From: Alcanivorax sp.
GTDB lineage: Bacteria; Pseudomonadota; Gammaproteobacteria; Pseudomonadales; Alcanivoracaceae
Assembly (NCBI RefSeq): GCF_002733835.1
Contig: NZ_NVWY01000033.1
Coordinates: 1-64,000 of the forward strand
DNA length: 64,000 nt
Direction: 5' to 3'
Below are positions 1 to 64,000 of the stretch, in pieces. Each line of letters opens with the position of its first letter. Within the stretch, counting starts at the first letter, position 1. A program made the position numbers and the translations under genes. Below the pieces are notes generated by a model that saw only the letters and a program-made list of their open reading frames with translations, had not been told where the DNA came from and ran no database searches.

Positions 1-264
1 CAGGAATGGCTCGCAGACCATTACCCGGATCGGGCCGAGAAGGTCATGTCGGTAATGCGCGACCTGCATGGCGGCGCCATTTATGACAGCCGCTGGCACC
101 AACGTCAGAGCGGGCAGGGTGCCTGGGCGCATCTGTTGCGTCAGCGTTTTGATTCCGCCTGCCGCAGTGCCGGGCTGGTGGATAGGGAGTCGCTGGATCT
201 GGACACGGGCGGCTTTGTGCCACCTGGGCCCCATGGGCAGCTGAGCCTGTGGGGAGCCATTTAG
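1..264 (+). CDS. Radical SAM protein of the PA0069 / SplB-like type, C-terminal part only
   Basis: The reading frame is open from base 1 and ends at TAG 262-264, so only the last 87 codons are present. The visible pattern HGG..YDSR, then R..G.G.WA.LLRQRF, resembles the C-terminal end of PA0069-family radical SAM proteins (relatives of spore photoproduct lyase). The CxxxCxxC iron-sulfur motif that would prove this lies upstream of the window. The ATG at 46 is internal, not the start. The family call rests on recall of the tail motif and is moderate; the substrate is unknown. Confidence 0.6.
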   Translation, partial: QEWLADHYPDRAEKVMSVMRDLHGGAIYDSRWHQRQSGQGAWAHLLRQRFDSACRSAGLVDRESLDLDTGGFVPPGPHGQLSLWGAI

Positions 265-374
265 TAACCCTGGGTTATTTACCTTTGCCGGCCTTTCCTT
301 TACTTTGGTGACCAGCGGTTACTAATTTGCATTGACGGCGCGCCCACTTCCGGTGTGCCTGACAGGAGAGCCCG

Positions 375-1136
375 ATGAAAGCGGTATTGATTACCGGTGC
401 CAGCGCCGGTATTGGAGAAGAGTTTGCTCGCCAGCTGGCCACGCAGGGACACAACCTGGTGCTGGCGGCGCGGCGGCTGGATTGATTGGAAACATTGGCC
501 AGTGAGTTGCGTCAGCGCCATAACCTGGAGGTCATGTGTATCGCCTCCGACCTGGCCCAGGCCGGTGCGGCAGAAAAACTGGTAGCGGATATGGCTGCCC
601 AGAAGGTGGAACTGACCGGCTTGATCAACAATGCCGGCTTTGGCGATCGGGGCGATTTTTCCGATCTGCCGCTGCAGCGTCAGCTGGATATGATTCAGGT
701 GAATGTGACTGCACTGGTGGATCTGACCTGGCGGTTGGTGCCACAGCTGAAAACGGCCAGAGATGCGTTTGTGATCAATGTGGCCTCCACTGCGGCGTTC
801 CAGGCCGGCCCGAACATGAGTATCTATTACGCCTCCAAAGCGTTTGTTCTGTCGTTTTCGGAAGGCCTGCACGAAGAGCTGAAAAAGGAAGGCGTGGCGG
901 TGAGTGCGCTTTGCCCCGGTGCCACCGCGTCCGAGTTTGCCCAGGAAGCCAACATGACCAACACCTTGCTCTTCAAGGCCGGCACCATGACCACCGAAGC
1001 GGTGGTCAGCAAGGCGCTGGCCGGACGCCACCGCGCCATTGTGATTCCTGGCCTTAAGAACCTGTTGATGGTGTGGCTCGGCAAGCTTTCGCCCCGTATG
1101 ATTACCCGCCGACTGGCTGGATTGTTACAAGCGTGA
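375..1136 (+). pseudogene. Short-chain dehydrogenase/reductase interrupted by an in-frame TGA
   Basis: A ribosome binding site (aggaga, 363-368) precedes ATG 375. The first 36 codons carry the Rossmann motif TGASAGIGEEFA and end ARRLD; codon 37 is TGA (483-485). The same frame then continues LETLASEL and runs to TGA 1134-1136 with NNAG and the catalytic YYASK motif intact. The family usually reads ARRLxRLE here, so TGA most simply reflects CGA (Arg) changed by one transition. The part after the stop lacks the nucleotide-binding loop, so restart at TTG 486 should not give an active enzyme. It is a recent nonsense pseudogene or a base-call error. Its stop overlaps the start of the TetR gene (GTGA), suggesting a former operon. 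Confidence 0.8.
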
Positions 1137-1750
1137 ATTCTTGTCCTTTTCAACGTGCCCGTTCCCCGGAACAGAAGGCGGAACGGCGTGCCCACATTCT
1201 GGAGGCGGCGGCGCTGTTTTTTGCCGAACAGCGGTTCGCGGCCATCAGCCTGGCGACCATCGCCCGCCAGTCCGGTGTGACCAAGGCAGCGTTGTACCGG
1301 TATTTCCCTTCTAAAGAAGCGCTGTTTCTGGCGCTCTATCTGAGTGAACTGGATGCCATGGTTGAGGCGCCTCTACCGCAGGAGGGGCCGGCCTGGGCAG
1401 CAATCAGTGAGTTACTGATTGCCCGCCCATTGTTCTGCCGGTTGACCTCTATTCTGCATACCGTGCTGGAACACAATCTGGATGAATCACAGGCACGGGA
1501 ATTCAAGCAGGCCCTGCTGGCCAGTTTTGCGCAGCTGGCCGCGCGCCTGCAGCGCGACTTTGCCCTGGAGGGAGATCAGGCCATACGTTTCCTGATGCAG
1601 GTGCAGCAATCGGTGATAGGTTGCTGGGCGGTGAGCCAACCGGCACCGGTGGTGGCCAGCGTGATCAAGGCGCCCCCGCTGGATGTGTTTCAGGTGGAGT
1701 TCGGGGATGCACTGCGTACCCAACTACGAGCGTTGCAGGCCGCGTTATAA
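1133..1750 (+). CDS. TetR-family transcriptional regulator
   Basis: A 205-aa protein. The N-terminal DNA-binding domain is clear: a helix with ILEAAALFFAEQ, then ISLATIARQSGVTKAALYRYFPSKEALF, the TetR helix-turn-helix with the typical YxYFPSKE end. The rest is a ligand/dimerisation domain with no recognisable ligand clue. I chose GTG 1133 because it overlaps the stop of the upstream dehydrogenase as GTGA and gives a normal TetR N-terminus; a longer in-frame start at 1073 would lie inside the dehydrogenase. It probably controls the dehydrogenase and/or the hydrolase that follows, but no operator palindrome was recognised. Confidence 0.88.
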   Translation: MNSCPFQRARSPEQKAERRAHILEAAALFFAEQRFAAISLATIARQSGVTKAALYRYFPSKEALFLALYLSELDAMVEAPLPQEGPAWAAISELLIARPLFCRLTSILHTVLEHNLDESQAREFKQALLASFAQLAARLQRDFALEGDQAIRFLMQVQQSVIGCWAVSQPAPVVASVIKAPPLDVFQVEFGDALRTQLRALQAAL

Positions 1751-1772
1751 CTCTTTGCCAGGGAGCGCCGGT

Positions 1773-2465
1773 ATGGCTGAACGGTTTGGTGTGGATTGTC
1801 TCTATGATCGGGCAGAGAAGCCTGTTGCAGTGTTGCTGCTGGCACATGGTGCCGGTGCTGCGATGGACAGCGATTTCATGAACACCATGGCCGCAGCGTT
1901 GGCGTCGCATTCCGTGGCGGTGTTGCGCTTTGAGTTTCCCTACATGCAGCGCCGTCGTGAGGAGCAACGACAATTCCCGCCGGACCGCGCACCCAAGTTG
2001 CTGGCGGCGTTTGCCGAGCGTGTCAGAGAAGCCCGGGCACTGGCGGCTGAATTGTCTGAGACTCCCGATGGCGCGCTGCCACTGTGGATCGGCGGCAAAT
2101 CCATGGGCGGACGCATGGCCTCCATGCTGGCCGCTGAGGGCAATGGTGTGGCCGCGCTGGATGTGGCTGGCGTAATTGCGCTGGGCTACCCCTTTCATCC
2201 GCCCGGGAAACCGGAGAAAACCCGCATTGATCACTTGCCGGCGCTGACGGCTCCCATGCTGGTCTGCCAGGGCGAGCGGGACCCCTTTGGTAAACCGGAC
2301 GAGGTGGCAGGTTATGGCCTGCCGGAGCGGGTGCAATTACACTGGCTACCCAGTGGCGATCATGACTTCAAACCGCTGAAACGCAGTGGATTGCAACAAC
2401 AGGACCTGATCAATGAAGCTGCAAGAGCGGCGGCAACGTTTATGGGTTCTGTGTCGTTTCAATAA
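1773..2465 (+). CDS. Alpha/beta hydrolase of the KANL3/Tex30 type
   Basis: A 230-aa alpha/beta hydrolase. Visible parts are the LLLAHGAGA oxyanion segment, FEFPY, the nucleophile elbow GGKSMGG (Ser in GxSxG), an acidic residue in CQGERDPFG and the catalytic His in SGDHDFKP. This set fits the bacterial KANL3/Tex30-like (dienelactone-hydrolase-related) family. The ATG at 1773 has a cagggag-type Shine-Dalgarno 8-13 bases upstream. It follows the TetR gene by 22 bases and is probably co-transcribed. The substrate is unknown. Confidence 0.85.
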   Translation: MAERFGVDCLYDRAEKPVAVLLLAHGAGAAMDSDFMNTMAAALASHSVAVLRFEFPYMQRRREEQRQFPPDRAPKLLAAFAERVREARALAAELSETPDGALPLWIGGKSMGGRMASMLAAEGNGVAALDVAGVIALGYPFHPPGKPEKTRIDHLPALTAPMLVCQGERDPFGKPDEVAGYGLPERVQLHWLPSGDHDFKPLKRSGLQQQDLINEAARAAATFMGSVSFQ

Positions 2466-2496
2466 GGATTGCTAAAAAACAGGAAGTGGGGGAAAC

Positions 2497-3897
2497 ATGG
2501 AAGTGTGTGGGTATCACCGTGAGCGGCCGGGCAGCTGGCGCTGCTCTGGTTGTAGCACGTTTTATTGCGGGCAATGTGTGCCCGGAGGGGAAGACAATTT
2601 CAAGGCGGGTCAGCCCCGTTGTCTGTTGTGCAGCCAGAGTCTGGAGTGGCAGGGCGACGGTGAACCCGGTACGCCTTTCTGGCAGCGCTCCGGTGATATT
2701 CTGCGTTATGGTTTCAAGCCGCCAGCCGTGTGGTTGATCCTGGCCGTGGGTGCGGCCAGCGTGCTGCCCATGGGGTTGATGACCGGTCTGTTGCTGCTGT
2801 TTCTTAGCTTGATGCTAACCGTCTATGCGCTTTTTGTGATTGCCGCTGTGGCAGCTGACGAATGGCAACCGCCTTCACCCTTGGACGTGATGTCGGAAGG
2901 CGGATTGTTGTTAAAGCAGATTGCATTAATGGTGGTGCTGTTTGTGGGGCCGGTCCTGTTAATGCCTTCTTCGGTGGTGCTGGGGATGGGGCTATTGGCG
3001 CTGGCCGCGCTGGTATTGCCTGCTGCGCTGATGATCCTGGCCGTAAGCCACTCATTGGGTGCTGCCCTGAATCCGCTGCGTTGGTTGCAACTGATTGTGA
3101 CCGTTGGTGTTTCCTATTTATTGCTGTGGTTTGCGGTAATGGCGGTCACTGCTGCCCCGTCGATCCTGGAAACTGGCAACGCCCCTGTCTTGTTCATGTT
3201 TCTGGGCACCTGTTTTTCTGTGTACACCACGCTTGTGGCGGCGGCCATGATGGGCGCGCTGTTGAACGAGAAAGCGCGTGCTCTGGGGTTGGCCTGGGAT
3301 GAGCCACGCGGGCGCTCCCTGTCAGCGGATGATTTCGAAGTGGCGGAGTCCATCGGTGCTGCCCATGTGTATGCGCAGGAAGGCCGCTTTGAGGATGCGC
3401 TCAAGGGAGTAAACCGGGGGCTTGCCAGTGCACCGCTCCATCAGGATCTGAACTGGCGGCGGTTGCGGTTACTGCATTTGCTGAAAAAGGAGAAACCCTG
3501 GGAGCAGCATCTGGTGCGGTTTTTACGTCAGCAGTTGAGTCGTGGCATGGAAGGGTCTGCGGTGCAAATCTGGCTGGAAGCGCTTCAACAGCGGCCGGGT
3601 TTTCGTTTTGATGACGACCCCGCATTGTGCCTGTCGCTGGCCCGTGCGCTGCACGAACGTGGCCGCTTGAAAGACGCCCAGCATGTATTGATGAATCTGC
3701 ACCAGCGCGCGCCGGATTTTCGCCAGCTGGGGGATGCTTATGTATTGCTGGCGCAGTTATATCTGGAACACCAGGCTGATCTGGTCCGTGCGGGAAAGTT
3801 GCTGCAGTTTGTGTCCCGCCGGTTTCCCGAACAGTTCAACAGCCAGACGGGGCAGCAAACACAGTCCATGTTCAAGCGTTTGCAAGCTTCTGGCTAA
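2497..3897 (+). CDS. B-box-like zinc finger, membrane and TPR protein
   Basis: A 466-aa protein with three layers. Residues 1-50 carry four C/H pairs (C4-H7, C16-C19, C24-C27, C42-C45), a B-box-like zinc-binding arrangement. Roughly residues 70-265 hold about six hydrophobic segments. The C-terminal ~190 residues are helical and TPR-like (VYAQEGRFEDALKGV; ALHERGRLKDAQHVL). A zinc module ahead of membrane helices and a TPR tail suggests an envelope scaffold or assembly factor; this is inference. The end overlaps the rhomboid gene on the other strand by 26 bases. Function not recognised. Confidence 0.72.
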   Translation: MEVCGYHRERPGSWRCSGCSTFYCGQCVPGGEDNFKAGQPRCLLCSQSLEWQGDGEPGTPFWQRSGDILRYGFKPPAVWLILAVGAASVLPMGLMTGLLLLFLSLMLTVYALFVIAAVAADEWQPPSPLDVMSEGGLLLKQIALMVVLFVGPVLLMPSSVVLGMGLLALAALVLPAALMILAVSHSLGAALNPLRWLQLIVTVGVSYLLLWFAVMAVTAAPSILETGNAPVLFMFLGTCFSVYTTLVAAAMMGALLNEKARALGLAWDEPRGRSLSADDFEVAESIGAAHVYAQEGRFEDALKGVNRGLASAPLHQDLNWRRLRLLHLLKKEKPWEQHLVRFLRQQLSRGMEGSAVQIWLEALQQRPGFRFDDDPALCLSLARALHERGRLKDAQHVLMNLHQRAPDFRQLGDAYVLLAQLYLEHQADLVRAGKLLQFVSRRFPEQFNSQTGQQTQSMFKRLQASG

Positions 3898-5212
3898 GGG
3901 CTTCCAGGCGGGGATGTTGCCAGTCGCTGGCTTGCAGGGCTGTTAAAATAGCGGTGGCCTTGTGACGCTGTTTCTGTCGCCAGGCCAGCTCCGCCAGCAG
4001 TAATTGATAGGGCGCCGGCAAGGTATGGACCTGGCCGCCCAGTGTTTCAAATTCCTTCCACACCTGACCAAGCAGGGCGTCACTGCCGGGCTGTTCGCGC
4101 AGCGCCTTGATGCTCTCCATCATGGCGCCAGGCAATTGCTGAACGCGCGCCCCCATTTCCAGGAAAAAGCACCATTGGGGCAAGCTGGTGGGGGTGCTGT
4201 TCAGTTGTTGGCGACAGTGTGCCTGAGCGTCAGAGAAGCGTAGTTGCTCGGCCAGTTGTTGGCTCAGCCTGGGCACGGGAGCCTGACGAAGCGTATCTCG
4301 GGCGGCGCCCTTATGGGTGTCAGATGCTGCCTTTTGGGGCCGGGTATAGGGCAGGCAAAATGCAATTGCCAGGCCGGTGAGTAGCCCGCCAGCGTGGGCC
4401 ATATAGGCCACGTTGGTCTGGGCGGTGGCGGCTTGCACCAGCTCCCAGCCCAGCCAGACCGGGAATAGCACCAATGCCGGGGCACGGAAACTGCCAAACA
4501 GAAAGCCCAGGCTGTAGAAAAACTCCAGCCGCTGCAGACGGTAGGTGCCGACAAATAACCCCATAAGCCCGGAGATAGCGCCGGAGGCACCGACCAGCGG
4601 GATACCACTGTGTGGGTCTTTGGCAATAAACAGCAAGGCGGCGCCAACGCCGCTGATCAAGTACGCGCCGATGAAGCGCAGGCTGCCCCAGTGGCGCTCC
4701 ATGGCGATGCCGAAGACAATCAGAAACAGCATATTGCCGAGCAGATGAAACCAGCTACCGTGCATGAACTGTGAGCTTAGCAGGGTGGTGAGGCTCATTT
4801 CATTGGGGATCAGCCCCCATCGCATGGTGGAGTCGTCAGCCAGCCAGCTATCCAGCTTCTGCCGCAGGTTCCGCCATTGAGTAGGGGGAGGCTGTTGTTG
4901 CCACTGCTGCTGCACATAGTGTGCGAATTCCCTGTCATACCAGCCGAATGACCACATTAGATCCGGGCCGCGGCTATCCATGGAGATGGCATCCGCGTAG
5001 CGGTTGCTGTCCTTGTGCATCAACCATTGCAGCAGCAGGGAGGCCTCATGGTCTGCCAGCCGGTTTTCCTGTTCTGCTGTCAGTGGTTCGTCACGCTGGT
5101 AATCACGGTGGGTGGTCCAGGCGTAAATGAGGGTGTTGATCAGGATCAGCAGAATGCAGACCCACGGTGTGGTGCGGCGACTGTCCTTGTCACCAATTGG
5201 TACGATTAGCAT
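3872..5212 (-). CDS. Rhomboid-family intramembrane serine protease with long C-terminal extension
   Basis: A 446-aa protein. One N-terminal membrane helix is followed by a ~110-residue soluble insertion, then the rhomboid core: MHGSWFHLLGNM, the nucleophile motif GASGAISG (Ser210) and the catalytic His in AHAGG (His273). The last ~150 residues are soluble and helical, with alternating Q/L/A-rich stretches that may form TPR-like repeats. It should cleave membrane helices of other proteins; substrates are unknown. It is larger than a typical rhombosortase (about 200 aa) and carries extra domains, so I do not call it one. The neighbour on the opposite strand also has a helical repeat tail. Confidence 0.88.
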   Translation of the reverse strand: MLIVPIGDKDSRRTTPWVCILLILINTLIYAWTTHRDYQRDEPLTAEQENRLADHEASLLLQWLMHKDSNRYADAISMDSRGPDLMWSFGWYDREFAHYVQQQWQQQPPPTQWRNLRQKLDSWLADDSTMRWGLIPNEMSLTTLLSSQFMHGSWFHLLGNMLFLIVFGIAMERHWGSLRFIGAYLISGVGAALLFIAKDPHSGIPLVGASGAISGLMGLFVGTYRLQRLEFFYSLGFLFGSFRAPALVLFPVWLGWELVQAATAQTNVAYMAHAGGLLTGLAIAFCLPYTRPQKAASDTHKGAARDTLRQAPVPRLSQQLAEQLRFSDAQAHCRQQLNSTPTSLPQWCFFLEMGARVQQLPGAMMESIKALREQPGSDALLGQVWKEFETLGGQVHTLPAPYQLLLAELAWRQKQRHKATAILTALQASDWQHPRLEALSQKLANA

Positions 5213-5319
5213 TATTCTTGTCCCCTTCTATCCCGGCTCCAGTGTACCGCAACGGCAGGAAGGGTGAAGCCGAGTCGAGAGAAGCCGGGTTGTGGCCGGG
5301 GACAGGAAGGGGGCGGGCC

Positions 5320-5787
5320 TTACTTCTGCGGTTTTTCGCTGATCCACAGATTGATAGTGCCTTCGACCACCACGGTGCCGTCATCGCGCATGGCTTTTAC
5401 GGTCACGGGCAGGTTGCCGGGCTTCCAGTCTTCCGGGCTGGCTTCGGCGGTGGCGGTAATGTTGGTGGTGGCCTTGGCGGTGTAGTTCACGTTCATGCCT
5501 TTGGGAATCCAGCGCAGGTGCTTGGGCACCGAGGCTTCAGCCATGGCGCCCATGGCGCACTCCAGCGCGTTGCAGATGGCGATGACGTGGACGGTCTGGA
5601 TGTGGTTTTCCACCCCTTTGCGTTTCTTAAACGTAACCTCACAGAAATTCGGACGCAATTCAGAGATAGTGGGCGTGATGGTTGCGAAGTACGGTGCTTT
5701 GCGGCTGAAGACCATGGAGAAAAGCTTGCGGCCGGCGGGCAGCTTCAAGGCTTTTTCGTACATGTTCAGCAGGTAGTTATTGCTCAT
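5320..5787 (-). CDS. DUF4442 hotdog-fold thioesterase-like protein
   Basis: A 155-aa protein. The pattern PTISELRPNFCEVTFKKR, then HIQTVHVIAICNALECAMG, matches DUF4442, a hotdog-fold family related to acyl-CoA thioesterases. I use ATG 5787 (MSNNYLLN); the frame is open upstream but encodes proline- and tryptophan-rich sequence atypical of the family. It is divergent from the DUF748 gene and the two share the 136-bp gap. A role in acyl-CoA hydrolysis would fit a lipid-using organism but is not shown. Confidence 0.82.
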   Translation of the reverse strand: MSNNYLLNMYEKALKLPAGRKLFSMVFSRKAPYFATITPTISELRPNFCEVTFKKRKGVENHIQTVHVIAICNALECAMGAMAEASVPKHLRWIPKGMNVNYTAKATTNITATAEASPEDWKPGNLPVTVKAMRDDGTVVVEGTINLWISEKPQK

Positions 5788-5923
5788 GGGGCGGGCTCCT
5801 GAAATCAATGGCCACATTCTCCACAGCCGGGGAGACGCTGCAATGGGTTTTGGGGCGCCACGGCCCGGCCCAACTGCTACCATGGCGTCAGGATTTCAAC
5901 ATCAGCGGCATCAGTAAAAGGGG

Positions 5924-8866
5924 ATGGGCGTGAAAGTCACACAGGCATGGAAGCGCAGTAGCTGGAAGGTCAAGACACTGTTGATTCTGGTCAGCCTCTA
6001 TCTGTTATACGTACTGCTGGGCTTTTTTGTTGCTCCCGGTCTGGTGCGTGACAATGCCCGCGAGGCGCTGGCCGAGTTGACCGGCCGTGAAGTGGTGATC
6101 AGCGAGGTGAGGATCAATCCGCTGGCGTTGAGTGCCACGGTGAACGGGTTCGCCATCAACGATGAACAAACTGATGTCCTGTTGGGGTTCAACCAGCTTT
6201 ATGTGAATTTCGAAATGTCGTCGCTGTTTCGCTGGAGTTGGCACTTCAGGCAGGTGGATCTTGATGGTTTGACGGTGCGTGCCCAGCGCAATCCGGGTTC
6301 TGTTTTCAACTTTGACGATGTGATTGCGCATATAGAGGCGCAATTAGCGGACAGTGCCGATGACGTCGAGCCTGAGCCAGCTGCGGAGGACGATGGCGCA
6401 TTGCCCAATATTTCTGTGGGTGCATTGGCCCTGACCAATGGTGATTTGCGCTACACCGAAGCGGCGGGCAAGGAACCTCATCAATTGGTGCTGCCGGTTG
6501 CTTTTACGGTGACCAATTTTTCCACTGTCGCGAAAGGGGAAAACCAGAACGGTTATGCCATTCGCCTGGAGGGGCCGGATGGCGGTGCATTCGATTGGGA
6601 TGGGCGCTTTGAATTCTCGCCCTTTCTGGCCCAGGGCCGCTTGAGTATTGAGAAAGTGGACCTGGTGTCACTGGCAAAACTGGCCCGTGACGAGGTGCGT
6701 TTTACCGTGCCATCCGGTGAACTGGATCTGCAGACAGATTACCTGTTCACCACGGAGCCGGGCACCCGGGTGGTGGTGAGCAATGGTGAGCTGACCTTGC
6801 GTGCATTGCAGATTCAGAAACCCGGTGAAGAGGTGCCCAGTGTCAGCGTGCCAGCGTTGACCGTGACGGGAATTGCCGTGGACAGCGAGAAGCAGGAAAT
6901 CACCTTGCCGGAGGTGAGCCTCAGCCAGCCTGAAGTGAATGCGGTCCTGGCTGCCGACGGGCTGGATCTCGCCACCTTGTTCCTGCCGGTGGACCCGGAA
7001 GAAGCGGAGCAGCGCAAACAGGAAGTGAAGGAAAAAGCCCAAGAAGCCGCAGAGCGCATTAAAGAGGCGGAGACGGTTTGGGTGACTCGCCTGGGAACCC
7101 TGAAAGTGGACGGCAATACGTTCCGCTTTACTGACCGTACTCTGAATCAGCCAAAAACGGTGAGCCTGACCGAGGGTGAATTCACGCTGAAGAATCTCAT
7201 CCTGGGTGAAGAAGCCACCTTTACCTGGGAGGGCAAGGCCCAGATTCAGGAGCAAGGCGCGTTGACGCACTCCGGTGAGGGCCAGTTGGCGCCGTTGTCG
7301 GTGACCGCCAAGGCGGCGCTGGCTGGGCTGCCGTTGGCGCCGTTGTCGCCCTGGCTGGAGCGTGAAGCGCCGCTGAAAGTGGCTAGCGGTCAGCTGGATC
7401 TGGATTTGCAGTCTGCGGTGAAAGGCGATGGCCCGGATATTACCGTGAATGGCAGCGCCAGCATGGCCGGTTTCAATTTGCTGGAAGGCGGTCGCCCTCT
7501 TATCAAGGTCAATAAGGTGCAGGTGAGCAAGCTGTCGCTGGACACCGCCGCACAGCGGGTGCGCGTCGGCGAAATCGGGCTGACCGGCATGGACATGCTG
7601 CACCAGGTGGACGCCCAGGGGCGGGATGCGTCTACCCGTATTGAGGCCGCGATGCCGTCGGGGAGCGGCTCGTCGAGCGCTTCATCTTCGTCTTCGTCCC
7701 AACCCTGGCAAGTGACGGTGGACCGCGTGCGTCTGATCGGCAGCCAGGTACGCCATGAAGACCTGTCCCTGAGCCCCAATTTCCGTATCGGCTTGTATCA
7801 GCTGGCTGGCACGGTGAGCAATCTGGATACCCGTCCGGGAAGCACCGCCAGGCTGGACCTGAATGCGCAAGTGGACCGCTATGCACCGTTTTCCATCAAG
7901 GGGCGTTTGTCCCCGGAGCCATTGTCTACGGACATGGTGGTGTCGCTGAACAATTATGAAATGACCAGCCTGACGCCTTATACCGGCCTGTACCTGGGGT
8001 ACAAGGTGGAGAAGGGGCAGCTGGGGGTGGATACCGAAGTCACCGTTGAGAAGAACCATCTGAACAGTGTCTCCGACATTATTGCGGACCAGTTCTATCT
8101 GGGCGAAAAAGTGCCCAGTGATGAAGCAGTGAGGGCGCCGGTAAAACTGGGCCTGTCGGTGCTGCGTAGTCGTTCCGGTGAAATTACCTTGCCGGTGAAA
8201 ATGTCCGGTGACCTGGATGATCCCAGCTTCAGTGTCAGCGGCATGATTCTGAAAGTGCTGACCAACATTGTGGTCAAGGCGGCCACGGCGCCGTTCTCCG
8301 TGCTGGCCGGGCTGGCCGGTGGCGAGAACCTGGAGACTATTGTGTTCGACCCCGGCACCGCCGAGGTGGGGCCGCAAACCTCCAGTTCCTTGCAGGCCCT
8401 GGCCAAGGTGCTCACTGAAAAGCCGCACCTGCACATCGGGCTGGTGGGTACCGTCAGTGCAGAAGATCGCACCGCGCTTGCCGATCAGGCGATTGGGGAC
8501 GATGTGGCCGGTGATGACTGGCCGGGTATTGATGCGGCCGTGTTGGAAAAGAAATGGCGCCGCAAGCTGATCCGCCGTTACGAATCTGACTATGACCGCG
8601 ATGTGGAAACACTGGTCAGCGCGCCGCTGCCCGAGGATGACGATGAGCGTGACAGTGTACTGGCGCGCAGTGCCTGGGATGCCATGGTCACCGCAGAGGC
8701 GCCCTCAGTGGATAAGGCACAGCTGGTGGAGCTGGCGCGTTTGCGTTCGGAAAATGCCAAAGCCACGCTGGTGCAGCAGTTCCAGATTGAGCAGTCCCGG
8801 GTGTACCTGAAAGAATCCAAAGTGGACGGCGCGGTGACCGGGCTGACCCTGACGCTGGAAAAATAA
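5924..8866 (+). CDS. DUF748 AsmA-like envelope protein
   Basis: A 980-aa protein with one N-terminal membrane helix (about residues 18-36) followed by a long periplasmic beta-rich region: N-terminal AsmA-like part with LTGREVVISEVRINPLALS, two DUF748-type blocks and an OmpA-like stretch near residue 810 (FDPGTAEVGPQTSSSLQALAK). A lysine/glutamate-rich helical insert lies near residues 360-385 and a serine-rich linker near 583-595. AsmA-like proteins are thought to bridge the two membranes and move lipids. The ATG at 5924 is used; GTG 5930 is also well placed behind the aaaagggg ribosome site. It is followed after 3 bases by the next gene, so the two are likely co-transcribed. Confidence 0.88.
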   Translation: MGVKVTQAWKRSSWKVKTLLILVSLYLLYVLLGFFVAPGLVRDNAREALAELTGREVVISEVRINPLALSATVNGFAINDEQTDVLLGFNQLYVNFEMSSLFRWSWHFRQVDLDGLTVRAQRNPGSVFNFDDVIAHIEAQLADSADDVEPEPAAEDDGALPNISVGALALTNGDLRYTEAAGKEPHQLVLPVAFTVTNFSTVAKGENQNGYAIRLEGPDGGAFDWDGRFEFSPFLAQGRLSIEKVDLVSLAKLARDEVRFTVPSGELDLQTDYLFTTEPGTRVVVSNGELTLRALQIQKPGEEVPSVSVPALTVTGIAVDSEKQEITLPEVSLSQPEVNAVLAADGLDLATLFLPVDPEEAEQRKQEVKEKAQEAAERIKEAETVWVTRLGTLKVDGNTFRFTDRTLNQPKTVSLTEGEFTLKNLILGEEATFTWEGKAQIQEQGALTHSGEGQLAPLSVTAKAALAGLPLAPLSPWLEREAPLKVASGQLDLDLQSAVKGDGPDITVNGSASMAGFNLLEGGRPLIKVNKVQVSKLSLDTAAQRVRVGEIGLTGMDMLHQVDAQGRDASTRIEAAMPSGSGSSSASSSSSSQPWQVTVDRVRLIGSQVRHEDLSLSPNFRIGLYQLAGTVSNLDTRPGSTARLDLNAQVDRYAPFSIKGRLSPEPLSTDMVVSLNNYEMTSLTPYTGLYLGYKVEKGQLGVDTEVTVEKNHLNSVSDIIADQFYLGEKVPSDEAVRAPVKLGLSVLRSRSGEITLPVKMSGDLDDPSFSVSGMILKVLTNIVVKAATAPFSVLAGLAGGENLETIVFDPGTAEVGPQTSSSLQALAKVLTEKPHLHIGLVGTVSAEDRTALADQAIGDDVAGDDWPGIDAAVLEKKWRRKLIRRYESDYDRDVETLVSAPLPEDDDERDSVLARSAWDAMVTAEAPSVDKAQLVELARLRSENAKATLVQQFQIEQSRVYLKESKVDGAVTGLTLTLEK

Positions 8867-8869
8867 TCG

Positions 8870-9616
8870 GTGGCATTGATCTGGGAAACGCAACAGGACG
8901 GCGTGCGCTACGAGGTGAGGCGCGCGGGGCAGACTTTGCGGCTGTATGCCAACGGCGTTCAGCATTCAGAGTTTCACCCCAAACGTTTGCTCACTGGCAG
9001 CGTGTGGGATTTGCTGTGGTTGCCGGCTTTGCTGCACGAACCGGCCCGGTTTCGCCGGGTGTTGGTGCTGGGGCTGGGTGGCGGTTCACTGATTCCCCCC
9101 ATCCGCAAACTGCTGGATCCGGATGTGCTGGTGGCGGTGGAGCTGGACGGAGCACACTTGCAGGTGGCCCGCGACGTCTTCGGCATTGAGGCGTTCGGGG
9201 TGGAGACCTGGCAGGGGGATGCCCAGCAGTGGCTGCGTGATTATCAGGGGGAAGCGTTCGACCTGATTATTGAGGACCTGTTTGCGCCCAGTAACGAACA
9301 GGTCAGCCGGGCAGTACCCGCCGATGCCGACTGGCTTGCCTGCCTGCGCGATAACCTGTCGGCGCATGGCTCCTTGATCATGAACTTTGGCGATTGGCAG
9401 GAATACCGTGACAGCCCGGCCTCGGGGCGCCGCGCCATGAAAAGTTTCAGCAGCCGTTTCCGCTTATCATGCAGCGATTGCCATAACGCGGTGATCGCGT
9501 TTACCCGTCAGCCGGCGCGCAGCATTCACCTGCGCCGGCGCCTTGCCGCGACGCCGGCATTGAGCCATGCGAAAGCGGCGGCGCGGCTGGATTATCATAT
9601 TCGCCAGTTGGACTGA
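8870..9616 (+). CDS. Spermidine-synthase-like (PABS fold) protein lacking the aminopropyltransferase motif
   Basis: A 248-aa Rossmann-fold protein. The nucleotide/AdoMet loop GLGGGSLIPP and the following VAVELD acidic residue match polyamine-synthase-like proteins. At the place where spermidine synthases carry D-S/T-S/T-D-P with the catalytic Asp, this protein reads IIEDLFAPSNE, so classical aminopropyl transfer is unlikely. It may be a methyltransferase-like relative. The start is GTG 8870, three bases after the DUF748 stop. The C-terminal region is arginine-rich. Confidence 0.75.
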   Translation: MALIWETQQDGVRYEVRRAGQTLRLYANGVQHSEFHPKRLLTGSVWDLLWLPALLHEPARFRRVLVLGLGGGSLIPPIRKLLDPDVLVAVELDGAHLQVARDVFGIEAFGVETWQGDAQQWLRDYQGEAFDLIIEDLFAPSNEQVSRAVPADADWLACLRDNLSAHGSLIMNFGDWQEYRDSPASGRRAMKSFSSRFRLSCSDCHNAVIAFTRQPARSIHLRRRLAATPALSHAKAAARLDYHIRQLD

Positions 9617-9629
9617 CCCGGGTTTGAGG

Positions 9630-11585
9630 TCAGTCCTTGTCCAGCATGGTCAGGGAATACAGCTCATCATTTTCTTCGCCGGTCAGTAGCTGTTTGCTGC
9701 GGGTCTGGTTGTCGTGCATACCCACAAACAAGGCCCGGTAGGTGAGCACTGCTTGCACATAATCCCGGGTTTCCCGGAACGGGATAGATTCAATCCACAC
9801 ATCTGCTGGTACGCCGTCTTCCGCGTTTTCCAGCCAGCGGTTTACCCGGCTGGGGCCGGCGTTGTAAGCGGCCAGAGCCAGCACCCGATTGCCGTTGAAG
9901 TCCTCAAGGAGTTCTGCCAGATAGCGGCTGCCAAGGGTGATGTTGGTGTGCTTGTCCTGCAGGGTCTTGGTGGTGGGTTTTCCCATGTTGGCGTCTTTGG
10001 CCACCTTGCGGGCGGTGGCGGGCATCAGTTGCATTAGCCCCATCGCGCCCACGGGGGAGCGAGCCTGCGGGTTGAATGCACTTTCGCGGCGGGCCACCGC
10101 CATGGCCAGCCAAGGGTCCAGATCGTGGGGTTTGGCTTCTTCTTCAAACAATGGCAGATACGCGGGCGGGAAGCGCCATGCCAGGGTATTCCAGGCTTTG
10201 GCCTGGATGGAGGTTTGCACGGCCAGATCGTACCATTTTTGCGTCAGGGCGTGGTCTGCCAGTTCTGCCAGCTGTTCCTTGCTGCTGTGCCACATCAGCC
10301 ACATCCATTCCTGATGCGCCAGATAGGGTTCATCCAGTTTCCGCAGCATGCGGATACGGGTGATCGCCGGCGGCGGCGTGAACGTGGCGGCGGGCGTGTG
10401 CTTCTGTTCGGAGAAACGGTAGGGCTCGCCCAGACGGTCTGCGGCCAGGAAAGCGAAGAAATTACGTTGCTGGGCGGCCTGCTGATACAGCTCACGGGCC
10501 TGGTCCGGTTGGTCTGTGTTTTCCAGTGCGCGGGCGCGCCAGTACAGCCAACGGGAGTCGTTACGCTCCTCCTGGGGCAGGCGCATGACCCACTCATTCA
10601 GGGCGTCCCAATCCTGTTCAATCACCGTGCGCCTGGCGCGCTGTGCCACCAGTGAGGTATCCGGGTGTGTTGTCAGCCAGTCATCCAGCCATTGGCGATT
10701 CGCTTCCACTCCGCGGATGGTGGAGTACCAGGCAATACGTGTGCCGGCCCGTTCGCGTAGTGCCGCGTCGGTGAGTCCCTGTTTTTTGCTTTGCGTATCG
10801 AACCATTTGCGTGCGGCTTCGGTGTCCTTGTAGGCCCAGCGGCGCAGGGCGGCGGAGAGCAGCGTCTGGCGTTGTGCTGCCGGCAGATTGCGGGGCAGGT
10901 CAGCGACTTTGTCAGGGGTACTGTACAGCGTTTGCAGCCATTCGCTGGCGGTGGCGTAGTCGCTTTTTGCCAACATGTCGTCCAGATAGCGCATGAGGCC
11001 GGCGCTGTTGGCATCAAAGGCCAGTTGCTGGCGTTCCCAGATTTGCGCATCGCCGATGACACCGGCGTCACGGGCGGCGTTAAACAGCGGGTCGCAGTTG
11101 TTGGGGCGAGACTGGCCGGAGGCCCAGAGTTCTTTGCCCGCCTGCAGGGCGGCTTTTTTAACGGCCTGGTCGCCGGTTTCCCATTGCGCCTGGTGGTAGT
11201 AGCAGCGCAGTGCAACCCCGCTGGGGGCACTGTCGGTAATGGTGAGCAGTGCCTGCCATTTTTCCGCTTTGCCGTAGGCGACCGTGGCGAGCTGACGAAT
11301 ATCCTGGGGGAGCGGCGAATCCGGGTACTTTTCAGCGTACTGCGTGACTTTGTCAGGGCTGAGTTGAGGCAGGGCGGCGCGCAGCCGGTGGAAGTCGAGA
11401 TAAGCCTGCAGGGGGTGCTGGTCTCCCAGAGCCTGTTGTTGTCGGGAAAGGGTTTCCCAATCATTGTTGCGTGCTGCGTCCAGTGCCTGGTGGAAGTTGT
11501 CGCTATCCGTAGCGGCAACGACCAACGAAGAAAACAGACAGCAGGCAAACAGTGCTAAAGCGCGAGTTGGCGCAGTGCGAACCAT
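9630..11585 (-). CDS. slt: Soluble lytic murein transglycosylase
   Basis: A 651-aa periplasmic enzyme that cleaves the MurNAc-GlcNAc bond of peptidoglycan to leave 1,6-anhydro-muropeptides. A signal peptide (hydrophobic stretch ending SSLVVAA) precedes a long alpha-superhelical region, then the SLT catalytic domain with the ES motif (ARRESAFNPQA), GAMGLMQLMP and LAAYNAGP. Size agrees with E. coli Slt70. I use ATG 11585, which has a GGAGG site five bases upstream; an in-frame GTG at 11597 would add four residues. It ends 14 bases from the convergent spermidine-synthase-like gene. Confidence 0.93.
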   Translation of the reverse strand: MVRTAPTRALALFACCLFSSLVVAATDSDNFHQALDAARNNDWETLSRQQQALGDQHPLQAYLDFHRLRAALPQLSPDKVTQYAEKYPDSPLPQDIRQLATVAYGKAEKWQALLTITDSAPSGVALRCYYHQAQWETGDQAVKKAALQAGKELWASGQSRPNNCDPLFNAARDAGVIGDAQIWERQQLAFDANSAGLMRYLDDMLAKSDYATASEWLQTLYSTPDKVADLPRNLPAAQRQTLLSAALRRWAYKDTEAARKWFDTQSKKQGLTDAALRERAGTRIAWYSTIRGVEANRQWLDDWLTTHPDTSLVAQRARRTVIEQDWDALNEWVMRLPQEERNDSRWLYWRARALENTDQPDQARELYQQAAQQRNFFAFLAADRLGEPYRFSEQKHTPAATFTPPPAITRIRMLRKLDEPYLAHQEWMWLMWHSSKEQLAELADHALTQKWYDLAVQTSIQAKAWNTLAWRFPPAYLPLFEEEAKPHDLDPWLAMAVARRESAFNPQARSPVGAMGLMQLMPATARKVAKDANMGKPTTKTLQDKHTNITLGSRYLAELLEDFNGNRVLALAAYNAGPSRVNRWLENAEDGVPADVWIESIPFRETRDYVQAVLTYRALFVGMHDNQTRSKQLLTGEENDELYSLTMLDKD

Positions 11586-11744
11586 TTGTGCCTCCACATC
11601 GTCGGAATGAATGCGCCAATTCTACCGGCCTCGCCAGGCGCTTGGCGTGGTGATTATGTAAAACTTGGGGAAGATCATACTTATGGGTCAGCGTGAGGTG
11701 TGTGGCGTTCGCCGTATCCGTGTCCGGACCTGTGTGATTTGCAC

Positions 11745-11750
11745 TATACT
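11745..11750 (+). promoter_or_regulatory. Possible -10 element for rsmC
   Basis: TATACT lies 30 bases upstream of the rsmC ATG, a 5/6 match to the sigma70 -10 hexamer. No convincing -35 hexamer was found 16-18 bases upstream, so this is only a candidate. Confidence 0.3.
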
Positions 11751-11779
11751 GCCGCCGCTGATTACCTGAGCCGGAGACC

Positions 11780-12754
11780 ATGGAAAATACGACCCAATTA
11801 TTGCTGCGCCAGTCCGATGCCCTTGCCGGGCGAAATGTACTGGTGGTGGATGCCAACGATCCTGCACTGAAAACCCTGGCAGTGGACGCCACGGTGCATC
11901 TGCATGCGGATGATTACACCATTGGTGCGCAGCAGTGGTCGCCCGCGCCCACGGTGCCGGAAGGGACAGATTTGCTGGTGCTGCCGTTGCCCAAGTCCAC
12001 CGACCGGTTACGATTTCTGCTCAACTGGCTGGCCGGTGAAATTACTGAACCCACCGAGCTGTGGCTGATTGGCCCGGCCAAGGGTGGCATTCGCGGTGCC
12101 CTGAAATACCTGGATGCCCATGTGGATGAATCGGTGCTGGAAGATAGCGCCCGCCACTGCAAGCTCTATAGCGGTTTATTGCAGCCGGGGGAGAAGCAGT
12201 CCCTGAAAGCCTGGGGCACCGTGCTGGAGGTGGCGGATCAGGAAGCCATCAGTTACCCGGGGGTGTTCAGCCATGGCCGTCTGGACGAGGGCAGTGCTCT
12301 CCTGCTGGCGGCCATGGAGGGGCACACGCTGGGTAAGCCGGGGAAGGTGATAGATGTGGGCTGCGGCGCGGGTGTGATCAGCGTTTGGCTGGCTCGCCAG
12401 GGCTGGCAGGTGCAGGGCGTGGATGTCAGTGCCAGCGCCGTGGCGGCCAGCACCGATAGCCTGGCCCGCAACGGCCTGCAAGGCAGGGTCATGGGCGGTG
12501 ATTTGTTCTCCCCGATTCAGGGGCGCGTGGATATGGTGGTGACCAATCCGCCGTTCCATGACCGCCGCCAGCGTACCACGGACATCACCCGCCGGCTGAT
12601 TGCGGAAGCACCTTCACACCTCAAGTCAGGTGGCGTGCTGTGGCTGGTGGCTAACCGCGAATTGCCCTATGTGCAGTGGCTGGATGATGCTTTCAGTCAT
12701 GTGCAGGTGGCCAGCGAAACCACCCGCTTCCGGGTCTACCGGGCGGTGCTGTAA
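11780..12754 (+). CDS. rsmC: 16S rRNA (guanine1207-N2)-methyltransferase RsmC
   Basis: A 324-aa protein with the two-domain RsmC architecture: an N-terminal degenerate methyltransferase-like half and a C-terminal catalytic half with the AdoMet loop VIDVGCGAGVIS and the active-site motif TNPPFHDRR. RsmC methylates G1207 of 16S rRNA in the 30S subunit. The ATG at 11780 is preceded by ccggag. It is divergent from slt and monocistronic here, since the next gene lies on the other strand 20 bases beyond its end. Confidence 0.93.
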   Translation: MENTTQLLLRQSDALAGRNVLVVDANDPALKTLAVDATVHLHADDYTIGAQQWSPAPTVPEGTDLLVLPLPKSTDRLRFLLNWLAGEITEPTELWLIGPAKGGIRGALKYLDAHVDESVLEDSARHCKLYSGLLQPGEKQSLKAWGTVLEVADQEAISYPGVFSHGRLDEGSALLLAAMEGHTLGKPGKVIDVGCGAGVISVWLARQGWQVQGVDVSASAVAASTDSLARNGLQGRVMGGDLFSPIQGRVDMVVTNPPFHDRRQRTTDITRRLIAEAPSHLKSGGVLWLVANRELPYVQWLDDAFSHVQVASETTRFRVYRAVL

Positions 12755-12773
12755 TTAAGCCGTCCGCAGGCTG

Positions 12774-13757
12774 TTACAACATCCGTTCCCGGGCCATCCA
12801 GGCAATGCAGTTTTCCAGCATGGTGGCCAGCGGCACCTGATCATTAAAGCCCAGCTGTTCCACGGCCTTGCTGCCGTCGGCATGCACGCGGCTGGTGATC
12901 AGGGCCACTTTTTCCGGGGTCAGGCGGGGTTCTTCGCCGGTGAACAGGCTGCCGATGGGGTAGAGCTGGCCGGCCAGTTTCAGCAGGGCCGGGGGTACGG
13001 TACGCTGCGGCGCCTTGCGCCCCAGCCGGTCGGCAATGGTCTGGACCAGGGTCAGGAAACTGGCTTCCACGCCGGCCAGAATATAACGCTCGCCGCAAAT
13101 ACCGTGTTCCAGCGCCGCAATATGGGCCCGTGCCACTTCCTCTACCGCACAGAAATTTCCGCCCCCTGGGGGTACACCGGGCAGTTTTCCGTCGTTGATC
13201 ATGCGGATCATCTGTGACCAGTTGTGGGTATCGCCGGCACCAATAATGCCGCAGGGATTCATGATCACCGCGTCCAGGCCCTGGCGAATGCCGTTTTCCA
13301 CTTCTTGTTCTGCCAGAAACTTGGTGCGGTTGTAGCCGATCCAGTCATTGGCGGCATTGGAGGGCGTCAGCTCGTTGATCGGGTTGTCCTGAATGCCCCA
13401 GGCAGAGATGGACGAGGTATGAATAAAGCGGCCGGCCACGTTTTTCAGGGCGGCGCTGACCATGGCCTGGGTGCCGAGCACGTTGTCACGGTATTGCTGT
13501 GCATTACCACGACGCCAGAGGCTGGTATTGCCGGCCACATGGAAAACGGCATCGGGAGCGGGCGGCATGACCAGCGCCAGCTCTGTGGCATTATCCAGTG
13601 GTGCTTGCACTACGGACACGCCGTCTTTGGCGTGCAGGGTACTGGCATCACTGTTGGGGCGCACCAGTGCGACCACCTCCCACTGTTTGTCGAGAAGCTG
13701 GTCGATAATGTGCCCACCGAGAAACCCCCGGCCCCCGCTGATAAATGCCACTGGCAT
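12774..13757 (-). CDS. NAD-dependent epimerase/dehydratase (extended SDR)
   Basis: A 327-aa extended short-chain dehydrogenase. The cofactor loop is near the start (FISGGRGFLGGHI) and the catalytic region reads FIHTSSISAWG then YNRTKFLAE, giving the Ser-Tyr-Lys triad. Similarity is to dihydroflavonol-4-reductase/3-beta-hydroxysteroid-type enzymes; substrate unknown. ATG 13757 is used because the cofactor strand starts immediately after it and aaggat sits 10-15 bases upstream; the frame is open further upstream but that sequence does not fit the family. Confidence 0.87.
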   Translation of the reverse strand: MPVAFISGGRGFLGGHIIDQLLDKQWEVVALVRPNSDASTLHAKDGVSVVQAPLDNATELALVMPPAPDAVFHVAGNTSLWRRGNAQQYRDNVLGTQAMVSAALKNVAGRFIHTSSISAWGIQDNPINELTPSNAANDWIGYNRTKFLAEQEVENGIRQGLDAVIMNPCGIIGAGDTHNWSQMIRMINDGKLPGVPPGGGNFCAVEEVARAHIAALEHGICGERYILAGVEASFLTLVQTIADRLGRKAPQRTVPPALLKLAGQLYPIGSLFTGEEPRLTPEKVALITSRVHADGSKAVEQLGFNDQVPLATMLENCIAWMARERML

Positions 13758-13922
13758 GGTTGGTATCCTTCTTTGGCTGACGCTTGTTGCTTCTTCTATA
13801 CGCACCGAAACGGACGCTGGCAACTGCTTTGTCTTCCCGGTGACTTGCTTCTAAAGGTTCATCGCAGGGTTGAGTGATGAGCCGATTTCAGGATTAGCCT
13901 CAATCCTGCCCTGGTTGCCGCA
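13758..13922. other. Intergenic leader of the epimerase gene with a small stem-loop
   Basis: No gene was seen. A stem of 7 bp (caggatt / aatcctg, 13889-13908, 6-base loop) lies just before the repeat that starts at 13923. An ORF crossing this region and the repeat (13870-14073) has no ribosome site or recognisable protein and was not called. Confidence 0.4.
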
Positions 13923-14140
13923 GGACGCCGGGTGCCCGACGGCGGACGCTTGCATTCAAAACCTGAAAATCTTGGCTCCTATGCGCTCTTCGCAAAACGC
14001 ATTACCCGATTATTTCCTGAATAATGGCCCTGAGTATTCCTCAAAATACCCCTCAAAAGAGGTACCGCAATAGTGACAAACACTCAGGCTATGGGGTTTG
14101 ACGTCAGGCATCCGGCGTTGAGCGTTTGGCAAAATGCAGG
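13923..14140 (+). repeat. Dispersed TIR-bounded repeat, copy 1
   Basis: This 218-bp intergenic stretch is clearly homologous, in inverted orientation, to 49203-49410. Shared blocks include a 19-base identical run (13951-13969), aataatggccct (14020-14031) and acgtcaggcatcc (14101-14113). The core is bounded by imperfect inverted ends: ggacgccgggtgcccgacg (13923-13941) and cgtcaggcatccggcgttg (14102-14120). Two internal hairpins are kept in both copies: attatt-tcctg-aataat (14009-14025) and cctc-aaaa-gagg (14051-14062). No open reading frame is shared. It resembles a non-autonomous MITE-like element or a structured intergenic repeat. Confidence 0.8.
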
Positions 14141-14292
14141 GTATTCGCCATAAGCTAATCAAACGGCTAGAGCCTGTTATTCAGCCTCATCCGCGATGAA
14201 CTGTTTTAAACAGCCACTTGTCGAAACTTTGACGATTTTGCTTCAACACTGGCCAAGTTGATGGGTTTTGACTATATTGCCGTTTCAAACAG
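14141..14292. other. Upstream region of the tRNA gene
   Basis: No gene. It holds a 13-base palindrome (ctgttttaaacag, 14201-14213) and TATATT at 14273-14278, 14 bases before the tRNA 5' end and a 5/6 match to a -10 hexamer. No convincing -35 hexamer was found at normal spacing. Confidence 0.35.
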
Positions 14293-14366
14293 GCGGGTGT
14301 AGTTCAATGGTAGAACGGCAGCTTCCCAAGCTGCATACGAGAGTTCGATTCTCTTCACCCGCTCCA
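14293..14366 (+). tRNA. glyU: tRNA-Gly, anticodon CCC
   Basis: A full cloverleaf: acceptor GCGGGTG pairs with CACCCGC, the D loop contains AGTTCAATGGTAGA, the anticodon arm is GCAGC-TTCCCAA-GCTGC with CCC at positions 34-36, and the T arm has GTTCGATTC. The discriminator T and CCA are encoded (end 14366). The sequence is very close to E. coli glyU, which reads GGG codons. It stands alone and is followed at once by a strong terminator. Confidence 0.97.
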
Positions 14367-14403
14367 GACATAAAAAAACCGCTTTTGGCGGTTTTTTTAT
14401 GTC
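14367..14403. terminator. Rho-independent terminator after tRNA-Gly
   Basis: A perfect 16-bp stem (14367-14382 with 14388-14403) with a 5-base loop. The inner stem is accgc/gcggt flanked by A and T runs of seven, so it can terminate transcription from either side. Confidence 0.93.
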
Positions 14404-14410
14404 TGGGCTA

Positions 14411-14433
14411 GACGCTTGATGCCGGATGCCAGT
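14411..14433 (-). repeat. Solo end of the TIR repeat family
   Basis: On the minus strand this reads ggcatccggcatcaagcgtc, close to the right end of copy 1 (ggcatccggcgttgagcgtt). The remainder of the element is not recognisable nearby. It may be a degraded copy left downstream of the tRNA. Confidence 0.45.
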
Positions 14434-14489
14434 CGCAATCGTCGAGCTCCGAGCGTCTTGCGTTCAATCTCAAGTCCTTGACCGCCCAA

Positions 14490-14783
14490 TCACACCGAAC
14501 AGGACAGATACCGGCCGTTGAGCCGGAAAAGCGCGCGAATTTCGTATTCGGCGCCCAGCCCGCTGGCGGCGTCGCTGGCGTGCATGATGTAGGGATAACA
14601 GTGGGCCCAGGCGCAGGGCCTGACCAGTTGCTGATGTGAGCTGTCCGGGTTGTGTCTGCTGGTGGCGATAAAGGCATTCTGCTCCAGATTGAACAGAACG
14701 TAGCCCTGAAATTCTGCTTGGGCGGGCAGGCCCATTTCTTCCAGAAAATCGGACATCCAGCGGTGATGACTCTTCGTGTTCAT
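14490..14783 (-). CDS. Hypothetical protein, 97 aa
   Basis: A small protein of no family I recognise. It starts MNTKSHHRWMSDFLEEMG, is not a membrane or secreted protein by eye, contains a Cys/His-containing segment (CAWAHCYPYIMHA) and ends YLSCSV. ATG 14783 is chosen because gagag precedes it; ATG 14795 in the same frame is possible. It is divergent from umuD, 240 bases away, with a LexA box between them but nearer umuD. The normal protein-like composition and isolated placement support a real gene; function unknown. Confidence 0.6.
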   Translation of the reverse strand: MNTKSHHRWMSDFLEEMGLPAQAEFQGYVLFNLEQNAFIATSRHNPDSSHQQLVRPCAWAHCYPYIMHASDAASGLGAEYEIRALFRLNGRYLSCSV

Positions 14784-14963
14784 AGTGGCTCTCATGCTTG
14801 CCCGGTGCGAGCTCGCAGGCGATGCGAGCCGCACGTAATGTCTATGACCGTAAGTTACGTCAGGAGTTGCAGAGGGTGGATAGGCGTTGTTTGTCGTTTT
14901 GTCGCTTTCTTGTCATTTGTGTCGCCAGGGCGACAGCCTGGGGTGAAGCTGGATTATCGATAA

Positions 14964-14979
14964 CTGTACATAAGGACAG
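14964..14979 (+). promoter_or_regulatory. LexA (SOS) box upstream of umuDC
   Basis: CTGTACATAAGGACAG matches the gammaproteobacterial LexA operator CTGT-N8-ACAG exactly at both half-sites. It lies 45 bases before the umuD start, where LexA would block transcription until DNA damage. Confidence 0.9.
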
Positions 14980-15023
14980 TATTTTGTCATGCTTGTCCGA
15001 CTGTGGATTCCCGGTATGTTGCT

Positions 15024-15416
15024 ATGTCTGCCCTGCCTTTTTTCAGTGAACGCATTGCTGCGGGGTTCCCGTCTCCGGCTCAGGGGTATCTGGATGAACA
15101 CCTGGACCTGAACCGGCTATGCATTCGCCGGCCGGCGTCCACGTTTCTGTTGCGCGTGGAGGGGGACTCCATGGTGGATGCCGGTATTTTCTCCGGTGAT
15201 ATTCTCATTGTGGACCGCTCACTGGAAGCTGTTGCGGGCGATGTGGTGGTCGCTTCACTGGAGGGCGAATTCACGGTGAAGGAGTTGCAGCTGTTGCCCA
15301 CGCCCATGCTCAAGCCCCGCAATGCGGCCTATGCACCAATCCCCATCGGTGATGACGGCGTAGACCTTTTCGGGGTGGTGACGTTTTGCCTGCATGCCTT
15401 GCGGGGCCGAGGGTAA
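15024..15416 (+). CDS. umuD: UmuD, SOS mutagenesis protein of DNA polymerase V
   Basis: A 130-aa LexA-type self-cleaving protein. RecA filaments trigger cleavage at the Ala13-Gly14 bond in AAGFPSPAQG, giving the active UmuD' subunit that joins UmuC. The serine/lysine dyad is visible: Ser49 in GDSM and Lys86 in FTVKELQ. It is slightly shorter at the N-terminus than E. coli UmuD (139 aa). ATG 15024 is used; GTG 15003 in frame would add seven residues. The LexA box upstream and umuC 8 bases downstream make a standard SOS operon. Confidence 0.95.
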   Translation: MSALPFFSERIAAGFPSPAQGYLDEHLDLNRLCIRRPASTFLLRVEGDSMVDAGIFSGDILIVDRSLEAVAGDVVVASLEGEFTVKELQLLPTPMLKPRNAAYAPIPIGDDGVDLFGVVTFCLHALRGRG

Positions 15417-15424
15417 CGGCGGCC

Positions 15425-16711
15425 ATGTTTGCCCTGGTCGACTGCAATAGCTTTTACGCCGCCTGTGAGCGCCTGTTCCGCCCGGATCTTCAGGGGCGGC
15501 CTGTGGTGGTGCTCTCCAATAATGATGGCTGTATTGTGGCCGGGTCTGAGGAAGCCAAGGCGCTGGGGGTAAAAACCGGCATGCCGGTACATCTGGCCCG
15601 TGATCTGATTGCCCGCCATAAAATTGCGGTCTTTTCATCCAACTATGCACTGTACGGGGATATTTCCCAGCGGGTGATGGCGACCCTGGAAACCCTGGTG
15701 CCCCAAGTAGAGGTGTATTCCATTGATGAGGCGTTTCTGGATCTGTCGTTGATGGGGGAAGCTGAGCTGTTGCCGCTGGCGCAGCAGGTACGAGCGCGTG
15801 TTGCTCGTTGGGTCGGGGTGCCAGTGTGCGTGGGGGTAGCGCCCACCAAGGTGCTGGCCAAGCTCGCCAACCACGCGGCCAAGCGTTACCCCGCCACGGG
15901 CGGCACCGTGGTGCTGACGGACCCGGCGCGCCGGGAAAAGTTGCTGGCGCTAACACCGGTGTCTCGGGTGTGGGGAGTAGGGCGCCGGTTGATGGGCCGC
16001 CTTGAGGCGCTGGGGATCGAGACGGCGTTGGATCTGGCCCGGGCGGATAGCTGCATGATTCGTCGGCGGTTTTCCGTGGTGCAGGAGCGGCTGGTGCGGG
16101 AGCTGAACGGGGAGCCCTGCCTGTCTCTGGATACTCAGCCTTCGCCGCGGCAGCAAGTGATTCATTCGCGCTCTTTTGGCGAGCCGGTAACCACCTTGCC
16201 CCCGGTGCGCCAGGCCCTGAGTGATTTTGCCTTCCGGGCCATGGAGTCCTTGCGCAAGGAAAGTTTGTACGCCGGCCGGGTAACGGTGTATTTGCGCACC
16301 GCCCCGATGGGCAAGCCCCAACAATTATTCCCCAATACGCTCAGTGCTGCCTTGTCGCCGGCCACGGCGGATACCCGAGTGGTGGTGCATCAGGCACAGG
16401 CCTTGCTGACCAGGTTATGGAAGCAGGGGTATCGCTACGGGAAAGCCGGGGTGATTCTCACGGACTTGCGCGGGCGGGGGCAGGTTCAGAGTGGGCTGTT
16501 TACCTCGGAGCAGCCGGCAGAGCCGGATTCGGGCGCGCGCGCGGACGCGCTGATGGCGGTCCTGGATACCATCAATCAGAGCGGTGCGGGCAAGGTGTGG
16601 TTGGCGGGGCAGGGCATGCAGGCGGATCAGCGCAGTGTCTGGGCCATGCGCAGGGCGCACCTGTCGCCGGCGTATACCTGTCGCTGGTCTGATTTACCGG
16701 TGGCGCGCTAG
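15425..16711 (+). CDS. umuC: UmuC, catalytic subunit of translesion DNA polymerase V
   Basis: A 428-aa Y-family polymerase. Motifs in order are FALVDCNSFYAACERLF (first metal-binding Asp), VVLSNNDGCIVA, the catalytic YSIDEAFLDL, a helix-hairpin-helix region around VWGVGRRLMGRLEALGI and the little-finger/UmuC C-terminal domain. It copies past DNA lesions at the cost of mutations. ATG 15425 gives the normal family start; an in-frame start upstream lies inside umuD. The stop overlaps the stop of the convergent sensor kinase by 4 bases. Confidence 0.95.
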   Translation: MFALVDCNSFYAACERLFRPDLQGRPVVVLSNNDGCIVAGSEEAKALGVKTGMPVHLARDLIARHKIAVFSSNYALYGDISQRVMATLETLVPQVEVYSIDEAFLDLSLMGEAELLPLAQQVRARVARWVGVPVCVGVAPTKVLAKLANHAAKRYPATGGTVVLTDPARREKLLALTPVSRVWGVGRRLMGRLEALGIETALDLARADSCMIRRRFSVVQERLVRELNGEPCLSLDTQPSPRQQVIHSRSFGEPVTTLPPVRQALSDFAFRAMESLRKESLYAGRVTVYLRTAPMGKPQQLFPNTLSAALSPATADTRVVVHQAQALLTRLWKQGYRYGKAGVILTDLRGRGQVQSGLFTSEQPAEPDSGARADALMAVLDTINQSGAGKVWLAGQGMQADQRSVWAMRRAHLSPAYTCRWSDLPVAR

Positions 16712-18996
16712 CGAGGCTTTTGCGGCTCTGTGCCTGTGTGACAGGTGGAAGCCAGCTCCTGCAGGCACTGCAAGAGCGTATCGCGGCGAATCGGTTTGTT
16801 GAGAATCCTGTCGATGCCGGCATCGTGAATGCGGGCGATCTGGCTGCCCAGCGCATGGGCCGTCAGGGCGATGATCGGGCAGGGTATTTTCTGCGTGTCC
16901 TGCTCAAACCGTCGGATGGCCTGGGTGGCTGCGAGGCCATCCAGCTCCGGCATTTCCACGTCCATGAGAATCAGGTCCAGCGGCGTTGGGTGCTGGCGGT
17001 AGGCCTGCACGGCTTCGTGGCCATTTTCACAGATGAGCGGGGTGATCCCCAGGGAACCGAGCAGGGCCCGCAGCACATCCCGGTTAACGCTATTGTCTTC
17101 TGCCACCAATACTTGCAGTTGATCAAGGGCCGCTGGCTGGCCGGGTTCGGGTGCGGTTATCTGCTGGGCAGTGTCTTGCGCCAGGGCCAGAAACAGGGCG
17201 CTTCGGGTGACGGGTTTACGCAGCACTGGCACTGTGTCGCTTTGTTCGTGCAGATCCCCGATTAACAGCACCCGGGCCTGGGAGTCTGGGGGGATGGCGC
17301 TAAGGCCCGCGGCACCGAGCAGGGTTTCGTCAATCAACGCATGGCTGAAAGGCCCGGGCAGGGAAAGCAGATCCATGGCGTCCCCCTGCAAGGTGGTGGC
17401 ACCGGCGTGTTCGAGCATGCGGGTCAGTGTTTGTCGCAAGGGTTGATCGTGGCTGAGTACCAGAATGTTGGCCTGGGGAAGCTGTGGCAGAGGTGGTTGC
17501 GTGTCCTGGGGTTGCAGGGGCAGGTCGAGCCAGAAGCGTGCGCCCTGGCCCAGTGTGCTGGAGACGCCCAGGGTGCCATTCATCAGTGTGCACAAGGAGC
17601 GGCAGACGCTCAGCCCCAGGCCCGTGCCGCCAAAGCGGCGGGCGGTGCTCTGGTCGGCCTGGGCGAAGGCCTGGAAAATTACCTCCTGGTGGCTGTCGGA
17701 AATACCGATGCCGCTATCTTCAATTTCGATGTGTACACCACTGCCGGTGTCGGTCAGCGACTTGTCGCGGGCACGGATGATCACATGGCCCTGTTCGGTG
17801 AATTTCAGAGCGTTGTTGATCAGGTTCATGAGGATCTGCCGCAGCCGCACTTCATCGCCAAACACAGCCTGCATGCTATCCAGTTGCAGCTCACAGGCCA
17901 GCGTTAGCTGTTTCTTGTGGGCGAGGCCGGCGTAGGCGCTCATGGTGTCTTCGATCAGGATGGCCAGGTTGAAGGGTTGATGCTCCAGCCGCAGTTCGCC
18001 GGCCTCGATTTTCGAGAAATCCAGAATGTCGTTGATGATGGCCAGCAGGTTCTCGCTGGATTGCTGCATGAGCCTGAGGTAGTGCGCCTGTTGATTACTC
18101 AGCGTGCTGTTCTGCATCAGGTCGATAATGCCGATGATGCCGTTAAGGGGCGTGCGAATTTCATGGCTCATGGTGGCCATGAAGGTGCTTTTGGCGTCGT
18201 TGGCGCTTTCAGCGTGGATGCGCCGTTCTTCATTATCCAGACGCAGCTGTCGTTCCTGTAGCAGTGCACGATCCGCGTCGCGGCGGGCGTTGATGTCCTG
18301 CAGGAGCCGTTCTCGCATGGTGTTGAGGGCGGCGGCAATATTATCCAGTTCGTCATGGTGTTCGGGGTTGGTGGGCAGGGGTAACGGTTGGCGCAGGGAC
18401 GACAGCGACAAGTGCCGGGTGTCGTCGGCCAGCTGGCTGAGGCGCCGGGTGAAGAGCAGGCGCATAAGCAGAATAATGAGAATGGCGCTGACCAGTGCCT
18501 GTAGAGCGAGGAAGCCGATCAGGAAGGCGGTCTGTTTGCCCACATATTGATAAATGCTGCTGTGAGAAATGCCCAGTTCCAGTTGTCCCAGCGTTTCGCG
18601 GGTGCCGTCATTACGCTGGTAGACCAGTGGCAGCTCGCGAATCGTGAGGGCCTTGGGTGGCGCGGCCATGCTGCTGCCGATGGCTTTGGCGTGGCCATTC
18701 CAGTCAGTCCACGTGACGCTGGCTGATGCTACATCAGGCAAATGCAGCAGGGCGTTAACCTGCACCCGCAATTGCTCTTCGTCGAAATTCCACAGGGAAC
18801 GGGACAGCCCGGGCAAGGCCGTCAGTTCCACCTGCTCAAGGTTCTGCTCCAGGCGCTCCATACCTTGATGGTATTCGCGCACCATGAATACGCCGATGCT
18901 GATCAGCATCACCATAATGCTGACCAACAGCACCGCGCCGGCCACTTTGAAGGCCAGCGGGTTCTGTCGGTAGTAATGGTGTATACGGTGAGGCAA
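16708..18996 (-). CDS. Hybrid sensor histidine kinase with two receiver domains
   Basis: A 762-aa inner-membrane kinase. TM1 (about 18-38) and TM2 (about 157-180) enclose a periplasmic sensor region; then a linker/HAMP-like segment, coiled coil, HisKA with phospho-acceptor His278 (TMSHEIRTPLNG), the ATPase domain (NLINNALKF, DSGIGIS, GTGLGLSV) and a C-terminal receiver with Asp679 (LILMDVEMP) and Lys734. Between them, near residues 515-620, is a degenerate receiver that keeps an Asp (ALIDE) and a Lys-Pro (RKPV) but lacks the full acidic pair. No Hpt domain is present, so a separate phosphotransfer partner is expected. The input signal is unknown. Confidence 0.92.
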   Translation of the reverse strand: MPHRIHHYYRQNPLAFKVAGAVLLVSIMVMLISIGVFMVREYHQGMERLEQNLEQVELTALPGLSRSLWNFDEEQLRVQVNALLHLPDVASASVTWTDWNGHAKAIGSSMAAPPKALTIRELPLVYQRNDGTRETLGQLELGISHSSIYQYVGKQTAFLIGFLALQALVSAILIILLMRLLFTRRLSQLADDTRHLSLSSLRQPLPLPTNPEHHDELDNIAAALNTMRERLLQDINARRDADRALLQERQLRLDNEERRIHAESANDAKSTFMATMSHEIRTPLNGIIGIIDLMQNSTLSNQQAHYLRLMQQSSENLLAIINDILDFSKIEAGELRLEHQPFNLAILIEDTMSAYAGLAHKKQLTLACELQLDSMQAVFGDEVRLRQILMNLINNALKFTEQGHVIIRARDKSLTDTGSGVHIEIEDSGIGISDSHQEVIFQAFAQADQSTARRFGGTGLGLSVCRSLCTLMNGTLGVSSTLGQGARFWLDLPLQPQDTQPPLPQLPQANILVLSHDQPLRQTLTRMLEHAGATTLQGDAMDLLSLPGPFSHALIDETLLGAAGLSAIPPDSQARVLLIGDLHEQSDTVPVLRKPVTRSALFLALAQDTAQQITAPEPGQPAALDQLQVLVAEDNSVNRDVLRALLGSLGITPLICENGHEAVQAYRQHPTPLDLILMDVEMPELDGLAATQAIRRFEQDTQKIPCPIIALTAHALGSQIARIHDAGIDRILNKPIRRDTLLQCLQELASTCHTGTEPQKPR

Positions 18997-19035
18997 GCAC
19001 GGTCTCCAGGAATAGTCGCCGTGCCGGGGGGTGGT

Positions 19036-20505
19036 TTACTGGTTGGCCACCGCTGTCATGTTTACCCGGTCCAGCATGCGTTCTTCGATACGGTCCAGGC
19101 GTGCCCGGCAGTCGCGGAAGGTGCGACTGATGCAGGTGGTGTTGGCTACCATGTCCAGTTTTGGCCAAGTCGCCTGTTCGCCTTTACGGATATAGTTTCG
19201 CACATCTTGCAGCGTGGGGTTATTCAGAACCCGCAGGGCGTTGAGCGGCTGGCGGGGCGGGATCATGTTGATGTCGCCGATATACTTCTGCGTCACCATG
19301 CTCTTCGCCTTGTCGATCATCAAGCCCATGTCGTTGGACGCCACCCGGCGCTGCACCAGTTGCAGGCCATAGCGCAGGTTCATGGAGACGTTGCGCAGCG
19401 CCCAGTCACCCAAAGTGCTAAGAGAGCTGTCGGTGTTTTCATTGCGGGACAGAAACGGCACCACATGGGGATTAGTCTGGCTGACGATGGAGTGGTTGAC
19501 CCCGTAAAGGCGGGCCAGCCGGCGAATGGGCAGGTCGTCGACGATGGAGCCGTCGACAAATTTGCGGCCGGGGATGTAGGGAACCCGCTCGCCGTCGATG
19601 TTCTTTGCCCACAGGGAGACCGGCGGATAAATGCCGGGAATTGCACAGGACGCCAGCGAAGCTTTGCGGATCAGCACATTGGGAGAGGTGCGCCAGTTCA
19701 GCAGGCGCGCGTGCTGGTTGCGGTCATAGGGACTCACGGTAATATTGATTTCGCGACCGGTGTGTCGATAGGCCTCTTCGAAGGTCATGTCGGTGATGTT
19801 TTCTTCCAGGCAGGCTTCCAGATGGTCGCCGTCCAGCACCGGGGTGCCGCGTACCAGGCCTTTCCAGCCCAACACCTTGAAGGCTTCCAGATAAATGTTT
19901 TCCGGCTCCAGTTTCACCTTCAATTCTTCATCGTTGTGGGTGCCGACCACCGAGCCGATGATACTACCGGCGCTGGAGCCGGAGATCACCGAAGGCAGCA
20001 GGTTCTGTTCCCACAGGCAGCGGGCCACACCGATATGGAACAGGCCCAGGGCTGCGCCGCCGGATAGCATCAGGCAGCTTTGTCCGAAGGCCTGACCGGT
20101 GGTTTCAAAGAAATCGAGCTTCTCTTTCAGCCCGAATTCCTTGAAGTTGCTGTCGCACAGATAATTCAGGGCGGTGGACACTTCGGTCAGGTAATTTTCG
20201 ATCAGGCGTTTGGTGCCCACGCGGCTGTGCTGATAAAGGCGTGGGTTGGAAATGTTGCCCAGATTGCCATGCAGGCCTTCATGCAAATGGAAGACCAGCT
20301 TGTTCACGTCGTTGCGTTCGCGGGCCTGGCGAATCTGCCAGAGACGATTACGAATCAACTCGTAATCGTAATAGGGGGAACGGTCCACTTCCTTCCATTC
20401 GTCGGCGCCGGAAAGGCGGTCGTGTTCCTGGCTGGCTTCGTACCATTCGTCATAGGTCGTCGCGTTATCGATGGCGCGTTCGAGCTGTTTGAGGGTGCCT
20501 TTCAT
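19036..20505 (-). CDS. Patatin-like phospholipase with DUF3336 N-terminal domain
   Basis: A 489-aa lipid acyl hydrolase. An N-terminal DUF3336 region (about 1-135) is followed by the patatin domain: oxyanion loop SGGAALGLFH, nucleophile Ser178 in GSSAG and the catalytic Asp318 in DGS. Proteins of this layout resemble yeast and plant triacylglycerol lipases of the SDP1/Tgl type, so storage-lipid or phospholipid turnover is plausible in a lipid-accumulating bacterium; this is inference. The AraC regulator beside it (same strand, upstream) may control it. There is a 118-bp gap between the two. Confidence 0.9.
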   Translation of the reverse strand: MKGTLKQLERAIDNATTYDEWYEASQEHDRLSGADEWKEVDRSPYYDYELIRNRLWQIRQARERNDVNKLVFHLHEGLHGNLGNISNPRLYQHSRVGTKRLIENYLTEVSTALNYLCDSNFKEFGLKEKLDFFETTGQAFGQSCLMLSGGAALGLFHIGVARCLWEQNLLPSVISGSSAGSIIGSVVGTHNDEELKVKLEPENIYLEAFKVLGWKGLVRGTPVLDGDHLEACLEENITDMTFEEAYRHTGREINITVSPYDRNQHARLLNWRTSPNVLIRKASLASCAIPGIYPPVSLWAKNIDGERVPYIPGRKFVDGSIVDDLPIRRLARLYGVNHSIVSQTNPHVVPFLSRNENTDSSLSTLGDWALRNVSMNLRYGLQLVQRRVASNDMGLMIDKAKSMVTQKYIGDINMIPPRQPLNALRVLNNPTLQDVRNYIRKGEQATWPKLDMVANTTCISRTFRDCRARLDRIEERMLDRVNMTAVANQ

Positions 20506-20623
20506 TGAGGCTCTCCACCATTCATTTTTGTCATTGAGTGATGTCAGTATAGACAGGAGAGAGGGGCAGGTTTAAGTGTTTGTAGGACAAAAAACACAGG
20601 GTTACAGATAAAAGTGTCAATTT

Positions 20624-21661
20624 TTATGAGTGTATTTGCTCATTGTCAGGCTTGGCCCGGTATTGGCCCGGGGTCATGGCGGTGTGACGCTTGAAACTGC
20701 GCTGGAAGGAACGGATATCGGAATAGCCCAGGGCGGCGGCGATATCGGCCTGGGGCAGGGTGGTGGTGGTGAGCAGGCGCCGAGCCTGTTTCAGGCGCAC
20801 GTCATCGAGCAGTTTTTGCCAGCTCTGGTCTTCGTCGGCCAGCCGACGATGCAGGGTGCGCACATTCATGCCCAGCCGCTCGGCAACGGTTTCCTTGCGG
20901 GGCAGGGAATGGCCAATGGCATCCTGAATGCACTGTTTGACCCGCTGACTGAGATTGGTGTCTACGCCCAGTTGATTCAGCTGCTGGATAGCGTGGGCTT
21001 CCAGGGTGGAGAGTAGTAGCGGGTCGGGTTGGCGTATGGGCTGCTGTAGTAATTGCGGCGCGCCGACCAGGGCGGAGCAGGGTTGTTCGAACAACACATC
21101 GCAGAGAAATACGCGCCGGTATTCGTCCACCTGGGCTGCCGGTGGAGTGGGGTGTTCCAGCCAGACCTGTTCCGGTGCCAGCAGATCGTTGCCGGTGAGC
21201 CAGCGGGAGTAGCGTACCCAGGAGCCGAGTACGTTATCGATCAGATGTTGACGTGCGGGTTGCTGGCGATACAAGCAATCCCAGCGGATGGCTACCTGGT
21301 GGGCATCGACAGTGGTGTCTGTGGTGCCCATGTCACCAACCAGCTTTTCGTACAGGCTGACCTTGGATAACGCTTCCTGAAGCGTGCTGGCGCTCATGGC
21401 GATATAGCCCATCACATTGTAGGAACCGGGCTGCACAAATTCGGAAGTGTGTAACCCGAACAGGGGGTCGGCGGACTGTTTGATGAGGGCGTGCAGCAGG
21501 GTCTGAAAATCCTGACCATGAATGCGGGTATCCGGTTTCTGGATATGGCCGGGGTCCAGGTTGGCCTGCTGCAGCGCCGCAGCCGTATCCAGCCCACGGG
21601 CTTGCCCGTGAGCCAGGTACTGCTGAAGTGCGGCGCTACAAATCTGGCCCAGTGCATCCAT
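20624..21661 (-). CDS. AraC-family regulator with Arabinose_bd-type N-terminal domain
   Basis: A 345-aa regulator of the OruR/ArgR-like AraC subgroup. The N-terminal ~240 residues are the effector domain (ADPLFGLHTSEFVQPGSYNVMGY). The C-terminal AraC domain has two helix-turn-helix motifs: VAERLGMNVRTLHRRLADE and ADIAAALGYSDIRSFQRSFKRHTAMTPGQYR. Members of this group often answer to fatty acids, amino acids or virulence-type signals; the ligand here is unknown. It starts 12 bases from the end of the SIMPL gene. Confidence 0.9.
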   Translation of the reverse strand: MDALGQICSAALQQYLAHGQARGLDTAAALQQANLDPGHIQKPDTRIHGQDFQTLLHALIKQSADPLFGLHTSEFVQPGSYNVMGYIAMSASTLQEALSKVSLYEKLVGDMGTTDTTVDAHQVAIRWDCLYRQQPARQHLIDNVLGSWVRYSRWLTGNDLLAPEQVWLEHPTPPAAQVDEYRRVFLCDVLFEQPCSALVGAPQLLQQPIRQPDPLLLSTLEAHAIQQLNQLGVDTNLSQRVKQCIQDAIGHSLPRKETVAERLGMNVRTLHRRLADEDQSWQKLLDDVRLKQARRLLTTTTLPQADIAAALGYSDIRSFQRSFKRHTAMTPGQYRAKPDNEQIHS

Positions 21662-21673
21662 GGGGATGTTCGC

Positions 21674-22369
21674 TCAGTTCAGTTCAAAGGTGATTTGTAC
21701 CTGGGCGGAAATCTCGGTTTCGCCGGCCCGGTAACTGTCTGCGGCACCGCTTTCTTTGCTGCGAGCCATCATCATCACCGGTTGCGGGTGGTGGATCCCC
21801 TGAGCGGTGATCTGGAAGGCTTCGCCCAGGTCACGGTCTGCGGCTTCGGCAATGATCTCTGCCCGTTGACGGGCATCAGCCACGGCTTTTTCCAGGGCCT
21901 GGTTGCCCAGCTCGTCGCGGTTGCTAACTTCCGCACCGGCGGGGCGGATGTTACGTACGCCCTGTTCGGCCAGCCCTTCGAGCAGCTCCGCATAGGTTTC
22001 AAGGCCGTCGACCTTGAAGCTCACGTCGCGGCTGACCTGGTGGCCAATCAGTTTGCGTTCGGGTTGATACTGCCATTGGGGGGTGACTTGCATGGTGCTG
22101 GCGGTGACGGCCTTTTCTTCGATATCCAGGTCGTCTGCGAGATCCAGCATATTGCTGACAGACTCATCCACGCGATCTTTCATACCGGCGATGTCATCGC
22201 CGTTTTCACTGGCGGTAGCGACCACCGTGAAACGGTCTGGTTGGGCGCTGATTTCACCACTGCCGGATACGGTGATGCTGTCGCGGGTGGTATTGATGGT
22301 GGTGTTATCACAACCGGCCAGCGCCAGTGTGCCAGCGATCAACAAGGTCGCAGCGGATACAACTTTCAT
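21674..22369 (-). CDS. SIMPL (DUF541) domain lipoprotein
   Basis: A 231-aa secreted protein. The N-terminus is a lipoprotein signal peptide with lipobox LALAGC, so the mature protein should be lipid-anchored at Cys19. The rest is the SIMPL/DUF541 domain (ITVSGSGEISAQPDRFTVVATAS). Family members are linked to oxidative-stress tolerance, but the molecular role is not established. The first of a minus-strand run with the AraC gene; it is divergent from mrp. Confidence 0.88.
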   Translation of the reverse strand: MKVVSAATLLIAGTLALAGCDNTTINTTRDSITVSGSGEISAQPDRFTVVATASENGDDIAGMKDRVDESVSNMLDLADDLDIEEKAVTASTMQVTPQWQYQPERKLIGHQVSRDVSFKVDGLETYAELLEGLAEQGVRNIRPAGAEVSNRDELGNQALEKAVADARQRAEIIAEAADRDLGEAFQITAQGIHHPQPVMMMARSKESGAADSYRAGETEISAQVQITFELN

Positions 22370-22551
22370 GATATCTCCTTGTACTGCCGTGCAAGCGGCA
22401 AAGTTCTATTTTGCTTATCGGTCAGGTTTACGCAACTCATCTCGTGCAAACCGTTTAAACGAACGGTTTCCGTACAGAACGCAGGGTAAAGGCCCCTTGG
22501 TTGTTGGTTCGTTAGCCCCTATCATCGCAGCTCGTGAGGCAGAGGCAATCG

Positions 22552-23661
22552 GTGAGTACGGTCATGAGTTCAGCCATGGATAAATCGGAACAGCAGATTC
22601 GACAGCACCTGGGCGATTTTATTCCCGAGGATCTGGGTATTAGCCTGAATCAGGTCAATGGCATCAGTGCGTTTCAGTTGAGTGATGCAGCCGTGACGGC
22701 CACGGTAACTCTGGGGTATCCCTGCGACAGTATTCGTGACGCGCTGATTGATGCCATCCACGCACACATGGCTCCGGTACTGGAGCAGCGTTCCCTGTCA
22801 GTGACGGTGGAAAGTCGCATTGTGCCGCACCGGGCGCAAAGCAGCCTGCCGGCGCGGGACCAGGTCGCCAATATCATTGCCGTTGCGTCCGGCAAGGGCG
22901 GGGTGGGCAAATCCACCTCGGCAGTGAATTTGGCGCTGGCGCTGCAGGCGGAGGGCGCCCGTGTTGGGTTGCTGGACGCGGACGTGTTCGGGCCCAGCCA
23001 GCCGTTGATGCTGGGGTTGCCCGACGGTACACGCCCCCAATTGCTGGAAGGCAAATTTTTTGTGCCGGTGGACGCCTACGGTTTGCAGACCATGTCCATG
23101 GGGTATCTGACCACAAAGCAGACACCGGTGGTGTGGCGTGGTCCCAAGGCCAGCGGCGCGCTGGTGCAGATGATGGAACAGACCCGCTGGCATGAGCTGG
23201 ACTATCTGTTGGTGGATTTGCCCCCCGGAACCGGCGACATCCAGCTGACGCTGGCCCAGAAAATTCCGGTGGCGGGTGCCGTGGTGATTACCACGCCGCA
23301 GGATATTGCGTTGCTGGATGCCATCAAGGGCGTGGAAATGTTTCGCAAGGTGGATATTCGGGTACTGGGAATCCTGGAAAACATGGCCATGCATGTCTGT
23401 AGCCAGTGCGGGCATCAGGAGGCTATTTTCGGTCAGGGTGGTGGCGACAAAATGGCAGCAGATTATGGCACTGAGGTGTTGGCTGCGCTGCCATTGTCCT
23501 TGCGTATACGCGAGCAGGCAGACAAGGGCGAACCGGTGATGCAGGCGTTCCCCGACAGTGATGAGGCTGCTCTCTACCGGTCGGCTGCCCGGCGTCTGGC
23601 TGCCCGGCTTTCACTGACGGAAGTCGGCAAACGGGCGTTTCCCAGTGTGACGCAGCATTGA
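22552..23661 (+). CDS. apbC: Mrp/ApbC iron-sulfur cluster carrier ATPase
   Basis: A 369-aa P-loop protein of the Mrp/NBP35 family that holds a 4Fe-4S cluster at a dimer interface and hands it to target enzymes. Visible parts: an N-terminal DUF59/MIP18-like segment, the deviant Walker A VASGKGGVGKSTSAVN, VDLPPGTGD and the cluster ligands CSQC near residue 285. I prefer GTG 22552 because GAGG sits six bases upstream; ATG 22564 or 22576 are possible. It is followed 113 bases later by dcd, the usual neighbour in gammaproteobacteria. Confidence 0.93.
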   Translation: MSTVMSSAMDKSEQQIRQHLGDFIPEDLGISLNQVNGISAFQLSDAAVTATVTLGYPCDSIRDALIDAIHAHMAPVLEQRSLSVTVESRIVPHRAQSSLPARDQVANIIAVASGKGGVGKSTSAVNLALALQAEGARVGLLDADVFGPSQPLMLGLPDGTRPQLLEGKFFVPVDAYGLQTMSMGYLTTKQTPVVWRGPKASGALVQMMEQTRWHELDYLLVDLPPGTGDIQLTLAQKIPVAGAVVITTPQDIALLDAIKGVEMFRKVDIRVLGILENMAMHVCSQCGHQEAIFGQGGGDKMAADYGTEVLAALPLSLRIREQADKGEPVMQAFPDSDEAALYRSAARRLAARLSLTEVGKRAFPSVTQH

Positions 23662-23700
23662 ACAAGAGCCTGATGAGGGGGCTGGCCGGCTGCGTCACAC

Positions 23701-23724
23701 ATCTGGCATCCGGCGTCCGGCGTC
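23701..23724 (+). repeat. Solo end of the TIR repeat family
   Basis: The stretch between mrp and dcd contains ctggcatccggcgtccggc, sharing the ggcatccggcgt core of both repeat copies. Nothing else of the element was recognised, so it may be a remnant or a chance match in a GC-rich gap. Confidence 0.4.
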
Positions 23725-23774
23725 TATACCATTGGCCGCTTGAACGCTAACTACTCTGAAACATTGAGGCGTAA

Positions 23775-24344
23775 ATGACTATTAAATCGGATCGCTGGAT
23801 TTCCCGCATGGCCGCCGAGAAAGGCATGATCGAGCCATTTCAGACCGGGCAGGTTCGCGCGGATGAGAATGGTGAGAAGCTGATCTCCTACGGCGTGTCC
23901 AGTTATGGCTACGATGTGCGCTGCGCCGACGAGTTCAAGGTGTTCACCAATATCCATTCCGCCACGGTGGACCCGAAAGCGTTCGATGAACGCAGCTTTG
24001 TGGATGTGAAGGGGGAGTATTGCATTATCCCACCGAACTCTTTTGCCCTGGCGCGCACGGTGGAATATTTTCGCATTCCCCGAAATGTGCTGACCATTTG
24101 CCTGGGCAAATCTACCTACGCGCGGTGCGGCATTATCGTTAACGTGACGCCACTGGAGCCGGAGTGGGAAGGGCATGTGACGCTGGAGTTTTCCAACACC
24201 ACCACCCTGCCAGCAAAAATCTATGCCCACGAAGGCGTGGCGCAGATGCTGTTCTTTGAATCCGATGAGGTGTGTGAAACCTCCTACATGGATCGGGGCG
24301 GCAAGTACCAGGGCCAGCGTGGCGTGACCCTGCCACGGGCCTAG
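23775..24344 (+). CDS. dcd: dCTP deaminase
   Basis: A 189-aa protein of the usual length. It deaminates dCTP to dUTP, supplying dUMP for thymidylate synthesis. Family motifs seen are SSYGYDVRC, the active-site region [31 protein letters not shown] (read in two parts around R-C and the catalytic Glu) and GVAQMLFF, ending with the [13 protein letters not shown] tail that closes over the substrate. ATG 23775 is standard. Its end overlaps the convergent DUF3108 gene by 4 bases. Confidence 0.96.
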
Positions 24345-25069
24345 TCTGATGCCGGCCCTGAGTCCGGAGCGAGTTCCGGGCCGTTGTAGTCGATCATGAT
24401 CATCTCGGCTTTCAACAGGGTGCTCTCAATGTGTTTGGCCTGTACCACCATGTAGTCCAGCTGCGGCGCTACCCAGAACAGGGTGCGCCGTTTTTCTTTG
24501 CTGTCCCCGGTACGTTTCTTTTCCACCAGCAGGGTATCCAGTTTGCCCAGCGGTGTTTTCAGGGTTTCCCTGTCGATCACTTCAAAATGATGTTCGCGCA
24601 CTTTGTCGCCGTAGACACTGGTCACGGAGTAAGACTTGTCGCCGGTGGCAAACACGCAGCGCCCCCGTAGCAGAATCGTCAGCTCATCCAGCGTGTTGTC
24701 GGGGATATCCAGGCTTTCCTTGTCGTCTTCAGATTCGTTGTGTACCCGTGGCGGGTTCCACTCAAAATCCATGTGGTGGAAACGTCGTTGACCGAATCCC
24801 TTGAATTCATGCACGTAGCGCGCCGTGCGCGGTTGGCAGTCACGCCAGTGAAAATAGCTTTCCTCTGTGTTGCTGAGCAGAAACGATTTCGCCTTGAGCA
24901 ACATATGGTAGTAGTCGTCGCCCTCTGCCGGTTCCAGCACCAGTTCGGCTTTGACCGGGGTAGGCAGCTTGTTCACATAAATACGAAACTCGGCAGAAAA
25001 GGGGGCCAGGGGTTCGTTGGCTGTGGCCAGGCCGCTGGCCAGCACCAGCAAAAGTGAAATCAACCGCAC
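24341..25069 (-). CDS. DUF3108 secreted protein, copy B
   Basis: A 242-aa protein with a short signal peptide ([17 protein letters not shown]) and a DUF3108 beta-rich domain: [31 protein letters not shown] and a C-terminal [15 protein letters not shown] periplasmic, lipid-binding-type beta fold is plausible; the function of the family is unknown. It follows another DUF3108 gene by two bases and is probably co-transcribed with it and purMN. Confidence 0.83.
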
Positions 25070-25071
25070 GC

Positions 25072-25833
25072 TCAGAGTCCTTTCAGTGATTGCAGGGTCA
25101 TCAGGTGTTCGCCATCGTCGTTCTTCTGCATCAGTTGCACCAGCGTATAGTCATAGCCCGGAGCGAACCACATGTAGGTTTGCCGTTCGCTGTTCTTGCC
25201 ACGCTGGCGTTGCACTTTCAGTGTTTTCACCTTGTCGCCGTCGATGGTCAGTGTTTCAGGGCCAGTGACGGTGTAGTGGTGGGTTTTCTGCGCACGCTCA
25301 TCGGCCACTTGCAGTTCTACTTTTTTGGCGCCGTCGCGCAATTTGCACTGCAGGGCCAGGGAGACGGAGAGCTCGTCGGTGGCGTTGTCGCTTACCTCGT
25401 AGCTGCGCATGGGTTTGTCGGTGCGCTCGCTGGCGGCCACGCCGGTCTGGCGATCAATATGCAGCTTGGCTTCTTTGACCTTGCCCAGTCCGCGGCGCTC
25501 GTAACCGTAGTAATTGCTCAGCGGGGTACAGCCTTGCCAGTTGAACAGGGCGGTTTCGCGAATCTCACCGAGCCAGTTTTTGGCGTGGACTTCCATTTTC
25601 CAGAGCCCGTCCTGAACCTGGCTGAGAGAGCGGGTGGCGACGATGCTGAATGGAATACCTTCGCTTTTCAGGCGGTAGTCCAGACGGAACGGTGATGGCG
25701 TTTCGTCCCCGGTGGCGGCGGAAGAAAAGGCCAGATTCGCCAGCAGGATAGCAGCGAGAATCAGGGGGTTGCGTAGAATAATGCGTAGAGGGTTACGCCA
25801 GTGTGTAACCCTGCGCAGGGAGTGGCTTCCCAT
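25072..25833 (-). CDS. DUF3108 secreted protein, copy A
   Basis: A 253-aa protein of the same family as its downstream neighbour; both share the plan PFxxxYxxxxxxxP, F-W-xx-C, DELSVSLALQC and MWFAPGYDYTLVQL. The hydrophobic signal segment is LILAAILLANLAFSSAA. The only ATG in frame (25833) lies 41 bases inside purN, giving a rather long charged n-region; no better start was seen. The two proteins are diverged, so the duplication is old. Function unknown. Confidence 0.78.
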   Translation of the reverse strand: MGSHSLRRVTHWRNPLRIILRNPLILAAILLANLAFSSAATGDETPSPFRLDYRLKSEGIPFSIVATRSLSQVQDGLWKMEVHAKNWLGEIRETALFNWQGCTPLSNYYGYERRGLGKVKEAKLHIDRQTGVAASERTDKPMRSYEVSDNATDELSVSLALQCKLRDGAKKVELQVADERAQKTHHYTVTGPETLTIDGDKVKTLKVQRQRGKNSERQTYMWFAPGYDYTLVQLMQKNDDGEHLMTLQSLKGL

Positions 25834-26434
25834 CCAGTATGACTCCGTTGTCAGTCAGTGCCAGTCTATCCTGTGCCCGCCATTGCAGCACTTGAGGATA
25901 GAGCAGGTGTTCGCGTTGTTGTACACGCTTGGACAGGGAATCAACGGTATCGTTCGCATGCACCGCAATGGGGGCCTGGGCAATCAGTGGGCCGCCATCC
26001 AGCTCTTCAGTGACGAAGTGAATGGAGCAGCCGTGTTCGCTGTCGCCGGCTTCCAGGGCGCGGGCATGGGTATTCAGCCCGCGATATTTGGGCAACAGGG
26101 AGGGGTGGATGTTGATCAGTTGTCCGGCGTAATGGCGTACAAAGACAGCTGAAAGGATGCGCATGAAACCGGCCAGCACCACGGTATCCGGGGCGTAGGG
26201 GGTGAGCACCTCGATCATGGCCTGGTCGAACTGCTCCCGGTCCGGGTAGTCGCGGTGGTCCAGGCTGGCGGTGGGGATGCCCGCCTGTGCGGCCCGCTCG
26301 AGGCCGGCGGCGTTGGCGCGGTTGGAAAACACCACGGCAATCTCGGCGTCGAGAGTGCCTGCTTTCTGGGCATCCATGATCGCTTGCAGGTTGGTGCCTG
26401 AGCCGCTGATCAATACCGCCAGCTGGTGTGTCAC
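25793..26434 (-). CDS. purN: Phosphoribosylglycinamide formyltransferase
   Basis: A 213-aa enzyme that transfers a formyl group from 10-formyl-THF to GAR in purine synthesis. Motifs: [15 protein letters not shown], the active-site region [32 protein letters not shown] with catalytic Asn/His, and the catalytic Asp in [13 protein letters not shown]. It overlaps purM by 4 bases (translationally coupled), the normal purMN operon order. Confidence 0.96.
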
Positions 26435-27474
26435 TCTGGCAGTCCGTCCAACACTACGTCCGGCTCGCCGTCGCCGGCCTGGATTTCGCCGATCAGGAAG
26501 GCGTTTTCGCCTTCGGCTTCCAGCAGGGCGAGGGCGTCGTCCACGTGGCTGGCGGGGACAGCGATGACCATGCCCACGCCGCAGTTGAAGGTGCGGTACA
26601 TCTCAAAGGCGGGTACCTGGCCTTCCTGCTGCAACCACTGGAATACGGCCGGGAATTCCCAGCTTTTGGTGTCGATCACGGCACGGACGTTGTCCGGCAG
26701 AACCCGCGGCAGGTTTTCTGGCAGGCCACCGCCAGTGATGTGTGCCATGGCGTGGACAGGCACCTGTTCAATCAACTTGAGCAGGGATTTCACGTAAATG
26801 CGGGTGGGTTCCAGCAGGTGCTCGATCAACGGCTTGCCGTCCAGATCGATGTCAGTGTCTGCCTGGGCCATGATACGGCGAATCAGGGAGTAGCCGTTGG
26901 AGTGGGGGCCGGAGGCGCCCAGAGCGATCAGCTTGTCGCCGGCTTCGACCTTGCTGCCATCCAGTACGCCGTCTTTTTCCACCACGCCGACGCAGAAACC
27001 CGCCAGGTCGTAGTCTTCGCCTTCATACATGCCGGGCATTTCTGCGGTTTCACCGCCGATCAGGGCGCAACCGGCCAGTTCGCAGCCTTCGCCAATACCG
27101 GTGACCACGCTGGTGGCAATCTCCACGTCCAGCTTGCCGGTGGCGTAGTAATCCAGGAAGAACAGCGGTTCGGCCCCGCCCACGATCAGGTCGTTAACGC
27201 ACATGGCGACCAGATCGACGCCCACTTTCTCATGGCGGTTGTGGTCGATGGCCAGCCGCAGCTTGGTACCCACACCGTCAGTGCCTGCCACTAGAACCGG
27301 GTTCTTGTATTTGGTGGGCAACTCGCAGAGGGCACCGAAACCGCCGAGACCGCCCAGCACTTCCGGGCGACGGGTCCGCTTGGCAACTGGGGCGATGCGT
27401 TTAACCAGCTCGTTACCGGCGTCGATATCGACACCTGCGTCACGGTACGTCAGTGGCCGTTTCTGTTCGGTCAT
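26431..27474 (-). CDS. purM: Phosphoribosylformylglycinamidine cyclo-ligase
   Basis: A 347-aa AIR synthetase that closes the imidazole ring of purines using ATP. It shows [16 protein letters not shown] at the start, [34 protein letters not shown] and [14 protein letters not shown], all family signatures. ATG 27474 has GGAG about eight bases upstream. It is the first gene of a minus-strand run purM-purN-DUF3108-DUF3108 and is divergent from DUF2066. Confidence 0.96.
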
Positions 27475-27701
27475 GGGGGGCTCCGGGTTGGTGAAGGCGC
27501 GTATTCTAGCAACGGGCCTGCCTGCTGGGGAACCTCTGCGTGACGCCTTGGGGCGTTAAACTCAGGGAAAGCGGGTTTCGTCCGACAGATAAGGTCGCTT
27601 CGCTCAGGGATTTGCCCTGTAATTTGCCGGAAACGGGTTCGCGTGGCTGAGGTGAATAGGTGATAATAGCGCGCTTGAATTTTCGGTTGGAATGAGCGCC
27701 C

Positions 27702-28712
27702 ATGCGTTTTATTGGATTGTTGGCCGTGTTGTTGGGATGGAGCCTGCTGGCCCAGGCAGAATCGCTGGATACAGTGCAGGTGCCGGTGGATGGCCGTGGC
27801 GACGAGCAGCGGCAGGACGCGTTGGCTGAGGGCCTGGAGCAGATGCTGGTGCGTCTGAGCGGGCAGCGGGATGTACTCAATGAGGCGGTGGCTAGTGAAG
27901 CCGCTTCACGGCTGGATCGCTGGGTGACCCGCTACGATTACAACATGCTGGATGATGGCAGCAGTGCCTTGCAGGCCCGTTATGACGTGAATGGCCTGAT
28001 GGCCTTCATGGCGGAGCAGGGCGCATCGGTGTGGGGGATGCCTCGGCCCAGGGTGCTGCTTTGGCTGGTGGAGCAGGGCGCAGGCCGCGGCGAGATGGTG
28101 GTGGACGGTCACCCGCTTTATGCGCAGTTGGTTGCGCAAGCCCAGCGACGTGGCCTGACCCTCGTCATCCCGAAGTGGGATAGCGAGGATCAGGGGCGTT
28201 TGAACGTGGCAGACATCCGTGGCCGTTTCGATCAGCAATTGCGTGACGCCTCCAGCCGCTACCCCCATGAGCTGATTGCTGCTGCTGTGCTGTATCAGGG
28301 TGAGCCGGCCACGGTGAGCTGGCGAGTCCTGAAAGACAAAAGCACTCTGGAAGACGGCCGGGAGAAAACGGCGAACGACGGGGAGGCTGTGACTGCGTTG
28401 ATCGACCGTGTCACCGACCAGCTGGCCGCCCGCTATGCGGTGAAAGGCGCAGTAAGCGATTTGCGCACCCTGCTGGTGGTGGATCAGGTCGACCAGCTGC
28501 AGGACTGGTTTACGTTACAACAATTTCTGGCGGGCCTGAGCGGGATGCGTCGAGCCTCACTGGTACAGGCCTCCGGTACTACGCTGACCTTTGGGCTGGA
28601 TTTCAGTGCCAGCGACGAGCAGTTGCGCAACCTGCTGGAGCTGTCTCCCCAGTTGCGCGCCTGCCCGGATCCGGCGGTGGCCGGGCCCCAATGGCATTAC
28701 TGCTGGCGTTGA
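27702..28712 (+). CDS. DUF2066 secreted protein
   Basis: A 336-aa protein with a signal peptide (LLAVLLGWSLLAQA-E) and the DUF2066 pattern: VPVDGRGDEQRQDALAEGLEQMLVRLSG and PRPRVLLWLVEQG. The family is found beside purM and hda in many gammaproteobacteria and has no established function. Here hda follows after four bases and the membrane permease (PerM-type) that often sits between them in related genomes is absent. Confidence 0.87.
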   Translation: MRFIGLLAVLLGWSLLAQAESLDTVQVPVDGRGDEQRQDALAEGLEQMLVRLSGQRDVLNEAVASEAASRLDRWVTRYDYNMLDDGSSALQARYDVNGLMAFMAEQGASVWGMPRPRVLLWLVEQGAGRGEMVVDGHPLYAQLVAQAQRRGLTLVIPKWDSEDQGRLNVADIRGRFDQQLRDASSRYPHELIAAAVLYQGEPATVSWRVLKDKSTLEDGREKTANDGEAVTALIDRVTDQLAARYAVKGAVSDLRTLLVVDQVDQLQDWFTLQQFLAGLSGMRRASLVQASGTTLTFGLDFSASDEQLRNLLELSPQLRACPDPAVAGPQWHYCWR

Positions 28713-28716
28713 TCCG

Positions 28717-29406
28717 ATGAGTGCGCAACTTCCCCTGGCCCTGCAGCTTCGCGAGGGCAATGCCCTGGATAATTTCCACGCGGGTCCCAATGGCGCTGCC
28801 ATTGCCGGGCTTCGTGAGGCGGTGGAAGGTGTCGACCGGCAGGCGTTTTTCTGGGCAGGTAACGGGCAGGGCAAAAGTCATTTGCTGGAAGGCGCGGTGC
28901 GACTGGCCCAGCACAATGGTCTGGATGCTTGTCTGCTGCCTGCCAGCGAAATCATTCCACTGGTTCCGGAAGTGCTGGAATCCATGGAACAGTTCGGGTT
29001 GCTGGCCATTGATGATTGTCAGTTGTTTGCCGGCCTGCCTGCCTGGGAAGAAGCCCTGTTCCACCTTTATAACCGGCTGATGTCGTTGGGTGGACGATTA
29101 CTGGTCACCGCCAATGCGTCGCCGGGGGCAATGGGCTTGATGCTGCCTGATCTCGCTACCCGTTTGGCGGCGGGCCCGGTCTACCGGCTGATGTCGCTGG
29201 AAGACGAGGATTTACAGGCGCTATTACAGGAAAGAGCCAGGGCGCGGGGCTTGCGACTGGAACCGGAAGTGGCCCATTACATCGTCTTGCGCAGTGAGCG
29301 GTCCGCTGGCGCCTTGATGGAATTATTGAGCGATCTGGACCGTCTGGCCCTGGCGCAACAGCGCTCTGTCACGATTCCCTTTGTCAAGGATGCGCTGGGG
29401 TGGTAA
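28717..29406 (+). CDS. hda: DnaA inactivator Hda
   Basis: A 229-aa AAA+ protein. Loaded on the DNA-sliding clamp, Hda stimulates ATP hydrolysis on DnaA after initiation and so prevents re-firing of oriC. The clamp-binding peptide QLPLAL is at residues 4-9; the P-loop reads GNGQGKSH, Walker B LLAIDDCQ, and the arginine-finger region is RLAAGPVYRL. ATG 28717 follows the DUF2066 stop by four bases. Confidence 0.94.
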   Translation: MSAQLPLALQLREGNALDNFHAGPNGAAIAGLREAVEGVDRQAFFWAGNGQGKSHLLEGAVRLAQHNGLDACLLPASEIIPLVPEVLESMEQFGLLAIDDCQLFAGLPAWEEALFHLYNRLMSLGGRLLVTANASPGAMGLMLPDLATRLAAGPVYRLMSLEDEDLQALLQERARARGLRLEPEVAHYIVLRSERSAGALMELLSDLDRLALAQQRSVTIPFVKDALGW

Positions 29407-29593
29407 AAATGGGCGCTTAACGAATAAACAACAGTTCGCTACCTGAATTGGCGATATATTGCGCTTTATAACACTGGGTTACACGCCTCGTGGCACGCTC
29501 GGCAGGCGACACGATGCAGATATTTGTGTACCACAAAGCGCGAGAACCACATTAGAACAATAACGCCAGGCACAAAGCCTGCAGGAGAACAGA

Positions 29594-32500
29594 ATGCGCC
29601 ACCTTGGGCTACGGCAGTGCCTTGCTGGCTGCGCCTTGATTTTTGCGGCCACCTCCCATGCAACGACTTACAATATCGAGACCACCTCGGACGTGGCATT
29701 CGAAGAGGTCGTGCGTGTCGATGATGCCGGTGAAGAATCGACTTATGAGGTGCGGTTTGCTGAGAAAGATGACCTTTGCTCTGTGCGGGAGGCTGTCTAT
29801 GCAAGCAATTATCAAGTTGCCGTGGATGGCTGTGAGGCAGGCACAGGTTCGAACACGATCAAATTGGTTGCTGGTGAAACCTACTTTCTTAGTGAGGGTG
29901 AGCTGCCAATTAGTGGTGGTTTGAAGGTCCGGTTTGAAACTATTGAACCGGATGATCCTGACGACGAACCAGTTCAGCAGCCGGTTGAGTGTTCGGATGA
30001 TCCCTGCCCGGAAGATATAAAGCTGAAAAGCGAGGTCAGCTTTACTGTGGCGTTGGCGGCTTTTGAAGATCCTGACCTGGATAATTTACCGGCTCTGGCC
30101 CCTGCTCCGAGCGCTGGGCCTGCCAGCCTGTTCAACATTCAAGAAAGCAACTCGCTTACCGTGAAAAACATGCGTTTGGGGCCTGCCAGCGATGCTGACG
30201 ACCCACTTGTTTGTACGGATTCCCTAGCGGTTGACGAGGGCGGCCTGATACGTTCTTCGGGTACCGTGATTATTGCTGAGAATATGACGCTTCAGAATGG
30301 CTGCGCCAAACAGGGGGGCGCGATTTACCTGGCTGGGAAAGGCGTCTTGTCATTTGAGAAGGGAGGACGCTTTGAGAATAACGTTGCCAGGGCAAACGGT
30401 GCTGTCATCGCTACCTCTGATGATTTTCGTGGCGGTTTTACTGGCATCGGTTTTTACATGGCCGGAAACGCGGTTGATCCTTGGACTGCAGAGAGCGCCA
30501 CTATTTACATAGCTGCTTTTGTACCAGAACTTGATGATGAAGGGGTTGAGGAAGACGAACCGCAAGTACAGTTTGGTTTATCAAACGGTACCTTGGCCAA
30601 TAATCGCAGTGGGGGTATCCGGGTTGAGAGGGAAAATTACGCATCCGGATTGCTGAATATGACTATCGCTTTCAATGACGGTATTGGCTTGAGCCTGGAA
30701 GGCATTCCTGTTGACCCTGACGTTGACCTGGATGAACAGGGACCAACCACCCATATCCTGCATTCTGTTGTTGTCGGTAATGAGGGCGCCTGTGACGGTA
30801 CCGCTCTTGTGGAAGAAGAAACCACGCGTCCCACTGCTGCTCGTATTGAGTATGTGATCACCGATGATCCTGGCTGTGTTAACAATATGGATACGGGGGC
30901 GACAGTTAACCCCAATACGGCTCAGTCAGATATTTTTCTAGGCAAAGGCGGCATCGCTTGTGAGGTTGATGCAGAGGGAGCAGGAGGCCCGGAGGAGGGT
31001 GGTTGTGACCCGATGACAGCGGAAGAGCTGGATGGTCCCTATCCTGGTTACTTGCCGAATCCATTGCCTTTGGCCGTAGTTGGTGTGGATGGAGTTGGAG
31101 GTGACGACTTTGCCCCTAGCTTGCTCGACCGGGGCAACCCCGAAACAGCAACAACAGATTTGTGTGAAACCAACGATAACCGAGGGAAGGCCCGTGCAGG
31201 GGCCGGTGGGCGTTGTGATGTTGGGGCAGTGGAATTTCTACGCGCGACGGCCCAGTCTGATGAAATTGCCTTGATCAGTGGTCAGTCCGTTCTCGCTGAT
31301 GTGCTCGAGAATGACAGAAATGATACTTGGGTGGATTGTGGTTTAGTGTCTGGTTTTGATTATGACAATCCTTCGACTTATCCGGAGTGTCTGGACGTCA
31401 TTACGACACCGGGTCGTGGTAGTGCCGTGATTGAAATTATTCGCCTGGATACCGATGGCGAAGAGTTGTCCAGTGATGTGGATGACAGTGAAGTGGACCG
31501 GTTTTATCCGAAAATTCGCTACACCCCGTCCGATAATTTCCATGGCGTGGACCAACTACGTTACCAGGTGAGTGAAAGCGCCTTTGTGGGTGGCACCGAT
31601 ACGGGGCGAGGTTTTAATGATATTGCGAATTTGGTATCAGAGCCCGCAAGTGGCTTGACGGAGAAAAAGAGCATTGGAGCCCAAGGCGCTGGTCTGCTGC
31701 TGTTGCTGGTTTTGGTGGGAATGCTGCGCCGCCACAATCGAGCGCTGATATTGCTGATAACCATGCTGTCTGGTCCTGTGCTGGCAAAAGATATCGTGGT
31801 GGATGTGGTGGGGGATACAGATAATCCAAGCCCTGAAGCCCAGGATCAATCGCCTGCCATCAAGGGCGATGGCATTTGCACCTTGCGCGAAGCGTTAGCG
31901 AATGCCTCTGGAGACGGAAACCCGGATTGCGCCTATGGCACTAATTCAACAGACCGTATTCTTATTCCTGCCATTGAGATCAAGTTAGCAGATACCTTGA
32001 TTGTTGACAGTAGCGTGGAACTTGTGGGCAAGGGGGTGCTTGATGATCCGGATGATGACGAGGACACCGTAACGCAGATTATAGGTAAGGGAGATCATCG
32101 ACTTTTCGAAGTGCGGCCTATTAACCCACAGTCCGCGCACCCGACAGTCTCCTTCCAGTATTTGACGTTGGAAGGTGGAAGAGCGGAAGGCGCTGGTGAT
32201 AGCGGGTCCGGTGCGGCAATTCTGACTGGCGGGTCAATAATTTTTGACAGGGTTGTGATTGCTGGAAATCAGGCAGACGAGTCCGGTGGCGTGGTCTATG
32301 TTCGCGGTAATGCGGGCAACAAGAAGTTGCTGACGTTCAATCGAACCTATGTGCATGATAATCATGCGACGAACGGTGGGGTTCTGTTTACTACCTCTCA
32401 GAACGAGGAAAGTATCGAAATCGCCATGGTCGACAGCACCTTTGCCGGGAATACGGTGGCAGGCGGTGCAGGCAGCGTTCTGAAAGCTAATATTGCTAAA

Positions 32501-34165
32501 GGCCGGATTGAAATTGCCAATAGTACCTTTTTCGATAACGAGGGCGGAGCGGCTCTCGATCTGACCAATAGTTTGGTGAATGCCAACCTTATGAATGCGA
32601 CCTTCCGGGATAATGATGCGGGGATCGATTTAGGGAATGGTTCGGATGCTGAAGTTAAAATGTCGAACAGCATCTACTTCAATAGCGGTGCTTGTACCTC
32701 AAGCGTGGGAGCAGAGCCGGCAGAGTTGGAAGAGAGTTTTTATAATGCTTTTTCTTCTACAGCTTGCGCGGCAAAGAGTGATGATCCTGACGCTACGAAT
32801 TTGGAAAACGTAGATGTAGCAGAGCTTGCTGATATGTTGACCGATGAGCCGGGTACAGGAACGAATACTAACTATGCTCCGCCCTACCTGACGATAAAGC
32901 CGAATGGTGATCTGGTAGATGCGGGCAATGATGAGGCCTCACTGGCGGCGGGTACCAGCTCGCCTCTAAACTGCCGGTCTGTTGACTTGCGGGGAATTTC
33001 TCGAACAGCGGGAGGACGTTGTGACCTTGGTGCTTATGAGTACCAGCAGATAACGGCTGGAGATGACGAAGGCAGTAATGCGGTTTCTTCAGGGCTTCGC
33101 GCTAGCGTAGATCTTTTAGATAATGATCTGGCCAGCGATGGAGCAGAAATTATTTTGCTGGATGACAGCGTTGATCCCGTCATATTTAAAAACGGCATAT
33201 TCGAATTTGAGCGTGCCAAGATTGATGATCCGGACGCGGATCCTGTTGTATATGTGGGAACCGGTGAGTTTTTTGTGCAGAGTGCTGAGGATCCCACACG
33301 GTTTGAACTGACGTACCAAGATGGGAATGGTGACGATGTTGTCGAGACCATCGATTTTGTTTGGCAGTACTATAATGAAAATCGCGACGGTTATGACCTG
33401 CATTGTGGCGATCCGATTCCGCAGTTCATTATTGATGCGAATCCAGATGTTTTTGATGACGGGGATGTAGCAGATGACTGTGTTATTCTTTATACGCCTC
33501 CGTCATTGGTTGATGAGCCGTCACGACCCAGCCCTGCGTTCGCTGATTCGGTATGTAGTGCAACCGCTAACGCTCCGGTAAAAACTGCTTTCCTGTATCG
33601 ATTTCAGGATAGCGAAGGGCTATGTTCTGGGAATGCAAGTGATTGCTCGGATTGGGCTAACCCTGTAGATACGTCGGACTGGGCTGCGGTTGAGTTAACG
33701 ATTAACGACAAACCGCCGGAACTGGAAAGCCTCTCGCGTCTGAATGACCCTGGCCAATCCGTAGAATTCACGCTAAGCATGTCTGACCCAGATGATCCGG
33801 GTCAGGTTGTCGATTGGGAAGAAATGTGGTCGGACGGTATTTCTCCTCCGAAGAGGCGATATCAGGTCAACTTGGTCAAAGAGCCCAGTTTTAGCAAGAA
33901 GGATGAGAATCATAACGCGGTAGGCTATGGGATTTTCCTGGATGTGGCGGGGCAAATCACCTATGTCCCCGAAGGGAATTACAATACCTTCAAGGATACA
34001 TTTACGGTGACAGTCGAAGACAATAAATGTGACGTTACCTCTAAACAAGCCACTTTCACTATCACTTACCCCAACGACGAAACCTCGGCCGGGTCGGGTG
34101 GTAGTCTTGGCTGGGCCATGTTGGGCGGGCTAATCCTTTTGCTGCGTCGCCGAGTGGCGGCGTAG
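29594..34165 (+). CDS. Fused pair of CSLREA-type secreted proteins with C-terminal sorting tails
   Basis: A 1523-codon frame that looks like two proteins in one. Half A (1-~709): signal peptide ending ATSHA, a CSLREA-like motif (LCSVREAVYAS), parallel beta-helix-like repeats, an Ig-like segment (DNFHGVDQLRYQV) and a hydrophobic tail GAGLLLLLVLVG-M-LRR. Half B begins at Met710 (ATG 31721): LRRHNR, a hydrophobic stretch and VLA-KD as in a signal peptide, then ICTLREALANAS, more beta-helix repeats and a GlyGly-CTERM-like tail (GSGGSLGW, hydrophobic, LRRR). Asp/Glu-rich throughout. GC is visibly lower than neighbours (sampled lines 40-48% against about 60%). AGGAG precedes ATG 29594. Function: probable surface or secreted protein; no enzyme motif seen. 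Confidence 0.82.
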   Translation: MRHLGLRQCLAGCALIFAATSHATTYNIETTSDVAFEEVVRVDDAGEESTYEVRFAEKDDLCSVREAVYASNYQVAVDGCEAGTGSNTIKLVAGETYFLSEGELPISGGLKVRFETIEPDDPDDEPVQQPVECSDDPCPEDIKLKSEVSFTVALAAFEDPDLDNLPALAPAPSAGPASLFNIQESNSLTVKNMRLGPASDADDPLVCTDSLAVDEGGLIRSSGTVIIAENMTLQNGCAKQGGAIYLAGKGVLSFEKGGRFENNVARANGAVIATSDDFRGGFTGIGFYMAGNAVDPWTAESATIYIAAFVPELDDEGVEEDEPQVQFGLSNGTLANNRSGGIRVERENYASGLLNMTIAFNDGIGLSLEGIPVDPDVDLDEQGPTTHILHSVVVGNEGACDGTALVEEETTRPTAARIEYVITDDPGCVNNMDTGATVNPNTAQSDIFLGKGGIACEVDAEGAGGPEEGGCDPMTAEELDGPYPGYLPNPLPLAVVGVDGVGGDDFAPSLLDRGNPETATTDLCETNDNRGKARAGAGGRCDVGAVEFLRATAQSDEIALISGQSVLADVLENDRNDTWVDCGLVSGFDYDNPSTYPECLDVITTPGRGSAVIEIIRLDTDGEELSSDVDDSEVDRFYPKIRYTPSDNFHGVDQLRYQVSESAFVGGTDTGRGFNDIANLVSEPASGLTEKKSIGAQGAGLLLLLVLVGMLRRHNRALILLITMLSGPVLAKDIVVDVVGDTDNPSPEAQDQSPAIKGDGICTLREALANASGDGNPDCAYGTNSTDRILIPAIEIKLADTLIVDSSVELVGKGVLDDPDDDEDTVTQIIGKGDHRLFEVRPINPQSAHPTVSFQYLTLEGGRAEGAGDSGSGAAILTGGSIIFDRVVIAGNQADESGGVVYVRGNAGNKKLLTFNRTYVHDNHATNGGVLFTTSQNEESIEIAMVDSTFAGNTVAGGAGSVLKANIAKGRIEIANSTFFDNEGGAALDLTNSLVNANLMNATFRDNDAGIDLGNGSDAEVKMSNSIYFNSGACTSSVGAEPAELEESFYNAFSSTACAAKSDDPDATNLENVDVAELADMLTDEPGTGTNTNYAPPYLTIKPNGDLVDAGNDEASLAAGTSSPLNCRSVDLRGISRTAGGRCDLGAYEYQQITAGDDEGSNAVSSGLRASVDLLDNDLASDGAEIILLDDSVDPVIFKNGIFEFERAKIDDPDADPVVYVGTGEFFVQSAEDPTRFELTYQDGNGDDVVETIDFVWQYYNENRDGYDLHCGDPIPQFIIDANPDVFDDGDVADDCVILYTPPSLVDEPSRPSPAFADSVCSATANAPVKTAFLYRFQDSEGLCSGNASDCSDWANPVDTSDWAAVELTINDKPPELESLSRLNDPGQSVEFTLSMSDPDDPGQVVDWEEMWSDGISPPKRRYQVNLVKEPSFSKKDENHNAVGYGIFLDVAGQITYVPEGNYNTFKDTFTVTVEDNKCDVTSKQATFTITYPNDETSAGSGGSLGWAMLGGLILLLRRRVAA
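31661..31786 (+). other. Junction inside the fused CSLREA gene: sorting-type tail followed by signal-peptide-like segment
   Basis: This part encodes a hydrophobic helix ending in Arg-Arg, a short charged loop (RRHNR) and a second hydrophobic helix ending VLA-K. ATG 31721 could start the second protein independently, though no clear ribosome site precedes it. Read through, the two helices would form a membrane hairpin with both large halves outside. Confidence 0.65.
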
Positions 34166-34420
34166 CACCCGCCGCAGGCTTTCCCACACCACTGCCCCGA
34201 ACAGCATGCTGGCCATCAGCAAGACAAGCTTGGGAACGTCCACCAGGGTCCAGAACAGGATGTCGATGCTGGTGGGTTCCAGGTTCTGAAAAACGATAAT
34301 GATGGCCAAAAGCGCCAATAGAATCTGTAGTGCCCCCATGGGGTGCGTGATCAGCCAGTGCCCGGATTTACGGCTGCCGCGGGCAATCAGTGAGGTTTTT
34401 TTGCCGCTGTGGTCATCCAT
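34130..34420 (-). CDS. LapA-domain (DUF1049) inner-membrane protein
   Basis: A 96-aa protein with two hydrophobic segments (about residues 29-46 and 60-80). The loop NLEPTSIDILFWTLVDVPKLV is the LapA/DUF1049 signature. Family members help lipopolysaccharide assembly or membrane-associated regulation in E. coli (LapA with LapB). LapB is not beside it here. Its 3' end overlaps the fused CSLREA gene by 36 bases on the opposite strand. Confidence 0.83.
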   Translation of the reverse strand: MDDHSGKKTSLIARGSRKSGHWLITHPMGALQILLALLAIIIVFQNLEPTSIDILFWTLVDVPKLVLLMASMLFGAVVWESLRRVLRRHSATQQKD

Positions 34421-34513
34421 GATCTTCCTCCTTGCTGTGTTTCGACTCTAGTCCAACTCGTGCTTGTCTCGCTACCTCCCTATACTCTCTATAACAGTAG
34501 AAAGGAGAGGTGA

Positions 34514-35911
34514 ATGGATATCAGTGCCGGTTGGGATCTTGTGGTGATTGGTAGTGGCCCTGCGGGTGAAGCGGCGGCGATGCAGGCGGCCAAGAAAGAT
34601 CTAAAGGTGGCGATCGTAGAGGATCAGTCGTCGTTGGGCGGGAACTGCACCCACTGGGGCACGATTCCCTCCAAGGCGTTGCGGCATCAGGTGCGGCAGG
34701 TGATTCGTACCCAGCGGAATCCCTTGCTACGCGGCATCATCAAGCCCCGCGAAATCCGCTGGCAGGATCTGATTGCCCGCACCCGCGAGGTAATAGACTC
34801 CCAGGTGCAGGTTCGAACGGACTTTTATGTCCGTAACCGGGTTACCGTGTTCGGGGGGCGTGGTGAGATTCTGTCACCGCAAGAAGTGCGGGTCGATGAC
34901 CATGCAGGCCGCCAGCACTTGCTGAAAACCCGCAATATTCTGGTCGCTACGGGATCACGTCCCTACCACCCGGATGACGTGGACTTCTCTCATCCGCGCA
35001 TCTACGACTCGGATACCATCCTGACCATGGACCATACGCCGCGGCATATCCTAGTCTATGGTGCCGGGGTCATCGGCTCGGAGTATGCCTGCATCTTCAC
35101 CGGGCTTGGCATCCGGGTGGACCTGGTGAACTCCCGTGAGCACTTGCTGGATTTTCTGGATACGGAAATTTCCGATGCGCTCAGCTATCACCTGCGTGAG
35201 CAAGGCTGCACCATTCGCCAGGGTGAACACTACAAACGGGTGACGGCGGATGACGAGGGCGTAACGCTGGAGCTGGAATCCGGCAAGAAACTGCGCGCGG
35301 ATGCCTTGTTGTGGTGTAACGGCCGTTCCGGGAACACCCAGAATATTGGCCTGGAAAATGTGGGGGTTGCAGCCAACAGTCGTGGGCAGCTCAAGGTCAA
35401 TGAGCGCTATCAGACTGAGATGGACACGCTCTATGCCGTGGGTGATGTGGTGGGCTGGCCATCACTGGCCAGCGCCTCCTACGATCAGGGGCGTTTCTGT
35501 GCCGCCGCCATTGCTGGTGACGAAGTGCGCCAGGTAACAGACGTGCCCACGGGCATTTATACCATTCCCGGGATCAGTAGCGTTGGGCGGACCGAGCAGG
35601 AATTGACCGAAGCCAAAGTGCCGTATGACGTGGGGCAGGCCTTCTTCAAAAACCTGGCCCGGGCGCAAATTACCGGCGAGCGGGTAGGCATGCTGAAAAT
35701 TCTGTTTCATCGTGAGACGTTGGCGGTGTTGGGTATCCACTGTTTTGGCTATCAAGCCATGGAGATTGTCCACGTGGGTCAGGCCATCATGCGTCAACCC
35801 GGTGAAAACAACACGCTGGAGTACTTTATTGATACCACCTTCAACTACCCAACCATGGCCGAAGCTTACCGGGTGGCGGCAATCAACGGGCTGAATCGGA
35901 TTAAGCGATAG
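34514..35911 (+). CDS. sthA: Soluble pyridine nucleotide transhydrogenase
   Basis: A 465-aa FAD flavoprotein that exchanges hydride between NADPH and NAD+. FAD-binding [13 protein letters not shown] starts the protein; the segment [17 protein letters not shown] lacks the second redox cysteine of dihydrolipoamide dehydrogenases, the hallmark of SthA. The NAD site is [12 protein letters not shown] and the C-terminal dimer domain has [27 protein letters not shown] precedes ATG 34514. Two -10-like hexamers (TATACT 34481, TATAAC 34490) lie just upstream, without a clear -35. Confidence 0.95.
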
Positions 35912-35979
35912 GGTATCGCTGACTGAAGGGAATGCGCTTATCCCTCCGGTTCTGTCTGTTCGGCCGGCACAGGTGTGAT

Positions 35980-36573
35980 TCAGCGTTGCTGTTTGCCCGC
36001 TTCGATAAAGAACTCGCGATTCTTCTGCCGGGCCTGGCTGTTTTTACGTACCAGCACCTGGGTAGCACCGCTGCCGCCGCGATTGGCGGGGGTGCTGTGA
36101 AAGGCCAGCACCAGATGACTTTCTTCCAGCCAGTGCATCACATAGCTCTTCAGAAAGCCTGGGCGTTCGCTGTGCAGTCCTTTGCCGTGGCTGATTAGCA
36201 CGGTACGCATGCCGTTGTTATGGGCATTTTCCAGAAACTGCTGGACGAGGTTGCGGGCATCCATCAGTCGAACCCGGTGCAGGTCCAGCACATCCTGGGC
36301 CTCGTATTTACCCAGCCGCAATTTTCGATATACCCCTTCCTGGACGCCATCTTTTTTCAGTCCGACGATATCCAGTGGTCCGACTGCTTGCACGTGTTCG
36401 GGAACGGTCAGCGGGTTGCGGTCTCTGCGATCGTCCACGGCGGCGGCGCGACGCAATTGTTCACGGATAGAGGGTTCACGACGGGGCGTACGTTCCTGCA
36501 CCCGGTTGTCCGGCTTTATCGGCGTAACATCGGCCATTTCCTGGCGAAACAGATCGTCGTCGGAGGAGGTCAT
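35980..36573 (-). CDS. Smr-domain protein (SmrA-like)
   Basis: A 197-aa protein with a charged N-terminal region and a C-terminal Smr domain: VLDLHRVRLMDARNLVQQFL, VLISHGKGLHS and a final GGSGATQVLVR. Smr domains are related to the MutS2 nuclease tail and small MutS-related endonucleases. ATG 36573 is chosen: GGAGGAGG lies directly upstream. The protein is the usual size for the stand-alone SmrA/YdaL group. It is convergent with sthA across a 68-bp gap. Confidence 0.88.
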   Translation of the reverse strand: MTSSDDDLFRQEMADVTPIKPDNRVQERTPRREPSIREQLRRAAAVDDRRDRNPLTVPEHVQAVGPLDIVGLKKDGVQEGVYRKLRLGKYEAQDVLDLHRVRLMDARNLVQQFLENAHNNGMRTVLISHGKGLHSERPGFLKSYVMHWLEESHLVLAFHSTPANRGGSGATQVLVRKNSQARQKNREFFIEAGKQQR

Positions 36574-36668
36574 GGAACGGCTCCACAAAATTCATTTTTA
36601 CTAACTTGCATGGTACACAAAGCCGGCGGAGACTTGGAGTAACAGGCTCCCTGATAAGGAAGGGTGTG

Positions 36669-36989
36669 ATGGAACGTCGACGATTCAGTCGGCCCAGGCT
36701 TCGCGTCAATGTGCGAGCGTGCGTCGATCAGCGGCCAATCGGCCATATTCTGAATATTACAGATCAGGGCGTTTGCCTGGCGGGCAAAGGCGTACCACCA
36801 CAAACCTTGCAAACGATGGTGCTGAAGTTGCCCTTCAATCTGTCTGGCCAGCGAGAGTTGCACGTGCATGCGGAGCCGCTATGGCATAGCTATCTGGACA
36901 ATGGCCATTGGCGAGGTGGGTTTCGTCTGGCAACGGACGAGCAGACCGCAACCCTGCTGTCGAAGCTGGTGAGCCGTTACGGAGAATAG
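36669..36989 (+). CDS. PilZ-domain protein
   Basis: A 106-aa single-domain PilZ protein, expected to bind cyclic di-GMP. The RxxxR-type motif is at the N-terminus (RRRFSRPRLR), followed by NITDQGVCLAG, the (D/N)xSxxG-like motif with Thr/Asp at the usual Ser positions. The second motif is therefore imperfect. ATG 36669 has aaggaaggg upstream. Partners are not evident from the neighbours. Confidence 0.8.
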   Translation: MERRRFSRPRLRVNVRACVDQRPIGHILNITDQGVCLAGKGVPPQTLQTMVLKLPFNLSGQRELHVHAEPLWHSYLDNGHWRGGFRLATDEQTATLLSKLVSRYGE

Positions 36990-37009
36990 CGGGGGAGGAG
37001 CGGTCAGCG

Positions 37010-37043
37010 GTTACTGCAAAGCGGGAAGGCGTAGCAGTAACCG
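37010..37043. other. Stem-loop between the PilZ gene and the small charged gene
   Basis: A perfect 9-bp stem (ggttactgc / gcagtaacc) with a 16-base loop. No strong T run follows, so it is a weak candidate terminator between convergent genes. Confidence 0.45.
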
Positions 37044-37110
37044 GGCCCTAACTCTTTTCGGCAACCCTCGAAAAACCGGTAATGCCCAAGGTGATCAGAA
37101 GGCGATGTAA

Positions 37111-37272
37111 TCAGTAAGCCTGTGGACGTGAGCGCTCCCGGCTTTCTTCTCCTTTCTCATCATCATGTCTGTGACGCTTAGCGTCTCGCTTGCGGCGCTC
37201 ACGCTCTGCACGCTTGTGTTCTTCTTCCCACTCATTCGGGTCGTAGTCATCAAATTGTTGGCGACGACTCAT
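37111..37272 (-). CDS. Small highly charged protein, 53 aa
   Basis: A short frame with ATG 37272 and TGA at 37113-37111. It begins MSRRQQFDDYDPNEWEEE and continues as a dense mix of Lys/Arg/Glu/His (KRAERERRKRDAKRHRHDD), ending RPQAY. A purine-rich aagagag lies seven bases upstream. The composition (aromatic/acidic N-terminus, alternating charges) resembles small conserved gammaproteobacterial proteins of unknown function, such as the PA3496-type group, but I cannot assign it. It might form a charged single helix. Confidence 0.5.
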   Translation of the reverse strand: MSRRQQFDDYDPNEWEEEHKRAERERRKRDAKRHRHDDEKGEESRERSRPQAY

Positions 37273-37430
37273 GGTGCCACTCTCTTTCCAACGTTAAAGG
37301 ATACTTGCCGTTTTGCGGGTGCCACGAATGCAACCTGCCATTGGATATATAGCACTAAAAAGTGGGGTGTAGAAGGGGCAAGGGGCACCATTTATCGGTG
37401 CCCCGTCATCATTGCCAGGTAGTGCGGGGA

Positions 37431-38186
37431 TCAGTCGCCGTAGGTCTGGTCCAGATAGTCGAGAATGGCTTCGGATTCGAACAGTTCCATGCCGGTATTC
37501 GGGTCTACCAGGTAGGGGACAGCGATTCTGCCGGCCCGGGCCAGCAGATCGACCCGGTTGCGTTGGCTGGGGGCATAGTCCATGTCGAGGCGCTTGCGCA
37601 CTGCCGGCAGCACCCAGTCCTGCCATTGATCGCGACCACACTGGCGAAGCAGGTAGGGCAGCTGCAGCTCGGTGAGACGTTCACGAACCAGGCGGGCAAA
37701 GGGGCTGGCTTCGAACGAATACAGTTCCAGTGGTTTTTCTGGCGCTCTACTGTCCAGGCAACGGATACCACGGCTGCCACGAGGGGCGGACGCTGCCATT
37801 GCGGCGGCTGTGCGCAAGCGAAGTTGCCAGCTTTTAGGGGCAGGGCGGCCACCGTATTGCTGATAGATATACTCGATGATAGCGGCGGATTCATACAGGG
37901 CTTCGCCGGTGTTGGGGTCCATCAGATAGGGAAACTGCTGTTTGCCTCCCAGCCGTTCTACCAGGGGGCGGTACCGGTCACCGCCTTTGGGGCAGGGGAA
38001 CATCATCACGTCCAGATCCAGATCGGTTAGCGCTTCGCGAACCAGCCGGCAGAAGGGGCAGCCTTCCATGTCGTAGAGCTCCAGCGGCTCCTCCGGGCGG
38101 TTGCTGTGCCCTTTGCTGGCAATGCCCCGGCCCTGTTGAAGCGTGGAAGACAGCAGGGAACGGAAGACTTCTGTGCTGTGTGACAT
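37431..38186 (-). CDS. Protein with two tandem GST-N / glutaredoxin-like domains
   Basis: A 251-aa protein. Two thioredoxin-fold GST N-terminal domains lie in tandem: the first (about 50-125) has [19 protein letters not shown] with a CPFC pair; the second (about 155-250) has [19 protein letters not shown] where the cysteines are replaced by Ser and Ala. Both contain the PYLxDPNTGxxLxES glutathione-binding segment. No all-alpha GST C-terminal domain is present. ATG 38186 is used; upstream frame is open but unlikely. A redox or glutathione-linked role is inferred; the second domain is probably non-catalytic. Confidence 0.82.
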
Positions 38187-38430
38187 GGCGGATACTCCTG
38201 AAACGAATTGCCGCGACCTTAGCACGGGTGCACGGTCATTCATTGGCCGCACTGACATGATATTTTTCAATGACTTGCAGCCTTGCCCGTTCCGCTCACC
38301 GGCGCTGTTAACTCATGTCATTGAGACATTGGGGTGGCTGGGGCACTCTTGCCACCCTATACCGGGCTCCCAAGCCCTTCATAACCCGTCAGCAAACGCT
38401 GATACATGCCTGAGGCAAGAGGAAGGTTCC
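38187..38430 (+). promoter_or_regulatory. Leader/control region of the beta-oxidation operon
   Basis: This 244-bp gap separates the divergent GST-like gene from the thiolase. It contains the palindrome atgtc-attga-gacat (38315-38329), then two possible RNA hairpins, gggtggc/gccaccc (38332-38357) and gggct/agccc (38364-38377). They could be an operator and a structured leader, but no known regulator site (FadR, PsrA) was recognised. Confidence 0.35.
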
Positions 38431-39642
38431 ATGACCGAAGCCTATATCTATGATGCCATCCGTACTCCCCGTGGTCGGGGCAAGAAAGATGGCTCTTTGC
38501 ATACGGTTAAGCCGCTGGATCTCGTAGTAGGCCTGATCGATGAAGTAAAAGACCGTTTTCCGAATATGGATACCAACCGCATTGATGATGTGCTGTTGGG
38601 TGTGGTGACCCCGGTCGGCGACCAGGGTGCCTGTATCGCCAAGACGGCGGCCCTGGCCGCAGGGCTGCCGGATACGGTAGCGGGTTATCAGTTGAACCGT
38701 TTCTGCGCATCTGGCCTGGAAGCAGTGAATACCGGGGCCCAGAAAGTGGCATCCGGTTGGGATGACCTGATTCTTGCCGGTGGTGTGGAATCCATGAGTC
38801 GTATCCCCATGGGGTCTGACGGGGGTGCCTGGGCAATGGACCCGATTACCAACTACAAGACCGGTTTTGTTCCCCAGGGGATTGGTGCGGACCTGATCGC
38901 CACCATCGAAGGCTGGAGCCGTCGTGACGTGGACGAGTTTGCCGCTGAATCCCAATCCCGTGCAGCCAATGCCTGGGAAAAAGGCTATTTCGAGAAATCC
39001 GTAGTGCCGGTGAAAGACCTCAACGGCATGACGGTTCTGGATCGTGACGAGCACGTTCGCGCCGGCACTACCGCCGACGCCCTGGCAGGCCTGAATCCCT
39101 CTTTTGCCATGATGGGCGAAATGGGCGGTTTTGATGCGGTTGCCCTGCAGAAGTATCACTGGCTGGAAAAGGTTAACCACGTCCACCATGCCGGTAACTC
39201 CTCCGGGATCGTAGACGGCGCCTCTCTGGTGGTGCTCGGCAACGAGCAAGTGGGCAAGGACTACGGCATGAAAGCCCGTGGCCGCATTGTCTGCACGGCG
39301 ATCAGTGGTGCCGACCCCACCATCATGCTGACAGGCCCGGGCCCGGCTGCGAAGAAGGCCCTGGCGAAAGCCGGCCTGAAAGCCAGCGATATTGATCTGT
39401 GGGAAATCAACGAAGCGTTTGCGGCGGTGGCCATGCGTTTCATGAAGGACATGGATATCACCCCGGACATCACCAACGTGAATGGCGGTTCCATCGCCAT
39501 GGGTCACCCGCTGGGTGCCACAGGTGCCATGATTCTGGGCACCGCACTGGATGAACTCGAGCGCCGCGACAAGAAGTTCGCATTGTGCACCTTGTGTGTG
39601 GGCGGTGGCATGGGTATCGCCACCATCATTGAGCGTCTGTAA
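38431..39642 (+). CDS. Acetyl-CoA C-acyltransferase (thiolase) of a fatty-acid oxidation operon
   Basis: A 403-aa thiolase that cleaves 3-ketoacyl-CoA to acetyl-CoA and a shortened acyl-CoA. Nucleophile Cys lies in [12 protein letters not shown]; the conserved [19 protein letters not shown] and the second Cys in [10 protein letters not shown] are present. ATG 38431 is preceded by aagaggaagg. It precedes the multifunctional enzyme gene by 29 bases. Thiolase-first order is as in fadIJ rather than fadBA, but length is shorter than E. coli FadI, so I leave the symbol open. Confidence 0.93.
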
Positions 39643-39671
39643 GCCGCGTCGAACGATTTCGGAGTAAAGAT

Positions 39672-41837
39672 ATGAGTGAACAAACTGCAATTCGTTGGGA
39701 AAAAGACGCGGACAATATCGTCGTTTTGACCATGGACGATCCCAACCAGTCCGCCAATACCATGAATGAGCTGTACGGCAAGTCCATGGCGGCGGTGGTT
39801 GAGCGTCTGGAAAAAGAGAAAGATGAGATTGCCGGGGTGATCATCACCTCTGCCAAGAAAACTTTTTTCGCAGGTGGCGATCTGCGTGATCTGCTCAAGG
39901 CCCGCAAGGAAGATGGTCCGCAATTTCTCGCCGGCGTGACCGAGATCAAGCGTCAGCTACGGATCATGGAAACGCTGGGTAAACCGGTGGTTGCTGCCAT
40001 GAATGGTACGGCACTGGGCGGCGGTCTGGAAATTGCTCTGGCCTGTCATCACCGTGTTGCCATCAATGACAAATCCGCCCAGTTTGGTCTGCCGGAAGTG
40101 TCTCTGGGTCTGCTGCCCGGTGGTGGGGGCGTGACTCGCATCGTGCGTATGCTGGGTATTCAGGACGGCCTGATGAAGGTACTGATGCAGGGTCAGCGCA
40201 TGAAGGCTGACAAGGCACAAAAAATCGGCCTGATTGATGAGCTGGTAGCCGATCGCGATGAGATGATGGCCAAGGCCCGTGAGTGGATCAAGGCGAAACC
40301 CAAGGCCATGCAGCCCTGGGACCAGAAGGGTTACAAAATTCCGGGCGGTGATCCGAAGAACCCGAAATTTGCCGTTAACCTGCCGGCGTTCCCGGCTAAC
40401 CTGAAGAAGCAGGTCAAGGGTGCCAACTATCCGGCGCCACTGGCGATCATGTCTGCGGCGATCGAAGGTGCTGCGGTAGACTTCGATAACGCCTCGCTGA
40501 TTGAAGGTCGTTATTTCGTGTCACTGGTGACCAGTCAGGTTGCCAAGAACATGATCACTGCATTCTTCTTCAACCTGCAGGCCATCAATGGTGGCGCCAG
40601 CCGTCCCGATGGCGTGGAAACATTCCGTGCCAAAAAAGTCGGTGTTCTGGGCGCAGGCATGATGGGCGCAGGCGTGGCCTATGTAACGGCCCGTTCTGGC
40701 TCGCAGGTGGTGCTCAAGGATATTTCTGCCGAGAACGCGGAGAAGGGTAAAGATTACTCCCGCAAACTACTCGACAAGGAAATCTCCAAAGGCAAGATGA
40801 CCGAGGAAAAGAAAGAAGAGATCCTCGGCCGCATTACTGCCACTGCAGATGCCAAAGATCTGGAAGGCGTGGATTTTGTGATTGAGGCTGTGTTCGAGAA
40901 CACCGAGCTGAAGCACAAGGTGTTCCAGGAAATCGAAGACGTGGTTAATCCGGATGCGGTGCTGGGCTCCAACACCTCCTCCTTGCCGATTACCGGTCTG
41001 GCCAAGGGCGTGAAGAAAAAGGATAACTTTATCGGTATCCATTTCTTCAGCCCGGTAGACAAGATGCCGCTGGTGGAAATTATCTGTGGCAAGGACACCT
41101 GCCCCGAAGCGCTGGCCAAGACCTATGATTACTGTCTGCAGATCAAGAAGACCCCGATCGTGGTCAACGACGCCCGTGGGTTCTTTACCACCCGCGTGAT
41201 CGGCACCTTCGCCAACGAAGGGATCGCTATGCTGGGCGAAGGCGTCAATGCCCAGTCCATTGAGCAGGCGGCCATGCAGGCGGGTTACCCGGTAGGTACT
41301 CTGAATCTGATCGATGAAATCAACATGGAAACCGCGTTGAAGATCGGTAAAGCGGCCCGTGATGATGCCAAGCGTGAAGGCACTGAGCTGCCGCCGGAAC
41401 ACCCGGCGGAAGTGGTCATGAAGAAAATGGTCGAAGAACTGGATCGCCCGGGCAAGCTGCAGGGCAAAGGTTTCTACGAGTACCCGGAAAACGGCAAGAA
41501 GCACCTGTGGCCCGGCCTTACCGATGCTTTCGGTGGCAGCAAGGACATGCCGTTTGAAGACATCAAGGAACGGATGATGTTCATCGAGTCCCTTGAAGCG
41601 GTGAAGTGCTTTGATGAAGGCGTGATGGATTCCGTGGCAGATGCCAACATCGGCTCGATCTTCGGCATTGGTTTCCCCGCCTGGACCGGTGGTGTGATGC
41701 AGTACATCAACCAGTATGAAGGCGGCTTGCGCGGTTTTGTTGCGCGCGCCCAGGAACTGGCCAAGTTGTACGGTGAGCGCTTTAACCCGCCGGCTTCACT
41801 GATGGAAAAAGCGGAAAAAGGCGAAATCTACAAGTAA
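39672..41837 (+). CDS. Multifunctional enoyl-CoA hydratase / 3-hydroxyacyl-CoA dehydrogenase
   Basis: A 721-aa FadB/FadJ-type protein. The N-terminal crotonase domain has the oxyanion AGGDLRDLL and [16 protein letters not shown] plus the catalytic Glu in [12 protein letters not shown]. The dehydrogenase half has the NAD loop [16 protein letters not shown] and the catalytic [17 protein letters not shown], then two C-terminal helical dehydrogenase domains. With the thiolase it completes the beta-oxidation cycle after acyl-CoA dehydrogenase. GGAG precedes ATG 39672, and a strong terminator follows, closing the two-gene operon. Confidence 0.95.
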
Positions 41838-41864
41838 CCCTTGAGATTGCGTTTCTTCAAAAAG

Positions 41865-41891
41865 GCCCGGCTTATCCAGCCGGGCTTTTTT
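41865..41891 (+). terminator. Rho-independent terminator of the beta-oxidation operon
   Basis: An 8-bp GC-rich stem (gcccggct / agccgggc) with a 5-base loop followed by six T, starting 28 bases after the stop codon. Confidence 0.93.
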
Positions 41892-42110
41892 GTGATGCAG
41901 CGCCGGCTGCCGGTGGCTTTCGCTATCTCTTTGGGGGTGTACTCAAGGAGTAATCTGAAAATTAGCGGTACGACGAAAGCATAAAGGCGAGGGGGCGGCA
42001 CAAAATGAAGACGTCAGCCGCAGGTCTAGTGGTTGCTGAGGCTGGATAATCAGGCAAATCCTGACATTTGCTCGGAACCCGATGCCATGAGGAGCCTGGA
42101 AAGAGTCGGG

Positions 42111-42503
42111 TCAGCCAGCGGCGGGGGAGGCGGGGACGCTGTCGTGGTGGGAAGCAAGCCTGCTGTTGAGCCAGGTGCGCAATTCACTGGGGCGCAAGGG
42201 CTTGGGCATCAGGGTGTCGCCGCCGGCGTCCAGGCATTGCTGGAAACAGGCTTCACTGTTGTTGCCGGAAATAAACAGGATCGGGATGTGGGGGTTGCCG
42301 TTGCATACCTCGCGGGCCACGGTGAACCCATCCAGAATGGGGAGTTCCACATCCAGGATCAGTAGGTCGATGTCCCGTTGATGGTAAAGACGCAGTGCGG
42401 CCTCACCGTCTGCGGCCAGTACATACTGGTGGCCGAGCTCTTCGATGATGCGGCAGATGATCAGGCTGACAGCCTTGTTGTCTTCAACGACGAGAACATT
42501 CAT
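42111..42503 (-). CDS. CheY-like single-domain response regulator
   Basis: A 130-aa receiver with no output domain. The acidic pair is in VLVVEDNKAV, the phospho-accepting Asp in LLILDVELP, Ser/Thr in FISGNN and Lys in PKPLRP. It could accept phosphate from a hybrid kinase or act as an adaptor. No kinase is adjacent; the only one in the window is at 16708-18996. The region 41892-42110 on its 3' side has no gene. Confidence 0.88.
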   Translation of the reverse strand: MNVLVVEDNKAVSLIICRIIEELGHQYVLAADGEAALRLYHQRDIDLLILDVELPILDGFTVAREVCNGNPHIPILFISGNNSEACFQQCLDAGGDTLMPKPLRPSELRTWLNSRLASHHDSVPASPAAG

Positions 42504-42912
42504 TAGTGATTTTTATCGTAGACAGCGCAGGATAACAAGGGTGAAGTCTGTGTGAAGGCGGGTTTTTCCTGCCAGAATCACGATGCAACGGTTTTGTAGC
42601 GGTAGACAGTATGTTAATTCCGGCCAGTTTCTTTATGATTGACGCTCCCGGACTCTTTAAAAACAGCAGGCCGGTAAATAATAAACGTGCCGATGACAAT
42701 GCTGACGGGTACGGATTCGCTTAATGGCAATGCCAAGAGCCGCTGAATAATGCCTTGCAGGCTCAGGCTTTCAGGCTGGCTCACAATCCAGGCGCAATTT
42801 TGACGGTGTGTCCACTCATCAGAAAATTGCAACAACGAGTATGTGCCAGCCTGAAAGCCCCGGAGAGCGAGGCGTTATTCAGAGGCCGCCTAAGGTGTGA
42901 GGGTGGAGGTCG
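42504..42912. other. 409-bp gene-free region with a 15-bp inverted repeat
   Basis: The divergent gap between the response regulator and the AraC gene. A perfect inverted repeat, ggctttcaggctggc (42766-42780) and gccagcctgaaagcc (42845-42859), has a 64-base spacer and lies 54 bases before the AraC start. Small minus-strand frames here (for example 42614-42835) have no ribosome site or recognisable protein. Confidence 0.55.
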
Positions 42913-43932
42913 ATGTACCATCGCAGAACGATCAATATTAATCGGGTAGTGAAGCTATTGCAGGGCGCCGCCCGTTCCGGTGCCAGCATTCCCGAGATTC
43001 TGGACAAGTGTAATATTCCCCGGCAAGTACTGGATGATCCGGATGGGACCATTGAGAGGGATACCTTTATCCGGATGATGTTGCTGATCATGACTCAGAC
43101 CCAGGACGAGTTTCTGGGGTTTGGTCAGGGCCGAAAATCAAAGCCCGGCACCTTCTCCATGATGGCTCATGCGGTGATCAACTGCCCGAACCTGGGTGCG
43201 GCGGTGGAGCGGGGTATTCGCTTCTACGACTTGTTCGAGCTAAGCCTTCAGTCACGCATTGAGCGTGATGGCGATGTGGCCAGGCTTATTGTGGTCGCTG
43301 ACCCGCGTCTTGATTTCCGCGAAGTGATTATCGAAGCCTCCCTGTTTATCTGGCTGCGCTTCATGAGCTGGCTGGTGGGCAAGGCCATTGAGCCCCAGCA
43401 GGTGAAGCTGGATTACTCTGATGTGCGCAATGACGAGGAGCATCGCTTCCTGTTCGATTGTCCTATCGAGTATTTGTCTGATGGTAATGCGGTGACGTTC
43501 CGGGCGGACTTCCTGGACTTGCCCTTGGTGCAGAACGAGCTGTCTCTGTCCAAGTTCCTGAAGGAGTCGCTGGCCCAGTTGTTCGACGGCAACATTCACA
43601 ATGTGGGCCTGCCGGCACAGATTCGCGCTATTATTTCCAATGAATATGGCAACAGCTTCCCGGATTTCACGGAAATCTGCAGCAAACTGAACATGACTCC
43701 GCAGACTCTGCGGCGCCGCCTCAAGGATGCCAACACCAGCTATCAGGAAATCAAGGATGCCATCCGCAAGGATGCGTCGGTGTATTACCTGTCCAAGCCG
43801 GATCTGAGCATCGATGAAATCGCACTACTGATGGGCTTCAGTGAAGCCAGTTCGTTCCACCGGGCCTTCAAGAAGTGGACCGGAAAAACACCATCCAATT
43901 TCCGTCGAGAGCATTTTGGCGTCAACCTTTAA
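42913..43932 (+). CDS. AraC-family regulator with Arabinose_bd-type N-terminal domain
   Basis: A 339-aa regulator of the same OruR-like subgroup as the one at 20624-21661 but clearly diverged from it. The N-terminal effector domain has the MMAHAVINCPNLGAAVERGIRFYDLF pattern (read in parts); the C-terminal HTH domain has TEICSKLNMTPQTLRRRLKDA and IDEIALLMGFSEASSFHRAFKKWTGKTPSNFR. GGAGG lies just before ATG 42913. The inverted repeat upstream could be its operator. The target may be the nearby beta-oxidation operon or purU; this is only inference from position. Confidence 0.9.
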   Translation: MYHRRTININRVVKLLQGAARSGASIPEILDKCNIPRQVLDDPDGTIERDTFIRMMLLIMTQTQDEFLGFGQGRKSKPGTFSMMAHAVINCPNLGAAVERGIRFYDLFELSLQSRIERDGDVARLIVVADPRLDFREVIIEASLFIWLRFMSWLVGKAIEPQQVKLDYSDVRNDEEHRFLFDCPIEYLSDGNAVTFRADFLDLPLVQNELSLSKFLKESLAQLFDGNIHNVGLPAQIRAIISNEYGNSFPDFTEICSKLNMTPQTLRRRLKDANTSYQEIKDAIRKDASVYYLSKPDLSIDEIALLMGFSEASSFHRAFKKWTGKTPSNFRREHFGVNL

Positions 43933-43981
43933 CGGGGCGCCATCCTGTCTCTCTCACTGACGATCAGCCTCGAGAGCTTCC

Positions 43982-44854
43982 ATGACAGTCAATGATGCCG
44001 ACACGGCACGTCTGCTGGTTACTTGCCCGGATAAGCCGGGAATCATCAGCGCGGTGAGCACCTTCCTGTACAACCACGGCGCCAACATCACCGATTTCGA
44101 TCAGCATTCCAGTGATGCCCATGGCGGCACCTTCTTCCTGCGCCTGGAGTTTCAGACGCCAGAACTGGATTGTTCCCGGGAAGCGCTGCGAAACAATTTT
44201 GCCAGACGGGTGGCCGAACCCTATGGCATGCAGTGGCAAATCAGCTACGCCAGCGAGAAAAAGCGCATGGCGGTGCTGGTGTCACGGCACGACCATGTGC
44301 TCATGGACCTGTTGTGGCGCACCTCCCGGGGCGATCTGCCTGCCACCATTCCCATGGTGATCAGTAATCACGATGACCTGCGCGACGAAGTCGAGCGCTT
44401 TGGCATCGAGTACCACCATATACCGGTGTCCGCAGACAACAAGGCCGAGGCGGAAGCCCAGACGCTGTCCAAACTTGAAGGCAAGGTTGATGTGGTGGTG
44501 TTGGCGCGCTACATGCAGATTCTCAGCCCGGAGTTTGTTTCTCACTACCCGCATCGGGTGATCAACATCCACCACTCCTTCCTGCCGGCTTTCGTGGGCG
44601 CGAATCCCTACCAGCAGGCCCACGACAAGGGCGTAAAACTGATCGGTGCCACCAGCCACTATGTGACAGAGGACCTGGATCAGGGGCCGATTATCGAGCA
44701 GAACGTGCAGCGAGTAAGCCACCGCCATTCTGCAGCTGAGCTTCGCTCACTGGGGCAGGATGTGGAGCGACAGGTGATGTTGCGTGCAGTGCGCTGGCAT
44801 CTGGAAGATCGGGTGATCGTGGACGGTAACAAGACCGTGGTGTTTGTGAAGTAA
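43982..44854 (+). CDS. purU: Formyltetrahydrofolate deformylase
   Basis: A 290-aa enzyme that hydrolyses 10-formyl-THF to THF and formate, balancing one-carbon pools. The N-terminal ACT domain (RLLVTCPDKPGIISAVS) senses glycine/methionine status; the C-terminal formyltransferase-like domain has ARYMQILSPEFV, NIHHSFLPAFVGANPY and the catalytic Asp in SHYVTEDLDQGPII. ATG 43982 follows the AraC stop by 49 bases. Length is the family norm. Confidence 0.95.
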   Translation: MTVNDADTARLLVTCPDKPGIISAVSTFLYNHGANITDFDQHSSDAHGGTFFLRLEFQTPELDCSREALRNNFARRVAEPYGMQWQISYASEKKRMAVLVSRHDHVLMDLLWRTSRGDLPATIPMVISNHDDLRDEVERFGIEYHHIPVSADNKAEAEAQTLSKLEGKVDVVVLARYMQILSPEFVSHYPHRVINIHHSFLPAFVGANPYQQAHDKGVKLIGATSHYVTEDLDQGPIIEQNVQRVSHRHSAAELRSLGQDVERQVMLRAVRWHLEDRVIVDGNKTVVFVK

Positions 44855-44934
44855 CGCGGGCAGGCGCGGCACGCTACACGTACGCCAAGAGAATTCCATC
44901 GCGTGTAATCGTGAAGCATGCTGCGTGTTGCGGC

Positions 44935-45594
44935 CTAATTGCTATAACGCAGGCCGATGCCCATGGTGCCGTAGCTTTCAGATTCCACCTGGGTCTGTTG
45001 GTAATCCACAGTCAGGGACAGATTGTCGAGCAGGGGCACGGCCAGGCCGGCGCCCAGATAAGGGGCGATACCGCTTTGACTATCGCTCTCCGGGGCGCCA
45101 TCCACGGTGCTGACGGTGTCGCCATTGTTGTCCAGCAATACCCTGTCCTGGCGGTTTTCCAATTTGAAGCTGTAGAGATAGCCGCCGCCTCGTATATATA
45201 ACCAATATGGTGACTGCCAAATAGCACCGACAGTGAAGCCACTTATATCCAGAGAATTTTCATCAGTGACCCGTACAGAGGTGACACCGGGTAACGTCTC
45301 GTTATTAGGATTAGGCGCGCGGGTGAACTGGCTGTTATTGGAGACTTCGCTTTGGCTGACAAACCCGCCTTCCAGCCCGAAACGGCTGTTTTTTCCCAGC
45401 GTTACACTGTTTAGCCACAGTCCAATCTTAATATTCAGCCCGTCCGCCGTATCGAACCCGTATGGGTCCATGTCGGCTCGCATCATCTGGGCCTCGGCAT
45501 AGAAATCCACATCCGGTGGGGCCAGCTCTTCGTCGGCATGGGCAAGGGAAACCAGGGCAGTGAAGCTCAGGGTCAGCGGCAGTGTTATTTTCAT
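44935..45594 (-). CDS. Outer-membrane beta-barrel protein
   Basis: A 219-aa protein with signal peptide MKITLPLTLSFTALVSLAHA-DE and alternating hydrophobic/polar strands typical of an eight-stranded-size barrel: GLNIKIGLWLNSVTLG, SRFGLEGGFVSQ, YWLYIRGGGYLYSFKL, and a C-terminal strand GTMGIGLRYSN. The last residue is Asn rather than the usual Phe/Tyr. ATG 45594 is used since the signal peptide starts there; the longer open frame overlaps rlmM. Ligand or role unknown. Confidence 0.78.
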   Translation of the reverse strand: MKITLPLTLSFTALVSLAHADEELAPPDVDFYAEAQMMRADMDPYGFDTADGLNIKIGLWLNSVTLGKNSRFGLEGGFVSQSEVSNNSQFTRAPNPNNETLPGVTSVRVTDENSLDISGFTVGAIWQSPYWLYIRGGGYLYSFKLENRQDRVLLDNNGDTVSTVDGAPESDSQSGIAPYLGAGLAVPLLDNLSLTVDYQQTQVESESYGTMGIGLRYSN

Positions 45595-45654
45595 TATTGA
45601 TCCAGCCGTTGTGATAAGGACAATGGGCCACATTGTAACCAGCGCGAGACCTTC

Positions 45655-46716
45655 ATGCACAGTGACTTGTTGAATTCCCAGTCCGAAACCCTGCTGGCCC
45701 TGTGCCGGCCGGGTTTTGAAACGGACCTGGCTGCCGAACTGAATTTCCATGCGGCAGACCAGATGGTCGCGGGTTACCCCCGCGCGACCGCCAACAGCGG
45801 GTACGTGCTGTGGCATAGCCAGCAGGGTTCGCTGGCCAGCCTGCAGGACAGCGGGCTGATTTTTGCGCGCACGCTAAGCGTGTGTGTGGGTGAGTTCACC
45901 GATATCGGCGACGACCGAATTACCGCTCTGTGGCCCCTGCTGGAGCAGGCGGCACCGTTTTCCGAGCTCTACCTGGAACACCCGGATACCAATGAAGGCC
46001 GCGAGTTGCAGCGTTTCCTGCGGGGGTTTCGCAAGGCGCTGGAGCCGCGCTTGAAAAAAGCCGGTTTGCTGCGGGCAAAGGCAAAACAACGGGTTCACCT
46101 TTTCTTCAGTGACTCCCACAACGGCTGGGTCAGCACCAGCCCCGGCGCGATACCACTGGTGGAAGGCGGCGTGCTGCGCTTGCGGCTGCCTGCGGAGGCG
46201 CCAAGCCGCTCTGCGCTGAAGGTGGAAGAAGCCCTGATCCGCTTCTTCGGCAGCGCCGATGCACTGAATGCCAGGACGGCGGTGGATCTGGGCGCCGCTC
46301 CGGGCGGTTGGAGCTGGCAGCTGGCACGGCGGGGGATTCGTGTTCAGGCGGTGGACCACGGCAAGATGGATCCGCGCCTGCTGGATGAATACCCGGTACA
46401 GCATGTGTCCGGTGATGCGTTCACCTGGCGTCCGCGCAGCAAGGTGGATCTGGTGGTATGCGACGTGGTGGACAAGCCCGCCCGTACCTTGCAGCACATG
46501 GAAAAGTGGCTCAAACAGGGGTGGGCCAATGCCGCGCTGTTCAATTTGAAGCTGCCGATGAAGCGGCGCTTTCAGGAAACCTGGCAGCTGCTGGAAAAAC
46601 TCACCACGGCCATGGAGCGCATGGAGCATTTAGGTGAACCGGTGATCAAAGCCTCCCACCTGTATTACGACCGGGAAGAAATTACCGTGTGGGCCAGCTT
46701 CCACCGGGATTACTAA
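45655..46716 (+). CDS. rlmM: 23S rRNA 2'-O-ribose (C2498) methyltransferase RlmM
   Basis: A 353-aa protein that methylates C2498 of 23S rRNA. An N-terminal THUMP-like region ([15 protein letters not shown]) is followed by a Rossmann methyltransferase domain with [18 protein letters not shown], the catalytic Asp/Lys region [15 protein letters not shown] and [11 protein letters not shown]. It heads a plus-strand run rlmM-MFS-tusA with gaps of only two bases and a one-base overlap, so the three are likely one transcript. Confidence 0.93.
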
Positions 46717-46718
46717 GC

Positions 46719-47975
46719 GTGGTCTCTGGGCGCGGTAGAAGTACGCCTCTATTCGCCACCCTGGCTATATTGTACTTCGCTCAGGGTCTACCTGCTGGGT
46801 TGCTGGGGAAATCCATGCCGGCGCTGGCCCGTGATGCGGGATTGTCGCCGGAATGGATTGGCTTGCTGGCTTTGCCTGCCTTGCCGTGGGCGCTGAAGTT
46901 TATCTGGGCGCCCTGGGTTGATCGCTGGGGCAGCGGCGGCCCCGATCATCGAAAGCGCTGGATTCTGGCCTGCCTGGCCGGGGTGGTGGCAGTACTGGCT
47001 GTGGCTGCCATGTTGCCCCAAGTCTGGCTGTTTGGTGCGGGTTTTGCCGTGCTTATCGTCATGCTGTTTCTGCTCAACCTGTTCAGTGCCACTCAGGACA
47101 TTGCCACCGATGGTCTGGCCGCCCGGCTACTGACGCCGAGGTTGCGTGGCCTGGGTAACAGCGTTCAGGTCAGTGGTTACAAGATCGGGATGATTCTGGG
47201 CAGTGGCGCCTTGTTGATTCTGGTCGGCTGGCTGGGCTGGCAAGCTACGCTGTTGACCGTTATTGCGATGTTGCTGTTGGTGGCGCTTACTGCCTGGCGA
47301 TTTGATGAGCCTCTTGAACCGGTGCGCCCACGCAAACCGGTGACCCTGCGGTGGTGGCTGCGCCAGTTGGCCCTGTTCTGGCGGCGGCCGGGTTTGGCTG
47401 TTTGGCTGCTCATCCTGCTTGGCTACAAAGTGGGGGATGGTTTTGGCACCCGCATGATCAAACCCTTCCTGGTCGATAGTCACTGGACCCTGGCAGAAAT
47501 CGGCACCCTGGACCTGGTGGCCTCATTGGTCGGGCTGGCAGGTGCCGGGTTGGCGGGGCTGACAATGATGCGGTTAAGTCGTCGCGTAGCCCTGTTCGGG
47601 TTTGCCGGTTTGCAGGCGCTGTCGTTTATTGGCTGGTGGTGGGTGGCAAGTTGGGGGGTAGATGCCCCGCAGGGGGCGTGGATCTGGGCGGTGGCGTTGT
47701 TTGAACAGTTGGCGGACGGCTTGTCAACGGTGGCGCTGTTTGTGGTGATGATGGATTACTGCCGCGCCGGCCATGAAGGCAGCGACTATACCGTGCAAGC
47801 GTCCGTGCAATTGTTCGCGGTAGGAGCGTTCACGCTGGCCAGCGGTTTCAGTGTGGCCTGGCTGGGCTATGCGTCGCATTTCCTGCTGGCTGCGATTCTC
47901 AGTGCAGTCGTTATAATAGCTGCCTTTTTCTGGCAACCACCGGTGGTTGCCCATGCGCCACGAGGAGAGCCCTGA
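46719..47975 (+). CDS. Major facilitator superfamily transporter (AmpG-like)
   Basis: A 418-aa membrane protein with about 12 hydrophobic segments. The start ([24 protein letters not shown]) and the loop [14 protein letters not shown] resemble AmpG/PAT-type MFS permeases, and [16 protein letters not shown] is characteristic of that group. Substrate not determinable; AmpG itself imports muropeptides, so a cell-wall turnover role is possible. GTG 46719 starts two bases after rlmM; an upstream in-frame start at 46689 would overlap rlmM. Confidence 0.83.
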
Positions 47976-48214
47976 TGTCACTGGATGCGCAACACCACCT
48001 TGATGCCACCGGCCTGCTATGCCCGGAGCCGGTCATGATGCTGCATAACAAAGTGCGCGATATGGCGCCGGGTGAGGTGCTGAAAGTGCGGGCCACAGAC
48101 CCTTCTACCGAGCGGGATATCCCCAAGTTTTGTCAGTTTCTCGGTCATACCCTACTGACACAAGAACAGGACGGTGACCTTTACCTGTACTGGATCGAAA
48201 AGAAAAAAAGCTGA
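47975..48214 (+). CDS. tusA: Sulfurtransferase TusA
   Basis: A 79-aa sulfur carrier with the signature [19 protein letters not shown]; the persulfide Cys is Cys16. TusA relays sulfur from IscS to TusBCD for 2-thiouridine in tRNA. Start ATG overlaps the MFS stop (TGATG). Length fits E. coli TusA (81 aa). Confidence 0.95.
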
Positions 48215-48236
48215 GTGACACAACATTGGCGTCAGC

Positions 48237-48271
48237 CTGAACCCCGGAGAAACTCGGTTTCCGGGGTTCAG
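48237..48271. terminator. Stem-loop between tusA and the convergent gene
   Basis: A perfect 12-bp stem (ctgaaccccgga / tccggggttcag) with an 11-base loop, 23 bases after the tusA stop. There is no T run, so it may act as a Rho-independent-like or RNA-stabilising hairpin. Confidence 0.6.
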
Positions 48272-48322
48272 TGCCTAGCCCGTGCCAGTGTTGTTTCGCA
48301 CTGCCTGAATATTCACCAATAT

Positions 48323-49009
48323 TCAGCTTTTTGCCAGCATGGCCACCGCCGCCAGTGCTTCCGGGTCTCTCTCCTTTAACTTGTTGGCAATGCCGTGCTG
48401 GAAGAAATACCGGAAGGCCGGTAGCGATTGTGCGGTGGTCAAGCATTCTGCGCCGGGCAGAATCGGTGTCTCAACCGGGTCGTTTTCCTGTGCCACCATG
48501 GCCGACAGGGTGCCATCGGCAAACAGCTTCCAGCTCACCACTTCCATCAGGCTGATGGTGTGGAAGTTGTCTTCTGAAAAGACCGCATGGGTGCCGATGG
48601 TATCCGGGATTTCCTGAATGGCCTGTTCGCCGGGTTGTGGCTTGCCGAAGAACGACAGGGCCGCATCCATTTCCTGTACCTTGTGTTCCGGTGCCTCCAC
48701 GAACAGGTAATCGCTGCCGGGCAGGCGGTAACCTTCCCAGCGGCCATTCAGCGGGTCGGCCAGCGCCATGGCGGTGACCGGTTCCTTGAGCCAGGGAACC
48801 ATGGCCACGGTGTCACCATTGGCCAGTCTTGCCCAGGCCAGTATTTTCAGTGAGAACAGTTTGTCGGGGTGATGATCGTTGGCATACAACAGCTCAATGC
48901 CATCGTATTCCGGGGATAAACGCAAAATGGGGGGCTTGGCCGCTTTGCGGCGTGGAGAGAAGGAAACAACATTGTTTCCGCCAGGGTGTTGCCGGTTCGC
49001 CTGAGACAT
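48323..49009 (-). CDS. Hypothetical protein, 228 aa
   Basis: A soluble-looking protein that I do not recognise. It begins MSQANRQHPGGNNVVSF, has two similar-looking halves around DGIELLYANDHHPDKLFSLKILAW and HTISLMEVVSWKLFADGTLSAMVA (both contain a W/A-x-L-A/F-x-G-x-x-x-A-M-V pattern), and ends in a helical segment ALAAVAMLAKS. The internal symmetry may mean a duplicated small domain. ATG 49009 has GGAGG five bases upstream. No signal peptide or membrane helix. Confidence 0.75.
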   Translation of the reverse strand: MSQANRQHPGGNNVVSFSPRRKAAKPPILRLSPEYDGIELLYANDHHPDKLFSLKILAWARLANGDTVAMVPWLKEPVTAMALADPLNGRWEGYRLPGSDYLFVEAPEHKVQEMDAALSFFGKPQPGEQAIQEIPDTIGTHAVFSEDNFHTISLMEVVSWKLFADGTLSAMVAQENDPVETPILPGAECLTTAQSLPAFRYFFQHGIANKLKERDPEALAAVAMLAKS

Positions 49010-49202
49010 GGGCACCTCCCGGTACGTTTCCTTGGGGGGACGCGAGCACGATCACAGCGGATCGTTCAGCACGGCCCGTTAATTCACGTTAGCCTGTCAT
49101 GCGATGCCATGCAAGCGGGTGCAGATAACCGGTTCGCGTGGCATAAAGCGGGCTCGCCGTGGGCAAGAGGGCGCCTGCCTGTGGTATTACCTGGTAGCCA
49201 TG
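49010..49202. other. Gene-free region upstream of the 228-aa gene
   Basis: Only the ribosome site of the minus-strand gene was recognised. Short plus-strand frames here have no ribosome site and no recognisable protein. Confidence 0.4.
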
Positions 49203-49410
49203 TTCTGCGCTTTGCCTAACGCTCGAGGCTGGATGCCTGACGTGAAACCCCATGGGCTAAGGAGCTCTCGCTCTTGCGGTGCCTCCTTTTGAGGGAGGGC
49301 CATTATTCGGGAAATAATGGGTAATGTGTTTTGTGCAGAGAGCATGGCGACCAGGGTTTAAGTTTTTCAGGTTTTGAATGCAGGCGTACGTCGTCGGGCA
49401 TCCGGCGTCC
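49203..49410 (-). repeat. Dispersed TIR-bounded repeat, copy 2 (inverted relative to copy 1)
   Basis: Homologous to 13923-14140 on the other strand. It keeps the 19-base identical run (49364-49382), the end cgtcgggcatccggcgtcc (49392-49410), the opposite end aggctggatgcctgacg (49226-49242) and both hairpins. The first hairpin (49300-49320) is extended to 8 bp by an added cc/gg pair absent in copy 1, and the second (49282-49298) has changed loop sequence. It ends 11 bases before the ribosome site of the following gene. Confidence 0.8.
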
Positions 49411-49431
49411 AGCAATAACCAGGAGTGATGT

Positions 49432-49920
49432 GTGGAGTGTGATTATTACTTTGCCTATGGGTCGAACATGAACCCGGCACGAATGGCGGTGCGGGGCATG
49501 CGCTATCGGCAATCGTTACGGGCGCAATTACCCGGCTGGCAACTGGCATTCAACAAGCGCGCCCATGGCAAAGAAGGGATTGCCTACGCCAACATTGTGA
49601 AGGCGGACCATGGCGGGGCGGAGGTGCAGGGCGTCTTGTACCAGCTGTGGGACCACCGCGAAATCGAACGTATGGATCCGTTCGAGGGTCACCCGGTCCG
49701 TTATCGCCGTGAACGCTTGCCAGTACAGACCGATGAGGGCGAGCGACAGACCTGGGTTTATATCGCCAATACCGAGTGGCAAGCCGATGATCTGCGTCCG
49801 GAGCGCTGGTATTTGAATCACTTGCTCAGTGGGCGTCCCTGGCTCAGTGCCGATTATTACCGACACTTGCTGACCACGGCCTGCGTGGGCGACCCGGAAT
49901 CCGACGAGACACTGCTCTAG
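49432..49920 (+). CDS. Gamma-glutamylcyclotransferase-like protein
   Basis: A 162-aa GGCT-fold protein: YFAYGSNMNPARM at the N-terminus forms the substrate loop, and the catalytic acid is the Glu in DPFEGHPVRYRR. Related enzymes release 5-oxoproline from gamma-glutamyl amines or amino acids. GTG 49432 is chosen because AGGAG lies six bases upstream; the nearby ATG 49428 is out of frame. The end overlaps the DUF3325 gene by 4 bases. Confidence 0.85.
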   Translation: MECDYYFAYGSNMNPARMAVRGMRYRQSLRAQLPGWQLAFNKRAHGKEGIAYANIVKADHGGAEVQGVLYQLWDHREIERMDPFEGHPVRYRRERLPVQTDEGERQTWVYIANTEWQADDLRPERWYLNHLLSGRPWLSADYYRHLLTTACVGDPESDETLL

Positions 49921-50267
49921 ACCAGCGCCACCGTTGACCAGGTCAGCATGGCCAACACGGGCAAGGCGACAGCCAGTCGTCCTGCCAACCGTGCGCGATA
50001 CGGCAGCAAAAACACCAGTGGCAAGCCGGCTATTGCCACCAGTCCCACGGCCATAAACAGTGCCAGCCCCAGGGGCCAGACCGTCAACGTGACCCACAGC
50101 GATAATGCCAACAGCAACCAGCCGGGCCATCGGTAATAGCGCACGCGTTCCGGCTGCAGCTTGCGGCCCATGACCTGGTCATGGTGACGTTTCATGGCCA
50201 GAGACAGGCTGGTCAGGCCGGCATAGGCCAGAGCCAGCGCCAGAAACAGTGGCGGGGCCATCGTCAT
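49917..50267 (-). CDS. DUF3325 membrane protein
   Basis: A 116-aa protein with three to four hydrophobic segments; the pattern MKRHHDQV and RYYRWPGWLLLALSLW matches DUF3325. This family usually travels with PepSY and DUF3649 membrane proteins beside siderophore receptors. It overlaps the PepSY gene by 4 bases, as third gene of the operon. Confidence 0.85.
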   Translation of the reverse strand: MTMAPPLFLALALAYAGLTSLSLAMKRHHDQVMGRKLQPERVRYYRWPGWLLLALSLWVTLTVWPLGLALFMAVGLVAIAGLPLVFLLPYRARLAGRLAVALPVLAMLTWSTVALV

Positions 50268-51892
50268 GGGGATTCTCCGGCAGGTTGCTCACTGGCCGGG
50301 TTGGTTGTGTTGAAGGGGCGCGGCGCAGGGGCACGGCGTGCTTTTGCCGGCAGCGGTTTGCGCTGCAAACGCCACAGGGTATGCCCGCCCAGGGCAGCAA
50401 GAATCAGGCAGACCAGATCGAAACTGGCGATGGCTGCATGTTGCCAGGCCAGAGGCGTAAACAGGTGCGACGCCGTGGTGAAAATGTTGACTACCGGTAT
50501 GGCAAACCACAGCAGCGAGGCGGCAGCGACCTGCTCAATCCAGCCGTGGCGGTTCGGGCGCAGCAGACCATGCACCAGTGACACCAGCCAGACAATGAAG
50601 AAGACCTGAATCTCACGGTCTTCGCGGGCAGCCAGCGTGACCGGTAGCAAACGGTTGGCCAGGAAGTAGGCGGCGATGGCCAGCATCAGCCCGGTGATGG
50701 AGGCCATATTCAGTCCGTTCACCATTTTCAGGGCCCGGTCGGGCTGCTGGTCCCGGCGCAATTGCTGGGTGCGTTTGCTCACCCACAGCAGCATGCCGGT
50801 CACGGTCATGGCGGAGCCTGCGACCCCGAACAGAAAGAACAGCCAGCGGGTTAGTGGATCGGCGAAGCGAGTCATGTGCACACTGGTAAAGAAATTATAG
50901 ATACGCCAGCCCGGTGACACCGGATCATTGGCGGGGATGTGGGTGTCGATCAGCTCACCGGTATTGCCCTGGAATACTTGCGTTGGATCGCCACCGCGCT
51001 GGCGATCGGTGACCGCCGGATCCCTGTTGACCCGCAAGGTGATCTGCGCGTTGTCCCGGTTGGGGTTGGTGATTTGAATGCGTTCTACCGGTTTGCCGAA
51101 GCGGGTTTCGGTTTGTTCGATCAATGGCCCGATCGCCACCATCTCACCCGGCGAGCCAGGTTGCGCCGCGTCTTCTCCGCGGGAAAATACCTCGGAGAAA
51201 AACGAGCGGCGGTCATTCTCATAGGCCGCGTCGATTCCCCAGGGCATGATCAGGGTCATAAACAGCAGCAGGCCGGAATAGGTGATCATGAAGTGGTAGG
51301 GCAGCGCGAGGACCGCCGTGGCGTTGTGGGCGTCCAGCCAGGACCGCTGCCCCTTGCCGGGCCGGAAGGTAAAGAAATCCTTGAAGATTTTCTTGTGGGT
51401 GATCACCCCGCTGATAATGGCGATCAACATGAACATGGTTGCCAGGCAGACCAGCAACCGCGCCCACAGGCGGTCGATGCCGTACAGTTCAAAATGAAAG
51501 CGGTAGAAAAAATTGCCGCCGCGGGTGGCGCGTGGTGCAACGACCTCGCCGCTATCCGCATCCATGAGTATCTGTTCACCGCGATGGCGTCTTCCGTCTT
51601 CAGGTGGTTTGGCCGGTTGCCAGCGCAGCTCGGCGGCGGTCTGGCGGGGGCCGGGCAGGCTGATGTCCCAGGAGCGGGCGTCTGGAGCTTTGGCATTCAA
51701 TGCTGCCAGAGCCATGTCGATGGTGCCTGGTTGCAGGGTGGAATCATGCACTTCCGGCTGCATCCACAGGGTAATTTCTTCCCGAAAATAAGCACTGGTG
51801 CCAGTAATAAAAATGGCCACCAGCAACCAGCCGAGTAACAGGCCGGTCCAGGTGTGTAGCCAGGCCATGGATTGGCGAAATGATTTATTCAT
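50264..51892 (-). CDS. PepSY-associated TM protein, probable iron uptake component
   Basis: A 542-aa inner-membrane protein with four or more helices. N-terminal MAWLHTWTGLLLGWLLVAIFITGTSAYF is the typical PepSY_TM start with a conserved His; periplasmic PepSY-like segments follow, with MITYSGLLLFMTLIMPWG and a C-terminal helical bundle. Such proteins are proposed to reduce ferric siderophores in the periplasm. ATG 51892 overlaps the upstream DUF3649 gene by 4 bases; a longer frame exists but lies within that gene. Confidence 0.88.
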   Translation of the reverse strand: MNKSFRQSMAWLHTWTGLLLGWLLVAIFITGTSAYFREEITLWMQPEVHDSTLQPGTIDMALAALNAKAPDARSWDISLPGPRQTAAELRWQPAKPPEDGRRHRGEQILMDADSGEVVAPRATRGGNFFYRFHFELYGIDRLWARLLVCLATMFMLIAIISGVITHKKIFKDFFTFRPGKGQRSWLDAHNATAVLALPYHFMITYSGLLLFMTLIMPWGIDAAYENDRRSFFSEVFSRGEDAAQPGSPGEMVAIGPLIEQTETRFGKPVERIQITNPNRDNAQITLRVNRDPAVTDRQRGGDPTQVFQGNTGELIDTHIPANDPVSPGWRIYNFFTSVHMTRFADPLTRWLFFLFGVAGSAMTVTGMLLWVSKRTQQLRRDQQPDRALKMVNGLNMASITGLMLAIAAYFLANRLLPVTLAAREDREIQVFFIVWLVSLVHGLLRPNRHGWIEQVAAASLLWFAIPVVNIFTTASHLFTPLAWQHAAIASFDLVCLILAALGGHTLWRLQRKPLPAKARRAPAPRPFNTTNPASEQPAGESP

Positions 51893-52155
51893 GCGGGCAG
51901 GCCCCACAGATACAGCCCACCCAGCAGCACGCCAGGGGCGAGAATGCCGGCCCAGGCCCGCCAGGCTGAGCGGGCGGAAAACGCCCAAATAGCCGCGCCG
52001 CTACACAACAGCAACGCCACCATGATGCCAATGATCACGGCCTGGTCGCGGGCCATGGGCAGGGTAACGGCCAGGGCCATGGCCGACAGGGACGCAAGGC
52101 CATAACCACCCAAAGCCGCGGCCAGGGTGCGGGAGGTAATCGAAAGTGGAGACAT
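51889..52155 (-). CDS. DUF3649 membrane protein
   Basis: An 88-aa protein with three hydrophobic segments (SRTLAAALGGYGLASLSAMALAV, IIGIMVALLLCSGAAIWAFSA, ILAPGVLLGGLYLWG read separately), matching DUF3649. It is the first gene of the DUF3649-PepSY-DUF3325 operon and lies 25 bases behind a Fur-box-like site, so iron control is likely. Confidence 0.83.
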   Translation of the reverse strand: MSPLSITSRTLAAALGGYGLASLSAMALAVTLPMARDQAVIIGIMVALLLCSGAAIWAFSARSAWRAWAGILAPGVLLGGLYLWGLPA

Positions 52156-52180
52156 AGGAATGTAGAGGCAAGCTAACCAA

Positions 52181-52199
52181 AATGAGAATGGTTATTATC
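52181..52199 (-). promoter_or_regulatory. Fur-box-like operator
   Basis: The 19 bases read gataataaccattctcatt on the minus strand and match 12 of 19 positions of the Fur consensus (GATAATGATAATCATTATC), including the first six. The site is 26 bases upstream of the DUF3649 start. Confidence 0.65.
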
Positions 52200-52284
52200 T
52201 ACAGAAGCAATGCAAAGAAAATGCAAATAACACAATGAAAGCGCTGCCAGGGTGTAAAAACTGTAAGGCAGGTGAGCGCCCGGC

Positions 52285-53667
52285 TCAGGCGGCCAGGTCT
52301 TCCTGCGAGCTTGTCGGCGGTGCCGGTAGTGGCTGAGCGAGGCGCCAGCGCAGACGCCAGCCCAGGAAGACGGCAGCACTGGTCAGCCCGGCCACCAGGC
52401 CGATCCAGAACCCGGCGGGACCCATGGGGTCCACCCACCAGTGGGTCAGCGCCAGGCCATAGCCGATGGGCAGGCCGATACCCCAGTAGGCCAGCAGGGT
52501 CATCACCATGGGCCAACCGGTGTCTTCAAAGCCACGCAGGCAGCCATTGGCGCACACCTGCAGGGCGTCGGAAACCTGGTACAGGGCGGCGAACAACAAC
52601 AGGTAGCTGGCCAGTGCAATCACCGAGCCGTTGTCGGTATAAATACGGGGGATCCAGTGGCGGGCCAGCACCAGACTGGAGGCGGCGGCGATGCCCACGA
52701 CCAGGGTAATGGCCATGGCCACCTGCACCGCCACGCGGATGCCGTCCCGGTCGCTGCGCCCCCGGGCGTGGCCCACCCGCACGGTGGCGGCAAGGGCAAA
52801 ACTCAGTGGTACCATGAAAATCAGGGAGGTGAAGTTGAGAGCAATCTGGTGACTGGCAACGACCTGGGCACCCAGGCTGCCGATCAGCAGAGCGATGACC
52901 GCAAAGATGCTCACCTCAAAGAAAATCGTCAGCCCCACCGGCAAGCCCAGGCGCAGCATGTAGCCAAGACTGGCCCGTTCTAAATGCCGTTGCCGCAGGT
53001 TCAATGGCGCGTGCTGGTACACCGGGTGGCGGTGCGTGTAGATCATCATCATCAGCGCCATGGACCACATCACCAGCGAGGTGGCCCAGCCGCAGCCCAC
53101 GCCGCCCATGGCCGGGAAGCCGAGCTTGCCGTAGATCAGCACATAGTTGCTGGGAATGTTGATCATCAGCCCGATAACGCTGATCAGCAGCACCGGACGG
53201 GTATGATTCATGGCCTCGGTATAACTGCGCAGGGCCAGCATTATCGCGGCACCGGGCATCCCCCAGCTGAGCGCATCCAGGTAGCCGCTGACCATGGGCC
53301 GAATGGCCGGGTCCACATCCATCCATACCAGCACCGGGGCAATGCTGCGCAGGATCAGCGCACACAGGACACCCAGCCCCAGGCCCAACCAGAGCCCCTG
53401 CTGGGCGAGGGGGTTGATGCGATGATAAGCTTCGCCGCCCAGATGCCGCGACAGCACCGGGGTGGCGCTCATCAGCACGCCGGTCATGAACAGAAACAGG
53501 GGTACCCAGATACTGGCGCCCACGGCCACCGCGGCCAGGTCATTGGCGCTGACTCGCCCGGCCATCATGGTGTCCACAAAGCCGTTGGCCGTCTGCGCCA
53601 GTTGCCCACCCAGAATCGGCAGTGCGAGGGTGAGTTGGGCGGCGAGTTCCTGACGGCGGGATAACAT
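52285..53667 (-). CDS. MATE-family multidrug/sodium antiporter (NorM-like)
   Basis: A 460-aa exporter with 12 hydrophobic segments. The two homologous halves show the MATE pattern: N-terminal LALPILGGQLAQTANGFVDTMMAGRVSANDLAAV and later FALAATVRVGHARGR and VCANGCLRGFEDTGWPMV. It should expel cationic drugs by ion exchange. ATG 53667 is used; TTG 53673 would add two residues. It lies upstream of the iron operon on the same strand but the Fur-like site separates them. Confidence 0.9.
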   Translation of the reverse strand: MLSRRQELAAQLTLALPILGGQLAQTANGFVDTMMAGRVSANDLAAVAVGASIWVPLFLFMTGVLMSATPVLSRHLGGEAYHRINPLAQQGLWLGLGLGVLCALILRSIAPVLVWMDVDPAIRPMVSGYLDALSWGMPGAAIMLALRSYTEAMNHTRPVLLISVIGLMINIPSNYVLIYGKLGFPAMGGVGCGWATSLVMWSMALMMMIYTHRHPVYQHAPLNLRQRHLERASLGYMLRLGLPVGLTIFFEVSIFAVIALLIGSLGAQVVASHQIALNFTSLIFMVPLSFALAATVRVGHARGRSDRDGIRVAVQVAMAITLVVGIAAASSLVLARHWIPRIYTDNGSVIALASYLLLFAALYQVSDALQVCANGCLRGFEDTGWPMVMTLLAYWGIGLPIGYGLALTHWWVDPMGPAGFWIGLVAGLTSAAVFLGWRLRWRLAQPLPAPPTSSQEDLAA

Positions 53668-53698
53668 AGGCAAGTGCTACTGTTGTAAACGGAACGGT

Positions 53699-54289
53699 GT
53701 GGTGAACGAAATAGATCAGAATCAGGTTCAGACGAAGGCGGCTACCATACCGCAAAGCGCTTCACAGGGGTACGTCAGTGGTGAACTGGAGCGCCTGTTT
53801 CGGGCGACTTTTTTTCATTCCCACCACACCGTGCTGGAAGGTGGCGCCAGTGAACCGGTATACCTGCCCGGCCAGCCCCACCGAATTTGCTATACCCATG
53901 ACTATTTTCGCAGTGCTCTGCACGAAATCGCCCACTGGTGCGTGGCCGGCGCTGCGCGGCGGCAACAGGAAGACTATGGTTACTGGTATGCGCCGGATGG
54001 TCGCAGTGCGGATCAGCAGGCGGAGTTCAGCCGGGTGGAAGTCTATCCTCAGGCTTTGGAAGCGCTTTTCTGTGCCGCTTGTGGGCATGATTTTCGGGTG
54101 TCGCTGGATAACCTGAATGGTGACGGTGGTGATGAAGCGGCGTTTGCGGTGGAGGTAAAAGCGAAAGCGCAGGCGTTGCTGGAGCAAGGCCTCGCCGAGC
54201 GACCGGCGCGTTGGTGTAAAGCGCTGGCAAAAGCGTATGAGCGTGAGGCTGTGCCGCTCGGTCAGGCGCTGGAGCGCTTGTTTTGTTAG
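53699..54289 (+). CDS. epmC: Elongation factor P hydroxylase EpmC
   Basis: A 196-aa protein of the EpmC (YfcM) family that hydroxylates the beta-lysylated lysine of EF-P. Metal-binding HEIAHW (His75, Glu76, His79), GYWYAPDGRSADQQAEFSRVEVYPQALE (read in parts) and CAACGHDFRVSLDN are family hallmarks. GTG 53699 or 53702 is the start. It is convergent with the DUF58 gene across a palindromic repeat. Confidence 0.9.
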   Translation: MVNEIDQNQVQTKAATIPQSASQGYVSGELERLFRATFFHSHHTVLEGGASEPVYLPGQPHRICYTHDYFRSALHEIAHWCVAGAARRQQEDYGYWYAPDGRSADQQAEFSRVEVYPQALEALFCAACGHDFRVSLDNLNGDGGDEAAFAVEVKAKAQALLEQGLAERPARWCKALAKAYEREAVPLGQALERLFC

Positions 54290-54294
54290 TGTTG

Positions 54295-54377
54295 TCGGAT
54301 TACGGCCTTCGGCCTAATTCGACCGACAAAACCCAACTTCTCAAGTAGGTCGAATTAGCCTGAAAGGCGTAATCCGA
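54295..54377. repeat. Palindromic intergenic repeat / bidirectional terminator
   Basis: Two 30-base arms in inverted orientation, tcggattacg...ctaattcgacc (54295-54324) and its near reverse complement (54348-54377), separated by 23 bases. Each arm has its own small hairpin (ggcc-ttc-ggcc in the left). The right arm ends exactly at the stop codon of the DUF58 gene. It has the form of paired REP-like repeats found between convergent genes. Confidence 0.75.
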
Positions 54378-55685
54378 CTAAAGCCGTCCGCTGCGTTTCA
54401 GTGCCAGATATAGATGGTTTAATTGCTGCGGCATGTTTTGCGGTGTGGCGCTGGTGACCAGGGCGCCGGCGTGTCGCAGGCGTGTGTGCAACTGTTCGCG
54501 CTGTTTTTGTTCCTGGGCGTCGGCACAGACGGTCAGTGCCCGATCAAAATCCTCAACCGGCTGACGGGCCAGCGCTTCCTGCTCGGGCAACAGCATGTCG
54601 GCAATCAGCACCAGATGGTGTCGCCGCATCAAGCCGACGGCGCTGAGCAGGTCATCCAGATCCTCGTGTTGCAGCCGTGTCACCAGCACCACCAGTGCCC
54701 GTCGGCGGCTATGGCGTACCAGTTGGCGGGCGGCCAGGCTGAAGTCGCTGGCGTGCTGGCTGGGGTGCAGATCGTAGAGCCCGTTGAGCAAATGATTGAG
54801 ACCATTCTGGCCCTGCACCGGCGGCAGCCAGCGCGGCTGGTCGCCGGAGAACAGCATGGCCCCGGCCTTGTCTTTCTGTTTGAGCGCACTCCAGGCAAGC
54901 AGCAGCGAGGCATTGAGCGCATGGTCGAAGCCGGTGAGCTTGCCCACCGGCATGCCCAGGCGCCGGCCACCATCCAGCATGATAAGCACTTGCTGGTTTT
55001 GCTCGTCCTGATACTCACGGCTGATCAAACTGCGGCGGCGGGCAGTGGCTTTCCAGTCGATCTGACGCAGGCTGTCGCCGGGGTGATACTCGCGTAACTG
55101 GTGAAATTCCATACCTTCGCCACGGCGGGGCTTGAGGCGACTGCCGGTGAGCAGAAAGGAATGGTTGGCGTCCAGCTGCGTCTGGCTGATGCGGGAAAAA
55201 TCCGGATATACCGGGACGGTGCAATGGGCCGGGCAGGTTTTGCGTAGCGACCAGAAACCCAGCTGGCTGGGGAACCAGAATTCCAGGTCACCGAACGTCA
55301 CCGGGCCACGCCGGCTGGGGCGGTAGTGGTAAGTGAATTCGGTGAGTTCTTGCTCGGCACGGGCCAGCTCACAGGGCAGGCCAGTGAGCGGGTCATCGCC
55401 GGGGTGATGGTCCGCCAGGGTCATGGAGGCCGGCAGCTCGGCGGAGGGAATGCGTACCTTGATCGGGTGCGGCTGTTGCACGGACAGGGCATTGGGCACG
55501 ATACGCTCGGCCGATGGGGCCGGACGGCGCAAGCCATGGAGCAGGTCGAGCAGGGCAAAGGCCGCCAGAATCGCTCCGGCCGCCCACCACAACAGGCTCG
55601 CGATGCTGCCGCTGAAAAACAACAGCAAGATCGCGCTCAGGGCCCACAGGCCAACGGCAAGAAGCAGGCGAGGTGCAGGCTTCAT
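54378..55685 (-). CDS. DUF58 protein of the MoxR-associated envelope cluster
   Basis: A 435-aa protein with two N-terminal membrane helices (about 6-42) and a DUF58/vWA-like domain. Signature parts: YHPGDSLRQIDWKATARRRSLISREYQDE (read in parts) and LIMLDGGRRLGMPVG. DUF58 proteins are encoded next to MoxR ATPases, which probably act on them as chaperones. It overlaps moxR by 4 bases and ends the minus-strand cluster. Confidence 0.9.
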   Translation of the reverse strand: MKPAPRLLLAVGLWALSAILLLFFSGSIASLLWWAAGAILAAFALLDLLHGLRRPAPSAERIVPNALSVQQPHPIKVRIPSAELPASMTLADHHPGDDPLTGLPCELARAEQELTEFTYHYRPSRRGPVTFGDLEFWFPSQLGFWSLRKTCPAHCTVPVYPDFSRISQTQLDANHSFLLTGSRLKPRRGEGMEFHQLREYHPGDSLRQIDWKATARRRSLISREYQDEQNQQVLIMLDGGRRLGMPVGKLTGFDHALNASLLLAWSALKQKDKAGAMLFSGDQPRWLPPVQGQNGLNHLLNGLYDLHPSQHASDFSLAARQLVRHSRRRALVVLVTRLQHEDLDDLLSAVGLMRRHHLVLIADMLLPEQEALARQPVEDFDRALTVCADAQEQKQREQLHTRLRHAGALVTSATPQNMPQQLNHLYLALKRSGRL

Positions 55686-56653
55686 TGCCGCGGCGCTTCC
55701 ACCTGGTCAAGCAGACGGGCCAGGGCGGTTTCCGGGGTTTGGCCTTCGATTTCTGCGTCGGCGCTGAGCTGGATGCGATGGCGCAGTACCGGGCGGGCCA
55801 CTTGCTGGATGTCGTCCGGGGTGACGAAGTCACGGCCTTCGAACATGGCCTGCACGCGGGCCGCCCGGGCCAGGGCAATGCTGGCCCGGGGGCTGGCGCC
55901 GTGGCTCAGGCCATTGAAGTCCCGTGTGGCACGGACGATGCGCAGGGCATAGTCCAGCACTTCGGCGTCGATCAGCACGTCGTTGCTGAGCGCTTTCATG
56001 GCCTGCAAGCCGGCCGCATCCGTGGCCGGGCTCAGGCTGTCCACATCCAGGCTGGCGCGGATGGTGCCGTCGAGCACCATGTTCACCAGGCGGGTTTCGT
56101 CGTCATGACCGGGGTAATCAATCAACACCTTGAACAGAAAACGGTCCAGCTCTGCTTCCGGCAGCGGGTAAGTGCCTTCCTGGTCCAGCGGGTTCTGGGT
56201 GGCGAGCACCATGTAGGGTTCGTTCAGGGTAAAGGCTTTGCCTTCGATGGTGATCTGCCGTTCCTGCATGACTTCCAGCAGTGCCGCCTGGGTCTTGGCC
56301 GGGGCGCGGTTGATCTCGTCAGCCAGCAGCAGCTGGGTGAACGCCGGGCCGCGCCGGATGCGGAATTGTTCGGTTTTCTGGTCGTACATGGCGTGGCCGG
56401 TCACGTCGGTGGGCATCAGGTCCGGGGTGAACTGGATGCGGTTGAAGTCCAGCTCCAGTACCCGCCCGAGACTGCGCACCAGCAGGGTCTTGCCGAGGCC
56501 GGGCACGCCTTCAATAAGAACGTGGCCGCCGGAAATCAGTGCGATCAGCACTTCACGGACGACCTGTTGCTGGCCAATCAGTACCTGATTGAGCCGGCTT
56601 TCAATGTCGTGGGCCAGGGCGGCCGCATCGGCGAGGGTGGCGGGTTGGCTCAT
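55682..56653 (-). CDS. MoxR-family AAA+ ATPase
   Basis: A 323-aa ATPase. Walker A is GVPGLGKTLLVR, Walker B LLLADEINRAPAKTQAALLEVMQE (read in parts), sensor 1 VLATQNPLDQEGTYPLPEAELDRF and a C-terminal lid. MoxR proteins remodel or mature envelope protein complexes. ATG 56653 starts MSQPATL; the longer frame is less likely. A 69-base gap upstream separates it from the DUF4350 gene. Confidence 0.93.
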   Translation of the reverse strand: MSQPATLADAAALAHDIESRLNQVLIGQQQVVREVLIALISGGHVLIEGVPGLGKTLLVRSLGRVLELDFNRIQFTPDLMPTDVTGHAMYDQKTEQFRIRRGPAFTQLLLADEINRAPAKTQAALLEVMQERQITIEGKAFTLNEPYMVLATQNPLDQEGTYPLPEAELDRFLFKVLIDYPGHDDETRLVNMVLDGTIRASLDVDSLSPATDAAGLQAMKALSNDVLIDAEVLDYALRIVRATRDFNGLSHGASPRASIALARAARVQAMFEGRDFVTPDDIQQVARPVLRHRIQLSADAEIEGQTPETALARLLDQVEAPRQ

Positions 56654-56722
56654 GCTGTTGTCCTTTTGCGTTGCAACTGACGTTGACGTGTATGTCCGCG
56701 CCACTGCACCTGTGTGAGCGTA

Positions 56723-58045
56723 TCAGTGGCTGCAATTTTTCAGCGATTGTAATAATGAGACCTGCTGCGTGAACTGGTCCCGGGTTTCCGGTTGCATCTG
56801 CAGGGCCGTTTCGAGTTCTTTGGCGGGCACCGATAATGTTTTCGCGGCCAGCGCCAGTGCCTTGTCACGCTGGTGATGAAAACGGACCAGGTGTTGTTCC
56901 GCCTGCTTGCGTAGCACTTCTATCAGGGCTGCCTGCTGGCTGGTGCGCCACTGGAAATAGCCACTGGCGTGAAGGTGTTGCAGGTAGTCGCGGCTGCTTT
57001 CTTCGCGGGCTTCCTGGCGTGGCCCTTGGCGGGGAATGCGATACCACAACCACAGGGCCAGCAGTATCAGCAGGGCAAAACCCAGTGCCGGGGCTTTCAG
57101 CCACAGCCACTGTGCCAGCGGCGGCATGGCCACGGAGCGCACAAACCACACTGGTTCATCGGCGGTGAGCCAGGCAAGCAGCCAGGCATGATCGAAATAG
57201 AGCAGGCGTTCGTTGGACCACAGGCCCAGGTCCGTCAGTACGGAAATCTGTCCGTTGCCCAGGCCCAGTTGCACCAGCTGGCTGCCGTAATCGTTGTCCG
57301 CGTAGGCGGTCACTTCTACCGGCCATTTCAGGTGTGGCGTCTCGCCTTCTTCATCATCCCAGCTGTCATGCCAGATGACGTAGTCGCTGAAAAGCTGCAC
57401 CCGTCGGTCGGGTGCGTTGTCGCCCACATGCAATCCAAGAGGCGGGGGCTCCGGTGGCGCGTCACAGACCAGCCGTGCACACCCTTCACGCAATTCCTCG
57501 TTGTCGCTTTGCAGACAGTACTGCAAGGGGCTGTCCACAAAAACGGGCAAGGCCATGATCAGATCCCGGACCGGATCCTCTTCAATGGATTCGCTGGGCA
57601 CCGGGGAGTCCCAGACGGTGATGCCCAGCGGGAACAGCAGCGGGTCGTTGTCCTGCCAGTCTTCGTCGGTGGCATCAGAGGCTTCGAGAAGCGAGGGGAG
57701 TGGGCGGGCTTCCACCACCAGTTCCCCGCCGTCTTGCACCCATTCCAGCAGGGTGTTGACCTGGTTGTGGGTGAGCATGCCCCGGTGTTTATCGATCACC
57801 AGGGTGGTGCGGGTGTCGGGTAACGGGAACAGGGCCGCAGCACTGAGAATTCGTTCAGAGGGCTGGCCCCGTTGTGCCAGCCAGCGTTGCGCGGCGCTGT
57901 AGGGGTTGCGGGTGATGCTGCTGTCCGGGGCGACCCGCTGCATGTAGGTGACCGGTTCGGTCAGGGCGTAGTAGCCCGCGATCATGGCGACCAGCAGGGT
58001 GGCCAGCAGCCAGGGGAAAGCACGGCGCAGGTGAGCCTTACGCAT
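56723..58045 (-). CDS. DUF4350 membrane protein
   Basis: A 440-aa protein: an N-terminal helix (FPWLLATLLVAMIAGYYAL), a large periplasmic DUF4350 domain with VNTLLEWVQDGGELVVEARP and a second helix near residue 315-340 (ALGFALLILLALWLWYRIPRQGP), then a cytoplasmic helical tail. The fold is glutamine-amidotransferase-like without an evident catalytic Cys; a binding role is likely. It overlaps the DUF4129 gene by 8 bases. Confidence 0.87.
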   Translation of the reverse strand: MRKAHLRRAFPWLLATLLVAMIAGYYALTEPVTYMQRVAPDSSITRNPYSAAQRWLAQRGQPSERILSAAALFPLPDTRTTLVIDKHRGMLTHNQVNTLLEWVQDGGELVVEARPLPSLLEASDATDEDWQDNDPLLFPLGITVWDSPVPSESIEEDPVRDLIMALPVFVDSPLQYCLQSDNEELREGCARLVCDAPPEPPPLGLHVGDNAPDRRVQLFSDYVIWHDSWDDEEGETPHLKWPVEVTAYADNDYGSQLVQLGLGNGQISVLTDLGLWSNERLLYFDHAWLLAWLTADEPVWFVRSVAMPPLAQWLWLKAPALGFALLILLALWLWYRIPRQGPRQEAREESSRDYLQHLHASGYFQWRTSQQAALIEVLRKQAEQHLVRFHHQRDKALALAAKTLSVPAKELETALQMQPETRDQFTQQVSLLQSLKNCSH

Positions 58046-59549
58046 GATTTGCCTCCAGCCGGTCCATTTGCTGCCAATGCTGGGTCAAGGTACGCACCTG
58101 CTCAGCGCTGACCGGACGGTGGGCCCACGCGGTAGTGATCCAGGCCTGGGTCAGCCGCTGCAGGTAGGCAATCGGCAATGAATCGCCGTGGTGCTCCTGC
58201 AGTGTGCGCAGACATTGCTGTTCGGTACTGCCTGCGGCGAGAGGCACGGGATGGCGGGCCAGAATGCCGGCCAGGCTGGTGCGCATCAGCACCGCCAGTG
58301 CGCCGCGGATGTCTCCGGCCTTGAGAGCCTGTTCGACCGCACGGTCCAGGTTTTTCGGCAGGTTGCGTTTGCGGATATCCAGCCCGGCCACATGGGTGGG
58401 AATGACAGTGCGGTTGCGGGTGCTGTGCCCGCGCAGGCCGAACTGGTTGGCGACCTTGAGGATTAGCCAAAGGGCCAGGGCAATAAAGAGGGCCCAGAAA
58501 ATGGTCCACAGCAAGGCATCCGGTATATTCAGCGGCGTGCTGTTAGTCTCGGCGTTCTCATCGTCCAGATTATCAAACAGGAACCGCCAGATTTTCTCCA
58601 TCAGGCTCTCGGATTCGCTGTCGTCCTGATTAATCCACTGCCGCTCGGTCTTTTCTTGCAGCGGCATGAAATCCGGGCTGGCCAGCAGTTCAATGACTTG
58701 CTGCTGTTCTGTTTTACCGGTGGTCGGGGGCTGTGCTGATGCGGCGCTGGCGGGCTTGGTGAACGGCAGCAGTACCACGAGTAGCAGAGCCCCGATGACG
58801 TTCCTGGCAGCTTGGCGACGTTTGCCCAACCGGCTGAGGCCCAGTTGCAAATCCCAGCCTTCCAGCCAGGTGCGTTTGTTCAGGTACAGGGCAAAGCCAC
58901 AGGCCACGTAGAGAGGTTCGGTGACACACAGCACCAGATAGAAACACAACCCGGAGATGACCAGCTGCAATGCGCTTTGGTCATAGAACCAGTCACTGAG
59001 TTCCAGGTTGAACTGCCAGGGCACCAGCATATACAGCAACGCCATTAGCCCGAGCGTCATGAATTGCTCCAGGTGCAGCACCAGCAGGGTCAGCATACCC
59101 GCCCGGTTGGACGGATAGCTGTTGAGTACTTTCAGACGCTGACTGGCGGTGTCGCCTTTCACTTGTTCAAGCTGCCAGACGCAGGCATTGAAACTGCGCA
59201 TGGGGCTCAGGCGCCGCCAGGTGAGCTGGCCGGCCAGCCCCGGTAGCGCGTAATGGCGCCAGCGTTTCAGCAAGGCTTTCAGGGTGAGGGTTTCACCGAA
59301 CAGGGCGTGGCTGTAAAAGGCCAGCAGCGGGCGTTCCCACAGGGGTTTGAGCCACCAGAAGATAAACAGGGGCCACAGGCTGTTGTTCAGGGCGGCCATG
59401 GTTAACAGCAGGGCATAGGGTACGGCGGTAAACAGCAGCCACACGCGGGTAATGGAACCAGCCCAGTGGCGGTAAAACTGCGTGCCCAGGTCCGCGGCTT
59501 GCCAGGGGCTGCGCGGTGCCAGGCGGGCGCTAGCCTTTTCGAGTTCCAT
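58038..59549 (-). CDS. DUF4129 multi-pass membrane protein
   Basis: A 503-aa membrane protein with about six hydrophobic segments in the N-terminal half, a helix near 375-395 and a cytoplasmic DUF4129 domain at the C-terminus (LDRAVEQALKAGDIRGALAVLMRTSLAGI). A transglutaminase-like domain, often fused to DUF4129 elsewhere, is not present. ATG 59549 is used; the long open frame upstream encodes Pro/Cys/Trp-rich sequence. Start overlaps the SpoIIM gene by 20 bases. Confidence 0.86.
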   Translation of the reverse strand: MELEKASARLAPRSPWQAADLGTQFYRHWAGSITRVWLLFTAVPYALLLTMAALNNSLWPLFIFWWLKPLWERPLLAFYSHALFGETLTLKALLKRWRHYALPGLAGQLTWRRLSPMRSFNACVWQLEQVKGDTASQRLKVLNSYPSNRAGMLTLLVLHLEQFMTLGLMALLYMLVPWQFNLELSDWFYDQSALQLVISGLCFYLVLCVTEPLYVACGFALYLNKRTWLEGWDLQLGLSRLGKRRQAARNVIGALLLVVLLPFTKPASAASAQPPTTGKTEQQQVIELLASPDFMPLQEKTERQWINQDDSESESLMEKIWRFLFDNLDDENAETNSTPLNIPDALLWTIFWALFIALALWLILKVANQFGLRGHSTRNRTVIPTHVAGLDIRKRNLPKNLDRAVEQALKAGDIRGALAVLMRTSLAGILARHPVPLAAGSTEQQCLRTLQEHHGDSLPIAYLQRLTQAWITTAWAHRPVSAEQVRTLTQHWQQMDRLEANHA

Positions 59550-60513
59550 CCCGTCCCCCGAACAAAAGATAAAGGTACAAAAGGCCCCAGCAGGCCGCGC
59601 CCACGCTGTATTTGATGGTTGGCGCCAGGTCCCGTGGTGACCAGAACGCTTCGATAAAGGCGGCCAACAATAACAGGGCGAAGACCCCGTACATGGTGGG
59701 CAGCGCATCCCGGGCGGCAAGGCGCAGGGCGTCCAGCCGTGACCAGGGCCCAGGGGCAATAATGGCCCAGCCGAGGCGCAACCCGGCCCCACCAGCCAAT
59801 ACAATGGCGGTGAGTTCTGGCGCGCCGTGGGCGATCACAAAGGTAAAGAACGGTTCCTGTGCGCCCACGTTGATCAGGTGCCCGGCGGCGGCGCCGAAGA
59901 AGCTGCCGTTGAACAGCATCACCACCAGTGCGCCTACGCCCAGCAGTAGCCCGCTGGCAAAGGTGCGGAAGGCGATGCCGATATTGTTCTGGATGTAGTG
60001 GCCGAACATCATCACGTCGTCATCGCCGCTACGCTCGTTCTTCATGTCCGCCTGGTTTTCCGGCTGGTACATGCTTTCCAGATTGGCAATGCTGGCCTCA
60101 TCCACCACGGTGTAGATCATTTCCGGTTGTTGCTGCACCAGCACCCATACCAGTGCCATGGAAAGCACAAAGGCCAGGGCGCTGACCAGATGCCAGCGCC
60201 ACTGGCGGCGCACCGCCTGGGGGAAGCCGCTGGCGATAAAGGTGCCGATGCGATCTGCCAGGGACGGGTTATAGCGGTACAGCTGGCGATGGGCGCGTAA
60301 TACCAGATTGTTGAGGAATTGCTGCAGCTGCACGCTGTAGCCTCGTTCCCGTGCCAGCGCCAGTTGGTGGCAAAGCTTGCGGTAATCGGTGACAAAGGTG
60401 TCCAGGGTGAGCTTGTTCTTTTTGCTCACATGCAGGGACTCCAGCTGCTCGAGCTGGCGTTCCAGTGCTTGCCATTCCGGCCGGTATTGTTGTTCGAAAC
60501 GGGCCTGTTTCAT
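59530..60513 (-). CDS. SpoIIM-like (stage II sporulation M) membrane protein
   Basis: A 327-aa protein. A soluble N-terminal ~105 residues (coiled, Gln/Leu-rich) precede six or so membrane helices of the SpoIIM family: GHYIQNNIGIAFRTFASGLLLG, the polar FFGAAAGHL and VIAHGAPELTAIVLAGGAGLRLG. SpoIIM in sporulating firmicutes is part of the DMP peptidoglycan machine; this bacterium does not sporulate, so an analogous cell-wall role is only inference. It overlaps the RDD gene by 4 bases. Confidence 0.9.
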   Translation of the reverse strand: MKQARFEQQYRPEWQALERQLEQLESLHVSKKNKLTLDTFVTDYRKLCHQLALARERGYSVQLQQFLNNLVLRAHRQLYRYNPSLADRIGTFIASGFPQAVRRQWRWHLVSALAFVLSMALVWVLVQQQPEMIYTVVDEASIANLESMYQPENQADMKNERSGDDDVMMFGHYIQNNIGIAFRTFASGLLLGVGALVVMLFNGSFFGAAAGHLINVGAQEPFFTFVIAHGAPELTAIVLAGGAGLRLGWAIIAPGPWSRLDALRLAARDALPTMYGVFALLLLAAFIEAFWSPRDLAPTIKYSVGAACWGLLYLYLLFGGRDGTRKG

Positions 60514-61190
60514 GTGGGCCCCTGTACCAGGTAACGGCTGACGGCATTCAGACGCTGCAAAGCCAGCGCCGGTGTCAGTTCGGGGTACGCCAGTTGCGCC
60601 AGCTCTTGCTGGCGGGCTTCGGAAAAGCGGTCATGGCGTTCATGAAAGGCGAGCAGGGCAAGCTGGTCATCCCGGCTCAAGGACCAGTCCGGGGCGAGGG
60701 TGTCACCCTGAGCCTGTTCCTGAATCTGTGGGGTTTCTTCGATATGGACAACCAGGGTGTTGGCGGCCATGTCGCCAAGCCGCTGGTAACGCGGGCTGAT
60801 CAACGTGCAGATAAACCCGAGCAAATAGAACAGCGGGAACGCATCGGCAGTGCGCAGCAGGTTGCGAATCAGGCTGCCGTTGAAGCTCAGTGGGCTGCCA
60901 TTGGCATGAACCACCACCAACCCCATGGCTTTCTTGCCCGGCGTCTGCCCGTGGCGGAAGGCTTCAAACAGGGTGGGGTAAAACCACTCCAGCACGAACG
61001 CCATGATCAGCAGCAGGCCCATGCCGGCTTTGCCCAGTGCCGCGAACACTGAGGCCAATGCACCGTAAATCACCAGCCGAATAGCCAGGTCGATGGCGTA
61101 GGCTAGCGCCCGGGGCACCGGCCCGGCCACCGACAGGCTGAGCATGGCGCCTTCCGGTGTTTCTACTTCCAGGCGTTCATCAATCAGCAT
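60510..61190 (-). CDS. RDD-family membrane protein
   Basis: A 226-aa RDD protein: the Arg is in VPRALAYAIDLAIRLVIYGALA (with an alanine at the first D position), PTLFEAFRHGQTPGKKAMGLVVV is the second conserved loop, and a helical tail follows. RDD proteins occur with SpoIIM/MoxR genes and some act in ion transport. ATG 61190 overlaps DUF2069 by 11 bases. Confidence 0.9.
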   Translation of the reverse strand: MLIDERLEVETPEGAMLSLSVAGPVPRALAYAIDLAIRLVIYGALASVFAALGKAGMGLLLIMAFVLEWFYPTLFEAFRHGQTPGKKAMGLVVVHANGSPLSFNGSLIRNLLRTADAFPLFYLLGFICTLISPRYQRLGDMAANTLVVHIEETPQIQEQAQGDTLAPDWSLSRDDQLALLAFHERHDRFSEARQQELAQLAYPELTPALALQRLNAVSRYLVQGPT

Positions 61191-61520
61191 TCTGGCCCTG
61201 ACGAATTTGTAATGCGGCAAACACAAAGAGCATGACAGTCAGGGTCGTTTTGGCAATCGCCAGGGTGCGCACTGGCGGCGGATCCAGCAGCTGGACCGCA
61301 TAGCCACAGAAATAAAACAGCAGCAGGAAACACAGCCAGGTGGCCTGGCGCCGGTTGCCGCTGATAGCAGCAGGCATCATCAATAACAGGGGACCGTACA
61401 GCACTAGCGCGATGATAAGGCTGGAGACAATGTGCGCGTCCGGCGGTGCCAGAGTGAACAGGCCGCTGATGCCGACGAGCAGGAGCAACGCGTAGCTGAT
61501 ACGGAATAAAACAAGATTCA

Positions 61521-61521
<1 letters not shown>
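61180..61521 (-). CDS. DUF2069 membrane protein
   Basis: A 113-aa protein with four hydrophobic segments; it follows wrbA with a one-base overlap, the usual position of DUF2069 proteins in gammaproteobacteria. Function unknown. Confidence 0.85.
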
Positions 61522-62478
<957 letters not shown>

Positions 62479-62565
62479 GGGATTGCATATCCTGTTTCGT
62501 AACGCTGCCATTGTAAGCTGCACACGTGCGGTGGCAAGGGGTCAACCAGAGAGGACGCGTAGAGC

Positions 62566-63885
62566 ATGGAGAATGAGCAACCGGTAATTCCGGTGCACGC
62601 CCGGTTCGATTCCATCAAGGCGTTTTTTGCCCTGCTGGTGCGCCAGTTCAATGAAGACGGTTGCCGGCAAAGTGCTGCCGCGCTGACGTATACCACCCTG
62701 TTTGCCATCGTCCCGGTGATGACCGTGAGTTTTGCGGTGCTGTCGTCGGTACCCGCCCTGAAAGACAAGGGCGCCCAGTTCCAGGCATGGGCGTTTGAGT
62801 ATTTTGTACCCTCCGCAGGCAATATGCTGCTCGATCACCTGCAGTCCTTTGCCAAACAGGCAGCAAACCTGACCGGGCTGGGCATTGTGTTTCTGGTGAT
62901 CACTTCCATCCTGATGCTGAGCACGGTTGAGCAAACCCTGAACCGTATCTGGAAAGTGCAGACCCCGCGTAAAGGTCTCACCAGCTTGTTGATGTACTGG
63001 GCCGTATTGTCACTCGGGCCGATTTGTCTGGGCCTGGGGTTGGCGATCTCATCGTATCTCACCTCGCAGGCCATCTTCAGCGACACGGTGAGCTACCTGG
63101 GCGGTGTGCGGCTATGGCTGTCCTTGCTGCCGTTCCTGTTCACCACCGCCATGCTGACACTGATGTACACGGTGGTGCCCAATACCAAGATTCCGTTGCG
63201 ACAAGGCGTGCTGGGGGCGGCGGTGGCGGCTCTGTTGTTTGAGCTGGCGAAAGGCGGCTTTACCTTTTTCATCAAGCAGGCGCCCAGTTACCAGGTGGTG
63301 TATGGCGCTTTTGCTGCCGTACCCGTGTTTCTGCTGTGGATTTATATTTCCTGGACCATTGTGCTCGGTGGTGCCGAGCTGGTGCGTGCGTTAGTAGTCT
63401 TTCAGGAACACCGTCGCCAGGTGCCGCGCATGCACGCCCTGGTGCGCCTGCTCAATGTGTTCTGGCAGCGCCAGCAGAACGGCAAGGTGCTGCGCAGCAA
63501 GGAAGTGCGCAAGGTAATGCACGAATCCGGCATCAGTCAGTGGGATGAATTTCGCAACCTGCTGGTGAATGCCAAGCTGATCCGGCGCACGGAAGAAGGC
63601 GGTTACATGCTTAGCCGGGATCTGCGTAACCTGTCGCTGGGCCAGTTGGTGGCCATGCTGCCGTGGCCGGCCCATACCCAGCTAAGAGTGCGGCAACAGC
63701 AGGAGCTGTTGCCCTGGGAGGCAGTGCTGAAGAGGCGAATGGATCAGGCCCGGGAAGGCATGATGGCACCGCTGGATATCAGCCTGGATACGCTATTCAG
63801 CAAGCCGGAAAATCAAACAGACGACAACGCAGACCCGAACAGGGCCTCTGCCCACATTGACCACGAGGACAAGCATGACGGTTAA
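62566..63885 (+). CDS. YihY/virulence-factor BrkB-type inner-membrane protein
   Basis: A 439-aa protein with six membrane helices in the first ~270 residues; signatures are [20 protein letters not shown], the RIWKV loop and [26 protein letters not shown]. The C-terminal ~160 residues form a soluble winged-helix-like region ([19 protein letters not shown]). The old tRNA-processing name RNase BN for this family is an error. Gene is divergent from arsC and overlaps the next gene by 11 bases. Confidence 0.92.
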
Positions 63886-64000
63886 GCATGTACTGGTGAG
63901 CGGTATTGTGCAGGGTGTAGGCTACCGGGCCTGGACGCGCCAGGAAGCCATACGTCGCAATCTCACCGGCTGGGTACGCAATTGTGCAGACGGCCGGGTA
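63875..64000 (+). CDS. Acylphosphatase, N-terminal part
   Basis: The first 42 codons are present: [20 protein letters not shown] with the phosphate-binding VQGVGYR loop and catalytic Arg, then GWVRNCADG with the catalytic Asn. It hydrolyses carboxyl-phosphate bonds. The gene runs off the window end and overlaps yihY by 11 bases. Confidence 0.93.

Follow-up and report, generated by a model that had tools for sequence, protein, structure and literature searches.

Background

The FbcH cytochrome b/c1 precursor of Bradyrhizobium is a single chain with an internal signal peptide that yields two mature proteins, the first of which is a multi-span membrane protein without a sorting tail. In viral polyproteins, host signal peptidase cuts at signal sequences, with membrane helices lying between the units and the cuts on the outer face. 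Known substrates of the GlyGly-CTERM class, such as VesB of Vibrio cholerae, bear their tail at the C-terminus, and according to the accessible portions of two papers (PMC6219818, PMC11389362) RssP cleaves VesB behind its second glycine, with a preference for small residues at P1 and P2, and leaves a new end bearing a glycerophosphoethanolamine-type group; when RssP is absent, GlpG cuts VesB (PMC11389362, likewise available in part). For Acinetobacter, the excerpts available describe a CSLREA protein whose level in the supernatant drops in a gspD mutant (PMC9245377), and place M215_02250 and M215_02255, named GlyGly-CTERM and rhombosortase, among the type II dependent proteins (PMC4713064); that these two are rbtA and its partner is only a guess. 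The beta-helix domain of rhombotarget A (RbtA) is described in a structure paper that was also accessible only in part (PMC12643943). No mention of an internal GlyGly-CTERM or of a fused gene was found in a literature search covering the titles and abstract openings of open-licence papers, and the terms internal, fusion, tandem and polyprotein are absent from the available part of the 2011 rhombosortase paper.

Here, we present the analysis of one gene in a window of 64,000 nucleotides (the whole stretch of DNA that was analysed) from Alcanivorax sp. (NCBI RefSeq assembly GCF_002733835.1, contig NZ_NVWY01000033.1). Alcanivorax is a marine bacterium that eats oil. We consider it probable that this gene encodes a conserved secreted polyprotein with an internal sorting tail and an internal signal peptide, and that rhombosortase and signal peptidase cleave it. 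There are no protein data, and both cuts as well as topology, lipid anchoring and surface location are inferences. A polyprotein cut into two surface proteins had already been proposed in a preliminary description of this DNA, and the conserved frame and the kept signals support that proposal, with the cutting itself remaining an inference.

Frame and conservation of the fused gene

The gene is a single open frame of 1523 codons without internal stop (window 29594-34165, plus strand; 1523 aa). Translation and the junction alignment confirmed what the preliminary description had read here, namely an unbroken frame in which a hydrophobic helix, RRHNR and a second helix ending VLA-K follow one another, and the C-x-x-REA motif with which both halves had been said to open was found as CSVREA and CTLREA (Table 1). 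Among the 15 proteins of the genus, residues 1-41 have an identity of 0.67. The order of genes in the window is purM, a DUF2066-type gene, hda, the fused frame and sthA; the gene between purM and hda gave no NCBIfam match, and we take it to be DUF2066.

Table 1. Features of the fused gene and its surroundings in the window; the assignments of signal peptides, tails and cut sites are predictions
Feature	Position	Strand	Content or evidence
Whole frame	29594..34165	+	Signal peptide A, beta-helix half A, internal sorting tail, loop, internal signal peptide, beta-helix half B, GlyGly-CTERM; one frame in 26/27 matching genomes
Signal peptide of half A, MRHLGLRQCLAGCALIFAATSHA	29594..29662	+	Sequence; N-terminus conserved in genus; cut site inferred
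CSVREA motif, half A (residue 62)	29777..29794	+	First C-x-x-REA
Pre-tail motif, EPASGLTEKKSIGAQG, residues 683-698	31640..31687	+	Identity 0.72 in genus; similar to the tail that ends free-standing rhombotarget A genes
Helix 1, sorting-tail helix, residues about 699-711, AGLLLLLVLVGML	31688..31726	+	Hydropathy at junction
In-frame ATG, alternative start proposed earlier	31721..31723	+	No SD-like match 5-16 bases upstream; unconserved
Loop RRHNR, residues 712-716	31727..31741	+	Positively charged; sorting-tail end and n-region of second signal peptide
Helix 2, internal signal peptide ending VLA, then K; residues 717-731, ALILLITMLSGPVLA	31742..31786	+	(-3,-1) rule at homologous column, 24/25
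CTLREA motif, half B (residue 762)	31877..31894	+	Second C-x-x-REA; TIGR04214
Terminal GlyGly-CTERM tail of half B, GSGGSLGWAMLGGLILLLRRRVAA at the end of B	34079..34162	+	TIGR03501 scores
hda, conserved upstream neighbour	28717..29406	+	TIGR03420 247.9 bits; beside fused gene in 21/21 named loci L050-L070
Block exchanged as one cassette vs Alcanivorax sp. DG881 (L060)	29681..34060	+	Both mature halves and junction

The protein matches 27 of the 57 genomes searched (own genome included), and in 26 of these 27 both halves lie in one open frame. These 26 comprise 25 genomes whose proteins were read and aligned, with one locus (L028) ending at a contig end past the junction, and one genome (G026) that was read separately. 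The fused frame is found in 15 of the 17 genomes searched from the genus of the window and also occurs in four further genera, the 24 aligned relatives being 31-56% identical to the window protein and G026 28% by tblastn. The junction aligns in all 25 fused proteins read, own included. The 27th match, in a genome of 2.1 Mb (G023; locus L217, G023:C132), is a broken remnant that lies between hda and sthA and consists of short pieces in different frames. No match was obtained in nine of the 36 searched genomes of the family (G009, G015, G018, G022, G025, G028, G029, G032 and G034), which counts against the polyprotein reading. A scan of named genomes returned 78 loci, of which the 21 strong ones (L050-L070) were counted, leaving out 57 weaker; the gene is one frame in 21/21. 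By length and junction these loci mostly overlap the 26 fused genomes, and L063 and L070 look additional. A. jadensis T9 (L056) is among the carriers of the fused gene, and the named relatives put the genome of the window in or near Alcanivorax.

The preliminary description had offered the loss of a stop codon between two tandem genes as an alternative. A recent loss of this kind, or an assembly error joining two genes, gains some plausibility from split loci in which a single stop codon separates the two frames (L178, L180, L181, L184 and L185), so that fusion is one step away. It is contradicted by the frame common to 26 of 27 matching genomes, with the 27th a broken remnant, by the three fused genomes that are one-contig assemblies (G006, G007 and G030), and by relatives as distant as those given above. 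We regard this explanation as scarcely conceivable and exclude it, since the frame is shared across the genomes of the family and all 21 named loci.

In G026 (L069/L218) the helices of the junction are separated by some 40-50 residues of loop, and an ATG in frame immediately precedes the second of them; this long-loop form counts against the polyprotein reading and could be on the way to splitting. In a class-wide search for such junctions (369 genomes, own included), 10 genomes matched, and the whole junction was found only in the own genome; the other 11 rows, in nine genomes, were ordinary signal peptides at an N-terminus, followed by a CSLREA or CSLRDA-type motif. Any other fused gene should have matched, so that sample seems to contain no additional fused genome, and the search is a poor guide to how frequent fused junctions are.

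Correspondence to split tandem genes

The model of rhombotarget A (TIGR04212) matches 48 of 119 genomes in another family of the order (f36), which we infer to be Moraxellaceae from the A. baumannii record CP040041, and loci were retrieved from 38 of the 48. Two adjacent tandem genes, each hydrophobic at its start and at its end, are present in 35 of these 38 loci; the remaining three are fused, with open frames of 1488-1520 aa, and all belong to genus g146 (3/3 of its matching genomes). Whether orthologues form one gene or two thus has a divided answer: among the genomes that match the window protein 26/27 have a single frame, and in the other family 35/38 loci have two genes. Orthologues that were consistently two genes had been named as grounds for refutation; they occur only in that other family, where they are the ancestral or sister arrangement.

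In CP040041 the order is purM, a transporter, hda, rbtA and the CSLREA gene, the last two lying 15 bases apart. The flanking DNA contains an Hda match in 21/21 named fused loci and in 31/38 loci of the other family, the seven without a match having about 110-900 bases before the frame of gene A. The A. baumannii record itself (L216, CP040041.1) is 561 kb long and filed as a plasmid, and carries purM, hda, rbtA, pal and tolB; it is possibly a piece of chromosome, where these genes would be expected.

When scored with profiles of the split genes, the B halves best match the split-B model in 28/28 cases (567 vs 322) and the A halves the split-A model in 22/28 (469 vs 437), the other six slightly preferring split-B, which is a further point against the polyprotein reading. 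At the level of these profile comparisons, the fused halves are shown to correspond to the two split genes.

Trees of A and of B were built with 63 rows each (25 + 3 fused, 35 split). They are of a 'quick' kind that cannot tell gain from loss, and the B tree carries a long-branch warning. Both trees need two changes between the fused and the split state, in both the g146 fusion nests inside the split genes, and a single clade of all fused rows is rejected (p-AU 4.8e-58 for A, 2.5e-5 for B). The g146 fusion arose from split genes, barring several fissions; for the common ancestor, the trees leave both states possible.

Signals kept and lost at the junction

In 28/28 fused junctions both of the best 13-residue windows reach a hydropathy of 1.5, against 0/2800 random positions in the same proteins. 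The junction helices hold five charged residues in 728 positions (0.18 per 26, vs about 3 per 26 at random); this low charge is partly by construction, because the most hydrophobic windows were picked, and the random control applies. The loop between the helices is net positive in 28/28 fused proteins and at 298/2800 random positions. After helix 2, the (-3,-1) pattern of signal peptidase stands at the homologous column in 24/25 proteins and is off by one in the last, compared with 16.3% of random tripeptides, and helix 2 meets the criterion for signal peptidase I in its (-3,-1) rule, its h-region and its positive n-region. A small-residue pair precedes helix 1 in 28/28 fused proteins, which is a loose test, as such a pair occurs in 65% of random 15-mers; G-G, G-S or S-G is found there in 26/28, compared with 36% at random. 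Mean pairwise identity among the 15 genus proteins is 0.72 for the pre-tail motif, 0.39 for helix 1 and 0.57 for the whole protein, so the motif is kept by sequence and the helix by character. The pre-tail motif also resembles the free A tails, EP..G..SK.[VI] being common to both consensus lines.

The terminal tail of B exceeds the cut-off of the GlyGly-CTERM model TIGR03501 (15.5) in the genome search, at 18.5 bits, a search in which one of 14 control genomes also exceeds it; in the protein scan it scores 11.6 bits with the whole protein and 13.4 with half B. The internal tail of the window gene, which is followed by about 800 residues and is not at a C-terminus, gives no TIGR03501 match in the protein scan, the genome search or the scan of internal tails, and this miss, together with the lack of cleavage data, weighs against the polyprotein reading. 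Matches at E<=10 are found for 12/22 internal tails, vs 24/35 split A tails and 31/35 split B tails. The internal tail has drifted from the standard GlyGly-CTERM, as the model matches fewer internal than free tails.

That lower rate of matching would also suit a chain that is never cut; its helices would then hold it in the inner membrane as a hairpin anchor, and its two beta-helices would act jointly, as a bipartite protein of the envelope. Every fused protein read has what such an anchor needs, namely a pair of hydrophobic helices with a positive loop. An anchor needs no AxA site, however, yet the (-3,-1) rule is kept far above the random rate. The motif before the helix is better conserved than the helix itself, split orthologues have a stop after the A tail and a start before the B signal peptide, and half B retains a putative terminal sorting tail. 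We consider an uncut chain unlikely, and prefer cleavage at both helices.

The split genes have an ATG for B in 34/35 cases, and in 32/35 a start together with a ribosome-site match of at least four bases. In the fused genes, a start with a four-base SD match occurs in 3/28, the ATG at 31721 not being one of them, an ATG in 11/28, and no start codon at all in 7/28. The stretches searched differ, with 16 codons around the loop in the fused genes and a longer one, -45 to +30 bases around the stop of A, in the split genes. As far as can be read from the genes, then, the fused ones have as a rule lost the start and the ribosome site of B and kept both hydrophobic signals. One conserved frame without an independent start of its second unit meets the criterion for a polyprotein.

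Independent translation of half B, from ATG 31721 or an equivalent internal start, had been the other alternative of the preliminary description. This ATG exists and would give a good-looking signal peptide, and 21/28 fused genes have some ATG, GTG or TTG in the 16-codon stretch. The codon is unconserved, though, and has no SD-like match 5-16 bases upstream, a GGTG at 4-7 bases being too near by the rule used. Since a ribosome-site match accompanies a start so much more rarely in fused than in split genes, independent translation is not the rule; with start and ribosome site mostly absent from the fused genes, an internal start was rejected as a general mechanism, and we hold it to be very improbable in comparison with translation as one chain.

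Family models and fold

The fused protein does not reach the cut-off of TIGR04212 (295 bits), scoring 77 as a whole, 59.4 for half A and 33.3 for half B, and is therefore no member by the cut-off rule. The CSLREA_Nterm model TIGR04214 (cut-off 25) is matched at residues 734-769 with 27.4 bits in the scan of the whole protein; half B scanned alone gives 20.0 bits, below the cut-off, and half A gives no match to this model. The NCBIfam scan also gives choice-of-anchor Q in the fused protein, and the Pfam scan a cadherin-like domain.

AlphaFold models were of medium confidence, with a pLDDT of 74.6 for half A and 70.0 for the hairpin with half B. The best PDB match of the half A model is 9cdu_A (E 7.4e-11, probability 1.00), and that of the half B model the rhombotarget A crystal structures (E 1.7e-6, probability 1.00), with additional matches to cadherin-type domains; by sequence alone, just one 29-residue stretch of half A matches 9cdu. 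The beta-helix-like character that had been suggested for the halves is thereby borne out, both models having rhombotarget A structures as their best match. The hairpin was modelled at low confidence (pLDDT blocks 41-68) and its model is not counted as evidence.

Rhombosortase, secretion and the proposed processing

The search for a rhombosortase that had been recommended earlier was successful: TIGR03902 gives 152.7 bits in the own genome (cut-off 84), whereas all 14 control genomes match below the cut-off and none over it. A rhombosortase over the cut-off is present in 43 of 57 genomes, own included. The type II secretin GspD scores 522.8 bits in the own genome (cut-off 351), with two of 14 controls over. 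Two further rhomboid-type proteins of the own genome lie under the TIGR03902 cut-off (42.7 and 40.1 bits), and one of them may, by inference, be GlpG-like. A rhomboid-family match with 40.1 bits to TIGR03902 lies in the window itself (4361-4783, minus strand, in a frame of 451 aa) and is no rhombosortase by the curated rule. One genome (G016, locus L006; a draft of about 70 contigs) has the fused gene and a glycine-rich terminal tail and no rhombosortase over the cut-off, which may reflect a missing contig or another protease.

This genome, the two sub-cut-off rhomboid-type proteins and the poor agreement of the internal tail with TIGR03501 leave room for a chain that is cut only once or by a different first enzyme, so that B is released by signal peptidase and A either retains helix 1 or is processed by a rhomboid of the GlpG type, much as GlpG is described, in the part of the paper available, to cut VesB without RssP (PMC11389362). 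Against it stand the small-residue pair in 28/28 fused proteins, which matches what RssP is reported to prefer in the partly accessible sources (and which 65% of random 15-mers share), the pre-tail motif common to free A tails, and the rhombosortase in the genome. We judge this variant decidedly unlikely and retain rhombosortase and signal peptidase as the two enzymes.

The observations behind this preference are the one frame, its conservation, the correspondence to tandem genes, the loss of the B start and ribosome site, the two kept signals, and the presence of rhombosortase and gspD genes. In the mechanism that we propose, one ribosome would make one chain, which signal peptide A would direct into Sec, and half A, a rhombotarget-A-like beta-helix, would emerge in the periplasm. 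Helix 1, as an internal GlyGly-CTERM-like sorting tail, would lodge in the inner membrane so that RR stays on the cytoplasmic side, and these two arginines may also form the n-region of helix 2, the predicted internal signal peptide, which would restart export so that half B also becomes periplasmic. Rhombosortase would cut at helix 1 and lipid-anchor the new C-terminus of A, signal peptidase I would cut after helix 2, and the terminal tail of B would presumably also be handled by rhombosortase. A and B could then cross the outer membrane via type II secretion.

We lean, less firmly, towards a more specific view, in which rhombosortase acts in the middle of a chain, the second precursor is the leaving part, and the arginines of the tail are the next n-region. 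The hairpin would in this way turn a two-gene operon into a polyprotein that supplies two matched surface proteins at a ratio of 1:1, on two separate branches of the tree, and the whole would move between species as one cassette.

Exchange of the locus between species

The neighbours of the fused gene are nearly identical between the window and Alcanivorax sp. DG881 (L060), with PurM 99.7%, the DUF2066-type protein 97.6%, Hda 98.3% and SthA 99.6% identical and dS of 0.15-0.30, while the fused proteins are 57% identical at a near-saturated dS of about 2.9. The divergence starts just past the first signal peptide, at about 29681, and ends just before the last tail, at about 34060. Because this divergent block spans the two mature halves and the junction between near-identical neighbours, they were exchanged together.

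Across 12 genomes, the distances of A and B correlate at 0.946, and at 0.922 after removal of the Hda and PurM distances, with 0/2000 permutations as high. This fits two partners that must match, and also fits simple linkage. The locus looks like a variable one for surface proteins that is exchanged between species; that phages or predators drive this is a guess.

Comparison with known systems

In its small residues, hydrophobic helix and arginines, the internal tail is like those of rhombosortase substrates such as VesB of Vibrio cholerae, as these are described in the accessible parts of the papers (PMC6219818, PMC11389362), and the window genome has genes for a rhombosortase and a type II secretin. 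The VesB tail is C-terminal, whereas that of the window gene is internal, is followed by a whole second precursor and misses TIGR03501. Sorting tails of this class have been described as C-terminal, and one that is conserved inside a chain, in fusion with a signal peptide, would differ from them; if the reading is true, rhombosortase accepts substrates with long C-terminal extensions, and the gene would be a clear bacterial secreted polyprotein. The pair exists in nature both as split genes and as a fusion, and these can be compared directly by experiment.

Also close is the pair of rhombotarget A (RbtA, TIGR04212; 9cdu/9cdv) and the CSLREA gene behind it in Acinetobacter, which agrees with the window gene in its place after hda, its order, the best fold match, and a similar tail and signal peptide. 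There, the two are separate genes, each with its own start and stop; in the window they share one frame, and the CSLREA part lies in the same gene. The keeping of the pair as tandem genes, as a fusion and as an exchanged cassette suggests a working partner for rhombotarget A.

The likeness to FbcH is in the single chain, the internal signal peptide cut by signal peptidase and the two products. With viral polyproteins the proposed precursor would share the membrane helices between its units and the cuts on the outer face; it differs in coming from a bacterial gene and in needing, as its other enzyme, a sortase-like protease that acts within the membrane.
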